Shown: piece by piece, positions 1 through 37,943 of the stretch
Layout of the letters: each line of letters opens with the position of its first letter
Position numbering within the stretch: the first letter of the stretch is position 1
From: a virus
DNA: 37,943 nucleotides
IMG/VR virus record: IMGVR_UViG_3300036854_000076
Span: 1-37,943 of that record
Direction: 5' to 3' (one strand)
Notes under the pieces: model-generated
Seen by the model: the letters and a program-made list of their open reading frames with translations, nothing else
Database searches by the model: none
What the model was told of the DNA's origin: nothing
Made by a program: the position numbers and the translations under genes

Positions 1-195
1 TAGCCTGCACCAGAGGTGCACCGCCTCCTCGCGCAGAGCTCCCGTGATGAACCCCGCGACGGCGCAGACGAGGAGAACGACGGCGATGGCCGCTAGGGCG
101 AGGAGCAGTACCAGACCGACGGCGAAGGCTATGACCTCGCCGGCGACGTGCGCTGCGGCGTCGCGAAGTCGTACCAAGGTCTCAACAGTGTGCAT
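1..195 (-). CDS. Partial small membrane protein, cut by the left window edge
   Basis: The reading frame opens with ATG at 195 and stays open to base 1, so the C-terminus lies outside the window. A good ribosome site (GGGAGGTG) stands about 6 bases before the ATG. The first 17 or so residues are polar; they are followed by roughly 37 strongly hydrophobic residues rich in Ala, Val and Leu, enough for one long or two short membrane spans, and then a charged stretch (LREEAVHLW). No family is recognised. It is divergent from the small zinc-motif gene at 301. A holin, exclusion or other membrane role is possible but nothing in the sequence decides it. Confidence 0.6.
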   Translation of the reverse strand, partial: MHTVETLVRLRDAAAHVAGEVIAFAVGLVLLLALAAIAVVLLVCAVAGFITGALREEAVHLWCRL

Positions 196-263
196 CGTAA
201 CACCTCCCGGAGATTGACCGATGTGCCGTCAAGGCTGCCCGCCAGGCACCAACGCGCGCCGAC

Positions 264-292
264 TTGCACTTCGGCGCACCATCCGATACTCT
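264..292 (+). promoter_or_regulatory. Sigma70-like promoter of the zinc-motif gene, leaderless layout
   Basis: TTGCAC (264-269), a 17-base spacer and TACTCT (287-292). Only 8 bases separate the -10 box from the ATG at 301, so the expected transcription start falls on or next to the start codon. There is no purine-rich ribosome site in that gap. The same geometry occurs at three other genes in the window. Confidence 0.5.
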
Positions 293-300
293 GCGCCTAC

Positions 301-489
301 ATGAGGCCGTTCGACGTCGACACCCGAGTGAAGGCGGAGCAGATCGAGGCGCACCACCGGCGGTGCGGGCGCTGCCGCAGCCTGTACGAGGCGGCGCGCC
401 GGCTAGAGTCGCAGAGCGCGGTCGACGTCTGGCGGCGGGAGTTCTGGGCCTGCTGGAGCCGGCTGCACCCGCGCCGCCCGCCGAGCTAG
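301..489 (+). CDS. Small zinc-motif protein (anti-sigma zinc-finger-like), 62 aa
   Basis: The ATG at 301 is preferred over upstream in-frame starts because a promoter ends only 8 bases before it. Residues H18, C22 and C25 give the H-x3-C-x2-C pattern typical of zinc-binding anti-sigma domains, followed by an amphipathic helix (RSLYEAARRL) as in that family; the rest is basic and Trp-rich. The protein is far shorter than a complete anti-sigma factor and has no membrane span, so the resemblance could be limited to a zinc-stabilised helix. Its stop codon shares the palindrome CTAG (486-489) with the stop of the convergent integrase gene. Function is inferred only from the motif. Confidence 0.55.
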   Translation: MRPFDVDTRVKAEQIEAHHRRCGRCRSLYEAARRLESQSAVDVWRREFWACWSRLHPRRPPS

Positions 490-1316
490 CGGCCGAGCAG
501 CTGCCCGAGCTTAGCCGTCGCCGCGCGGAGGTCGCGCTCGTTGACGATCCTGTAGCGCCAGAAGACGTGGTCGGTCTTGTGCCCGGTGAGCAGCATCGCC
601 GTCTTGTGGTCGACGCCGGCGTTCACGAGGTTGCGGACGGCCGACCGCCGGAAGTCGTGGGGGAGGATCGTCTCTAGCCCGGCCGCCCGGCACGCGAGCC
701 GCCACGCCCCGTAGGCGTTCCGGATCGGCTTCCCGTTGAACCGGTGGAAGAGGTACCGCGCCGAGACCGGCGGCCGCTCCAGCTGGTGAAGGACGAGGGC
801 GCGGAGGCCGAGGCAGTCGAGCGGGAAGCGTCGGCTCTCGCGGTTCTTCGAGTCCCGCAGCGTGACCCAGCCGCCGGTCAGGTCGACGTCGGTCTTCAAG
901 AGCGGGAAGACCTCGTCGCGCATCCGCCAGCCGGTGACGTACGCGAACGTGAACGACCCCTGCAGCGCCTCCGGCAGCCTAGAGCAGGCCCGGTCGAAGT
1001 CCGGCATCTCGAGGAACCCGACCCGCGCCGGCGGGAGGGACAAGTCCTCCGGCATCGCGGGGACCCGGACGCGCGCCAGCTTGAGGGCGCGGCGGAGCGC
1101 GGCGAGCTCGGCGCGGACGGTCGCGTTCCCGGCCCCGCCCTCGTTCCGCGCGCCCCAGTAGCTCACCAGGTCGTCCTCGTCGACCGCTCCGACCTGGCGG
1201 CCGCCGAAGAACGGCGCGACGTGCTTCCGGACCCGGCGCTCGACCTCCGATAGCCCGCGGCGGCCGGAGAGGCGGTAGCGGACGAGGTAGCGGTCGAGGG
1301 CGTCTCCGATCGTCAC
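486..1316 (-). CDS. int: Tyrosine recombinase / phage integrase, 276 aa
   Basis: This is a site-specific recombinase of the lambda-Int/XerD superfamily, expected to integrate and excise the phage genome. The N-terminal ~95 residues form the helical core-binding domain. The catalytic domain carries R131 (in GWRMRDE), K157 (in SKNRES), the H220-x-x-R223 box (PHDFRR), H246 (LTGHK) and the nucleophile Y255 (WRYRI), so all catalytic positions are present and the length is normal. The GTG start at 1316 lies 6 bases after a TACACT -10 box, so the mRNA is probably leaderless and no Shine-Dalgarno site is present. It is transcribed alone towards the left edge. A second tyrosine recombinase lies at 32330. 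Confidence 0.93.
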   Translation of the reverse strand: MTIGDALDRYLVRYRLSGRRGLSEVERRVRKHVAPFFGGRQVGAVDEDDLVSYWGARNEGGAGNATVRAELAALRRALKLARVRVPAMPEDLSLPPARVGFLEMPDFDRACSRLPEALQGSFTFAYVTGWRMRDEVFPLLKTDVDLTGGWVTLRDSKNRESRRFPLDCLGLRALVLHQLERPPVSARYLFHRFNGKPIRNAYGAWRLACRAAGLETILPHDFRRSAVRNLVNAGVDHKTAMLLTGHKTDHVFWRYRIVNERDLRAATAKLGQLLGR

Positions 1317-1322
1317 TGCTGC

Positions 1323-1359
1323 AGTGTACCGGAGGCACCGCGCGGTGTCAAGCGGTGTC
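1323..1359 (-). promoter_or_regulatory. Integrase promoter with phased operator hexamers
   Basis: On the minus strand TTGACA (1351-1346), a 17-base spacer and TACACT (1328-1323) make a strong sigma70-type promoter. On the plus strand the hexamers GGCACC (1334), GGTGTC (1344) and GGTGTC (1354) start exactly 10 bp apart; the first two form a near-perfect 16-bp palindrome lying in the spacer, and the -35 box sits inside the repeats. This is the layout of a repressible promoter. Confidence 0.65.
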
Positions 1360-1406
1360 TGTGCTACACCGGAGGACGCCGCAGAACTGGGAGTTCTGCG
1401 CGGCTT

Positions 1407-1679
1407 CTAGTCGCAGTCGGAGTAGCAGTCGACGGCGCCGCCGAGGCTCTCGCGGCAGGTCGTCCGGCAGCTCGCCGGCTGGTGCGGCGCCGGGGCGGCT
1501 GGAGCGGCCGCGGCGGAGTTGTAGTACCTAGCCTCGGCCCGGTACAGGTCCCGTCGCGCGCCGTGTATCTCGCTCTCCCGGACGCCCCGCTGGAAGTTGA
1601 GGGCGGCCTGGTTGACGAGGTACCTATCAGACGCCGTACAGCCTGCGAGGATAAGGGAGAGGAGTAGGGTCGTTCGCAT
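1407..1679 (-). CDS. Small lipoprotein, about 90 aa
   Basis: The N-terminus has a short basic region, a hydrophobic stretch and a clear lipobox (LILAGC, Cys14), so this should be a lipid-anchored envelope protein. The mature part is charged, then has an Ala/Pro-rich linker and a C-terminal segment with four Cys (two C-x3-C pairs). The ATG at 1679 is chosen over TTG 1685 because it lies 6 bases after the promoter -10 box. It is beside the lysis genes, so an outer-membrane spanin subunit is one possibility. However, it has its own regulated promoter and no partner embedded with it, which fits a lysogeny-expressed surface lipoprotein (for example superinfection exclusion) equally well. No family recognised. 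Confidence 0.7.
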   Translation of the reverse strand: MRTTLLLSLILAGCTASDRYLVNQAALNFQRGVRESEIHGARRDLYRAEARYYNSAAAAPAAPAPHQPASCRTTCRESLGGAVDCYSDCD

Positions 1680-1685
1680 GCTCAA

Positions 1686-1743
1686 TCCCTACGCCCCCTC
1701 TCCCGTGCGTGTCAAGCGGTGCCGCCTGGTGCCGCCTGGTGCC
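1686..1743 (-). promoter_or_regulatory. Lipoprotein promoter with 10-bp phased direct repeats
   Basis: Minus strand: TTGACA (1715-1710), 18-base spacer, TAGGGA (1691-1686), then 6 bases to the ATG at 1679, predicting a leaderless mRNA. On the plus strand the hexamers CGTGTC (1708), GGTGCC (1718), GGTGCC (1728) and GGTGCC (1738) repeat every 10 bp, the first overlapping the -35 box. The remaining 1744-1849 before the late-operon end contains no gene I can support; a GGCCG-type hairpin at about 1828-1845 could help to end the late transcript. Confidence 0.6.
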
Positions 1744-1849
1744 GGCGCGCGCCTACTTGCGGACGAGGCCGGGGGTACACCGCCGACCGCAAGGCGGAGT
1801 TCGAGGCCCGCGCCTTCGTCTGCGCGGCCAAGAACGCGGCCGAGCGCCG

Positions 1850-2086
1850 CTACTTGTTAAGTGCTTCGCGGACTCGGTTGCCGACCTGCGACAGGAGCAG
1901 GCCAGCGACCGGATCGGTTCCGGTCGCAGTAGCCGAGCCGAGACCGGTCAGGGCGTTGAGCAGCACTTTCGCCCAGCCGGGGAGCTTCGCGCCGACGGCG
2001 TCGGTCGCACGCTCGACTAGGTTCACCACGATCGGTGACAGGATCGGCACGAGCTGGAGCAGAAGCGGGAGTAGGAATGCGGGCAT
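1850..2086 (-). CDS. Small hydrophobic protein in the lysis region, 78 aa (holin candidate)
   Basis: The first ~25 residues are almost entirely hydrophobic (PAFLLPLLLQLVPILSPIV) and could span or lie in the membrane. The middle has a second weaker hydrophobic patch (WAKVLLNALTGLG) and the C-terminus is polar. A ribosome site (AAAGGAGG) precedes the ATG. It is the last gene of the long leftward late operon and immediately follows the lysozyme, so a holin or pinholin role is plausible, but no holin family is recognised. Confidence 0.6.
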   Translation of the reverse strand: MPAFLLPLLLQLVPILSPIVVNLVERATDAVGAKLPGWAKVLLNALTGLGSATATGTDPVAGLLLSQVGNRVREALNK

Positions 2087-2104
2087 CGTTCCTCCTTTCT
2101 GAGG

Positions 2105-2524
2105 CTACAGGTGAGCCTCGTCTCTCATCATCTCCGACAGCTCGGTCGCTCGCGCGCCGTTCTGACGCGCCCACTTGCTGTCGAGCATCTCGCTGGCGGC
2201 GCCCTTGAAGTCGGAATGTTCCAGATGCCGTATCATCTTCTTGAAGCCGAGCAGTCCGGCGACGCCGAGGTTGATGGCCATGTCGATGAGAACGTTCTGC
2301 CGGTCGCTGCTGAGGCTGCCGAAGAACGGGAGCGCCCTGGTCAGCTCTCGGAAGCAGTGGTTGATGTCGGTGTCGAGCAAGACTAGGGCCTCAGCCTCGC
2401 TGATCCCTACGTCGTCGAGGTTGCGGCCGACGCCGATCGTCAGCTTGCCGACCGTGTCCCGGTAGGGCTTCGTCCGGAGCCCCTCGTGCCTGACCAGCAT
2501 CACTATCAAGCGTGCTCGGTTCAT
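2105..2524 (-). CDS. Endolysin, T4-type lysozyme (GH24 muramidase), 139 aa
   Basis: It hydrolyses the MurNAc-GlcNAc bonds of peptidoglycan at the end of infection. The T4-lysozyme triad is present with exactly the T4 spacing: E14 (RHEGL), D23 (YRDT) and T29 (LTIGVG). The C-terminal half keeps the family pattern of helices (SSDRQNVLIDMAINLG). No signal peptide or SAR segment is seen, so release should need a holin. The start overlaps the stop of the upstream membrane-protein gene by four bases (ATGA), giving a compact lysis cassette. Confidence 0.92.
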   Translation of the reverse strand: MNRARLIVMLVRHEGLRTKPYRDTVGKLTIGVGRNLDDVGISEAEALVLLDTDINHCFRELTRALPFFGSLSSDRQNVLIDMAINLGVAGLLGFKKMIRHLEHSDFKGAASEMLDSKWARQNGARATELSEMMRDEAHL

Positions 2525-2736
2525 GGATTCAACCTCGCCTCGCTCGCCCCCTCGAGCCGGCCGAGCGCGCGCTGCTCCTTCGACGTTACGGCGACTAACT
2601 CATCTTTCATACTATTTGTCGCACGGTGGACCTCGTCCACCTTCCGGCCGTTCACTATACTGACGTAGAGGGCGCCGAGGGCGGCGATGGTGCTCGGCAG
2701 CCCGGCGATGACTGCAAGTATTACGTTTTCGCTCAT
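2521..2736 (-). CDS. Small membrane protein with coiled-coil tail, 71 aa (holin-like)
   Basis: One N-terminal transmembrane segment (about residues 5-28) is followed by a charged, helical, probably coiled-coil tail. This layout is shared by many class-III-like holins and hemolysin-XhlA-type phage lysis proteins, and also by inner-membrane spanins. It overlaps the internal virion protein stop and the lysozyme start by four bases on each side, so it is translationally coupled to both. Its position directly before the lysozyme favours a holin role. Confidence 0.65.
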   Translation of the reverse strand: MSENVILAVIAGLPSTIAALGALYVSIVNGRKVDEVHRATNSMKDELVAVTSKEQRALGRLEGASEARLNP

Positions 2737-5700
2737 GGCCTAGCTCCTCTCCACTCTCTGAACTTCGACGCGACCTGCTCCCCGTACGCCGCGGTCTTCG
2801 GGCCGTGGAGTTCGAGGTTCGGCCCGCCGTGGTAGAGCCGCGCCGCCTCGGCCGCGTCGCTCGTACTTCCGAGGATGTCTCGGTAGTACAGGGCGGAGAC
2901 GAGGACGTTATCGAGCGCGTTCCGGATGTCCGGCGCTCGTCCGAGGAGGTCGGCCGCCCGCGCCGCGTACGCTTGGAACGTGCTCGGGAGCAGCTGCATT
3001 GCTCCGACCGCCCGGCCCCACCTCGTCTCCGGGCCGACCGCGTCCGGGTTGAACCGGCTCTCGTTGTAAGCGACCGCCTTGAGGAACGTCGGGTCGACGC
3101 CGGTCGCCTCGGCGACCTCGGAGAAGATCGGGTCGAGCGGGGTCTTCGGGCCCTTGACCGGGGCGAGAGCGGCCGGGGCCGCTGCCGGCGGGGTAGGCGC
3201 TCCCTCGAGCACCTGCCGCGGGACGAGGTTCTCGGTCACCAGCGGGTTACCCCGCCGGAGGTGGAACCGAGCGCGCTCGGTGACGAACGAGCCGGCCCGC
3301 CTGATCTGGCGCCGGACGATCTCCGCGCGCCGCTCGTCGTCCGCCGCCTGGTAGATCGGTGACGCCATCGCGCGGGCGACGTAGAACCGCGTCGTTACCC
3401 CCCTCGCCTGGCGGACGGCGAAGTCTCCGCCGCGGTCGAGGGCGACCTTCCCGACCCTCCCCCCGACGTTGACGTCCTTAGCGCTCTTCGCCGGCTCGAC
3501 CTCGACCCCGAGCCGGGCGAGTTCCTCCCGGACCGGGTCCGCCGCCGGTGTCTTGCTCGTCGGGATGAGGAGGGCGCGGGCGCCGACGTCGCCGCGGGTC
3601 ACCGGCTGGCCGAAGGCGTCGAGTCGCGGGGGGACGCCCGCCTGGTAGCCGGGGACGTTCGCCTGGATCGCTTCGCCGAGCGTCTTCGGCTGGCGGACTA
3701 CCGGGCTCTCGACCTGGGCGGCCGCCCGGAGAAGTCCCTGCCCGGGGACGAACGAGGCGAGCCGGCGCTGGACGAACTTCTCGCCGCTCTGCCGCGGGTT
3801 CTGGACGGCGTCGAGCAGCTCCCCGAGGCCGGAGAGGTAGCTCGCGTCGAACATCGTCTGTCCCGAGGCGAGCATCGCGTTGAACGCCTGCTTGGTGAGC
3901 GCGAGCGCGTCGCTGTCGCCGGGCTCCTTGCCGGTCGCCTCCCACGCCTGGACCGAGTTCGACACCAGGGACATCGGGATCGCGAGCGGGCCGAGGTCGC
4001 TGTACTGGTACCAGGTCTGGCCGACCTTGACCGAGTTCTCCGGGTGCTCGGCGAGGAAGGCGTCCCTCTTGCCGGCGTCGTCGGTCGGGGCGCTCCCGGT
4101 CATCTGGTCGTGGGCGGCGAGGTAGACGAGCGGGGCGAGGAGCGTTGTCCCGAGCGCCGCCCGCGCCTGCTCCATCGCCCCCGTCCGCCCGCCCTCGAGC
4201 CCCTTCTTGGTGACGAAGCCGGCCGGCGTGTGCTGGAAGCCCTGCGCGATGATGTTCGCCGGCGTCCGGATGAACGGCATCACTATCCGGGTCGCGGCCC
4301 GGAAGGGCGCGGGCATCGTCTGGATCAGCCGGTCGAGGGTCAGCGCGAACTGGCTCCCCTCGCGGAAGACTGACCGCGCGCTCGCGGTCTCGATCTCGTC
4401 GAGGAGCTCCCGCGGCGGGTTCGTCGCGATCTCCGCCATCAGGTCGGAGACCCGGTCGCGGAGCGTAGGGCCTCGGAGCCCCTCCTTCGCCGCCTGGCCG
4501 TAGGCTCGGGCGTACGCTCCGGCGTCCCGGGTCATCGCCGCCGATATCGATCGGAAGAAGATGTCCGTCGCGTTGAGGGACCGCCCGACGACGTTGAGCG
4601 GGCGGAGGACGCCGCCGAACTCCCGGGGCATCTCGAACTTCCCTTCCGAGAACGCCATCCGGTGCGCGGCCTCGTCGGTAAAGCCCTGCTTGAGGACCTG
4701 GACCGCGGCGCGGAAGGCCGAGGGAAGCGACTTGACCGCGGCGACCGCCGACGTCGCGCTCTCGCCGAGCCGGACCTGGCGGGGCGCCCCGGTCACAGCC
4801 GAGCGGAGCACGTCGACCCCGGCGGCTACCGGCTTGAGAGCGACGTCCTCGACGACGCGGAGCGCGTTGCCGACTAGGTTGCGCTCGAACGTCTTAGGGT
4901 TCGTGAGGAGGTTCGTCACGTACAGGCCGCGGATCGTCTCCCGGAAGTCGGGCCGCGCGAGGTTGACGAGCTCGCGGTACTGGCGGAGGGGGTCGTCTCC
5001 GGCCCGGCCGAGTGCGGCTAGGATGTCCTCGCGGCCGACCCCGTACCGGTTCGCCGTCTCGATGAACCGGACGGTCGACGGCACCTTTGCCGCACCGGCC
5101 TCGGCCTTGATCTTGAGCGCGTTGAGGGCCCGGCCCTGCTCGGCGCGGAAGCCGCGAACGGCGACCGTCGCGTCGACGAGGTCCTCGTGGGCCTTCACCA
5201 GGGTCTCGGAGAGCCCTCTGTCCCCCGGCGCCGCGCGGAGGTCGTCGTGAGTCCTGGCTACCTTGTCGGCGAGGGCGGCGACGAGGTTCCGGGCCGCGAG
5301 CGTCTGCTCGGCGTTCGGGTTCATCCCCGGGGCGACGTCGCTCGGGTCAAAGGCGAGCCGCTCGGCCTGCGCGCGAGTCCGCTCGAAAGGGACCTCGCCG
5401 CGGACCTGCTCGGCGACGAGGTCGGGGTTGTCGGCGTATACCTTCTTAATTACCGCCCGCGCCTCGTCGCTCGAGTCCGCGAACGACCGGTCGACGAACT
5501 CGTCGGCCTCGGCCGCACGCCCGGCGCGAACGGGGCGGGCCGGCGGGACCTCGCCCTCGGCCGGGACCTTCTTGAACGGCTCGCTCTTCCCGGTCCTCGC
5601 CAGGGCGGAGACGACGTCGTCGCCCTCGCCCGAGACCGTCTTGGCGGCGGCCGGGGCCTCGCGCGCGCCGAGCTTCGCGGCGACCCCGCCGACCGCTCCA

Positions 5701-6224
5701 CCTATAACAGCGCCGCCGGCCGCGCCCGCGGCTACCTCCCCGGCAGTCGGCAGGCGGCCCTCGGCGATCCCCGTCTGGACCCCGGTCGACAGGACGCCCT
5801 GCGTCACGCCCTCCGCGGCCCCGAGACCGATCTTCGCGCCGGCGGTCGCGGCCCGGGCGCCGAGACGGGCGAACGGGCCGGCCGGGAGCGCCCCGACCGC
5901 GGCGCCGGCGGCGACCCGGGCCGGGGAGACCTCCTCGCCGAGGATACTCTCGGCCGCCGCCTCGCCGAGCGCGCCGCCAGCGGCCCCACCGCCGGCCGCC
6001 GCCAGGAGTGCGCCGGGCCCGGTCGGGGCCGCGGCGAGCCCGGCTAGGCCCGCGCCGACGATCGGGGCCGCGACCCGGATGCCGAGTGCCGCGCTGCGTC
6101 GGAGGAGGCCGGGCCCCTCTGCCGCCGGCTCCTCACCGAACGCGGCCGCGGCCTCGTCGATGTCCGCCTCGGTCGGCTCCCGGGAGAAGTCGACCTCGCG
6201 GCCGTTCACCAGGTAGCGGGGCAC
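2733..6224 (-). CDS. Large internal virion (DNA-ejection) protein with C-terminal lytic transglycosylase, 1163 aa
   Basis: The C-terminal ~135 residues are an SLT-type lytic transglycosylase: catalytic Glu at about residue 1055 in AYNESRFNPDAVG, then GAMQLLP and the AARLYHGG/AAYGEQV motifs, in the usual order. The N-terminus begins with a short MPRYLVNGREVDF motif common in phage internal proteins, followed by a Gly/Ala-rich, strongly hydrophobic stretch (residues ~40-200) that may insert into membranes. The long central part is helical. Such proteins are ejected with the DNA and open the cell wall for short-tailed phages. Start is GTG, one base after the upstream stop. Confidence 0.88.
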   Translation of the reverse strand: MPRYLVNGREVDFSREPTEADIDEAAAAFGEEPAAEGPGLLRRSAALGIRVAAPIVGAGLAGLAAAPTGPGALLAAAGGGAAGGALGEAAAESILGEEVSPARVAAGAAVGALPAGPFARLGARAATAGAKIGLGAAEGVTQGVLSTGVQTGIAEGRLPTAGEVAAGAAGGAVIGGAVGGVAAKLGAREAPAAAKTVSGEGDDVVSALARTGKSEPFKKVPAEGEVPPARPVRAGRAAEADEFVDRSFADSSDEARAVIKKVYADNPDLVAEQVRGEVPFERTRAQAERLAFDPSDVAPGMNPNAEQTLAARNLVAALADKVARTHDDLRAAPGDRGLSETLVKAHEDLVDATVAVRGFRAEQGRALNALKIKAEAGAAKVPSTVRFIETANRYGVGREDILAALGRAGDDPLRQYRELVNLARPDFRETIRGLYVTNLLTNPKTFERNLVGNALRVVEDVALKPVAAGVDVLRSAVTGAPRQVRLGESATSAVAAVKSLPSAFRAAVQVLKQGFTDEAAHRMAFSEGKFEMPREFGGVLRPLNVVGRSLNATDIFFRSISAAMTRDAGAYARAYGQAAKEGLRGPTLRDRVSDLMAEIATNPPRELLDEIETASARSVFREGSQFALTLDRLIQTMPAPFRAATRIVMPFIRTPANIIAQGFQHTPAGFVTKKGLEGGRTGAMEQARAALGTTLLAPLVYLAAHDQMTGSAPTDDAGKRDAFLAEHPENSVKVGQTWYQYSDLGPLAIPMSLVSNSVQAWEATGKEPGDSDALALTKQAFNAMLASGQTMFDASYLSGLGELLDAVQNPRQSGEKFVQRRLASFVPGQGLLRAAAQVESPVVRQPKTLGEAIQANVPGYQAGVPPRLDAFGQPVTRGDVGARALLIPTSKTPAADPVREELARLGVEVEPAKSAKDVNVGGRVGKVALDRGGDFAVRQARGVTTRFYVARAMASPIYQAADDERRAEIVRRQIRRAGSFVTERARFHLRRGNPLVTENLVPRQVLEGAPTPPAAAPAALAPVKGPKTPLDPIFSEVAEATGVDPTFLKAVAYNESRFNPDAVGPETRWGRAVGAMQLLPSTFQAYAARAADLLGRAPDIRNALDNVLVSALYYRDILGSTSDAAEAARLYHGGPNLELHGPKTAAYGEQVASKFREWRGARP

Positions 6225-6225
6225 G

Positions 6226-7269
6226 CTACCTCACGGGAACCGCGACGTTGCCGCTGCTGGTGATCTTCTTGAGGCGCTGCTGCCCGGCCGCCGCCGGCGC
6301 CACCTGCTTGATCCCCCCGGGCGCCGCGGCCGGGACCTCGGCCGCCGGGGTCGTCGTCGTCGTGGTCGTCGTGCTCGTTCCCGGCCCGGCCGGTGCGGCC
6401 TCGGCCGCTACCTCCGGCGGCAGCGGCTCTGCCTGCGGGATACCCGCGGCCGCTCCCTCGGCCGACGGAAAGAGTTGGTTAGCGAAGTTGAGCGCCTCCT
6501 CGGGCGTCACCAGGCGTTTCTCGCCGGTCGCCTCGTCGGTTATCGTCCGGCCGGCGAACTTGGCGATCACGGCGTCGCGCGCCTTCTTGTTCGGGTCCGC
6601 CGATCCCGCGTTGAGCCGGTTCGTCCGGGAGATCAGGTACTGCGTGTCCGCCCGGTACCGCTTCATCTCCTGGACCTGCTTCGCGAGCGTGAGCGCCTGG
6701 GCCCCGTCGTACCCCATCGCGGTCATCTGCTCGACCGCCGAGAGCGGGTCCTCGTCCGCCATCCGGCGTATCTCAGGGTCTAGGAGCGCGTCGTAGACGT
6801 CGCCGTGCTTCTCGTAGTTGGTGAGAATCTTCATGAAGAGGGGGGACGTCGGCTCGACGCCGAGCTTCGGGAGCCCCTCCTTGAAGAAGTCCGCGCGCAG
6901 CTCCTTCGGGACGCGCTTGCCCTGCTCGAGCAGCGTGAAGAAGCCCTGGAGCTGCTCGCGGGCCGCGGCCTCGCGCTGGAGCGTCTGATCCTCCTCGCGT
7001 CGGAGCTCCTCGTGGTACCCCTGGACGACCTTCGCCTTGAGCTGGTCTGCCTTGAAGGGGTCGCCGGAGAGCGCCCCGATGGCGAAGTCGCGGGCGACGT
7101 CCTGGACGCCGGTCGGCCGGGCGCCGATCACGTCGCCGTACCGGTCGGCGAGCCCGGGGCCGAGCAGCCTCTTGGCGATCGCCATCGTCCCCGCCTGCGG
7201 GAGCGGGGCGCCGCCAGAGAGCGCGTTGATGCGCCGCGCGAGTGCGTCTTCGGTGAGTGCCTCTGCCAT
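6226..7269 (-). CDS. Internal virion protein candidate, 347 aa
   Basis: Predominantly helical and charged through residue ~280, then a low-complexity tail with eight or so consecutive Thr flanked by Pro/Ala (residues ~295-325). It sits between two other internal-protein-like genes, as in the three-protein ejection complex of podoviruses. No enzymatic motif is visible. Function is inferred from position and composition. Confidence 0.72.
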   Translation of the reverse strand: MAEALTEDALARRINALSGGAPLPQAGTMAIAKRLLGPGLADRYGDVIGARPTGVQDVARDFAIGALSGDPFKADQLKAKVVQGYHEELRREEDQTLQREAAAREQLQGFFTLLEQGKRVPKELRADFFKEGLPKLGVEPTSPLFMKILTNYEKHGDVYDALLDPEIRRMADEDPLSAVEQMTAMGYDGAQALTLAKQVQEMKRYRADTQYLISRTNRLNAGSADPNKKARDAVIAKFAGRTITDEATGEKRLVTPEEALNFANQLFPSAEGAAAGIPQAEPLPPEVAAEAAPAGPGTSTTTTTTTTPAAEVPAAAPGGIKQVAPAAAGQQRLKKITSSGNVAVPVR

Positions 7270-7277
7270 CGTCTCTC

Positions 7278-8525
7278 CTAGCCCTGCCCGAGAAGGGACT
7301 GAATCTTGCCGCCCCCGAGGCTCCCGCCGACCCCGACGAGCCCCTGCGTCGGCGGGCCGACGCCGCCGGCCGCCTCGGAGACGGACGAGCCGACCAGCGC
7401 GTTTCCGGCGGAGCTAGCGAGGCTGCCTCCGCCGAGGCTCCCGGCTGTCCCGGCGGCCGAGCCGACCCCGGCGAGGATGTTCGCCAGCGCCTCCCGGTCC
7501 GCCGCGGCGTCGGCCTGCTTCTGTGCGTTGAGTTTCTCCATCGCCGTCCCCTTCGCGCCCCGCTCCTGGGCCGCTATCTGCCGCTGCGCGAGGCGGGTCC
7601 GCGCGGCCCGGTCGAGCTCGCCAGCGAGGGACGCACGGAAGGTTGACGGGAACGCGAGGTTCCGGAGCCGGCCGGACGTCAGCTCCTGGAGCGCGCCGGC
7701 CCGGTTCTCCGCTAGTCGGGAGAAGCCATCGATCGACTGGCGGTTGTACTGCGCGAACGCCTCGGACCTCTCGCGGTCGAAGTTGGCGAGCGCCTGCGAG
7801 CCGGCCGTACTCGTCTCGTAGTCCGGCCCCATCTGGCGCCGGAGCCTGTCGCGCAGGGTCCGCTCTCGCTCGTCGAAGCTGCTCTTGAGCGTCGGGTCGA
7901 GCGGCTCCTTGCCGGCGAGTGCGTCTGCCAGGTGGAGGTTGAAGGAGTCGAGGGCGGCGCCGAAGGCGTTACCTCCGCTCCCGGTCGGGTCCGCGACGCC
8001 GGCGATCGGCTTGAACCCGACGACCTTCCGCCCGACCGCGCCGCGCTGCTCCAGCTCGCTCTGGAGGCCCGGTATCTCCTTGTTGAGGCGCGTCGCCTCC
8101 CGCCTCAGCTGGCGTAGCTCCTTCGCCCGGCCCTTCTTCCCCGGACCGCGTGCCCCCTGGAGCTCGGCCCGGCGCTGCTGGAGCTGGCTGAGCCGCTCCT
8201 GCTTTCCGGCGAGCGCCTGTGACCGGGTCGCGAAGTCCGGGTCCTCGGGGCGGTCGTACACGGGCTCGAGCCCGAGCGCCCTATACATCTCCGGCTCGAG
8301 CTGCTTCCCCTGCGCGAGGGCGTCGTCGAGGACCGAGCGCTCGGCGTCCATGACGTCCTGTGTCCCCCGGTTGAACAGCCGCTCCCGGAGGCCGGGGGCG
8401 ACGTAGCCGGCGCCGGCGAGACCGCCGGACGCACTGCTGCCCCCCTGCGTCGCCTTGAGGGCGGTCGACGCGACCGTCGCCGCCGCCGCGACGCCGACCG
8501 CTACCGCTGCCGTTACTGCCGCCAT
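7278..8525 (-). CDS. Internal virion protein candidate with coiled coil, 415 aa
   Basis: The N-terminus is an Ala/Val-rich hydrophobic segment (residues 2-25), then a Gly/Ser-rich linker, long charged coiled-coil segments (about residues 85-160) and an Ala/Gln-rich helical region (290-345). The C-terminus is Gly/Ser-rich. Hydrophobic N-terminus plus coiled coil and the location upstream of the transglycosylase-bearing protein match ejection-complex proteins of short-tailed phages. No catalytic residues are seen. Confidence 0.72.
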   Translation of the reverse strand: MAAVTAAVAVGVAAAATVASTALKATQGGSSASGGLAGAGYVAPGLRERLFNRGTQDVMDAERSVLDDALAQGKQLEPEMYRALGLEPVYDRPEDPDFATRSQALAGKQERLSQLQQRRAELQGARGPGKKGRAKELRQLRREATRLNKEIPGLQSELEQRGAVGRKVVGFKPIAGVADPTGSGGNAFGAALDSFNLHLADALAGKEPLDPTLKSSFDERERTLRDRLRRQMGPDYETSTAGSQALANFDRERSEAFAQYNRQSIDGFSRLAENRAGALQELTSGRLRNLAFPSTFRASLAGELDRAARTRLAQRQIAAQERGAKGTAMEKLNAQKQADAAADREALANILAGVGSAAGTAGSLGGGSLASSAGNALVGSSVSEAAGGVGPPTQGLVGVGGSLGGGKIQSLLGQG

Positions 8526-8528
8526 CTG

Positions 8529-9098
8529 CTACTCCTTAGGTGAGAAGAAGGTAATCAAGACGAGCCGGCCGTCCCGCGCCGACGTGCCGAACCCCTGCGG
8601 GGTCGCGGCGTGGAAGACGTCCGTCGGCAGGACGACGAGCCGGTTGAACCTCATCGGCGCGAGGGCGACGACGGCCCACTGCTCGGGCCGGTTCGTGTCC
8701 CGCCGCCACGTTTCGATCTCGGTTGCGGTCCTAGGGTGCTTCCGCATCCCGTTCCTGTGCTCGACGATAGCGGTCCCGCCCCGGGCGCCGGGCAGCGTCA
8801 GGTAGAGGAGCGCGAGGTAGTCGCTGATGATCGCGTCGGTGTGGGCCCAGTGCGGCGCGAGGGTGTCCGCGAGACTGAGCCGAAGGAACGCGAGCTTGAC
8901 GTCGACCGGGCCGCCGACCGCGAAACTGAGGAGCGTCGCGACCTCACCGAGGACGCCAGCCGGGACGTCCGTGCTGATGTTAGGATACAGGACGCCGTCC
9001 GGCCCGACCTCTCCGCCGTACTCGCGGGTCACCGCGTGGTCCCGGAGCGCCCATGGGTCCTCGAGTGCCTGGTCGGCGATGAAGAGGTACGGCTTCAT
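8529..9098 (-). CDS. 2-oxoglutarate/Fe(II)-dependent oxygenase, prolyl-4-hydroxylase-like, 189 aa
   Basis: The double-stranded beta-helix signature is complete: iron ligands H86-x-D88 (HTD) and H163 (VFHAATP), and R178 (DGRLVLITFF) to bind the 2-oxoglutarate carboxylate. Intervening strands (LALLYLTLP, GGTAIVEHR, RFNRLVVLP) fit the fold. The length resembles the small phage and bacterial prolyl-hydroxylase-like family. The ATG at 9098 is chosen because it overlaps the GNAT stop by four bases (ATGA); the frame extends upstream without support. The substrate is unknown. It lies inside the tail/ejection module of the late operon, so it is made when virions assemble. The phage also encodes a collagen-like fibre rich in Y-position prolines. 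Confidence 0.8.
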   Translation of the reverse strand: MKPYLFIADQALEDPWALRDHAVTREYGGEVGPDGVLYPNISTDVPAGVLGEVATLLSFAVGGPVDVKLAFLRLSLADTLAPHWAHTDAIISDYLALLYLTLPGARGGTAIVEHRNGMRKHPRTATEIETWRRDTNRPEQWAVVALAPMRFNRLVVLPTDVFHAATPQGFGTSARDGRLVLITFFSPKE

Positions 9099-9559
9099 CG
9101 GGCCGCCTTGAGGAAGTGCTTTTCTAGCGGGACGAAGCCGCGTCGCGCGAAGGGCCCCTCGAGGTCGGGCATCCCGACTACGAAGTGCGAGAGGAAGACG
9201 CGGGCCGCGCCGCGCTTCCGGGCCCACGCCTCGTAGGCGTCGAGTAGCTCCGCCCCGGTCCGGCCGCCGCGAGCTTCGGGCATCACGTACCACGCGTGCT
9301 CCGTCGCGACCGGGGCGCCGTCGAAGAGGTCCGGCGTCAGGGTCGCGAAGAGGGCGCCCGAGGGCCCGGCGTCGTCGCTCGCGACGAGGATCGTCCCGAT
9401 GCCGGAGGCGAGGAGCGCGCCCCAGGAGCGGAGGAAGTGCGCCGGCCCCTCCGGCCCCGGCCGGAAGAGGTCGGGGTACGGCGCGGCGACCTCCCGGCGG
9501 AAGGCGTAGTAGAACGGCAGCGCCCGCTCGATCGTCTCCGACGTCAGCTCCTCGATCAC
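9095..9559 (-). CDS. GNAT-family N-acetyltransferase, 154 aa
   Basis: The acetyl-CoA-binding motif A is recognisable near residues 92-120 (the pyrophosphate loop ARGGRTG followed by helix AELLDAYEAWARKRGA), after the usual central beta strands. The C-terminal FARRGFVPLEKHFLK matches the terminal GNAT strand pair. Such phage GNATs can acetylate proteins or small molecules; the substrate cannot be told. It overlaps the oxygenase by four bases and the lectin-like gene by four, so the two enzymes and the tail protein are translated together. Finding modification enzymes between tail genes suggests they act on virion proteins or as late host-modifying functions. Confidence 0.8.
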   Translation of the reverse strand: MIEELTSETIERALPFYYAFRREVAAPYPDLFRPGPEGPAHFLRSWGALLASGIGTILVASDDAGPSGALFATLTPDLFDGAPVATEHAWYVMPEARGGRTGAELLDAYEAWARKRGAARVFLSHFVVGMPDLEGPFARRGFVPLEKHFLKAAR

Positions 9560-10305
9560 AGCAGCGTCCCCTTCATCTGCATGATCCGGATACTCCGGGC
9601 CGTGCCCGCGCTGTTGTTAATGGTGTAAGCCTCGAAACCGAGCCCCGTCGCAGACGTCGGCAGGTTCCCGGCGCTCGTGTGCGTCGCGACGAGAGCCCCG
9701 TTGATATAGAACTCTAAGGTGTTGATGTCGGTGAACCGCATACGAAAGACGTAGCGGGTGTCGGCGGTCACGGCGACGCCCGAATCCGTCGTCGTCGCGT
9801 TGTTCGCCGAGTCGGTCGAGACGCACATCCAGTTAGTGTCAGGGACGGCGGTCCGGAACCGGAAGCCGACCATGTCCGCCGTCGAGGTCGTGTTGACAGT
9901 GCCCGAGACGCCCTGGACCGCGACCCAGATGGTGCAGTTAGCGACGTCCGCTGCAGCCGCGCCCGTCTTGACGACCCAGGTCAGGTCGAACAGGAGTTGC
10001 CGCTGGACGGTGTTCTGCGTGAAGCTCGTCCAGCCGGCGACCGCGCTGAGCGTCGTCGCCGACTGATAGTTGACGTAGTGCCCCGTAGTGTCCTGGACCG
10101 CCGTCGTAGCTGCCGAGGTCACGCCGGGGGCGAGCGCGCCGAGGACCGACGTGGAAATTGTCGTCGACAGGCCCTGGAACCCGACCTGTATGTACTTCCG
10201 CGCGTCGGTTTCGATGAAGTAGGCGTTGATCGCGGTCCCCGCACCTCCTGAGGCCGCCGGGTCGTTCAGCTGGAGCTTGTGGTGGAAGAGCGGGCGGCGG
10301 GCCAC
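9556..10305 (-). CDS. Beta-sandwich (lectin/glucanase-like) tail or virion protein, 249 aa
   Basis: The sequence is beta-rich, with Thr/Ala/Ser-rich strands and a C-terminal pattern typical of concanavalin-A-like domains (FRMRFTDINTLEFYINGALV then GLGFEAYTINN). A carbohydrate- or receptor-binding role is likely. The GTG start at 10305 is chosen because it shares one base with the stop of the upstream tail gene (TAGTG), a junction used repeatedly in this genome. Upstream in-frame ATG at 10350 would overlap the neighbour by 46 bases. Confidence 0.65.
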   Translation of the reverse strand: MARRPLFHHKLQLNDPAASGGAGTAINAYFIETDARKYIQVGFQGLSTTISTSVLGALAPGVTSAATTAVQDTTGHYVNYQSATTLSAVAGWTSFTQNTVQRQLLFDLTWVVKTGAAAADVANCTIWVAVQGVSGTVNTTSTADMVGFRFRTAVPDTNWMCVSTDSANNATTTDSGVAVTADTRYVFRMRFTDINTLEFYINGALVATHTSAGNLPTSATGLGFEAYTINNSAGTARSIRIMQMKGTLL

Positions 10306-12737
10306 TACGCGGCTCCCCGGTTCTCGTCCTCGTTCCCGACCTTGAACCACACCATGTGGGAGAGGACCTTGAAGTCCTCGTTGAGGACCGAGTTTGTTAC
10401 CTGGATACTGATCGTGTACCCGTCGCCGACGTTGAGCTTCTGCTTGTGCCTCCGGCGGGTCGCGTCGAAGGTGAGCGTCTGCTTGAGAACGCCGTCGACG
10501 AAGACCTCAACGGTCAGCGTTCCGGCGGAGACCGGCTCCATCAGCATGGCGAGGTGCTCAAAGTGCTTCCGGCGCCAGCGGAGGGACGGGTCGAGGTGCG
10601 AGAAGTCGAGGTGCGGCACCTGGTACTGCCCGGTGTACGGGGCCCCGTTCTTGTTTCGGGCCTCCTGGTCAAGGAGGTAGGCGAAGCTCGTCTCGCCAAG
10701 GATCGGCGTCTCCGGCCCGCCCGCCGGCGAGCGCCGGATCGCGAGCCCGTCCCCGACGTCCCGGCTCGAGTAGCTGAACTTGAGCGGGAGGTCGCGCTCG
10801 ACTCCGGAGAAGTCGAACTTGAGGGTTAGGTCGTTAGAGGCCGAGCCGGCGCTCGGGACGGTGAAGGCCGCGAGCTTCTTCTGCGGGTACCAGACCGAGA
10901 GGACCTGGTTGAGCCGGGCGAGGTTGAGGTTCTCCCGCGTCCACTTGCTGAGCCCGAGGCGCCGGGTCAGGTCCGAGGCGCGGGTCCCGCCGAGCGCGTC
11001 GACGGCAGAGAGGAGGTGAAAGGTCCCGTCCGCCGCCATGAAGATCACGTCGTCGTCGATCGGGAGGGCCGCGTACGGCGATGGGGCGACGCCGACCGCC
11101 TCGCTCTTCGTCCGGATCAGCCAGTTTCCGGTGTTCGTGTCCGTGTCGTCGAGGTAGAAGATGCCGCGCGGGTACTTGAAGGCGAAGAAGACGCCCTGGA
11201 ACGACGCCCCGCACCAGATGCGGTCGCCGACGTCAGACCGGAACCGCATCGACAGCGCGGCGGCCGAGGTGAAGTTCTCGTGGTCGTCAGGGTCCGAGGC
11301 GTAGGCCCGGTGCGGGTCGTTGAGGTTACCCCAGGCGACGAGGCGGTTCTCGTGGATCAGGCCGTTGATCGGCTGCTTGCCCTGATCGGCGGTCGCGGAC
11401 CAGTCCGCGGGCGGCGTCGCGATGTTCGACGTCGTCGTCCCGTCGCCGGAGAGGACCTGGACCGGGTCGACCCCGTTGAAGTAGAACAACTTGCGATTGA
11501 CGGCGGCCGCCTCCTTGCCGCCGGCGACGAACCGGCCGGGCCGGGCGCTAAGCGACAGCCCGCTCTTGAGGGTCACGGCGTCGAGGTCGCCGGTCGTCAG
11601 AGTCAGCGGCTTCTCCTTAAAAAGATTGCCGCCCGTCGTCGCCGTGATGATCCGGTTCCCGACGCGTATCTTGTAGGCCGCGCCAGCGTTCGTTGTGACC
11701 CACGCCGTCGTCGTATCGAGGACTGTCGCCGACGTGATCGTCGCGATGATCCGGGTCTCGTTCGCGACGACGATCCGGTCGCCGGGGGCGTGGGCCGTGA
11801 ACGTCGTCCCCACGCCGTTGACCGTCGTGCTCCCCGCGGTTGTCGAGACCGTCCCCGCTGGGGTTGTCTCGGCGTCCGAGTACCAGTCGAAAAGGCCGAT
11901 GATCGTCGATGCCATCGTGTCGATCCGGTAGTTCAGCGCCACCGGTACGACCTCGATGCGCTCGGTGAAGGACGCGCCCGGGGTGTGCGCCGCCGCCCCG
12001 CCGTTCCCGATCGCCGCGACGAGGAGGTACGGGGCAGCGCCGGGGGCGGAGAGTGGTCCGACGAGCGTCGCGGCGGTCGAGCCGTTAGTCGCGAAGCTTT
12101 GCGTGTGGACGCCGCTGGTGACCCCCGAGAACGCCCCGGCGACGAAGGTTGAGGTTACGTCTCCGGGCGAGCGCGTCAGGCTCACGATATCGCCGGCGTT
12201 GAGCGTCGCCGCTAGGAGAGAGTAAGCGAGCTGCGTGTTCCCGAAGTTGAACCGCTTGTAGGTAAGGCTTACGTCCGCGACGATCGTCCAGGTGTTCCCC
12301 GCGGAGTCGGTCAGAGTCACGATGTGGGAGTTCGGATCGGGCGTGCTCACGTTGACGATCGCCATTACGACGAGGGAGCCCGCCGCCCAGCCACCCGCCG
12401 GCACGACCAGTGTCGAGAACGTAACGCCGCCGCCGAGCATCGTACCGGACGCCGTGGTGCCGACCGTCGCGAGACCGCTACCGGGAAAGGATGCGATGAA
12501 GCCGGCCCACTGCGTTGCCCCCGGGTACGATCCAGATAGCGCGGGGGCGTTCGCTAGGCCGGTCGTATCGTACGCCGCCGCCCCCGGCTCCTTGCGGATG
12601 TGGAGGTCGTCGAGGGCGACCCCAGAGGCCGTCAGCAGCTCGGTCGGCTCCGAGAGGAGGCGGTTCTCGTGGTTCACCATCCCGGCCAGCCCGCCGGGTA
12701 GCTGAGCCGCCGGCGGGAGCTTACGGTCCCAGGACAT
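10305..12737 (-). CDS. Large tail protein, podovirus tail-nozzle / stabilisation-like, 810 aa
   Basis: The C-terminal two thirds (from about residue 370) carry the beta-propeller-like motifs of short-tail nozzle proteins (P22 gp10 / T7 tubular-protein-B type): YFNGVDPVQV, then NGLIHENRLVAWGNLNDPHR and YASDPDDHENF. The first ~360 residues after a short lead look like an added beta-sandwich region, unusual for this family. The gene directly follows a small beta protein and the head-tail adaptor, the order expected for a short tail. Assignment is from motif memory and gene order. Confidence 0.72.
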   Translation of the reverse strand: MSWDRKLPPAAQLPGGLAGMVNHENRLLSEPTELLTASGVALDDLHIRKEPGAAAYDTTGLANAPALSGSYPGATQWAGFIASFPGSGLATVGTTASGTMLGGGVTFSTLVVPAGGWAAGSLVVMAIVNVSTPDPNSHIVTLTDSAGNTWTIVADVSLTYKRFNFGNTQLAYSLLAATLNAGDIVSLTRSPGDVTSTFVAGAFSGVTSGVHTQSFATNGSTAATLVGPLSAPGAAPYLLVAAIGNGGAAAHTPGASFTERIEVVPVALNYRIDTMASTIIGLFDWYSDAETTPAGTVSTTAGSTTVNGVGTTFTAHAPGDRIVVANETRIIATITSATVLDTTTAWVTTNAGAAYKIRVGNRIITATTGGNLFKEKPLTLTTGDLDAVTLKSGLSLSARPGRFVAGGKEAAAVNRKLFYFNGVDPVQVLSGDGTTTSNIATPPADWSATADQGKQPINGLIHENRLVAWGNLNDPHRAYASDPDDHENFTSAAALSMRFRSDVGDRIWCGASFQGVFFAFKYPRGIFYLDDTDTNTGNWLIRTKSEAVGVAPSPYAALPIDDDVIFMAADGTFHLLSAVDALGGTRASDLTRRLGLSKWTRENLNLARLNQVLSVWYPQKKLAAFTVPSAGSASNDLTLKFDFSGVERDLPLKFSYSSRDVGDGLAIRRSPAGGPETPILGETSFAYLLDQEARNKNGAPYTGQYQVPHLDFSHLDPSLRWRRKHFEHLAMLMEPVSAGTLTVEVFVDGVLKQTLTFDATRRRHKQKLNVGDGYTISIQVTNSVLNEDFKVLSHMVWFKVGNEDENRGAA

Positions 12738-12740
12738 CGG

Positions 12741-13088
12741 CTAGATGAAGAGGACCTTAAGCCCGGCGACCGCCGCACCCGCAGTCAGGACGAATGAGGT
12801 GCTTGTCCCTGCCTCCCGGGAGAAGACCGTCGGCGCGTTCGCGTCGAGCGCGATCCCGACGTCGCCGGAAACGCCCTTCAAGATCAGCGTCGCGATGTTA
12901 GTCACCGGAGGGACGATGATAACGAGTGACGCCTTGTCGGGAACGGTGATCGTATTCGCGCCGCTCGCGAGGTTGAAGACCGAGCTGGTCGCGCCGTCCG
13001 TGATCAACCACGAGAGGCTGATCTTGCTCGAGCCCTCCGGCTCCCCGGCGAGCTCGCCGGTCAGGTAGATCGTTCCCGTTACGGCCAT
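12741..13088 (-). CDS. Small beta-structured virion protein, 115 aa
   Basis: A short beta-rich protein with repeated Val/Ile-Thr strands. It shares a recognisable core with the product of 28036-28362: an ASG-x-N-x-I-x-VP segment, then a (V/L)IIVP strand and an LILKG(V/L)(S/T)GD motif at the same relative positions. The two are probable paralogues 15 kb apart in the same operon. It could be a tail or head decoration component. Ribosome site GGAGG lies before the ATG. Confidence 0.65.
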   Translation of the reverse strand: MAVTGTIYLTGELAGEPEGSSKISLSWLITDGATSSVFNLASGANTITVPDKASLVIIVPPVTNIATLILKGVSGDVGIALDANAPTVFSREAGTSTSFVLTAGAAVAGLKVLFI

Positions 13089-13096
13089 CGAACCTC

Positions 13097-14086
13097 CTAG
13101 ATCAGGTACTGCTCGCCGCGCGGCTGGATGCGGCCCTTCCGGTGCGTCTGCCCGATCCGCGTCCGGTGGACCCCGAACGTCGTGCTCCCGCCAGAGAGGG
13201 CTCGCCGGTGCTCCTGGACCATGCGCTGGACCAACTCGCGGTACTCGGAGGCGAGGTTCTCGGCCCTGTCGTCGCTCTTGTCGAAGGCGAGGAGCATCGC
13301 GGCCCCAGAGGCGAGGACGGCCCGGTAGTGCTGGGGAACGACGACCGACCCGCCCAGGACGAGGTCCGGCGGCATGAACACGTAGTCGAACTCCAGGCGA
13401 TAGGACCGCACGTCGTACGAGTTGAGCTGGATGCGCTGGGGCTGGATCAACGCGGCCGCCGTCGGCGGCTCCCGGAAGAAGGTACCGAACGGGAACGAGA
13501 TGTCGTGCTGCTCCCGGGCGCCGACCGGGATCGGGTCCATGTACCGGCTGTGGAGGTAAGGGGCCCCGGCGAAGCGGACGAAGTCGGGCGGGAGGTCGTA
13601 CTCAGGGTTGTAGAGGACATAGCTAGCCGAGCTCTGCGTCGCCTCGGGCCACGGCGCGTCCATCGTCGCCGTCCCGATCGTTTCGGCGACGGACGCGATC
13701 CGGGGAACGGTCGGGAGCTTCGCGACCTCGAGCCGCCACCCCTCGAAGTTACGCGTCGGCGGCGCCGAGAAGACCGCCGTCGTGATCCCCCTGGTGACGT
13801 CGACCGTCCCGGTCTCGATCAGGGCGTCGGTCGTTATCACGCCGCGGGGCTGCTTCCGGGCCCAAAACCAATCGGTCACAGGGAGGTCGACGACGTGCGC
13901 GTAGATGCCGGCGGAGGTCGCGAGGTCGCGGCCGACGGCTACCGAGCCGCCGAGGATAAGCGTCTGCTGGACTCGGTTGAGGTACTCGAGCGCCTTCGCG
14001 TAGAGGTTCGACGCCGACGACGCAGGCTCGCCGGCCCGGAAGAGGGCGTCGAGTCGGAGGTCCTCGACCGTGTTGAGGTTCGCCAC
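13097..14086 (-). CDS. Head-tail adaptor / tail tubular protein A-like, 329 aa
   Basis: The N-terminal helical part (LRLDALFRAGEPASS...) and the long basic C-terminal helix (ENLASEYRELVQRMVQEHRR) flank a beta-containing centre with YNPEYDLPPDFVRF, a layout typical of podoviral adaptor proteins that ring the portal (P22 gp4/T7 gp11 type). Position between capsid and tail-nozzle genes agrees. GTG start directly follows the stop of the small Cys-rich gene. Confidence 0.65.
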   Translation of the reverse strand: MANLNTVEDLRLDALFRAGEPASSASNLYAKALEYLNRVQQTLILGGSVAVGRDLATSAGIYAHVVDLPVTDWFWARKQPRGVITTDALIETGTVDVTRGITTAVFSAPPTRNFEGWRLEVAKLPTVPRIASVAETIGTATMDAPWPEATQSSASYVLYNPEYDLPPDFVRFAGAPYLHSRYMDPIPVGAREQHDISFPFGTFFREPPTAAALIQPQRIQLNSYDVRSYRLEFDYVFMPPDLVLGGSVVVPQHYRAVLASGAAMLLAFDKSDDRAENLASEYRELVQRMVQEHRRALSGGSTTFGVHRTRIGQTHRKGRIQPRGEQYLI

Positions 14087-14266
14087 CTAGTCTCCCGGCG
14101 CCGGGTATCTGCCGCAGTGCTTGCACCGGCCGCAGCCGGGGCAGACGTTCGGGTGCGACGGCGGTGTGAACCATCCGGTGTGGTCGGGCACCGTTGTCGA
14201 GCCCGCGGGGACCATCGTGACCCCGGGGTGCGTGCCGGCGGTCTGAACCTGTAGGAACTCCACCAT
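14087..14266 (-). CDS. Small Cys-knuckle protein, 59 aa
   Basis: ATG at 14266 shares one base with the upstream stop (TAATG), and the TAG stop directly abuts the GTG start of the adaptor gene, so the gene fills the gap exactly. Near the C-terminus four Cys are spaced C-x2-C-x2-C-x2-C (CPGCGRCKHC), suggesting a metal-binding knuckle or redox motif; the N-terminal half is Thr/Pro/Val-rich. No family known. It may be a minor head-tail joining component. Confidence 0.6.
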   Translation of the reverse strand: MVEFLQVQTAGTHPGVTMVPAGSTTVPDHTGWFTPPSHPNVCPGCGRCKHCGRYPAPGD

Positions 14267-14637
14267 TAGGCGTACGCCTCGCGCGCCCGCTTGGCCGCGC
14301 TAGCCCGGGCCGCCCGCTCGCGCGGGTCCGGATCGGTGTCCTGGACGCCGGCGCCGAGCATCGCCTCCGCCATCGAGAGACTCCGCGGCTTCGGCGGGAC
14401 GTACTCGATGTTCAGGTCGGTCTTCTTCGCCTCGGCGATGATGTACGCGGGGACCGTCTTGATATCGAGCTGTCGCCCCTGCTCGTCGACGAACAGGCCC
14501 TTGTTCGTCAACCGGATCGGGGGGTGGTACGCCGGGTTCTCCTGGCGCTCACGGCTGTCCCACCCGTAGATGATCGGGGACGACTCCCACTCGCGGACGA
14601 CGTGAACCTGCTCGGGCTGCTTCTTCGGGCGCGACAT
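14266..14637 (-). CDS. Hypothetical protein of the head module, 123 aa
   Basis: A basic N-terminus precedes a compact region with aromatic residues (YGWDSRERQENPAYHPP) and a segment about an internal helix (VPAYIIAEAKK). The C-terminal 30 residues are Ala/Arg-rich and helical. The region after the ATG is preceded by a GAAGGAG ribosome site at about 14643-14649. Placed between capsid-associated and adaptor genes; a minor head or joining role is inferred from position only. Confidence 0.6.
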   Translation of the reverse strand: MSRPKKQPEQVHVVREWESSPIIYGWDSRERQENPAYHPPIRLTNKGLFVDEQGRQLDIKTVPAYIIAEAKKTDLNIEYVPPKPRSLSMAEAMLGAGVQDTDPDPRERAARASAAKRAREAYA

Positions 14638-14646
14638 CGGCTGTCT

Positions 14647-14686
14647 CCTTCTTCACAGATTCGACCTTCTTCACAGTGCCTGTGAA
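14647..14686. promoter_or_regulatory. Direct repeat plus palindrome ahead of the 14266-14637 gene
   Basis: The 12-mer CCTTCTTCACAG occurs at 14647-14658 and again at 14665-14676. The second copy is also the left arm of a 17-bp inverted repeat, TTCACAG-TGC-CTGTGAA (14670-14686). On the transcribed minus strand the repeats contain GAAGG, one of which serves as ribosome site. The element could be an operator, a processing signal or an RNA hairpin between the capsid and connector messages. Confidence 0.4.
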
Positions 14687-14713
14687 TATAGGCGAAACGG
14701 TGAATTTGAGGCG

Positions 14714-14737
14714 GGGCGGCCCCGCGAGGAGCCGCCC
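14714..14737 (-). terminator. GC-rich hairpin after the 14752-15219 gene
   Basis: GGGCGGC (14714-14720) can pair with GCCGCCC (14731-14737) across a 10-base loop, just downstream of the stop at 14752 on the minus strand. There is no U-tract, so it would be a weak or partial terminator, or an RNA-stability hairpin behind the abundant head messages. Confidence 0.35.
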
Positions 14738-14751
14738 GGTCTCGGGTTGAA

Positions 14752-15219
14752 CTAGACGATCGTCTGGCTGGTGCCGGCGGTCTTCATCGTGCCGGCGAGG
14801 GCGTACTTGATGTAGAGCGTCCCCTGCGCGCCGGCGCCGACGGTGGCGACGGTCGTCAGGTTGAGCTGGCACGCGATGATCCCGTCCGGCTCGCTCGTGA
14901 TCGTGCCCGGTGTCCCCTCGATGGATACGAGGAACTTGTCGAGGAGTCGGTCGAGGAGGACGTCGACCCGTCGCGAGACGAGGTCGCCGGCCAGCGGTGC
15001 GGCGGGGACGGTTAGGGTGTCGAGGTCGACGGTGTTCGGCGAGGTCGCGCCGTCGACGTACTGGAGCTTGACGACCGCGCCGCTCGGGTCGAGGGCCGAG
15101 GCGTAGAGCCCGTACTCGACGATCTGGAGACTCTCACAGACGGGGAGGACGAGCTTGATTCCGGTCGCGTTGAGGTCCGCGGCCGGAGCCGTTACCGACA
15201 ACTGATAGATCAACGACAT
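14752..15219 (-). CDS. Capsid-associated beta protein, decoration/cement candidate, 155 aa
   Basis: Mostly beta strands with alternating hydrophobic residues and one central helical segment with RRVDVLLDRLLDKFLVS. It lies just downstream of the major capsid gene, has a good ribosome site (GGAGAATGAA before the ATG) and is flanked by GC-rich hairpins on both sides, which suggests separate tuning of its dose. This is the typical place of a head decoration or minor capsid protein; sequence alone does not prove it. Confidence 0.55.
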   Translation of the reverse strand: MSLIYQLSVTAPAADLNATGIKLVLPVCESLQIVEYGLYASALDPSGAVVKLQYVDGATSPNTVDLDTLTVPAAPLAGDLVSRRVDVLLDRLLDKFLVSIEGTPGTITSEPDGIIACQLNLTTVATVGAGAQGTLYIKYALAGTMKTAGTSQTIV

Positions 15220-15295
15220 TTCATTCTCCTACCCACGGTTCACATCCTTCTGCGGCTGCGCCGCTCGATTCTCGTGGGCCTCAGAGGGCTAGGGA

Positions 15296-15320
15296 GGCGG
15301 CCACCACCATGGCGGCCGCC
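15296..15320 (-). terminator. Strong GC hairpin behind the major capsid gene
   Basis: GGCGGCC (15296-15302) pairs with GGCCGCC (15314-15320), an uninterrupted 7-bp GC stem with an 11-base loop, 16 bases after the capsid stop. No T-run follows, so it is better seen as an attenuating or stabilising hairpin than a full terminator, since the same operon continues. Confidence 0.45.
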
Positions 15321-15335
15321 CCCCGTCCCGGTTGA

Positions 15336-16289
15336 CTACGCGCTGGTGACGTGGACCACGCGGGTCGTCCCCTTGGACGTCGCCTCGGTGGTTGCACCGG
15401 TGAAGATCGTGTTGAAGCCGAAGAGGCCGTACCAGGCGATCGACTTGAAGCGCCCGTGTCCGCTCGGGAGAGCGGCGCGGAGGTGCGGCGCCTCGGCCTC
15501 GATCATGCCGACCGCGTCCTGCCCGAAGACCACGCCGGAACCGAAGCTGTTGGTGCCGACGTACGGGAGGGCCGTCGCGTGGTTCGTCTCGACGAGCCGG
15601 ATGCGCTCGATCGTCCCCACCTCACCCTTCACCTTGACGCCCGGTGTGGTGTACTGGTGCCAGGAGATGAACTGAGAGTCGCGGCGGAGCGCGGTGAGGC
15701 TCTTGCCGCGGAAGATGCCGACGTAGTTCTCGCCCTCGAAGTACGGGATGTTGAGCCGGTCGAACATCAGCGAGGAGATGTCCTCGATGTGGAAGTAGTT
15801 GAGCCCCGCCTGCGCCGTTCCGCTGGCGGTCCCGTTGAAGGTGATCGAGGACGTCGCGGGACCGGTCGGGACGTACTTGACGTTGCTGTCGTCGTAGTTG
15901 CTGAGCGCGAGCGTGTCGAGGACTAGCCGCTTCTGCTCCATGAGCGTCCGCTGGACCAGGTTCTCGATGTTGTACTTGGCAAGCATCTGGAGCTTGCCGG
16001 TGTAGGGGACGGCCACGCCGTACTCCTTCACCTGGAAGGTCGAGGTCGCGAGGCTGAACGACACCTCGGGGATCGGGCTGAGCTCGGAGAGCTCGGCGCT
16101 CGCCGGCTCCGCAATGTGCGTGAACCGGGTGAAGGTGAGGGTGTCGCCCTTGTTCTTCCCGTACTCCGACTGGACCTCTACGAAGCGCATCGCCACCGAG
16201 TTCTCGAGGGCGGTCTCGTAGACGTCAGCCGAGAGCTGGAAGTTCTTGAACGTCCCCGTAGGGGCGTCGAAGTCCCAGCTGTAAGCCAT
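15336..16289 (-). CDS. Major capsid protein (HK97 fold, N4-gp56-like), 317 aa
   Basis: The protein follows the scaffold gene and has the strand/helix pattern of the N4-gp56-type capsid family: NKGDTLTFTRFT, then strand-rich LATSTFQVKEYGVAVPYTGKL and the long spine helix with ENLVQRTLMEQKRLVLDTLAL. Later come the FHIEDI and GIFRGKSLTALRRD segments and a final VFGQDAVGMIE. Size is normal. ATG start with upstream purine-rich sequence. It should form the icosahedral head. Confidence 0.8.
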   Translation of the reverse strand: MAYSWDFDAPTGTFKNFQLSADVYETALENSVAMRFVEVQSEYGKNKGDTLTFTRFTHIAEPASAELSELSPIPEVSFSLATSTFQVKEYGVAVPYTGKLQMLAKYNIENLVQRTLMEQKRLVLDTLALSNYDDSNVKYVPTGPATSSITFNGTASGTAQAGLNYFHIEDISSLMFDRLNIPYFEGENYVGIFRGKSLTALRRDSQFISWHQYTTPGVKVKGEVGTIERIRLVETNHATALPYVGTNSFGSGVVFGQDAVGMIEAEAPHLRAALPSGHGRFKSIAWYGLFGFNTIFTGATTEATSKGTTRVVHVTSA

Positions 16290-16299
16290 GGTTTTCTAC

Positions 16300-17154
16300 C
16301 TATTCTTTCTTCGGGGTCCTTCCGCTCATCAGCAGCCGCTGCTTCGCGACCCACGCGGCGGCGGAGAAGTCTCTCGGCTTCTCCTCCTGCTTCCCCCGTG
16401 GGGTCGGGCCCGCAGCCGACTCGATGTGCGGTGGGCGCCCGCTGTTATTGGCGTTGGCGCGGCCCTTACCGACGTTGGCGAGGCGCGCGATCCGTGCCTC
16501 CGCCAGCTCGGCGAGCCGCTCGTGAGCGCTCGCGACGTCGTCGCCGAGAGCGTCGATTTCGGACTTGTGCTCGGTGTAGACCTGCGCGACGACCGGCTTG
16601 AGGTCGGGCGACGCCAGGTGGTCGTACGAGGAGTAGAACTGCTCGGCCCACTCCGTCTCGCGCCGGGCGTCGGCCATCCGGGCCTCGGCCTGACGGACCT
16701 TCTCGAGGTACTCCGCCTCTATCTTCTTCTGGCTCCGCTCCATCTTCGCGGTGTGGTAGGCGTCGTACTGGCGCTGCCACGCGGCGATGTCGCGGGTCGC
16801 GAGAAGGGGGTCGGGGGGAGCGATCTCGGGAATCAGCTCGTTGTCGGTCGCTGGCCGGTAGGCGCTAAGGACGCCCTCTACCTTCGCCAGGCGCTCGCGG
16901 GTTCTAGCTAGCTCCGATCCGAGGCGGCCGTTCGCGCCGCGAGCCTCGCGCTTGAGGTCCTCGAGGAGGGAGTACGTCTCGGGGTCGACCTTGACGGTCC
17001 TCCCGCGGTACTTGAACTCCTTGGGGGCGGCCTCGGGTGCTTCCTCCGGCCCGGCCTCGGTCTCGTCGGCGCCCTCGCCGCGGCGCATATACGCCTCGAC
17101 CTGGGCCGCCTGTGCGTCCTCGGCGGGATCGGTGACTTCTAGCGGTCCGGGCAT
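16300..17154 (-). CDS. Scaffolding protein candidate, 284 aa
   Basis: Acidic, Glu/Pro/Ala-rich N-terminus, a central helical and coiled-coil region (about residues 60-235) and a basic C-terminal tail (AWVAKQRLLMSGRTPKK). This is the charge layout of phage scaffolds, whose basic C-terminus binds coat protein. It ends 10 bases before the major capsid gene, the standard place. No protease gene is seen, so the scaffold is probably released intact. The ~100 bases upstream (17155-17257) hold no gene that I can support. Confidence 0.7.
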   Translation of the reverse strand: MPGPLEVTDPAEDAQAAQVEAYMRRGEGADETEAGPEEAPEAAPKEFKYRGRTVKVDPETYSLLEDLKREARGANGRLGSELARTRERLAKVEGVLSAYRPATDNELIPEIAPPDPLLATRDIAAWQRQYDAYHTAKMERSQKKIEAEYLEKVRQAEARMADARRETEWAEQFYSSYDHLASPDLKPVVAQVYTEHKSEIDALGDDVASAHERLAELAEARIARLANVGKGRANANNSGRPPHIESAAGPTPRGKQEEKPRDFSAAAWVAKQRLLMSGRTPKKE

Positions 17155-17257
17155 GACTCCTCCTGGCGGCCGCGCGGGGGCGGCGGTCTGGGTACCGACC
17201 GGAGCGAGCGCGGCGTGCGCTCAAGCGGGTCGATAGGTTGCTGCGGATGCTGAGGTG

Positions 17258-17578
17258 CTACTGCTGCGCGGCTTCGCCGCCGTACAGGGCGGCCTTCGCG
17301 TCGTCGGTCTTCCGCGCCCGGTACTCCAGGGCGTCACGAAGAGCGACGATCTCGGCGAGGGCGGCGATGTACCGGACGGCGACGTGCGCGTCGCTTGCGG
17401 CGGAGGGCGACCGGAACCACTCGATCGCCTCCCCTATGATCTGGCGCTCGCGCTCGGCGAAGATGCTCGTTCCCTGGCCGCACGACTCGCATGAGCGAGC
17501 CGCCCGGTCGAGGAACGCGCGGGCCTCGGCGCCGTCCGCGGCCTGGCGCTCGACGATGGCCCTCTGTTTCGGAGTCAC
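17258..17578 (-). CDS. Hypothetical helical protein, 106 aa
   Basis: Helical and Ala/Glu/Arg-rich, with one C-x2-C pair near residue 30 (CESCG) and a conserved-looking ERQIIGEAIEWF segment. The GTG start abuts the stop of the gene before it. No family recognised; lies between portal-associated genes and the scaffold. Confidence 0.6.
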   Translation of the reverse strand: MTPKQRAIVERQAADGAEARAFLDRAARSCESCGQGTSIFAERERQIIGEAIEWFRSPSAASDAHVAVRYIAALAEIVALRDALEYRARKTDDAKAALYGGEAAQQ

Positions 17579-18073
17579 CTAGTCGGCCTCACGGAAAAGA
17601 ACGTCGCGCGCGTCGGCGCCCATTTCGACGCCGATCCCAGGCCGACGCTCGAGCGTCGCCACCAGGTAACCCTGCTCCTGGAGTGCGCGCTGCTCCCGGC
17701 CGAGCCGCTTCAAAACGGCGAGGTTGCCGTGCTGCGCCAAGAACAGGAACTGGGCCCACTCCGGGGCGTCCGCCATCGGCGACACGGCGTTGCGCTCGAA
17801 CCACGCGAGCGCCTCGGCCGTCTGATCCTCGACGTTCAGCCACTCGGCCTGCGACCACCCGCGCGAGTCGTACTCCGGTTTGTTTCGCATCAGGCGGGAG
17901 AGGAGCATCGAGACCTCCGTGAGCTTCTCGTTCGCGTCGAGGAGTAGAAGTATCCACCCCTGACGGCCGTGCTGCTTCGCTATCTCCGGCCCCCACAGCT
18001 GCCACCACTCCTGCCAGTCGCCGGCGACGGCGAGGGAGCTCAGGCCGCGCTCGTCCCTGAACTCGTGCTTCAC
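17579..18073 (-). CDS. Hypothetical head-region protein, 164 aa
   Basis: Helical protein with many Trp in the first half (DWQEWWQLWG) and a Leu-rich segment (WILLLLDANEKLTEVSMLL). No signal peptide or catalytic motif. GTG start overlaps the upstream stop by four bases (GTGA). Its place between portal and scaffold suggests a head-assembly or ejection role, unproven. Confidence 0.6.
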   Translation of the reverse strand: MKHEFRDERGLSSLAVAGDWQEWWQLWGPEIAKQHGRQGWILLLLDANEKLTEVSMLLSRLMRNKPEYDSRGWSQAEWLNVEDQTAEALAWFERNAVSPMADAPEWAQFLFLAQHGNLAVLKRLGREQRALQEQGYLVATLERRPGIGVEMGADARDVLFREAD

Positions 18074-18447
18074 TTGCCGACGCGCCGGTAGCCGCCGCTC
18101 TTGGTGAGCCGACCGGCGCGCTTCATCGAGAGCGCCATCGCGACTGCCTGCTTCTGGGGCTTTCCCTCATGGACGAGGTGGCTGATCTTCTTGGAGACGG
18201 CGCCGTCGGAGGTGTTGTGCCCCTCCTCCAGGTTCTGCTCGCCGCGGAAGTGCCCGAGGTAGGCGTACTCCGGGCCGCTCGTGTCGAGGTACGCGAAGGG
18301 GTCGTCCCCGGCCGCCGCGGTCCCGTCCCTCGGCCCGTCCTGCGTCGGGTTCGGGCCCTCCTCCTCGCGGACGGCGCGGAGGCGGCGGTTCGCCGGCTGG
18401 AGCGGGCGCGGGTCGTTGTCGTACGGAACGCTAGGGTAGTTCGCCAT
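18070..18447 (-). CDS. Hypothetical protein with HEGKPxKQAVAMAL motif, 125 aa
   Basis: N-terminal half is polar and disordered-looking; the C-terminal half has ISHLVHEGKPQKQAVAMAL, a pattern seen in small uncharacterised phage and bacterial proteins (the DUF6496-like motif). It shares a second block with its upstream neighbour: DPF-x-YL, then E-x-AYL-x-HFR and LEEGHNT at matching spacing. The two are adjacent partial paralogues, 1-base overlap (TGATG) apart. Function unknown; located beside the portal gene. Confidence 0.6.
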   Translation of the reverse strand: MANYPSVPYDNDPRPLQPANRRLRAVREEEGPNPTQDGPRDGTAAAGDDPFAYLDTSGPEYAYLGHFRGEQNLEEGHNTSDGAVSKKISHLVHEGKPQKQAVAMALSMKRAGRLTKSGGYRRVGK

Positions 18448-18917
18448 CAGTATCCTCCAGGGCTCACGACCTTGACGCCGCGGCGCGCGGCGCGGGCGAG
18501 GCGCCGGATCGACTGGTGCGCCGCCCGGCGCTCGGCGCCGGTCCGATCCATCGCGCGCCTCTCCACCTTGGCCGCCCGGACGCTCGCCCGGCCCTCGGCG
18601 ACGGTCGGCGCGACCGGGCCGCCGGAGGCTGCGGCCACCTGCGCCCGCCGGCGCTCGACCTTGGCGGCGAGAACGGGGTTGACCGAGGGGTCGACGGCCT
18701 GGCCGGAGGCGGCGATCCGCCGGACCCGGCGCGTGTTGTGTCCCTCCTCGAGGACCTTCCGGGCTCGGAAGTGCTCGAGGTAGGCGTGCTCCGGCTCGAC
18801 CTTGAGGTACGAGAACGGGTCTCCCCCCTGGCGCCGGCCGCTGTCCCAGTCGCCGCCGCGGTTCTTGGTGCTCCCGGGGTAGGCGTTCTCGGTCGGGTTC
18901 TTCGTGTATCCTGCCAT
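18447..18917 (-). CDS. Hypothetical basic protein sharing a block with its neighbour, 156 aa
   Basis: Residues ~30-65 carry DPFSYL, EHAYLEHFR and LEEGHNT, the same block as in the gene at 18070. The C-terminal half is very Arg/Ala-rich (RRAQVAAASGG, RRLARAARRG) and could bind nucleic acid or pack against DNA in the head. Overlaps both neighbours by one base (TGATG). Confidence 0.6.
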   Translation of the reverse strand: MAGYTKNPTENAYPGSTKNRGGDWDSGRRQGGDPFSYLKVEPEHAYLEHFRARKVLEEGHNTRRVRRIAASGQAVDPSVNPVLAAKVERRRAQVAAASGGPVAPTVAEGRASVRAAKVERRAMDRTGAERRAAHQSIRRLARAARRGVKVVSPGGY

Positions 18918-19195
18918 CAGTTCAGCTCCTCTTGGCCCAGCGGTATCCCCGCCGCGGCCTTCGCGCGCCGGCGGCGCTCCTGCTCGGCGCTCGAGATGTA
19001 GCCCTTGGTCAGGCCGCCGGCCGGGGGCGGCGCGGCCGGGGCGGCCGTCGAGCCACCGTACTGGCGGACGGGCGGCGCGGGCTCGGTGCCGACGCTGTAC
19101 CCCTGCCGGAGGGGAAGTATCTCGCCGGCCTGAACTCGGCCCGAAACCGCGCTCTCCTGGCGGCGGCGCGCCGTCTCTGCTAGTGTCTCTGGCAT
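18917..19195 (-). CDS. Hypothetical small Pro/Ala-rich protein, 92 aa
   Basis: Charged N-terminal helix (ETARRRQESA), a Pro/Ala/Gly-rich middle and a basic C-terminal helix (QERRRRAKAAAG). Lies one base from the portal stop and is linked to the next gene by TGATG. No family recognised. Confidence 0.55.
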   Translation of the reverse strand: MPETLAETARRRQESAVSGRVQAGEILPLRQGYSVGTEPAPPVRQYGGSTAAPAAPPPAGGLTKGYISSAEQERRRRAKAAAGIPLGQEELN

Positions 19196-19196
19196 T

Positions 19197-21098
19197 CTAG
19201 GCTCCTTGCGGCGCGTTCGGCGCGAACCCGGCCTCGCCGCCCTGCGCCGCCTGCGCCGCGGCCATTCCCTCGCCGGGGGCGGACGCGCCGGCGCTCGGCG
19301 CGAGGGCCGGGTTCAGCTGCCCGCCGGCGACCTCGCCGGGCGGCGCCTCCTCGGCCGGGGCCGCTTCCGGCTGCTCCTCGAGCGCGAGGGACTCCGGGTC
19401 TACGCCGGAGGCGCCGAGGACCTGGTCGAAGAGCTTGCCGTAGTCCTTCGTCTTCCCGAAGACGTCGGCGAGCTGCGGCGCCGTCGCGAGGAGGTTGACG
19501 AGGTTCATCAGCTTCGAGAAGGTCCGCTCCTTCGACGCGACGCCGCGGAGGCCGCGGACCTTGAACTTCGCGTGGGAGACGAGCGCCCACCGCTCCATCT
19601 GCGACATCGACGCGAGCTGGAGGGTCAGCCGCGGGCCGAGCAGCTGGACGAACTCCTCGAGGATGAAGTCGTCGGCGTACTGGAGGATCAGCTTCCACGC
19701 CTTCTCGAAGAGCGGCTCGAGGAACGTGTCCTCGAACCGGGCCGCCATCGACTCGAACAGCGAGCCGGAAGCCTGCATCGCGGAGACGATCTCCGTCGCC
19801 TTCACCTGGCGCGGCGGGAGCTGCCCGAGCTTCGTATCCGGCGTTGCGAGCGCCTCGTTGACGTACGCCTCGATCCGGTTGAGGCCGTCGAGCGAGACCG
19901 GCGACGACTCCCCGTTGTCGACCCGCTCGTAGAACCTGTGCCCCTGCGGGACGTTCGGCTTGAGGACCGCGGTGTACCCCTGCGGGATGCCGTCGGCGAT
20001 CTCCTCGGGCGACTCCATGAGGTCCGGGCGGACCTGTCCGACGCCCCAGGTACCGCGCATCGCCGCGTCGAGGAGGAGGTTGACGAGCTCGTTCGCCGCC
20101 CTCCACATCGGGACCGCGTGGTCCGCGAGCGCCTTGTGGACGGTGCTCCCCGGGACGCGGATCAGCGGCGCGACGATGAACGGGCGGGTGCCGTCCCAGA
20201 ACGGGTTAGGCTGCGGCGGGCGGAGGACCTCGTCGGCGGCCCAGGACCACCAGGCGTTCTCGTGGAGGAGCTCCCCGGTCGTCTCGTCGATGACGTCGCC
20301 CCACGCCTCGTAGACGTCGACCTCGTACGGGTCCGGGGCGACGTAGTTCTCGCCGGTCCGGGTCCGCTTCTCGTACTCCTTGATCTGCTCCTCGGTCCGC
20401 CCGTAGAGCCGGTCGACGGCCGCCTGGTCGTACTCCGGGTTCGCCCGGAGCTCATGGAGCTGGCGGCGCGTCCGGTGAATCTCGTACCGGAGCGCCGGCG
20501 ACGGGTCGCGGAAGTAGTCGTCCCACGGGATCAGGTCGACCGCGAGGCGCATCTCCTCGACGTCGACCGGCTCCATCGTCTCGCCGGCTAACTCGTGCGC
20601 CGGGTACGAGCCGGGGTCGAGCGCGGACCGCCGCGGCTTCCGGTAGCGGTACGAGCGGCGCTTGACGAGAACCGGGTATATCTTGCCGATCACCAGGCCC
20701 TCGATGAGGCCGCGCTTGACGGCGTCGCCGACGAAGACCTGGACGCCGTACGTCGTCTCGGGGCGGTTGCCGGGAACCCACAGCCGCTGGAGGTAGTGGA
20801 GGAGGACGCCCTGGATCATCGACGGCGAGAGGACCGGCTTGCCGATCCCGGGCGCGTCGGCGGCGAGCCAGTCGTCGTTGTCCGTAAGGGCGCGCTCGAA
20901 GGTGCCGACGATGTGCTCGACCGCTAGGGGAAGGCCGGGCGTCGTCTCGCGCGACTGGAACTCCGCCTTGTGCGAGAAGTCCTGCTCGCCGAGGTAGGCG
21001 TCCCAGTTCTCGGCGTTCTTCCGCTGCCGACGCTGCCCGACCATCTTGCCCCGGTCGAGGTACCGTCGAGAGATGCGGAGGATGTCGTCGTTCGGCAT
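19197..21098 (-). CDS. Portal protein, 633 aa
   Basis: Follows the large terminase with a TGATG overlap, the classical order. It contains a basic N-terminal region (RRYLDRGKMVGQRRQRK), a stem/wing region with Trp- and Tyr-rich strands, and the portal-typical helical segment near residues 400-450 (LPPRQVKATEIVSAMQASG and the following FEDTFLEPLFEKAW). The C-terminal ~80 residues are Ala/Pro/Gly-rich and probably disordered. It should form the dodecameric DNA gate at one vertex. Length fits podoviral portals. Confidence 0.82.
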   Translation of the reverse strand: MPNDDILRISRRYLDRGKMVGQRRQRKNAENWDAYLGEQDFSHKAEFQSRETTPGLPLAVEHIVGTFERALTDNDDWLAADAPGIGKPVLSPSMIQGVLLHYLQRLWVPGNRPETTYGVQVFVGDAVKRGLIEGLVIGKIYPVLVKRRSYRYRKPRRSALDPGSYPAHELAGETMEPVDVEEMRLAVDLIPWDDYFRDPSPALRYEIHRTRRQLHELRANPEYDQAAVDRLYGRTEEQIKEYEKRTRTGENYVAPDPYEVDVYEAWGDVIDETTGELLHENAWWSWAADEVLRPPQPNPFWDGTRPFIVAPLIRVPGSTVHKALADHAVPMWRAANELVNLLLDAAMRGTWGVGQVRPDLMESPEEIADGIPQGYTAVLKPNVPQGHRFYERVDNGESSPVSLDGLNRIEAYVNEALATPDTKLGQLPPRQVKATEIVSAMQASGSLFESMAARFEDTFLEPLFEKAWKLILQYADDFILEEFVQLLGPRLTLQLASMSQMERWALVSHAKFKVRGLRGVASKERTFSKLMNLVNLLATAPQLADVFGKTKDYGKLFDQVLGASGVDPESLALEEQPEAAPAEEAPPGEVAGGQLNPALAPSAGASAPGEGMAAAQAAQGGEAGFAPNAPQGA

Positions 21099-22684
21099 CA
21101 GGCGTGACTAGGGGCGCTGTAGGAGCGGCCTCGGAGCGTGACCCCGGCCGGGAAGACCTTGCCGGACCCCCCGGCGGTGTACCGCGGCCCGCGAATCGAC
21201 CGGAGGCCGGCGGCGTCGTGTGCGTACCTAGGGACCGGGCTGTCTCCGGCGACCCAGTACCCGAGCGCGTCGGCCGCGTTGCTCTGCTCGGCCGGGTTCG
21301 ACTTGTCGACCGTCCCGTTCGCCCGCCACTTCGTCGTCTCCAGGTCGTGCGCCAGGCGGTCGCAGTGCGCGGCGACGTCGATCATCTTCGAGCCGTCGCC
21401 CGGGCGGAGGGCTCGGTTGACGGCGGCGACGCGGTCCTTCACCGGCGGGTTGACCTCGGGGATGATGAACCTGATCGGGCACGGGTAGTTCTGTAGGTAC
21501 TCCTGGATCAGGTAGAAGCTCGCCTCGCCGGTCTGGCCGTCCCGCCGCCGGCCGGTCGCGTCGCCGTAGACCCAGAGCTCGGCCGAGTGCGCGGGAAACC
21601 TCGAGCGGAACTCGTACGTCATCGTGGCGATGTCCGACCGCTCGAGCGCGATCTCGTCGAGGACCCGGAACATCCGGTTGACCTTCTGGCCGACGAGCCA
21701 GACGCCGTTCGTCGCGTTGAAGTCGACGGCGAGCACCAGGGGGAGATACGGGTGAACGTTCGGGCGCGGCCGGCCATTCTCGTCGAGCGGGGCGAGCGCC
21801 GGGTTCATGTGGAACTGGCGCGCGAACGAGCCGCTGTAGACCAGCGAGCCGCCGATCGTCGGGAGGAGCATCCCCTTCAACCGGATCAGGTACTCGGGCG
21901 ACCCGGGCGGGAACTGCCGCTCGAGCCGGGCGATCTCCGCGGGGAGGATCGTCGGGTTGTCGTAGATCGAGGCGGTGAAGATGTCGAGGTCCGGGTCGGA
22001 CTTCCCGGCGTCGAGCCACGGGCGGACCTTCTTCGGGTACATCCAGGTGACCCCGCCCGGCTCGCCCGGGGGCGGGAGGATCGTCGCCGCCCCGCGGATC
22101 ACCAGCCGCTTCCCGCCGCCGACGCGGAGGGTACACTCCTTGTAGACCTCCTCCGGGTCGGGGACCTCGTCGAAGTCTATGTCGTCGACGTCGGCGCCCT
22201 GGAACGCCCGCGGCCCCTGGTCGCAGGACTTGAAGACGGCGATCGAGCCGTTCTTCAACCGGAGTGTCTGGTTCGTCACGTTCCAGCTGGCGATCTCGCT
22301 CGCGGGGATGAACGCTAGGCGGGACTCGACGCCGGCGCCGTTGTCGAAGAGCTTGGGCTGGACGATGTTCCGCCCCATGTCGAACTTGAGCGAGACGACC
22401 CACGCCTTGATCGCGCGGTCGAAGATCGCGATCCCGTTCCCGCCGTACGCGCCGCGGGGGTCCGGGTTGCCGAAGCGGAGCCGGGACGCCCGCCGCGCCA
22501 TCAGCGCCTCAGTCTTCCCGGAGCGGTTCGCGCCGAATATCCACGCCTCGCTCTTCGTGCTCGCCCAGAAGGCCGCCTGGTGCGGGAACGGGCCGGGGTC
22601 GCCAGCGAGGAGGCGGAGGAGGCCGTCGCTCTCCTGGCGGGTGACGAGGAGCTCGGCGGCCTCGGCGGCGGCGCGGAGGTCCAC
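21098..22684 (-). CDS. Terminase large subunit, 528 aa
   Basis: Packaging ATPase and nuclease. Walker A is GANRSGKT (residues ~51-58), Walker B is VDDIDFDEVP, and the RNase-H-like nuclease domain shows its acidic positions in VLAVDFNATNG, VYGDATGRR and the C-terminal NAADALGYW. The GTG at 22684 is preferred because it overlaps the upstream TAG by one base (TAGTG); an in-frame GTG at 22717 would lie inside the preceding lipoprotein gene. No adjacent small terminase is obvious. Confidence 0.9.
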   Translation of the reverse strand: MDLRAAAEAAELLVTRQESDGLLRLLAGDPGPFPHQAAFWASTKSEAWIFGANRSGKTEALMARRASRLRFGNPDPRGAYGGNGIAIFDRAIKAWVVSLKFDMGRNIVQPKLFDNGAGVESRLAFIPASEIASWNVTNQTLRLKNGSIAVFKSCDQGPRAFQGADVDDIDFDEVPDPEEVYKECTLRVGGGKRLVIRGAATILPPPGEPGGVTWMYPKKVRPWLDAGKSDPDLDIFTASIYDNPTILPAEIARLERQFPPGSPEYLIRLKGMLLPTIGGSLVYSGSFARQFHMNPALAPLDENGRPRPNVHPYLPLVLAVDFNATNGVWLVGQKVNRMFRVLDEIALERSDIATMTYEFRSRFPAHSAELWVYGDATGRRRDGQTGEASFYLIQEYLQNYPCPIRFIIPEVNPPVKDRVAAVNRALRPGDGSKMIDVAAHCDRLAHDLETTKWRANGTVDKSNPAEQSNAADALGYWVAGDSPVPRYAHDAAGLRSIRGPRYTAGGSGKVFPAGVTLRGRSYSAPSHA

Positions 22685-22827
22685 TAGACCTCCTGGGGGC
22701 AGTCCTGGAACGGCCACCAGCGGGAGCCGGCGCAGAGGGGATCGTCGCTGTGGCGGAGGGGCTGGGCGGCGAGCACGACCGCGCAGGCGGCGAGGAGCAG
22801 GAGGGCTAGGAGGGCTGCGGCGCGCAC
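22684..22827 (-). CDS. 47-aa lipoprotein nested between the coiled-coil gene and terminase
   Basis: GTG at 22827 opens inside the 3' end of the preceding gene (22-base overlap, different frame) and ends at TAG 22684, which overlaps the terminase start. The product has a hydrophobic leader (AALLALLLLAAC) with a good lipobox at Cys15, then a short mature region containing two more Cys and two adjacent Trp. AAGGTGAAGG upstream can act as ribosome site. The overlapping arrangement recalls Rz1-type outer-membrane spanins, but its partner gene lacks a membrane anchor, so the function is open. Confidence 0.6.
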   Translation of the reverse strand: MRAAALLALLLLAACAVVLAAQPLRHSDDPLCAGSRWWPFQDCPQEV

Positions 22828-23015
22828 GCCTTCACCTTCTTCTTCAGGGCCGGGGGCGCGGCGATCTTAGCCTCGGCCTGCCGGATCGCGTCGTTCAGGG
22901 CGGCGACGCCGCCGGTGAGAATGCTGACGTCCGTGACCGCCTGCTGGGCCTGCGCCCGGCGCTCGGCGAGGCGCCGCGCCAGGTCGTCGCGCTGTTCCTT
23001 GAGCTTGTCGAGCAC
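22806..23015 (-). CDS. Coiled-coil protein, 69 aa
   Basis: GTG start 6 bases after the stop of the secreted-protein gene; in-frame TAA upstream excludes a longer form. Almost entirely helical with heptad-like charged residues (DKLKEQRDDLARRLAERRAQ) and a basic end with one Cys (KKKVKACAPQP). No membrane span. It resembles the periplasmic part of an i-spanin without the anchor, and is overlapped by a lipoprotein gene. Function unknown. Confidence 0.6.
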   Translation of the reverse strand: MLDKLKEQRDDLARRLAERRAQAQQAVTDVSILTGGVAALNDAIRQAEAKIAAPPALKKKVKACAPQPS

Positions 23016-23021
23016 GGCTGT

Positions 23022-23369
23022 TTATGGAAACAGCAGACAGACCGACTGCCCCGAGAACCACTGCGTCACCGTTGCCTCGTTACACGCGCAGACCTTGCAC
23101 TCGCCGTTGACGGGGACCTGAGCAGCACTGGTCATGCCAGGACTGGTGGTTACTTCGCAGGAGAGGAGCACGTCGTTCGCACCAGTGCAGGCAACTGGCG
23201 TGTTACAACCGCAGGTCTGCGGAGCCAGCGGCGACGTGAACGGCACGATATAGCGCTGATCGTGCAGCACCTCTAATACCTGGCGGGTGAACGCGGTACC
23301 GGCCGCTAAAGCCGCACTGGCACTAAGCAGCAGCGCCATCGCCAAACCAGCAACCCAACTCGTTCTCAT
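23022..23369 (-). CDS. Secreted Cys-rich protein, 115 aa
   Basis: A textbook Sec signal peptide (MRTSWVAGLAMALLLSASAALAA, cleavage near residue 23; segment split here by its positions 1-23) is followed by a mature domain of ~92 residues with eight Cys, including C-x-C pairs (TCGC, VCAC). Disulfide-stabilised periplasmic or surface protein is likely. AAGGAGAAAACC forms the ribosome site. The gene begins the lower-GC island, suggesting recent acquisition. No family recognised. Confidence 0.65.
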   Translation of the reverse strand: MRTSWVAGLAMALLLSASAALAAGTAFTRQVLEVLHDQRYIVPFTSPLAPQTCGCNTPVACTGANDVLLSCEVTTSPGMTSAAQVPVNGECKVCACNEATVTQWFSGQSVCLLFP

Positions 23370-23385
23370 GGTTTTCTCCTTTCGG

Positions 23386-23895
23386 TTATGCTGTTGACGG
23401 TATCAACTCCACGATCAGAGTCTTCTCCGTAATCGAATTAGACAGCGACGCGGTTCCCCACTGGGCTGTTACGCTCAATACCTGATCTACGGTGGTGTTA
23501 ATTGAGGCCGCAAACGCAGGTGGGAACTCAAAGACCTTCGGCACCAGGGAACTATCCTCAGCGAAGAAAACTCTACCCTCTGCTTTTGCTGTTCCACTAG
23601 CACCTATGGACCGAAACTCTACGATACCTTGGATATCGAAGAAGTGCGCTGCTGCGTTAGCGATAGGAGAGGTTACCGCTCCCGTGTCAACAACTACGAC
23701 GCTCCCGAGTTTGATTCGTACGCGAAGTGTAGGAGGCACTAGAGTCGTAGTGTACGATCCACTTATTGTAAGCCGAAACGATGTTCCCGCGACAACGGTA
23801 TCCGCAGGAATTGTCAGTGTAGAAGGAAACAACGTGGTCTCGGTCGTCGTATTCGCAACGGCGACGTCCGAAGAAGCAACGTAGATGAAGCCCAC
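23386..23895 (-). CDS. Beta-rich fibre-associated protein, 169 aa
   Basis: Jelly-roll-like sequence with alternating hydrophobic strands (TTLFPSTLTIPADTVV, LRVRIKLGSVVVVDTG) seen in many phage fibre-tip and appendage proteins. GTG start shares one base with the collagen-fibre stop (TAGTG), so it is coupled to the fibre and may be its tip, chaperone or trimerisation partner. Codon use and base composition are clearly more AT-rich than in the rest of the operon. Confidence 0.62.
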   Translation of the reverse strand: MGFIYVASSDVAVANTTTETTLFPSTLTIPADTVVAGTSFRLTISGSYTTTLVPPTLRVRIKLGSVVVVDTGAVTSPIANAAAHFFDIQGIVEFRSIGASGTAKAEGRVFFAEDSSLVPKVFEFPPAFAASINTTVDQVLSVTAQWGTASLSNSITEKTLIVELIPSTA

Positions 23896-25925
23896 TACAG
23901 GTTGCTCCAGGCCCCGGCGACACGGGCTTGTACAGCTAGGGCTGTAGTGTTGTAGACCATCATCCCGTTGACCGCCGTCATCGCATCTCGCTGCGTCGTT
24001 GTCATTCGAGGCAGCAAAAACGCCTTAGTTACGCTCTGGACTTCTAAGGCAACTGAGGAATTCGTAGGCGCTGCGTTTGTCCCGAAGACTCCGGGGCCCG
24101 CGTGGCGCATCTCGGTCGCCGACCCGAGCGACCGAAGGGAGAGGCTGACTGTGGCCGTCTGGGCCTCGACGTCGACCGCGACCGAGGTGTCCTGCGTCCC
24201 GGTGCCGAGGCGGTTCTTGTGCCAGACGGTGCGCCGTGTCGTCGCCGTAACCCCGGAGTTGAACGTCGGCTCGGAGTAGATCGACGTGTGCTCGGTCTGC
24301 GTGAGCGTGCCGGCGTTGACGATCTCGTACTTCGTCTGGTCGGCGACGGGGCGGAAGCTCGGAATGGTGCAGGCGGCTCCGTCCGCTCGAATTATCGCCT
24401 GCGACACGAGGAGCGCCCACGCGCCTAGGTTCGTGATCGCGACGCCCGGGTTGTTCCGGATTAGCGGCTCGAAGAGGAAGATCGAGCCGCCGCCGCCGAA
24501 GCCGCTCAGCATCGCCTGGTTGATCGTCCAGGTTCCGGCGACGTCGAGCACGAAGACGCCGTCCGTACTGTTGTCGAACGTGAGAGTCGGCGAGACCTCG
24601 GTGACGTGCCACGAGCCGGGGACGCTGTAGGAGCCCGACTGGAAGAAGACGGTCCCCCGGGTCGGGTTCGACGTCGAGTTGAACGTCAGGTCGTCGCCGG
24701 AGCCGGTTCCGCCGATCCCCGTCTGCCCGCCGGCCCGGCCCGGCAGGCGGAAGTAATCCAAGTGGTCGTCGTCGCCGAGCCCGGCCAGCCCGCCGTGGTC
24801 GACGCCGGAGGCGATGACGGACGCGCTGATCGTCGGGTTCCCGGCGACGCCGCCGGGGTTGGTGATCGTCAGGTCGACCGTCGACGTGTCGGTGACGGCG
24901 ATCGATCGCGTTACCCAGGAGTCGGCGGCGTTCCGGACGGCGATCCCGGTCGTGATGAGCGCCTCGAGGCCGGCCAGGTCGTTGTCGAGGACGAGCGTCG
25001 GGTCGCCGGCGACCCCGGCGGGGTTCACGATCGCTATGCCCTCGGCCGGCGCGACGAGGGACCGAAGGGCCCAGGTGTCCACGTCCGTCCGGCAGGCAAG
25101 GCCGGTGCCGGAGAGGGCGGCGAGCGCGTTCAGGTCGGCGTCGAGCGAGTACTCGGAGAAGAGGGTGCCGGGCTCCTCGGCGTCGAGGCCGGGTGGTCCA
25201 GAAGGGCCCGCGGCCCCGCGGAGCCCGGTGTCGCCGCGGTTCCCGGGCAGGCCCTCGAGACCGTCCTCGCCGTCGAGGCCGGGCGACCCAGCAGGTCCGG
25301 CGGAACCGGGCGCACCGGCGGGGCCGGCGGGACCCGGCATCCCCAGCTCCCCGTCCTCGCCGTCGAGCCCCGGCGGCCCGGAGGCCCCGGCTGAGCCCGC
25401 CGCACCCGTAGCGCCTGTAGCGCCGGGCGACCCTGGCGGTCCCGGCTGTCCCGGCTCGCCGTCTTCTCCGTCCAGCCCGGGAGGGCCGGTCAGCCCGGTC
25501 GCACCTGTCGCCCCGGCCGCCCCGGTCGCTCCCGCAGGCCCGGTCGCACCTTGCGACCCCGGCGGACCCGGCTCCCCGGGCGCGCCGTCGTCGCCGTCTA
25601 GACCGGGAGGTCCGCTCAGCCCCTGCGCGCCCGGCGCCCCCGGGGAGCCTTGCGGCCCTTGCGGCCCCGTAGCCCCGTCTGCTCCAGGGGGGCCCGGCTC
25701 CCCGTCCTCTCCGTCGATACCGGGAGGGCCGCTCGGACCGGCGGCACCGGCAGCCCCGGGAGGGCCGCTCGGGCCGGTAGCGCCCGTAGCGCCGGTAGCC
25801 CCGGGCTCGCCGGGGGAGCCCTGCGGGCCGGGCTCTCCGTCTACTCCTGGGGGACCGTCGGACCCGGGCACGCCGGCGGGGCCGGCCGGTCCGATGGCGA
25901 CCGACGTGTCCTCGAAGAAGGACAC
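23895..25925 (-). CDS. Collagen-like tail fibre, 676 aa
   Basis: After an 11-residue lead come 79 uninterrupted Gly-X-Y triplets (residues 12-248), predicting a collagen triple helix. Next are two fibre-type repeats containing [22 protein letters not shown] and [18 protein letters not shown], and the phage-fibre motif [17 protein letters not shown] beta-rich region precedes the C-terminal tip (residues ~620-676) with [16 protein letters not shown] and VAGAWSNL, a common fibre ending. It should be a trimeric receptor-binding or head/tail fibre. The last ~50 codons are more AT-rich than the rest, as if the tip was exchanged. Confidence 0.85.
25182..25892 (-). repeat. Gly-X-Y collagen repeat array (79 triplets)
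   Basis: The coding sequence repeats with a 9-base unit, and at a higher level a module around GPPG(L/V/I)DGEDGEPG returns every 10-14 triplets (triplets 5, 19, 32, 46, 58, 68 and 78). Proline is frequent in the Y position (GPP, GEP, GSP, GAP). The array is a likely site of length variation by unequal recombination. Confidence 0.85.
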
Positions 25926-25931
25926 GGGCCC

Positions 25932-26258
25932 CTAGCCGAGGACGATCTCGTACCCGTCGAGCGTCAGGGTGAGGATGTTGTTCGTCCCGGCGAGCGCCTG
26001 GATGACCTCGGCGGCGTCGAGGACGTAGAAGCAGAAGCGGTCGAGCTCGGCGCCCGCGCCGACGCTGACCGCGTCGTAGATTCGGGTCGCCGCGGCGTCG
26101 GTTCCGATCGACATCGTGAACGTGACCGCCGAGCCGGACGGGTTGAAGACGTGGATGTGGCGCAGCTCGGTCTTCGTCGTCGCGGGGACGGTATACTTCG
26201 TCGCCGCGACGTTCGAGACCTGGGCAGGGCCGGCGAGGCGCTTCGCGATTCGTGCCAT
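25932..26258 (-). CDS. Small beta-sandwich virion protein, 108 aa
   Basis: Pattern [23 protein letters not shown] followed by strands and a C-terminal [13 protein letters not shown] is common in small phage appendage or neck proteins. It lies directly upstream of the collagen fibre (6 bases from the fibre start), so it may anchor the fibre. No further evidence. Confidence 0.6.
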
Positions 26259-26273
26259 CGGTTCTCTCTTCTC

Positions 26274-26570
26274 CTAGTGGTAGCCCTCGACCGAGACCTC
26301 GGAGGCGCCGGCCGAGCGGAGGTGGATCGTGCTGGTGCGGACGGGGAACGTCGAGTTGTTCGGGATGTCGGCGGCGGGCGCCTTGCCGACGCGGGTCGCC
26401 AGGGGGTCGGTGTCGCTGGTGATCGGGTCCTGCTTGACGAGGACGCGGTTCGCCGTGTCCCAGTTGCGGATGCGGATCGCGACGACGGGCGGGTCGAAGG
26501 TGATCGTCGTGTCGGTCGAGGCGACGAGGGTGAGGTGCTGAGCCTCGAACGCCTTGTACGGCAGGCTCAC
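26274..26570 (-). CDS. Small beta-structured virion protein, 98 aa
   Basis: Beta-rich with a strand pair (ITFDPPVVAIRIRNWD) and a C-terminal HLRSAGASEVSVEGYH ending typical of small phage structural proteins. Part of the run of small genes before the fibre. Function inferred from context only. Confidence 0.58.
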   Translation of the reverse strand: MSLPYKAFEAQHLTLVASTDTTITFDPPVVAIRIRNWDTANRVLVKQDPITSDTDPLATRVGKAPAADIPNNSTFPVRTSTIHLRSAGASEVSVEGYH

Positions 26571-26579
26571 GGGAGCCGG

Positions 26580-27032
26580 CTAGCCGATGACGCGGGCCCT
26601 GAGGGCGTCGAGTTCGGCCCTGAGCGCGGTAACGGACTGCGCGGCGCGGGCCTCGTGGTCCTCCAGGGAGGCGACGCGGGCGGCGACGGACCCCGCCTTC
26701 GCCTCGAGCGCGGCGACCTTCGCGCGGCTCGCGGCCTCGGCGCGGGAGCACGCCGCCTCGCAATCCTGGCGCTTCTTCCACGCCTCGGCGTGCGCGGCGT
26801 CGGTGATCGCCTTCGCCTGGACCTTCGCGCCCTCCTCTACCTGGTGGGCGCGCTCGCGGCTCGCGTCGAGCTCGGTCTTGACGACCTTCTCGGCCGCCCG
26901 AAGCTCCTTGAGGCGCGCCTCGCTCTCGGCGCACGCCCGGTCCAGGGAGTCGGTGTGCTCGACGAGGCCGCGGGCCGCGCCGAGGGCCTCGGCGAGGGCG
27001 ATGACGTCGTCGATCCAGCTCTTCTTCGCCAT
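26580..27032 (-). CDS. Coiled-coil protein, 150 aa
   Basis: ATG at 27032 is chosen because it overlaps the small upstream gene's TGA by one base. Nearly the whole protein is a charged coiled coil rich in Ala, Glu, Lys and Arg (residues ~30-145), with three Cys. It may be a structural rod or assembly factor in the appendage module. No signal peptide. Confidence 0.6.
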   Translation of the reverse strand: MAKKSWIDDVIALAEALGAARGLVEHTDSLDRACAESEARLKELRAAEKVVKTELDASRERAHQVEEGAKVQAKAITDAAHAEAWKKRQDCEAACSRAEAASRAKVAALEAKAGSVAARVASLEDHEARAAQSVTALRAELDALRARVIG

Positions 27033-27163
27033 CAGATGCTCTCGAGCCGGAAGGTAATACCGGGCGTGCGCGCGCAGAGCGCGACGAACGCGACCTGCTC
27101 CCAGAACCAGTCGAGGCGCTGGTGCCAGGGGAGGGCTGCCCACACGTCAAGGATCGTCTGCAT
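27032..27163 (-). CDS. Tiny Trp-rich protein, 43 aa
   Basis: ATG at 27163 with GGAGGCGCG upstream; stop TGA overlaps the coiled-coil gene start by one base. The product contains four Trp (DVWAALPWHQRLDWFWEQ) and a short hydrophobic segment (VAFVALCA). It is well placed in the chain of coupled genes, which supports it, but no family is known. Confidence 0.5.
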   Translation of the reverse strand: MQTILDVWAALPWHQRLDWFWEQVAFVALCARTPGITFRLESI

Positions 27164-27171
27164 CGCGCCTC

Positions 27172-27534
27172 CTAGCTCTTCACGTTGTGGGGCTTGAGGA
27201 CCATGACGACGGTCAGCGAGGTCGTCCCGTCCCCGGCGGTGACGTTCGGGCGGACGGAGGCGGTGCTCTCCTGGACGCGCTCGATCGCGGCCGCGGTGAC
27301 GTTGAGGGCGTTCCCCTGCGGGTCGTTGAGGGCGGCCCAGGTCGTCTCCGCGTCGAGGGAGCCCTCGATCCGGACGGACCCGCCGGCGCCGAAGGTTCCC
27401 TTGACCTGGACCTCCTTGAACGTGTGGTCCGGCGCGCGGACCGGGGTGCCTGTGTCCGTGTTGAGCAGGCCGGTCCAGGTGACCCGGATCGTCCCGCCGA
27501 CGAGGTTCTCGGTCGTGTGCTGGCGGACGGCCAT
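27172..27534 (-). CDS. Small virion protein, beta-sandwich type, 120 aa
   Basis: Contains VTWTGLLNTDTGTPV, VQVKGTFGAGGSVRIEGSLD and a WAALNDPQGNALNV segment, a pattern repeatedly seen in small phage structural proteins of unknown name. TGATG overlap with the upstream secreted protein. Likely a minor virion component. Confidence 0.6.
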   Translation of the reverse strand: MAVRQHTTENLVGGTIRVTWTGLLNTDTGTPVRAPDHTFKEVQVKGTFGAGGSVRIEGSLDAETTWAALNDPQGNALNVTAAAIERVQESTASVRPNVTAGDGTTSLTVVMVLKPHNVKS

Positions 27535-28034
27535 CAGCGAACCACCCTACGAGGTCCGTTGTACTCACCCGAATGCTCCAGCTCACACGAGCAGGTGGCG
27601 ACGCCGAAGAACTCGCCGGGGCTGGGGACTCGAATGTACAGGTACTGGCTGCCGCGCGGGTACCCGCCCTCGTGCGGCACGTGCACGCACAGGCACACGT
27701 ACTGGTCGGGCTTGTTGGGCACCAGGACGGGCGTCCCGTCCGGCTGCCTCCATACGCTCCCGTCGGGTAGCAGCTGGATAAACGGCGCGATCTCCGGATG
27801 GGTCGCGAGGTCGTACCCCGGCTCGTACTGGATGCACGCGCCGACGATGCCCTTGACGCCGGAGGTCCCGTCGGGCGGTGCCTCTGCGACCTGAAGTATT
27901 GCCAGACCCATGCCCTCCTGCGTCGTTCCGTACGAGCAGTCGTACGAGAGACCACTCATCGGCGGCGTGGCGAGCGCCCGACCGGCAAGCGCGACCGCGC
28001 CGACCACTGCTAGTGCGAAGCGTGCGAGGCGCAT
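27534..28034 (-). CDS. Secreted Cys-containing protein, 166 aa
   Basis: Sec signal peptide: basic start, hydrophobic core (FALAVVGAVALAG), ALA cleavage site at about residue 22. The mature protein has six Cys, including C-x-C pairs (VCLC and TCSC), and a Pro/Gly/Tyr-rich loop-like sequence. It should be exported and disulfide-bonded. An exported protein in the middle of a virion-gene operon is unusual; a periplasmic or surface role late in infection is possible. No family recognised. Confidence 0.6.
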   Translation of the reverse strand: MRLARFALAVVGAVALAGRALATPPMSGLSYDCSYGTTQEGMGLAILQVAEAPPDGTSGVKGIVGACIQYEPGYDLATHPEIAPFIQLLPDGSVWRQPDGTPVLVPNKPDQYVCLCVHVPHEGGYPRGSQYLYIRVPSPGEFFGVATCSCELEHSGEYNGPRRVVR

Positions 28035-28035
28035 G

Positions 28036-28362
28036 CTAGGTCACCGGGCCCGTCTCGGTCTTGCCGAAGGCGATCTCGGCCGACCACGCGGCGGAGGCGG
28101 TGATCCCGATGTCCGCGCCCTCGACGGCGAGGCAGAGGCAGGAGGGGAAGTAGCCGGAGAGGACGACGCCGGTGTCGCCGGTGAGGCCCTTGAGCGTCAG
28201 GGTCGGCACGGTCTCGCCCGGGTTCGGCGGCCGCGGGACGATGAGGACGATGTCGTGCCCGGCGGGGACGTCGATCGAGTTGAAGCCGGAGGCGAGCGCG
28301 AAGTTCTGGCCGCTCCCTACCCGGACGAAGTTCTCGAGGACCTTGGTCTGCGTCGCGTTCAC
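28036..28362 (-). CDS. Small beta-structured protein, paralogue of the 12741 gene, 108 aa
   Basis: Shares ASG-x-N-x-I-x-VP, a (V/I)(L/I)IVP strand and TLTLKGLTGD with the product at 12741-13088, at the same spacing. It differs by a C-x-C (SCLCLA) insertion near residue 70. GTG start, placed at the end of the tRNA-His leader. Probably a virion surface or joining protein. Confidence 0.62.
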   Translation of the reverse strand: MNATQTKVLENFVRVGSGQNFALASGFNSIDVPAGHDIVLIVPRPPNPGETVPTLTLKGLTGDTGVVLSGYFPSCLCLAVEGADIGITASAAWSAEIAFGKTETGPVT

Positions 28363-28406
28363 GGGGTCTCCCTCCAGGGTGCGCCGGAGCGGCGCGAATC
28401 GTCAGG

Positions 28407-28475
28407 GTGAGGGCCGGACTCGAACCGGATCACGCGATCCACAGTCGCGCGCTCTAACCATTGAGCTACCCTCAC
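28407..28475 (-). tRNA. tRNA-His (anticodon GTG), short
   Basis: Minus strand cloverleaf: 7-bp acceptor stem (GTGAGGG with CCCTCAC), D-arm with GCTC/GAGC, 5-bp anticodon stem CGCGA/TCGCG closing the loop CTGTGGA (anticodon GTG), and a T-loop TTCGAGT on a 4-bp stem. It is 69 bases, because the variable region and T-stem are each a base or so short. CCA is not encoded. The base before the acceptor is T, so the extra G-1 usual for tRNA-His would have to be added or be counted within the stem. Confidence 0.82.
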
Positions 28476-28526
28476 AGCAAAAACGGGCGGGGCGACCGAG
28501 CTATGCCCGGCCGCCCCTCCCTGCAG

Positions 28527-28829
28527 CTACGACTTCGGACGCGGCTCGCTCACCGTGAAGGCGAAGCGGGCCGCCTGAGGCGCAGTGACGTGAACAGTCA
28601 CCTCGTCGGACGGCTGTCCGTCGGGCGAGGCGAGAGCGATCACGCTGTCGCCGACCGTACCGGACCGGATGGTCACCTTGGTCGGCTCCATGTTCGCGAG
28701 CGTCACGTCACCACTGGTGACGGTGAACGTGACGGGCTCTTCGTTGGGAACTTCCACCCCGGCGTTGTCGACCGGGATTGCGGTAAGATCGACTTCCTGC
28801 GTGGAGTCGATCGTGATCTCGAGCGGCAT
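28527..28829 (-). CDS. Ig-like (BIG-type) domain protein, 100 aa
   Basis: Single beta-sandwich with the bacterial Ig-like pattern: VPNEEPVTFTVTSGDVT, then KVTIRSGTVGDSVIALAS and DEVTVHVT. Such small Ig proteins decorate heads or tails and bind weakly to cell-surface glycans. Ribosome site AGGGAGG lies before the ATG. Between the two tRNA genes. Confidence 0.65.
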   Translation of the reverse strand: MPLEITIDSTQEVDLTAIPVDNAGVEVPNEEPVTFTVTSGDVTLANMEPTKVTIRSGTVGDSVIALASPDGQPSDEVTVHVTAPQAARFAFTVSEPRPKS

Positions 28830-28832
28830 TGG

Positions 28833-28961
28833 TTAACCTCCCTGCTTGGTCCGAACCGGACCAACGTTGTACGCGAATCGGCGAACCCTGTGCCGCCGGC
28901 CGCGTAGTAACACCAACAGTAGGACGAGGAGCCCTACCCCAAGGGCCACGCAGAAGTTCAC
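28833..28961 (-). CDS. Small single-span membrane protein, 42 aa
   Basis: GTG at 28961 follows a strong GGAGGGGAGGG ribosome site; ATG two bases upstream is immediately followed by a stop and is not usable. Residues 4-19 are strongly hydrophobic (CVALGVGLLVLLLVLL), followed by a basic, Arg-rich tail, so it should sit in the inner membrane with the tail inside. Stop TAA is 3 bases before the next ATG, suggesting coupling. Function unknown. Confidence 0.58.
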   Translation of the reverse strand: MNFCVALGVGLLVLLLVLLRGRRHRVRRFAYNVGPVRTKQGG

Positions 28962-28989
28962 ATTGCCCTCCCCTCCGAGGCACGCGACG

Positions 28990-29040
28990 GGGGCGGTCCG
29001 CGCATCGCCGGTTGCAAGCCGGGTCTCGCCGGGCCGCCCC
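28990..29040. other. tRNA-like hairpin assembly (possible tRNA-Cys relic)
   Basis: A 7-bp stem GGGGCGG (28990-28996) with CCGCCCC (29034-29040) encloses CCGG-TTGCAAG-CCGG (29008-29022). On the plus strand this is an anticodon-like loop reading GCA (Cys). D-arm is reduced to 3 bp and no T-arm or TTCRA loop exists, so it is not a working canonical tRNA. Lying between two tRNA genes, it may be a decayed tRNA or simply a structured spacer. Confidence 0.25.
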
Positions 29041-29148
29041 TCGCCGAGGTCAGCTCCGTCCGCTGACTGGACGGGTTACGCGCCGCCTTCCCCTTTTTCG
29101 CCGGGGCGAGCGTAAGGCGCGTGTCGCGGCGCTAGGCCGCGGGGATGA

Positions 29149-29224
29149 TGGATGCGGAGGCGGGAATCGAACGCCGCGACCTCCGGGTTATGAGCCCGGC
29201 GCGCTACCTCTGCGCTACTCCGCG
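29149..29224 (-). tRNA. Initiator-type tRNA-fMet (anticodon CAT), CCA encoded
   Basis: Acceptor CGCGGAG pairs with CTCCGCA except for the first position, giving the C1-A72 mismatch that marks bacterial initiator tRNA. The anticodon stem CCGGG/CCCGG supplies the three consecutive G-C pairs next to the loop CTCATAA. D-arm is GCGC/GCGC. T73 and CCA (29151-29149) are encoded. The T-stem GCGG-C-G / CCCGC contains one extra, bulged C, an abnormal feature for a functional tRNA. Confidence 0.85.
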
Positions 29225-29269
29225 ACATGCAGGGCCCGAAGGCCTTGGGGGTGTAATAGCCGCGCCAGC

Positions 29270-29680
29270 CTAAGCCGACGCGGATTCGATCTGCCTGAGG
29301 TCGGTGATCCCGAGCGCGCGGACCGCGGTGACGACGATCTGGCGCAGCTCAACCTCGCTCATGCTCGAGAGGTCCGGCCGGCTGTCCGGCCCGCCGCTGA
29401 GGAACGAGCGGAGGCGGGAGAGCTCGTCGACGGCCTTCACTAGGTTGAGCCCGGCCTTGACGAAGCGGTCGTAGACGATCGAGAGGCGCTCGGTGTCCTC
29501 GAACGCCTCGTCCGACCCCGCGAGCGCCGTCTTGAGCTTCTCTAGGAGGGCGGGGAGCTGGTCGCTCACCGACTCCGAGAGCTCGATGTTCCGCTCGGCG
29601 ACGCCGACGTACCGGCGGACGCTCTTGTCGAGGGAGGCCGCGTCGTACGCTACGAGCGGCCCAGGTCGCGCGCTGGACAC
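29270..29680 (-). CDS. First gene of the late operon, helical protein, 136 aa
   Basis: The open frame extends to 29743, but the promoter -10 box ends at 29689, so the GTG at 29680, 8 bases later, is the best start and the mRNA would be leaderless. The protein is helical and acidic, with Leu-rich segments (DQLPALLEKLKTALAGS, FVKAGLNLVKAVDELSRL) and a C-terminal ELRQIVVTAVRALGITDL. Size and position would allow a small terminase subunit, but no DNA-binding helix-turn-helix is evident. A scaffold-like or regulatory role is equally possible. Confidence 0.6.
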   Translation of the reverse strand: MSSARPGPLVAYDAASLDKSVRRYVGVAERNIELSESVSDQLPALLEKLKTALAGSDEAFEDTERLSIVYDRFVKAGLNLVKAVDELSRLRSFLSGGPDSRPDLSSMSEVELRQIVVTAVRALGITDLRQIESASA

Positions 29681-29688
29681 AGGGGGGC

Positions 29689-29733
29689 AGTGTATCATAA
29701 CAGCCCGGTGTGTGTCAAGCACCGTGCGGTGCC
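29689..29733 (-). promoter_or_regulatory. Late promoter with adjacent operator
   Basis: Minus strand TTGACA (29718-29713), 18-base spacer, TACACT (29694-29689). Overlapping and upstream of the -35 is AGCACC-GTGC-GGTGCC (plus strand 29718-29733), an inverted pair of operator hexamers with the same 4-base gap as at the integrase promoter. It should start the long leftward virion/lysis transcript. Confidence 0.6.
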
Positions 29734-30041
29734 TCACGTACACTTTTCCTCCCGGCTGACGCGCGGTACACGCGGCGCGATGGGACGCTGCACGCTACGG
29801 CCCCCTCCCCCCTTCGGTTGATTGCCAAGCGCCGAAGCTAACACGGTGCGGCAATCGTCTAAGTATTGGATAAGACGAGGAAACTAGCGAGCGCTGATTA
29901 CCAAGGGGTGACCCTCAGAAGCCCGTGCAAATGACCCCTTTGTGCGCTGTGTCAAAATGCGACACCCTCGCGTAGGCGGGGCCGGACCGAGGGGCGCGCG
30001 CATGATACCCGGCGAGACCAGGCGCGCGACCCTAGCCCGGC
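29734..30041. other. Non-coding control region rich in inverted repeats
   Basis: About 300 bases without a supportable gene, locally AT-richer than its surroundings. Inverted repeats seen: CTTCGG/CCGAAG (29812-29837), GATTGCC/GGCAATC (29820-29856), TCGTCT/AGACGA with 12-base centre (29855-29878), AAGGGGT/ACCCCTT (~29903-29940) and GTGTC/GACAC (~29950-29965). Candidates are an attachment site for one of the recombinases, a replication origin or a transcription terminator for the repressor genes. Confidence 0.4.
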
Positions 30042-30197
30042 TCAGTCGCTGCTAGATTGCGAGGCTAGCCCCTCAACCAGCGCGAGGACGAGAAGCGCCC
30101 GTGTGTCAATGCCTAACCGAGTGGCGAGCCGCTGTGCTCTCGCTAGCACGTCGCGGCTCAACCCCTCATCATCCTGCCGCCGCAACGGCTTCGCCAT
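30042..30197 (-). CDS. Ribbon-helix-helix-like small protein, 51 aa
   Basis: After a basic N-terminal strand region (AKPLRRQDDEGL) comes a helix-turn-helix pair LSRDVLARAQRLATRLGIDTRALLVLALVEGL, the arrangement of Arc/CopG repressors. The strand is less typical than in its neighbour, so assignment is cautious. GGAGGTAAACGAC precedes the ATG. It is 5 bases downstream of a second RHH gene, an arrangement recalling the arc-mnt type of immunity region. Confidence 0.6.
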   Translation of the reverse strand: MAKPLRRQDDEGLSRDVLARAQRLATRLGIDTRALLVLALVEGLASQSSSD

Positions 30198-30202
30198 GTC
30201 GT

Positions 30203-30406
30203 TTACCTCCGAGGTGGCGGATGCAGCGGGCGTGCCACTCCGAGGCGCTCCTCTAGCTTCGCTAGTCCTTCCTCGACGGCTAAGCGGAGCACCTCGCCGG
30301 GCTTGCGGCGGTCGCGCACCGCAATCTCCTCGGCCCGAGCGACGAGCTCGTCGGGAAGCCATAGGTTTTTCCGGCGCTTCCCCTTCGGCGTCTGCTTCTT
30401 AGCCAT
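30203..30406 (-). CDS. Ribbon-helix-helix transcriptional repressor, 67 aa
   Basis: Basic lead (KKQTPKGKRRK), a strand NLWLP, helix DELVARAEEIAVRDRR, turn, helix KPGEVLRLAVEEGLAKLEERL: the full Arc/CopG/MetJ fold. Such proteins bind as dimers to short repeated half-sites. ATG 30406 has a GGAGG site; an in-frame ATG at 30433 would add nine residues and overlaps the stop of the micro-ORF at 30430 by four bases. It is transcribed from the leftward member of the divergent promoter pair and is the best candidate for the phage repressor acting on the GRCACC-type operators. Confidence 0.75.
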   Translation of the reverse strand: MAKKQTPKGKRRKNLWLPDELVARAEEIAVRDRRKPGEVLRLAVEEGLAKLEERLGVARPLHPPPRR

Positions 30407-30429
30407 CCCACGCACCCTCCGTCTCGCAG

Positions 30430-30471
30430 TCATATCCGAGACGCACCCTGGCGGCAACATTTTGTCGACAT
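30430..30471 (-). CDS. Leaderless 13-aa leader peptide of the repressor operon
   Basis: ATG at 30471 lies exactly 6 bases after the TACAGA -10 box (30483-30478), so transcription should start at the ATG. The 13 codons (MSTKCCRQGASRI) end with TGA overlapping an in-frame ATG of the repressor by four bases (ATGA). It may serve only to couple ribosomes into the repressor gene. Evidence is positional; the peptide itself has no known relatives. Confidence 0.4.
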   Translation of the reverse strand: MSTKCCRQGASRI

Positions 30472-30477
30472 GGTGCT

Positions 30478-30507
30478 TCTGTACCACCGCGCGGGGGTAC
30501 TTGACAA
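30478..30507 (-). promoter_or_regulatory. Leftward repressor promoter
   Basis: TTGTCA (30507-30502), 18-base spacer, TACAGA (30483-30478), reading into the ribbon-helix-helix genes. Its -35 hexamer overlaps the rightward -35 in the palindrome TTGACAA, so RNA polymerase cannot occupy both at once. Confidence 0.5.
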
Positions 30508-30551
30508 CCCCTGAGTGCCGGTGTTACACACTCTGGTGCCTGGCGAGCACC
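30501..30551 (+). promoter_or_regulatory. Rightward early promoter with flanking operator-like repeats
   Basis: TTGACA (30501-30506), 17-base spacer, TTACAC (30524-30529; TACACA one base later also fits). Downstream lies GGTGC-N7-GCACC (30535-30551) and upstream GGTGC (30472-30476). It should drive the early operon beginning at 30536/30613. Confidence 0.55.
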
Positions 30552-30616
30552 TTGCAGTGCAGACGGGCAGCGGCAATCAAGCCGCCAGTAGCGAGTCGGA
30601 GGTCGAGAACCAATGA
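30536..30616 (+). CDS. Leaderless 26-aa leader ORF of the early operon
   Basis: GTG at 30536 is 6 bases after the -10 box, matching the geometry of the other leaderless genes. The ORF of 26 codons ends in TGA that overlaps the next ATG by four bases (ATGA, 30613-30616). The peptide is polar and Ser/Glu-rich without recognisable motif. It mirrors the 13-aa leader on the opposite side of the divergent promoters. Confidence 0.4.
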   Translation: MPGEHLAVQTGSGNQAASSESEVENQ

Positions 30617-30792
30617 CCAAAAAGCATTTCGAGTATGCCGCTCAGGCGGTGCAGCTGTACCAGACGGAGGCAGACCGCGACATACTAGTCAACTTCCTAG
30701 TCCAGCTATTCGCGCGGTTCGCCCCGTCCTTCGATAACGGCCGCTTCCGCCGCGCCTGCGTCCCCGGCGCGAACGTGAGGGCACGGTCATGA
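30613..30792 (+). CDS. Small early protein, 59 aa
   Basis: ATG with GGAGG about 9 bases upstream and also coupled to the leader ORF. Helical N-terminal half (FEYAAQAVQLYQTEADRD) and a hydrophobic-aromatic centre (ILVNFLVQLFARFAPSF), basic end. This pattern is frequent in small phage early proteins that interact with host enzymes. No family assigned. Confidence 0.6.
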   Translation: MTKKHFEYAAQAVQLYQTEADRDILVNFLVQLFARFAPSFDNGRFRRACVPGANVRARS

Positions 30793-30917
30793 CGGATACT
30801 GACCGCCACTCAGACGAGTGCAACAAAGCGAACGATCGCAGCGCCATCGAAGTCTGCATCTGCGGCAAGCTCGCCGCCTACCGCGCCGCACGGCGCGAGA
30901 ACGAGACGGAGGTGTAG
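30789..30917 (+). CDS. Tiny Cys-containing protein, 42 aa
   Basis: ATGA overlap with the previous stop. Contains one Cys early and a C-x-C pair (EVCICG), perhaps a metal site; the C-terminal part is helical and charged. Supported by tight packing in the operon, function unknown. Confidence 0.5.
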   Translation: MTDTDRHSDECNKANDRSAIEVCICGKLAAYRAARRENETEV

Positions 30918-30919
30918 CG

Positions 30920-31021
30920 ATGGCTCTTAACGACTCATGGACGTGTGCGCGCTGCGGCACAACGTGGTTGTGGCGCTACTTCGTGTCGTGCCCGGGTTGC
31001 CCGGGCCGACGAACTAACTAA
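30920..31021 (+). CDS. Zinc-ribbon micro-protein, 33 aa
   Basis: Starts 3 bases after the previous stop with GGAGGTGTAGCG as ribosome site. Two C-x2-C pairs (CARC and CPGC) separated by 15 residues with aromatic residues between them form a minimal zinc ribbon. Such small ribbons often bind nucleic acid or host RNA polymerase. No name can be given. Confidence 0.55.
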   Translation: MALNDSWTCARCGTTWLWRYFVSCPGCPGRRTN

Positions 31022-31055
31022 CCGGCGCCCCGCGCGCCTTAACGAGGAGACTCCA

Positions 31056-31241
31056 ATGGACCGACACAGCAGCTACACCAACGGCTACCGCTTCGCGACG
31101 GCCTACGCCCGCGCGCACGGCCTCGCGACTCTACTCCGTACCCTTTCCCGCGACGTCGAGCGGATGACGGACGACGTCCAGCGGCCCTACCTCGCCGGCG
31201 AGGTCGACGCGGCGATTGCGATCGCGCAGGGGGCGCGATGA
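31056..31241 (+). CDS. Hypothetical early protein, 61 aa
   Basis: ATG with a GAGGAG ribosome site. Helical, with Tyr-rich start (SSYTNGYRFATAYARAHGLA) and an acidic C-terminal helix. No recognised family. Four-base overlap with the next gene. Confidence 0.58.
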   Translation: MDRHSSYTNGYRFATAYARAHGLATLLRTLSRDVERMTDDVQRPYLAGEVDAAIAIAQGAR

Positions 31242-31447
31242 CGCGCAAGAAGATCGCGCCCTTCCGTGTCGGCCTACTCGACTGGCACACACGCGACCTT
31301 AGCGGGCACGGCGACCACGAAGACGGCTCTAGCGAAGGCTACTTCACCGGCGAGGTCGACACGTGGGGCAAGCGAACGTTCCAGCCCTTGCACGGTCCTA
31401 CGCTCTACCTGTTCCCCGACGAGCTGACTGAGTGGCAGCCCCACTAG
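31238..31447 (+). CDS. Hypothetical early protein, 69 aa
   Basis: ATGA-coupled to the previous gene. A His/Asp-rich central segment (WHTRDLSGHGDHEDGS) could bind metal; the C-terminus has a strand-rich YLFPDELTEW. No family recognised. Confidence 0.55.
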   Translation: MTRKKIAPFRVGLLDWHTRDLSGHGDHEDGSSEGYFTGEVDTWGKRTFQPLHGPTLYLFPDELTEWQPH

Positions 31448-31458
31448 GCCCCTGCGGT

Positions 31459-31482
31459 GTCCCCGCTCACCCGGGCGGGGAC
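31459..31482 (+). terminator. Perfect 8-bp hairpin between early genes
   Basis: GTCCCCGC (31459-31466) and GCGGGGAC (31475-31482) with an 8-base loop, 12 bases after the stop at 31447. No T-run follows, so it may attenuate or protect RNA rather than terminate fully. Confidence 0.45.
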
Positions 31483-31515
31483 GACGGAGCGGCTTGCTCC
31501 AGAAGGAGAACGTGC

Positions 31516-31857
31516 ATGCACTGGAACGACTACCGTGCCGACGCGCCGCAAGACAGCGAGCAGTGGGCAATGAGCGATCGCGGCTGGCTATTTCTCGACC
31601 CGCACGAGCACCCGGACTATGAGTCACTCCACTGGCGTGATGACGTGCCGCTCTGTGTCGGCAACTACCTGCACTACGAAGATCGTGGGTACCACGCGGT
31701 TGCGTACGTCTTCCGCTCAACGGTCGCCGGCTTCCCGAACCAGCGGCTTAGCATGCCGGAACACTGGTACACGACAGCGCAAGAGGCTCGCGCAGCTGTC
31801 GTGCGCCAAGTGCTTGCCGCCCTACGCCCAATCGAGGGCATACAAGCCGCTCTGTAG
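31516..31857 (+). CDS. Hypothetical protein, 113 aa
   Basis: ATG at 31516 has AGAAGGAG upstream; a longer in-frame form from 31432 would cover the hairpin. Rich in Tyr, Trp and His, with a mixed alpha/beta look (VGNYLHYEDRGYHAVAYVF) and a C-terminal helix (AREARAAVV-like, QVLAALRP). Slightly more AT-rich than its neighbours. No family recognised. Confidence 0.6.
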   Translation: MHWNDYRADAPQDSEQWAMSDRGWLFLDPHEHPDYESLHWRDDVPLCVGNYLHYEDRGYHAVAYVFRSTVAGFPNQRLSMPEHWYTTAQEARAAVVRQVLAALRPIEGIQAAL

Positions 31858-31903
31858 CCTAACACCAAGACACGCGGCACGGACGCTGCGGAAAGGAACG
31901 TCT

Positions 31904-32134
31904 GTGCCCGCATCTCGACACGACGCAACTGACCCAATCAACGGGTGGTCGGACGAGCGGGGGCGCCCGCCGGCCGAGAGGGAGACGTTAGAGGACTACC
32001 GGGCCCGACACGAGGAAGCGTGCGGCGGGACGTTCCGCGAGGAATACGTGCGCGGCCGCTTCGCTGGAACGGGGCACTACCGGTACGTCTGCGACGACTG
32101 CAAGGAGAGCTATGGAACCGACAGCAGCGGCTAG
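31904..32134 (+). CDS. Small protein with C-terminal Cys pair, 76 aa
   Basis: GTG at 31904 follows AAAGGAACG; upstream codons of the frame lie inside the preceding gene and are not supported. The sequence is Arg/Glu-rich (ERETLEDYRARHEEACGG) and ends with YVCDDCKESYG, a single C-x2-C knuckle. Overlaps the following zinc-ribbon gene by 23 bases. Function unknown. Confidence 0.5.
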   Translation: MPASRHDATDPINGWSDERGRPPAERETLEDYRARHEEACGGTFREEYVRGRFAGTGHYRYVCDDCKESYGTDSSG

Positions 32135-32333
32135 CAATGGGACGTCCGACATAGTGATCGAAGCGACCATCTGCAAGGGACCGCCGCACGGGCCGCACCG
32201 CAACCCGTGCCACCTCGACGAGGCCCGCTGCTCGCTCTGCGGCCGGACGCGCCCGCACACGATCCGGCGGCTGAACCGGGAGAGGCGGCCGGTGCTATGT
32301 GACAAGTGCCATAGCGAGGAGCAACCCCGCTGA
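32112..32333 (+). CDS. Zinc-ribbon protein, 73 aa
   Basis: AAGGAG precedes the ATG. The C-terminal half carries CSLCG and CDKCH, two knuckles about 20 residues apart around RRLNRERR, so a nucleic-acid-binding zinc ribbon is likely. Its TGA overlaps the CTG start of the recombinase downstream (CTGA), which suggests coupled translation. Confidence 0.6.
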   Translation: MEPTAAASNGTSDIVIEATICKGPPHGPHRNPCHLDEARCSLCGRTRPHTIRRLNRERRPVLCDKCHSEEQPR

Positions 32334-33220
32334 CGCCGGTCGACATTTACCTCGGGACCCTCGCGCCGTCCTCGCGCCGCGTCATCATCAGCGACCTCAA
32401 CAGGCTCGCCCAGGATGCCTTTCCTGGCGCATTAGAGCCGGTTACAGACCTTCCATGGGACACTCTAGGGGTAGACCACTGGGTCGCCGTCCGGGAGGCC
32501 GTAGCGCGCGCCTACGCGCCGGCAACGGCTAACCGGATGCTCGCCGCCGCCAAGGGTGTCATCCGCGCCACCTGGCGTGCCGGCCTCGTCACATGGGACG
32601 TCCAACTGCGCCTCCTCGCCTCGCTGCCGGCGGTCCGCGGCGGCCGGGTCACCAGGGGGCGAGCCCTGACCTGGCACGAGTTCGAGAAGCTACTCGCCGC
32701 CGCCAGGGGGTACGAGGAGCGGGCCCTCCTAGCGACCCTCGCAGGTGCGGGGTGCCGGCGGGCCGAGGTCCTCGCCCTGACCTGGGACCGGTTCACCCGC
32801 CACGATCGGACGTTCTACCTTCGGGTCCTCGGGAAGGGGAACAAGGAGCGCCGGCTGCGGGTCCCGTCGTGGGTCGCGAGCGCCCTCTCGTCGTGGCGGA
32901 CCCGCTGCCCCGACCGCGAGCGCATCTTCCGGTGGCGGAACACCGACAGCGTCCGCGACGTCGTCGTCGCCAGCGCCGCTCGAGCCGGCCTCGGCCCGCT
33001 CGCGCCGCACGACATGCGCCGGACGTTCTACGCCCTCTGCTGCCGGAGCGGGATGAGGGACCGGGACATCCAGCGGGCGATGGGGCACGCGTCGATCTCG
33101 ACGACGATGAAGTACGACCGCAGAGGAGACGAGGAGGCTCTTGCCGAGATGTCCCGGCTAGATAGCCTCGCCGCCGATGGTGCCGCAGGGGCACCGCTTG
33201 ACACCAAGCGGCGCCGCTGA
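32330..33220 (+). CDS. Second tyrosine recombinase (XerC/D-like), 296 aa, probable CTG start
   Basis: Full-length XerC/D-type recombinase. Core-binding N-terminal domain (residues ~1-100), catalytic R143 (AGCRRAEVLAL), K169/K172 (GKGNKERR), H227-x-x-R230 (PHDMRR), H253 (MGHASISTT) and nucleophile Y262 (MKYDR). No ATG, GTG or TTG exists in frame between the upstream in-frame stop and ATG 32537, which would delete most of the N-terminal domain. CTG at 32330 gives the complete protein, has GAGGAG 9 bases upstream and overlaps the previous stop as CTGA. It could resolve genome dimers, act at a second att site, or control excision. The stop is in the next promoter. Confidence 0.85.
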   Translation: MTPVDIYLGTLAPSSRRVIISDLNRLAQDAFPGALEPVTDLPWDTLGVDHWVAVREAVARAYAPATANRMLAAAKGVIRATWRAGLVTWDVQLRLLASLPAVRGGRVTRGRALTWHEFEKLLAAARGYEERALLATLAGAGCRRAEVLALTWDRFTRHDRTFYLRVLGKGNKERRLRVPSWVASALSSWRTRCPDRERIFRWRNTDSVRDVVVASAARAGLGPLAPHDMRRTFYALCCRSGMRDRDIQRAMGHASISTTMKYDRRGDEEALAEMSRLDSLAADGAAGAPLDTKRRR

Positions 33221-33226
33221 TACACT
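33179..33226 (+). promoter_or_regulatory. Promoter/operator at the end of recombinase 2
   Basis: TTGACA (33198-33203), 17-base spacer, TACACT (33221-33226). Operator hexamers: GGTGCC (33179), GGCACC (33190) and GACACC (33200), the last two 10 bp apart and embedding the -35; CCGCTT-N6-AAGCGG (33194-33211) is a further palindrome. Identical core CACCGCTTGACAC occurs at the integrase and lipoprotein promoters. Here the first gene is leadered, about 55 bases downstream. Confidence 0.62.
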
Positions 33227-33286
33227 TCTCCTGCCCGACAAGCTAGCGAGCCGCCACGGACGGCCCCTCGCACAGAGGAGACCGCC

Positions 33287-33478
33287 GTGAGCGACAGCAA
33301 CACCGGACTCGACTACTGGCAGCGCCGCGACCGCTGGGCGGACGTCGGGCGGCAGATCAGCGCCCTCCGCCTCGCCGCGAAAGCGCGCGGCCTCAAGCTC
33401 GAGGAGATGCCGGACGCGGCCGCGCTCCTCGAGGAGTTCAAGCGACTAGGACGCGAGCTCGACAGGCACACCCGATGA
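33287..33478 (+). CDS. Hypothetical helical protein, 63 aa
   Basis: GTG start with AGAGGAG upstream. Basic, helical (VGRQISALRLAAKARGLKLEEM, LLEEFKRLGRELDRH). Small regulatory or DNA-binding role possible, none shown. First gene after the regulated promoter. Confidence 0.6.
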   Translation: MSDSNTGLDYWQRRDRWADVGRQISALRLAAKARGLKLEEMPDAAALLEEFKRLGRELDRHTR

Positions 33479-33714
33479 CCCCGGCCCGCTACGTCGTGCC
33501 CGGCGAGGTCGTCGTCGCGCTCGCCGGCTGCCTCTCCCAGGCGTTCGACGGCGTCGCGATCGCCGCTCTCGCCGGCCAGGAGGGGAACGCCGACGCCTTG
33601 GCGGTCGCCCTCAGGTACACGCACGTCCGCCTAGACTGCATCTACGAGTCGCTGCTCGCCGTCGTAACCGAGCAGCCACCGGAGGAGACACATGGACCCG
33701 AGAGAGCTTGCTGA
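33475..33714 (+). CDS. Hypothetical protein, 79 aa
   Basis: ATGA overlap with the gene before. Hydrophobic-helical segments (VVALAGCLSQAFDGVAIAAL) with no clear membrane topology. No family recognised. Its last 23 bases overlap the next gene. Confidence 0.55.
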   Translation: MTPARYVVPGEVVVALAGCLSQAFDGVAIAALAGQEGNADALAVALRYTHVRLDCIYESLLAVVTEQPPEETHGPERAC

Positions 33715-33865
33715 GGACTTGAAGGACGCCGTCGAGACTGGCCGGGCGCTCCGGTACATCGACGGCTTCGACGGCGCGGACTGGGGCCACGGCGACGCCG
33801 ACTTCTTCATTCGGACGGAGCGGGACGGGACGTTCCTCGTGACGGTGTCGAAGGTGGCGGAGTGA
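33692..33865 (+). CDS. Hypothetical acidic protein, 57 aa
   Basis: ATG with GGAGGAG upstream, inside the end of the previous gene. Acidic N-terminal helix (PRELAEDLKDAVETGRAL) followed by a likely beta hairpin (DFFIRTERDGTFLVTV). No family recognised. Confidence 0.58.
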   Translation: MDPRELAEDLKDAVETGRALRYIDGFDGADWGHGDADFFIRTERDGTFLVTVSKVAE

Positions 33866-33999
33866 CTGCGGTAAGCGTGGGTGCTCTCGTCACAGCCGGC
33901 ATCGTCGCGGCTCTCGGCGTCGTTGGTTTGGTAGGACTCTTCGCAATTCCACCAATCGCGCACTACTGGGTCAAGTGGACGAAGCGGTGGCCGATCTGA
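33862..33999 (+). CDS. Small membrane protein, 45 aa
   Basis: GTGA overlap with the previous gene. One strongly hydrophobic helix (about residues 5-30) then a basic, Trp-containing end (HYWVKWTKRWP). It overlaps the primase-helicase start by 13-25 bases. Role unknown. Confidence 0.5.
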   Translation: MTAVSVGALVTAGIVAALGVVGLVGLFAIPPIAHYWVKWTKRWPI

Positions 34000-35762
34000 C
34001 TACCCTCGACCACGCCCGCGCCTACGTCGCCCGGGGCTGGAGCGTCATCCCGCTCGTCCCGGGTACGAAGCGGCCGGCCGTCGAGCTGCGGCCGTTCCTT
34101 ACTGGTGAGGTTCGGCTGTCTGAGACGGACGCAGTTAGCTGGTGGGAGTGGCGGCCGACACCATACGGCATCGGCATCATCTGCGGCCGACCCTCGGGCG
34201 GGCTCGTCGTGGTCGATGTCGACCCGAGGAACGGCGGCGACATGGAGGCGACCGCCAGCGAGGTCAGGACCGACTACGCGGTGTCTACCCCGAGCGGCGG
34301 CCTCCACCTCTATACGTGCGCGCTCGGTCCGGTCGCCAAGGGGAAGACGGGCCGCCCCGGCGTCGACCGACAGGGGGACGGCGGGTACGTCGTCGCGCCG
34401 CCGACCGTCCTTGAGCATGGCGTGTACAACGTCATCCGGGACGGCGACCTTGGCGACTTCAACCTCGCCCCGGCGTGGGTTCGGGAGCGCCCGGCGCCAG
34501 GGGCGATCCCGGACAGCGGCGCGCTGTGGGTAGCGGAGACCCTCGCCGGCCCCGCCTCCGTCGAGCCCGGCACGCAGGAGGAGACCCTCACCCGCCTCGC
34601 CTGGTGGGCCGCCGGCTCGCTTGACCGGGACATCGCCGAGGCCGTCCTCTGGCGGTTCGCGCAGGGGCTGACCCTCGGCAACCCGAGTGACCCGTGGACG
34701 ATAGCGCATGTGCGCCAGAAGCTCGACTCGGCGTTCGCCAAGCGCGAGCCGGTCGTAGTCGTCCAGGGCTCCGGCTCCCAGTCCACGGGCCGTCCACAGT
34801 CCACTCCCCCTCACGGGGGAGATGGACTGGTGTACTGGCCTGCCGACGTACTGAAATCCCTCTGCAACCTGGAGTTTCCCGAGCAAAAATGGGTAGTTGA
34901 GGACTTCGTCGCCCCCGGAGCCTTCACCGAGGTCATCGGCAAGGTCAAGAAGGGGAAATCGACCCTCGTCTACCAGCTAATCCGTGCAGTCGTGCAAGGT
35001 TCCGACTTCCTCGGCCGGGCCTGCGCCGCGTCCCCCGTCGTCCTCCTGACCGAGCAGGCGGGGAGCTCCTTGAAGGCGACCCTGGAGCGGGCCGGCCTCG
35101 TCGGGCCCCTCCCCGTCGTCGTCGTCCAGAAGGCTGGGCTCGCCGCCCTCGGCACCTGGCCGGAGGCGATCGCCCGCGTCGTCGACCTCGCCGAGTGGCT
35201 CGGCTCAAGGCTGATCGTCGTCGACACGCTCTCCCGGCTCGCCCGCCTCGCCGGCGACGCCGAGAACAAGGCCGGCTCCGTCGCGATCCTCGAGCCCTTC
35301 GAGCGGGCGCGCTCACTAGGGATCGCCTGCGTCTTCGTCCGCCACGCGCGCAAGGGCGTCTCCGGCGAGGTCGACGACATCGCGGACGCGGCCCGGGGCT
35401 CGAGCGCGATCACCGGCGACATGGACGTGGTGATCCGCCTCCGCCCGCACCGGACGGAGGACGTCCGGGTCCTCTCCTGGGAGAGCCGGCTCACGGACGA
35501 CCCGGACGACCTGGCGCTGCGCTACATCGACGGCCGCTACGAGGTCGTCGACATGCCGGACTCCGAGGCGCGGGTCGAGCACGACGGGAGGGTCGGCGCG
35601 ATGCGGGCGGCGCTCGCCGGCGGCGCCCGGACGTACCCCGAGCTCCTCCGCGCCCTCGGCTGGGGCTCACGGAGCACGATCGCCAAGTACAAGAAGATCG
35701 TCGAGGACGGCGAGCCGCTGCCGGCGCCGCCCGACCCGACGAACGGGAGGGTCAAGCTGTGA
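33975..35762 (+). CDS. Primase-polymerase / helicase fusion, 595 aa
   Basis: N-terminal bifunctional prim-pol domain: GWSVIPLVPGTKRP, catalytic acidic pair in VVVDVDPRNGG (D81, D83), and STPSGGLHLY with H111, then GGYVVAPPT. The C-terminal half is a RepA/AAA_25-type ATPase: Walker A GKVKKGKS (residues ~322-329), Walker B LIVVDTLSRL and a later FVRHARKG. The protein should prime and unwind phage DNA at replication. GTG 33975 or GTG 33987 could be the start; both overlap the preceding gene. The C-terminus may add a small winged-helix-like segment. Confidence 0.88.
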   Translation: MDEAVADLTTLDHARAYVARGWSVIPLVPGTKRPAVELRPFLTGEVRLSETDAVSWWEWRPTPYGIGIICGRPSGGLVVVDVDPRNGGDMEATASEVRTDYAVSTPSGGLHLYTCALGPVAKGKTGRPGVDRQGDGGYVVAPPTVLEHGVYNVIRDGDLGDFNLAPAWVRERPAPGAIPDSGALWVAETLAGPASVEPGTQEETLTRLAWWAAGSLDRDIAEAVLWRFAQGLTLGNPSDPWTIAHVRQKLDSAFAKREPVVVVQGSGSQSTGRPQSTPPHGGDGLVYWPADVLKSLCNLEFPEQKWVVEDFVAPGAFTEVIGKVKKGKSTLVYQLIRAVVQGSDFLGRACAASPVVLLTEQAGSSLKATLERAGLVGPLPVVVVQKAGLAALGTWPEAIARVVDLAEWLGSRLIVVDTLSRLARLAGDAENKAGSVAILEPFERARSLGIACVFVRHARKGVSGEVDDIADAARGSSAITGDMDVVIRLRPHRTEDVRVLSWESRLTDDPDDLALRYIDGRYEVVDMPDSEARVEHDGRVGAMRAALAGGARTYPELLRALGWGSRSTIAKYKKIVEDGEPLPAPPDPTNGRVKL

Positions 35763-35965
35763 CGTCGCCATGCGGGCACGGAGACTTCTGGAGCTACCAC
35801 GGGGAGGGCGAAGCGGAGTGTTGCGCGGTCTGTGACGACTGGCGATGGGGCTTTCGGTGGTTTGCGGCCGCGGTCGCCGTTACAGCTCTCTTTCAGTGGA
35901 CGGAGCAGCACGGCGAGCTCTGGCACCTGACCGACGCGATTAGCACTGGAGCGTGCCGCTTATGA
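35759..35965 (+). CDS. Small Cys/Trp-rich protein with hydrophobic segment, 68 aa
   Basis: GTGA overlap with the helicase stop. N-terminus has C-x-H and ECCAVCDDW, resembling a zinc site, followed by a hydrophobic stretch (WFAAAVAVTALFQW) that could span the membrane. Function unknown. Confidence 0.52.
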   Translation: MTSPCGHGDFWSYHGEGEAECCAVCDDWRWGFRWFAAAVAVTALFQWTEQHGELWHLTDAISTGACRL

Positions 35966-36240
35966 TCGCGCGCCCCCTCACCTCCCCGTTCCCCATGGTG
36001 CCGCTCCGGGACCTCCCCGGCTACCGCAAGGAGGGGTGGGCCCGGGCCGGGTCAGTAATCGTCCTGTGCCGCGGCGCTGGTCGCGCCAGCGATCGTCGAA
36101 AGCGAAAGGCCGCTAGTATTCTGTCGCGGCGCGCCTTGCACCGGCTGAACGTCCGTCTCGGGGGCCGCTGCTGGGGATGCGCCGGCACCACGCCCGGCCT
36201 GGGCCGGAACTATAATGGAGGTGTTCGTGGCGAGGCGTAA
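35962..36240 (+). CDS. Doubtful ORF, about 92 aa
   Basis: ATG overlaps the preceding stop (ATGA), which supports translation starting here. The first ~30 residues look reasonable (PFPMVPLRDLPGYRKEG) but the rest is Arg/Gly-rich without clear structure and the end overlaps the next gene by 14-26 bases. It might be a real gene, or a frameshift-shortened one followed by non-coding sequence (36060-36210). A TATAAT hexamer at 36211 could be a promoter for the following gene, though no good -35 is seen. Confidence 0.35.
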   Translation: MIARPLTSPFPMVPLRDLPGYRKEGWARAGSVIVLCRGAGRASDRRKRKAASILSRRALHRLNVRLGGRCWGCAGTTPGLGRNYNGGVRGEA

Positions 36241-36475
36241 GCTCCCGCGCGTCGAGATCACCTGGCGCGACGCCGTGACCTTCGGCGAGCCGTTCAAGAT
36301 CGACGAGGTCGCCGAGCGCGCCCTCCTCGCCGAGCGTCACACGACTGGGTACCTCGTCTACCAGGACGCGGAGCGCGTCGTCCTCGCCCAGACGCTCGAC
36401 CCGGAGGACGACGAGGTCGACGACCTGACCGTGATCCCCGCGCCGTGGATACGGCGCAGAAAGAGGAAGAACTGA
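36227..36475 (+). CDS. Hypothetical protein, 82 aa
   Basis: GTG at 36227 is preferred because GGAGG ends 5 bases before it; ATG 36215 lies upstream of that site. The sequence is alpha/beta with VEITWRDAV, an acidic C-terminal segment (LDPEDDEVDDLTVIP) and a basic tail (RRRKRKN). The pattern resembles small phage proteins that handle a regulated, strand-paired domain, but no name can be given. TGATG coupling to the next gene. Confidence 0.62.
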   Translation: MARRKLPRVEITWRDAVTFGEPFKIDEVAERALLAERHTTGYLVYQDAERVVLAQTLDPEDDEVDDLTVIPAPWIRRRKRKN

Positions 36476-36801
36476 TGCCGAAGCTCGAGACCCTGCGCGC
36501 CAAGATCGGCGCGACCATCCTCGACGTGTTCCGTCCGGGGTGGGCCGACGAGATCGACCTGGACAGGCTGGACCTAGCCGACTGCTACTCGTGCGTGCTG
36601 GGGCAGATGTTCGGGGAATACGGTGAGGGGGCCGATCAGCTGTTCGCGATGCGGGCAGACGAAGACGAGATAGAGCGCGCGGCCTACGAGGCCGGGTTCA
36701 CAGCTGATCCCGTCACCGCACTGCGCCGCGGCGGGCGCCGGCTCAACTATGGCAACCTCACGAAGGCGTGGCGCCGCGAGATCGAGAAGAGGGCTGCCTA
36801 G
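36475..36801 (+). CDS. Hypothetical protein, 108 aa
   Basis: ATG shares one base with the preceding stop and follows AGAGGAAGAAC. Acidic, helical protein with CYSCVLGQMFGEY near residue 40 and a basic end. A YGNLTKAWRREI C-terminus. No family recognised. Confidence 0.58.
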   Translation: MPKLETLRAKIGATILDVFRPGWADEIDLDRLDLADCYSCVLGQMFGEYGEGADQLFAMRADEDEIERAAYEAGFTADPVTALRRGGRRLNYGNLTKAWRREIEKRAA

Positions 36802-37020
36802 GTGCCGACGTTCAAGATAAGTGGCCAGCCCGCTAACGTCTGGATACCGCGCGAGCGACTCCTCCACATGGAGAGCGCCGCCGGCGGACTCAGCACGTTC
36901 GTCCGGTTCCTCGCTCTGACGCCGAAGGGCGAGCAGCTCGGGACCGTCGAGGTCGAGGGCCGCTGCGAGGTCCTCGGCGCCGCCGTCGACAGCGGGACGC
37001 CTACGGAGGTGGGACAATGA
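36802..37020 (+). CDS. Hypothetical protein, 72 aa
   Basis: GTG directly after the previous TAG. Beta-rich (FKISGQPANVWIP, STFVRFLALTPKGEQLGTVEVEG). No family recognised. Overlaps the next gene by four bases. Confidence 0.58.
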   Translation: MPTFKISGQPANVWIPRERLLHMESAAGGLSTFVRFLALTPKGEQLGTVEVEGRCEVLGAAVDSGTPTEVGQ

Positions 37021-37256
37021 AGGTGACGCACGGCATCCACGTCACGTTCACCGAGGACCGGGGTGACGGCGGCGTGGCCGAGGCGGCCCGGTACGTCGGA
37101 GCCTGGGCCGGTTGCGTCCCGCGCAGCGCTGCATGGAAAGCCCTGGTGCGGACGATTCCCGGATTCGACGACCTCGGCGACGACGAGGACGAGTATGCAG
37201 CTGCGTACGAACAGGCTCTCCGGTTGCTGATCGACCGGCTGCTACCGGAGGGTTGA
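37017..37256 (+). CDS. Hypothetical acidic protein, 79 aa
   Basis: ATGA overlap at the start, TGATG at the end. Contains an acidic loop (FDDLGDDEDEYAAAYEQAL) typical of small phage helper proteins. No family recognised. Confidence 0.58.
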   Translation: MKVTHGIHVTFTEDRGDGGVAEAARYVGAWAGCVPRSAAWKALVRTIPGFDDLGDDEDEYAAAYEQALRLLIDRLLPEG

Positions 37257-37459
37257 TGGGCCGCGGCGACCGCTTCCAGCAGCCGAGCTTCACCGTCCCG
37301 ATGCCTCCCGGTGTCGAGGCGTGGCCGTTCGGGGCGCGCCCGGTCCGGGCCTACTGCCCGCTCTGCGACCGGCCGCTCGACTTCTGCGACTGTTCGAGGT
37401 CCCAACAGCGGCGGGTAGCCGCTCAGACGCGGCCCGCGGGCCGCAAGGAGAATACGTGA
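37256..37459 (+). CDS. Small zinc-motif protein, 67 aa
   Basis: ATG overlaps the preceding TGA; a longer in-frame form would lie inside it. The C-terminal half has YCPLCDRPLDFCDC, a two-knuckle Cys motif (C-x2-C ... C-x-C). Possible zinc-binding or host-interaction protein. Confidence 0.55.
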   Translation: MGRGDRFQQPSFTVPMPPGVEAWPFGARPVRAYCPLCDRPLDFCDCSRSQQRRVAAQTRPAGRKENT

Positions 37460-37824
37460 CGATCAACCCGTACCGCCTCATCGCCCTGCTCGTCGCCAGC
37501 TTCGTGCTGGTGGTCGGCCTCGCGCTCGCCGGCGCGGCACAGCCCGCGTGCACCGGCGACCGGCACTACGACGAGGCCGGCCAGTGCTGCCCGTACGTCG
37601 AGGGATGCCCCGACGTTGCGGGATGCCCCGACGTCCTTCCCTGCCCCCCGGTCGAGTGCACCTGCCTGACGGAGAACAAGACGACGGTGGTCCAGGTCGC
37701 CCCAGTCGTCTGCCCGGCGGCGCCCCGGTACATCCGCTGCAAGTACCTCCTCGACGGGACGATCAAGTGCCCGATCAAGGACCACCCGCGCCGGGTCTTC
37801 GTCCCCGAGCCGGCGGCGAAGTAG
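37456..37824 (+). CDS. Secreted Cys-rich protein, 122 aa
   Basis: GTGA overlap with the preceding gene. A hydrophobic signal segment (LIALLVASFVLVVGLALAG) with an AGAAQPA-like cleavage site is followed by a mature domain with eleven Cys, including a tandem motif GCPDVAGCPDV and C-x-C (ECTC). It should be exported and disulfide-linked. An early-operon exported protein is unusual; surface modification or exclusion is possible. No family recognised. Confidence 0.62.
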   Translation: MTINPYRLIALLVASFVLVVGLALAGAAQPACTGDRHYDEAGQCCPYVEGCPDVAGCPDVLPCPPVECTCLTENKTTVVQVAPVVCPAAPRYIRCKYLLDGTIKCPIKDHPRRVFVPEPAAK

Positions 37825-37825
37825 C

Positions 37826-37943
37826 TTGCCGACCAGGGACTACCGGACGGCCACCGGCGCCCGCGTCCCGGGCGTGACGACGGTCAACAAGAACATCGGC
37901 TGGTCGACGGAGAACCTCATCCGCTGGGCGAACCGCGAGGGGC
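37826..37943 (+). CDS. N-terminus of a probable PD-(D/E)XK exonuclease, cut by the right edge
   Basis: TTG at 37826, one base after the previous stop, opens 39 codons to the window end. The sequence (DYRTATGARVPGVTTV...) matches the N-terminal pattern of phage RecB/Cas4-like exonucleases, where a YxxxxGxxVPGVTTI strand precedes the catalytic core. The nuclease motifs themselves lie outside the window, so the call rests on this pattern and on its place in the replication/recombination operon. Confidence 0.5.
   Translation, partial: MPTRDYRTATGARVPGVTTVNKNIGWSTENLIRWANREG

Follow-up and report, generated by a model that had tools for sequence, protein, structure and literature searches.

Helically phased six-base-pair words at several promoters of a soil phage: putative operators of one lysogeny-type regulator

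The window analysed here is the whole of a viral contig of 37,943 bp (69% G+C), from a soil phage family for which no isolated close relative was found in this work. Its leftward genes comprise a tail-assembly-chaperone-like gene (start at 29680, PHROG E 0.0026), terminase, portal, capsid, a predicted endolysin, a lipoprotein and the tyrosine recombinase INT1. Among the rightward genes, from 30613 on, are those of another tyrosine recombinase (INT2) and of a primase-polymerase. tRNA-His and tRNA-Met genes, at 28405-28475 and 29153-29223 on the minus strand, lie inside the late operon. For INT2 (32330-33220) the start codon is apparently CTG (GCTGACG), in overlap with the stop codon of the preceding gene; a relative, G001, has ATG there. 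The integrase and lipoprotein genes and the sequences ahead of them are as follows.

486-1316, minus strand: INT1, tyrosine recombinase of 276 aa (Pfam PF00589, 4.7e-15).
1323-1351, minus strand: integrase promoter (Pint); -35 box TTGACA at 1351-1346, 17-bp spacer, -10 box TACACT at 1328-1323.
1334-1359, minus strand: putative operator array of Pint; GACACC at 1354-1359 and 1344-1349 and GGTGCC at 1334-1339 (minus-strand letters), at an exact 10-bp pitch.
1407-1679, minus strand: small predicted lipoprotein of 90 aa, with the signal MRTTLLLSLILAGC.
1686-1715, minus strand: lipoprotein promoter (Plipo); TTGACA at 1715-1710, 18-bp spacer, weak -10 box TAGGGA at 1691-1686.
1708-1743, minus strand: putative operator array of Plipo; direct repeats of GGCACC at 1738, 1728 and 1718 and an imperfect GACACG at 1708, at an exact 10-bp pitch.

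INT1 begins at the core-binding domain and is without the N-terminal arm-binding domain, as its domains were read by eye. Its GTG start (1316) and the ATG of the lipoprotein (1679) each lie 6 nt past the -10 box of their promoters; since the int, lipoprotein and late starts (1316, 1679 and 29680) all fall 6-8 nt after a -10 box, the three mRNAs are predicted to be leaderless, which may be a hint at the host group. Further candidate promoters, with the words that accompany them, are scattered through the rest of the window.

33198-33226, plus strand: promoter P33198, TTGACA-17-TACACT, upstream of 33287, 33475, 33692 and the primase gene.
33179-33215, plus strand: putative operator array of P33198; GGTGCC at 33179, GGCACC at 33190, GACACC at 33200 (over the -35 box) and GGCGCC at 33210.
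29689-29718, minus strand: late promoter, TTGACA-18-TACACT; in-frame GTG start at 29680, predicted leaderless.
29718-29733, minus strand: putative late operator, the inverted pair GGCACC-N4-GGTGCT immediately upstream of the late -35 box.
30501-30551, plus strand: rightward early promoter, TTGACA-18-TACACA; loose words downstream, GGTGCC at 30535 and AGCACC at 30546.
245-292, plus strand: weak sixth candidate promoter, TTGCAC-17-TACTCT at 264; GGCACC at 245 and CGCACC at 275, about 10 bp in phase.

A first-pass annotation of this DNA had described hexamers of the form GRCACC/GGTGYC in 10-bp phase at Pint, Plipo and P33198. The words at 1334, 1344 and 1354, at 1718, 1728 and 1738, and at 33190 and 33200 indeed have exactly these letters and exactly these steps. 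The further lipoprotein copy proposed at 1708 keeps the phase and matches the word at five of six letters (CGTGTC, or GACACG on the minus strand). Two words can be added to that list, GGTGCC at 33179 and GGCGCC at 33210, at 11 and 10 bp respectively, in an array that sits within the 3′ end of the INT2 gene. The shared core around the -35 box was confirmed as well: CACCGCTTGACAC has three copies, all at promoters, and none elsewhere in the window. The words keep a common register relative to TTGACA at Pint, Plipo and P33198, where the -35 box itself forms a word, TT-GACACC (GACACG at Plipo, one letter off). CTTGACA occurs five times in the window, each time as the -35 box of a candidate promoter: three of these boxes carry arrays, the late one carries an inverted pair, and the early one has loose words only, with no strict phased array there in the register test. 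The related pair that had been claimed for the late promoter (AGCACC at 29718, GGTGCC at 29728) exists, but it stands 2 bp off the register of the other three promoters. Word orientation is mixed at 1334/1344, 33179/33190 and 29718/29728, and judging from these letters the words appear to be usable in either orientation.

Pairs of GRCACC/GGTGYC at exactly 10 bp number five in the window and are confined to Pint, Plipo and P33198. In a scan of 20,111 hexamer classes by 23 distances (7-40, leaving out multiples of 3 because codon periodicity dominates there), these five pairs, against 0.098 expected, came out at the top (log10P -7.16, runner-up -4.6; Bonferroni about 0.03). Third-order Markov simulations (300 runs) gave a mean of 0.083 such pairs and a maximum of 2. 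Furthermore, at least two phased words in the five tested registers were found at 100 of 200,000 random positions versus three of six promoters. The frequency of the hexamer in coding DNA, named beforehand as a check on the regulatory reading, speaks mildly for it: 14 of the 61 single words are non-coding versus 5.7 expected (P 0.001), but the other 47 lie in coding DNA, and a lone word therefore carries little meaning. The signal resides in phasing and location, not in word count.

Searches of IMG/VR yielded four relatives: G001 and G002 (about 42 kb each), a fragment, G003, and G004 (39 kb, incomplete). G001 and G002 are close to the window (MCP 92 and 91%, terminase 80 and 77% identity) and retain the structural genes, INT2 and the primase. 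In both, INT1 has no orthologue-level match, RHH1 and RHH2 (two small proteins considered below) and the lipoprotein are unmatched, and no phased array was found at the promoters. The late promoter of G001 reads GTACGTGAGGC-TTGACACA where that of the window reads GTACGTGAGGC-ACCGCACGGTGC-TTGACACA, the two otherwise matching. The 12 bp missing in G001, ACCGCACGGTGC, are the late word pair, a difference that rests on exact string comparison (MAFFT put the gap elsewhere). The gene behind the G001 equivalent of P33198 contains a run of coding tandem repeats of about 12 bp, encoding SAAx units (L004 9080-9260).

G004 is a more distant relative (69% identity to the window in MCP, 51% in terminase and 42% in INT1, which is kept at full length) that keeps the layout and spells it with another word. 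At all three of its CTTGNNN-17/18-TANNNT promoters, namely the late one (1171), that of int (26202) and a replication-side one (35646, minus strand), the -35 box lies within GCTTGC, with a companion word (GCTGGC, GCCAGC or GCTTGC) 10 bp up- or downstream. Moreover, a GCTTGC-N4-GCTGGC pair stands ahead of the first early gene. In an unbiased one-mismatch scan of this genome at 10 bp, GCAAGC/GCTTGC was the best class that is not codon-periodic (10 against 1.0, log10P -6.9); the two-letter-class scan placed the 10-bp distance second (log10P -5.7), which is not significant alone. Two further phased pairs were discarded as operators, one at 5720, which falls in lipobox coding sequence, and one at 12857, which may form a hairpin ahead of the MCP gene. 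Among the four genomes compared (the window, G001, G002 and G004), phased words are present in the two that have INT1 and absent from the two that do not, a pattern that is suggestive and, with so few genomes, no proof.

A sequence resembling a tRNA 3′ end adjoins the G004 integrase (L043 6140-6195) and is probably an attachment site; no complete tRNA is detected there by ARAGORN. A leader hairpin, GCGGC-AATCAA-GCCGC, precedes the first early gene (30569-30586, plus strand) and is identical in G004 (L042 677-693). An exact IMG/VR scan places it also in the apparently non-coding 5′ leaders of about 12 other phages of differing G+C; it matches no Rfam family, and the scan yielded no further member of the phage family. 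Thirteen IMG/VR contigs carrying CACCGCTTGACAC and a -10 box were set aside as array relatives, the phased flanking words being absent; the INT1 relatives G006-G008 fall outside the family in other respects. No prophage turned up in two genome scans that used terminase and MCP alignments.

Two small genes lie between the late promoter and the early one, and their products are candidates for the two ribbon-helix-helix (RHH) proteins named in the first-pass annotation.

30203-30406, minus strand: RHH1, 67 aa, best candidate for the binder (AlphaFold2 pLDDT 76).
30042-30197, minus strand: RHH2, 51 aa, two helices in the AlphaFold2 model.

The single-sequence AlphaFold2 model of RHH1 has an extended N-terminus followed by two helices, and its PDB matches are nearly all ribbon-helix-helix proteins (Rv0298, CopASO, AtaR, PutA, CopG, omega and Arc), with low scores (best Z 4.5, Foldseek E about 0.5) over residues 12-57. 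Sub-threshold sequence matches point the same way: PHROG 7325, a CopG-like repressor (E 0.089), and the antitoxin EndoAI (E 0.46, in the expected stretch). By predicted fold and weak scores, then, RHH1 resembles this class. By analogy with the Arc structure, R12, N14 and W16 of its strand would face the DNA, and an arginine pair would suit the outer GG/CC of the word. Pfam RHH_1 matches neither RHH1 nor any protein of G004, G001 or G002, and no relatives of RHH1 were found in viral_contigs or among isolated phages. The assignment of RHH2 to the class is doubtful; it has an acidic N-terminal segment in place of the DNA-contacting strand and might act as a partner of RHH1 or as its antagonist. 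In G004, whose contig is incomplete around the primase and early genes, no RHH gene could be recognised, and a comparison of ten of its small proteins with PHROGs found no regulator. HTH_3 is unmatched in the window, G001, G002 and G004, a result that leaves room for other HTH types.

We consider it somewhat probable (about 58%) that a single lysogeny-type regulator of the phage uses the arrays as operators, its word lying over the -35 box and differing between phages. The regulator, the sign of its regulation and lysogeny itself are what we infer. RHH1 is the likeliest binder of the arrays, a step to which, taken alone, we give slightly less than even odds. The 6-bp word is pseudo-palindromic (GG-YR-CC, with the variant GACACC), and one dimer would be bound per word in either orientation; the constant pitch with mixed orientation suits a symmetric dimer. 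Because one word overlaps the -35 hexamer (TT-GACACC), binding would exclude RNA polymerase, and the int and replication-side promoters would be shut. The single inverted pair beside the late -35 box, together with the operators over the int and replication -35 boxes, would fit repression by cooperative dimers. At Plipo the words are stacked almost wholly upstream of the -35 box, and bound protein could either repress or activate there; given this upstream position and the weak -10 box, activation in a lysogen is possible.

For a lysogeny-type regulator count the top rank of the 10-bp pair signal, the register common to three promoters, the late promoter of G001 with the 12-bp pair missing, the match of the RHH1 model to ribbon-helix-helix proteins, the absence of the arrays from G001 and G002 along with INT1, RHH1, RHH2 and the lipoprotein, and the same layout in other letters in G004, where INT1 is kept. 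Against it count the low fold scores of RHH1, the lack of a Pfam RHH_1 match and of an RHH gene in G004, the early promoter without a strict array, the late pair out of register, the two-letter-class result in G004, not significant alone, the coding location of its pair at 5720, and the restriction of the comparison to four genomes. The proposal in the first-pass annotation of one regulon connecting integration, a lipoprotein, early and late genes thus survives in part: the int, lipoprotein and replication-side promoters are linked and the comparison with G001, G002 and G004 fits lysogeny, but the late pair is weak and the early promoter lacks a strict array.

The strongest competing account also takes the arrays for operators and assigns them to another protein, either an unrecognised phage regulator or a host winged-helix factor of OmpR or SARP type reading direct repeats of about 10-11 bp. 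SARP/OmpR-type promoters carry short direct repeats in tandem at the -35 region, spaced by about one helix turn and usually by 11 bp. Pint, Plipo and P33198 have direct core repeats, G004 has the layout without a recognised RHH gene, and several early proteins have no family match. However, the pitch here is 10 bp, not 11, and inverted words occur at the same pitch (1334 versus 1344, 33179, the late pair), which readers of direct repeats do not use; we regard another binder as rather unlikely. Still less probable is that the three promoters are copies of one duplicated promoter, with a core owed to shared ancestry and the -35 consensus and no regulator involved. The 13-mer core, TTGACA included, is the same in all three, as duplication would have it, but flanks, spacers and -10 regions differ, the N4 spacers of the further phased words beyond the core are unrelated, G004 has the layout with unrelated letters, and G001 kept its late promoter while lacking the words.

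We give very little credence to an asymmetric operator of 13-16 bp (CACCGCTTGACAC) read by a monomeric two-domain repressor like that of cluster A mycobacteriophages: the core is asymmetric and overlaps CTTGACA, much as cluster A sites overlap promoters, but those exceed 20 and lie mostly outside promoters, whereas here the three exact cores are all at promoters, extra words occur in both orientations and HTH_3 is unmatched. That the words are arm-type binding sites of INT1 is scarcely credible, even though the arrays track INT1 (the window and G004 have both, G001 and G002 neither), since INT1 is without an arm-binding domain and words also stand at the late and replication promoters, far from int.

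Returning to operators of one lysogeny-type regulator, a more specific proposal can be made, if only tentatively. Immunity in this family of soil phages would consist in a 6-bp word per helical turn over the -35 box, with relatives exchanging the word (GG-YR-CC in the window, GC-WK-GC in G004) but keeping the layout and the promoters targeted, and with its loss alongside the integrase module elsewhere; this would be the array-type operator code by which a minimal ribbon-helix-helix repressor governs lysogeny. If true, the immunity regulator of a phage family would be recognisable from DNA alone, through its int, late and replication arrays; the window word, the G004 word and the genomes with no word would form a natural series for operator-regulator co-change; and phage lysogeny would be run by tandem-word operators, a kind known chiefly from the control of plasmids and toxin-antitoxin systems.

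Tandem words bound by RHH dimers are already known, and the window, too, has a short word that recurs at helical pitch at its promoters; it is a putative member of this class. Arc, CopG, omega/ParB of pSM19035 and RelB offer the likeness, with dimers bound cooperatively on short words along one DNA face, in mixed orientation. RelB binds four 6-bp repeats (PMC2812701), omega of pSM19035 reads contiguous heptads in either orientation (PMC9499535) and CopG binds DNA in a chain-like manner (PMC8251345). With omega the repeats measure 7 bp and leave no gaps, and with RelB the hexads fill contiguous 12-bp half-sites, whereas the window words are 6 bp with free 4-bp spacers. Here, unlike in the RelB, CopG and omega operators, the -35 box supplies one of the words, and the arrays serve several dispersed phage promoters. 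Operators of the lambda type (cI/cro) are palindromic and read by an HTH_3 repressor; the arrays of the window are made of tandem words, not of single palindromes. Cluster A mycobacteriophages (L5 gp71 type) share with the window one repressor site at several places, an operator at the early promoter and letters that diverge between relatives, a divergence that makes related phages heteroimmune (PMC6550527). There, however, a monomer binds an asymmetric site of 13 bp, which has more than 20 copies per genome, mostly outside promoters (PMC9283540, PMC6550527). A set of at least 20 sites, most of them outside promoters and oriented with transcription, is not what the window holds: its arrays are phased, multi-word and confined to promoters, with the exact core in three copies.

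Follow-up and report, generated by a model that had tools for sequence, protein, structure and literature searches.

The divergent control region of the uncultured temperate phage analysed here probably consists of a putative ribbon-helix-helix (RHH) repressor operon and, opposite to it, an early operon with a sigma-54-type promoter as its main source of transcription. The analysed DNA, referred to as the window, comprises 37,943 nt and corresponds to positions 1-37,943 of the record IMGVR_UViG_3300036854_000076. A sequence-only reading had interpreted the same region as a divergent switch, and the opposition of a small operon for an RHH-type regulator to the early genes supported this view. 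The same reading had assigned control to translation initiation on leaderless mRNAs in addition to repressor binding; for such initiation the region provided less support. The relevant features are listed in Table 1.

Table 1. Features of the window discussed in the text
Feature	Position	Strand	Remarks
int1, tyrosine integrase	486-1316	-	Pfam PF00589, E=4.7e-15; GTG 6 nt after TACACT (leaderless-type)
Operator-like GCACCGCGCGGTGT	1335-1348		within integrase promoter; one mismatch; 0.4 expected in window
Strict late-side promoter TTGACA-N18-TACACT	29689-29718	-	GTG of orf29270 product 8 nt downstream
Operator-like GCACCGTGCGGTGC	29719-29732		adjoins -35 of late-side promoter; exact; 0.05 expected in window
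RHH2-like, 51 aa	30042-30197	-	next in operon; Shine-Dalgarno GGAGG before ATG 30197; sequence resemblance
RHH1, 67 aa, likely RHH regulator	30203-30406	-	start ATG 30406; Shine-Dalgarno GGAGGG 30420-30415
Leftward micro-ORF, 13 codons (MSTKCCRQGASRI)	30430-30471	-	ATG 6 nt after -10
Candidate leftward promoter of repressor operon, TTGTCA-N18-TACAGA	30478-30507	-	sequence
Weak sigma-70-like rightward promoter, TTGACA-N17-TTACAC (or N18-TACACA)	30501-30529	+	fails strict test
Rightward micro-ORF, 26 codons	30536-30616	+	not conserved; G005 with indels and without ATGA
Putative sigma-54-type promoter, TGGC (30541-30544)-N7-TTGCA (30552-30556)	30541-30556	+	predicted start ~30567
Operator-like GCACCTTGCAGTGC	30547-30560		on sigma-54 -12 element; two mismatches to GCACCGnnCGGTGC
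GCGGCAATCAAGCCGCC, candidate hairpin at transcript 5' end, or binding site	30570-30586	+	identical in G005
Shine-Dalgarno GGAGG of E1	30598-30602	+	sequence; GGAGG at same place in G005
E1, first early gene, 59 aa	30613-30792	+	homologues in 30 viral loci
int2, tyrosine integrase	32537-33220	opposite to int1

The phage and its relatives

The window was compared with three contigs that have capsid, portal and terminase in common with the window phage, designated G001 (L002, L009 and L010), G002 (L003 and L006-L008) and G005 (L011, L020 and L021). The capsid proteins of G001 and G002 are 91-92% identical to that of the window phage and the capsid protein of G005 is 70% identical. The nearest homologous leader was found in G005, which also encodes an E1 homologue with 51% identity. 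Searches of the GTDB genomes with the capsid and terminase alignments yielded no relative that would point to the host, named phages gave no DNA match to the window, and no Rfam match above the gathering cut-offs was obtained. An RHH repressor belonging to a lysogeny module is expected in the same genome as an integrase, and both int1 and int2 accompany the putative RHH genes; int2 is common to G001 and G002, and int1 to G005. The window additionally contains a long protein with collagen-type repeats (23895-25925) and, on the minus strand, genes for tRNA-His (28405-28475) and tRNA-Met (29153-29223).

A conserved sigma-54-type box precedes the early genes

The pattern TGGCN7TTGCW yielded a single match in the window, at 30541-30556, where 0.19 are expected. 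In this match the -24 GG and the -12 GC are 10 bp apart and the TGGC/TTGCW core is complete; its -24 half (TGGCGAG) departs further from the canonical sequence than the TGGCACG of one G001 box. In the four phages, comprising 162 kb, six boxes were detected versus about 0.6 expected. Two are located in each of the G001 and G002 early regions and one in that of G005, whereas the late regions L006 and L009 contain none. All six boxes are located in early regions in sense direction, combine the GG-N10-GC spacing with TTGCA and lie roughly 12-60 nt before start codons; five of them are followed by a Shine-Dalgarno sequence and a start codon, an arrangement that occurred 0 times in shuffles. As would be expected of a sigma-54 promoter, the relatives have kept the box in front of genes: each of the four phages has one before its first early gene, and G001 and G002 each have a second one before another early gene. 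An alignment of window positions 30541-30615 with the G005 leader demonstrated that the box, the 17-mer GCGGCAATCAAGCCGCC and the motif CGAGnCGGAGG before the ATG were kept, along with their approximate spacing. The locus L187, which encodes an E1 homologue, was considered as a third conserved leader and left uncounted, its box being located inside an upstream ORF. The GGAGG of E1 itself is positioned ten nucleotides before the ATG; the E1 protein matched no Pfam or PHROG family.

The uniform GG-N10-GC spacing with TTGCA, sense orientation and placement of all six boxes, together with the Shine-Dalgarno sequences after five, make it unlikely that the box represents the binding site of another regulator or a replication-related element, although the searches for a host and for an activator gene were empty, nothing pointed to an rpoN gene, and other conserved noncoding DNA is located nearby. 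A sigma-54 activator domain (PF00158) was encoded in none of the four phages, and HTH_8 gave a sub-threshold match in G001 alone. Activity of a sigma-54 promoter in these phages would therefore require an activator of the host and its distant sites. Most studied phage early promoters use the housekeeping sigma factor, and a literature search of limited scope, which is not proof of absence, revealed no account of sigma-54 control over the early operon of a phage. The element resembles the -24/-12 promoters of sigma-54 (RpoN) in its TGGC-N7-TTGCA core, its GG-N10-GC spacing and its location upstream of a Shine-Dalgarno sequence and a gene. Unlike the known promoters of this type, it is found at phage early genes, in phages devoid of an activator gene, and its recognition by RpoN is predicted.

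The GCGGC element downstream of the box

Transcription from the sigma-54-type promoter would start near 30567, and the resulting mRNA would open with a GCGGC-AATCAA-GCCGC element. In the window leader, GCGGCAATCAAGCCGCC folds as a 5-bp stem. The exact 16-mer of this element was detected in 107 viral stretches, most of which lack a comparable context, and a sense box at most 90 nt upstream accompanies 3 of 106 matches versus 0.5 expected. Two of the stretches, L126 and L155, contain a perfect sigma-54 box that is followed by GCGGCAATCAAGCCGC 11-12 nt later; with a G+C content of about 45% they are alike each other and show no evident relation to the window phage. A tie of the 16-mer to sigma-54 boxes beyond these phages is suggestive, not conclusive. 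Moreover, GCGGCAAT is repeated on either side of the early control region, at 29848 and 30570 in the window and at 7957 and 7872 in L011, which as candidate activator sites provides only a lead. The repeat GGTGCTTCTGTACCA / GGTGCAGCTGTACCA (30472, 30648) was dropped as likely due to chance according to a rough estimate.

Divergent promoter hexamers

The sequence-only reading had described two divergent promoters with overlapping -35 boxes, each followed after six bases by the start codon of a micro-ORF, and every named string was found exactly in place. Leftward, TTGTCA (30507-30502) is separated by N18 from TACAGA (30483-30478), which is followed after 6 nt by ATG 30471; rightward, TTGACA (30501-30506), N17 and TTACAC (30524-30529) are followed after 6 nt by GTG 30536. 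The shared palindrome TTGACAA is present and occurs once in the whole window. The symmetry of the two halves is nevertheless softer than claimed, as the quality of the hexamers is uneven. TTACAC agrees with TATAAT at two of six positions, and the alternative rightward -10 TACACA (N18) is the better hexamer, with which the gap to the GTG becomes 5 and not 6. When a strict promoter test (TTGACA with TAnnnT) was applied, neither the leftward nor the rightward pair was reported in positions 29500-31500, and both were left out in the scan of the four phage genomes, in which 5 of 6 matches to TTGACA sufficed. A TTGACA-type rightward promoter was not seen in the G005 leader.

These observations bear on a dual arrangement in which a sigma-70-type promoter (30501-30529), possibly giving leaderless mRNA, and the sigma-54-type promoter feed the early operon under differing conditions, with the sigma-70-type promoter as the target of the repressor. 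The perfect TTGACA, the overlap of the two promoters, the adjacency of the repressor module to TTGACA and the joint absence from the relatives (no detected RHH1 in G001 and G002, no TTGACA in the G005 leader) are consistent with it; we regard it as rather unlikely in view of the poor -10 (2-3 of 6) and of the possibility that TTGACAA serves the leftward promoter alone.

Micro-ORFs and leaderless-type starts

The two micro-ORFs were proposed to end in TGA codons that overlap the first ATG of the repressor frame and the ATG of the first early gene. On the left, the TGA at 30432-30430 indeed overlaps ATG 30433, but this codon has no Shine-Dalgarno sequence and is doubtful as the repressor start; the likely start of RHH1 is ATG 30406, which is preceded by GGAGGG at 8-nt spacing. 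On the right, the TGA overlaps the E1 start codon ATG 30613; the E1 protein family begins Met-Thr-Lys-Lys (MTKK-type), and this start accounts for the ATGA. Owing to a Thr or Ser at residue two, ATGA is present at the start of 27 of the 30 E1 homologues, and just six of these 27 have an in-frame ATG/GTG micro-ORF. Conservation of the rightward junction did not extend to G005, where E1 starts with ATGT and the micro-ORF frame is broken by indels. Moreover, 24 of the 1346 ATG/GTG codons in the window (~1.8%) open an ORF of 8-40 codons that closes in the ATGA of a frame with 55 or more codons. Each junction is uncommon, not rare, and the pair was selected from 38 kb. The rightward micro-ORF is probably an accident of overlap, not a gene.

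Leaderless initiation as such is plausible in this phage group. Among the strict promoters of the four phages, five of eight have a GTG 6-8 nt after the -10, and the homologues of the orf29270 promoter in G001 and G002 have a GTG 6 and 7 nt downstream, respectively. In G005 (L011 ~7430-7460, minus strand), a GTG located 6 nt after TAGGAT opens a six-codon ORF (VGSAAA and a stop codon), the TGA of which forms an ATGA with the start codon of the orf29270 homologue. The integrase (1316-1351) and late-side (29680-29718) promoters of the window share the form TTGACA-N17/18-TACACT, with a GTG 6 and 8 nt downstream, and are examples at which leaderless initiation is plausible.

At the right-hand site of the control region, leaderless coupling was not borne out: the site is overlapped by the conserved sigma-54-type promoter, neither the ORF nor the ATGA is present in G005, and E1 is preceded by a Shine-Dalgarno sequence. 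Should the box act as a promoter, its start near 30567 would be located downstream of GTG 30536, and that mRNA would therefore lack the micro-ORF start. Leaderless initiation at ATG 30471 on the left is conceivable. Small leaderless ORFs that are coupled to the next gene by RTGA are enriched in mycobacteria (Shell et al. 2015, PMC4633059). The window ORFs resemble these coupled ORFs in having an RTG at the predicted 5' end, a small ORF and an RTGA to the next gene, and differ from them in that the right ORF is not conserved, a Shine-Dalgarno sequence directly serves the downstream gene and the coupling is predicted from the sequence. The complete proposal, namely that both promoters give leaderless mRNAs and that the micro-ORFs pass ribosomes on via ATGA to the genes of the repressor and of the early operon, can draw on the presence of every named string, on the leaderless-type spacing within the group, on the G005 ORF and on the mycobacterial precedent. 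It appears improbable in the light of the non-conserved rightward ORF, the MTKK-type start, the weak -10 hexamers and the Shine-Dalgarno sequences at E1 and ATG 30406, with none at ATG 30433. Caution is advisable before short ORFs at promoters are called translated leaders when the first residues of the downstream protein fix the junction.

The repressor operon and candidate operators

The assignment of RHH1 to the ribbon-helix-helix class is weakly supported by a RelB-type match (E=0.002) with a score below the curated cut-off, by a predicted model with two helices (mean pLDDT 76), and by top structural matches that are mostly RHH proteins, none of them significant (E above 0.5). The RHH2-like protein had no family match. 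Relatives of RHH1 were detected neither in G001 and G002 nor in the viral collection. The phage P22 repressors Arc and Mnt are RHH proteins. The window resembles that system in having an operon for two small RHH-like proteins opposite early genes, with candidate palindromic operators; it differs in that no sequence homology of these proteins to Arc and Mnt was shown and the repressor role is putative.

Palindromes with at most one mismatch to GCACCGnnCGGTGC are present only in the RHH1-bearing phage and absent from the three relatives. The operator expectations in Table 1 are post hoc, as the GCACCGnnCGGTGC pattern was drawn from matched sites. About six two-mismatch copies are expected in the window, and the copy at 30547-30560 alone is not significant. 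RHH1 probably binds the candidate GCACC-type palindromes.

A noncoding block at ~29895-30010 (AAGGGGTGACC...CTCGCGTAGG) shows partial conservation across the four phages and may represent an origin, a packaging site or a regulatory site. The RHH operon of the window is located between this block and the early promoter, whereas only about 150 nt separate them in G005; the repressor operon thus has the appearance of an insertion.

A model of early gene control

According to the reading that we favour, the -24/-12 element would act as the main early promoter; the box is conserved, and its use by RpoN is the predicted step. The early mRNA would carry a normal Shine-Dalgarno sequence for E1, and GTG 30536 of the 26-codon ORF would not be part of it. 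The repressor, supplied by leftward transcription from TTGTCA/TACAGA and probably translated from ATG 30406, may bind the GCACC-type palindromes at the -12 element, the integrase promoter and the late-side promoter. A broader scenario, which we put forward tentatively as possible and short of probable, is that of a temperate phage lineage with early genes under host sigma-54, in which a host stress or nutrient activator gates lytic entry, the RHH repressor can occlude the -12 element, and the unrelated L126 and L155 have the GCGGC-AATCAA-GCCGC element of the transcript start in common with these phages. If this is true, lysis would depend on signals of a host activator, for instance nitrogen or stress status, and the early genes of these phages may answer to a host regulator that has rarely been linked to phages.
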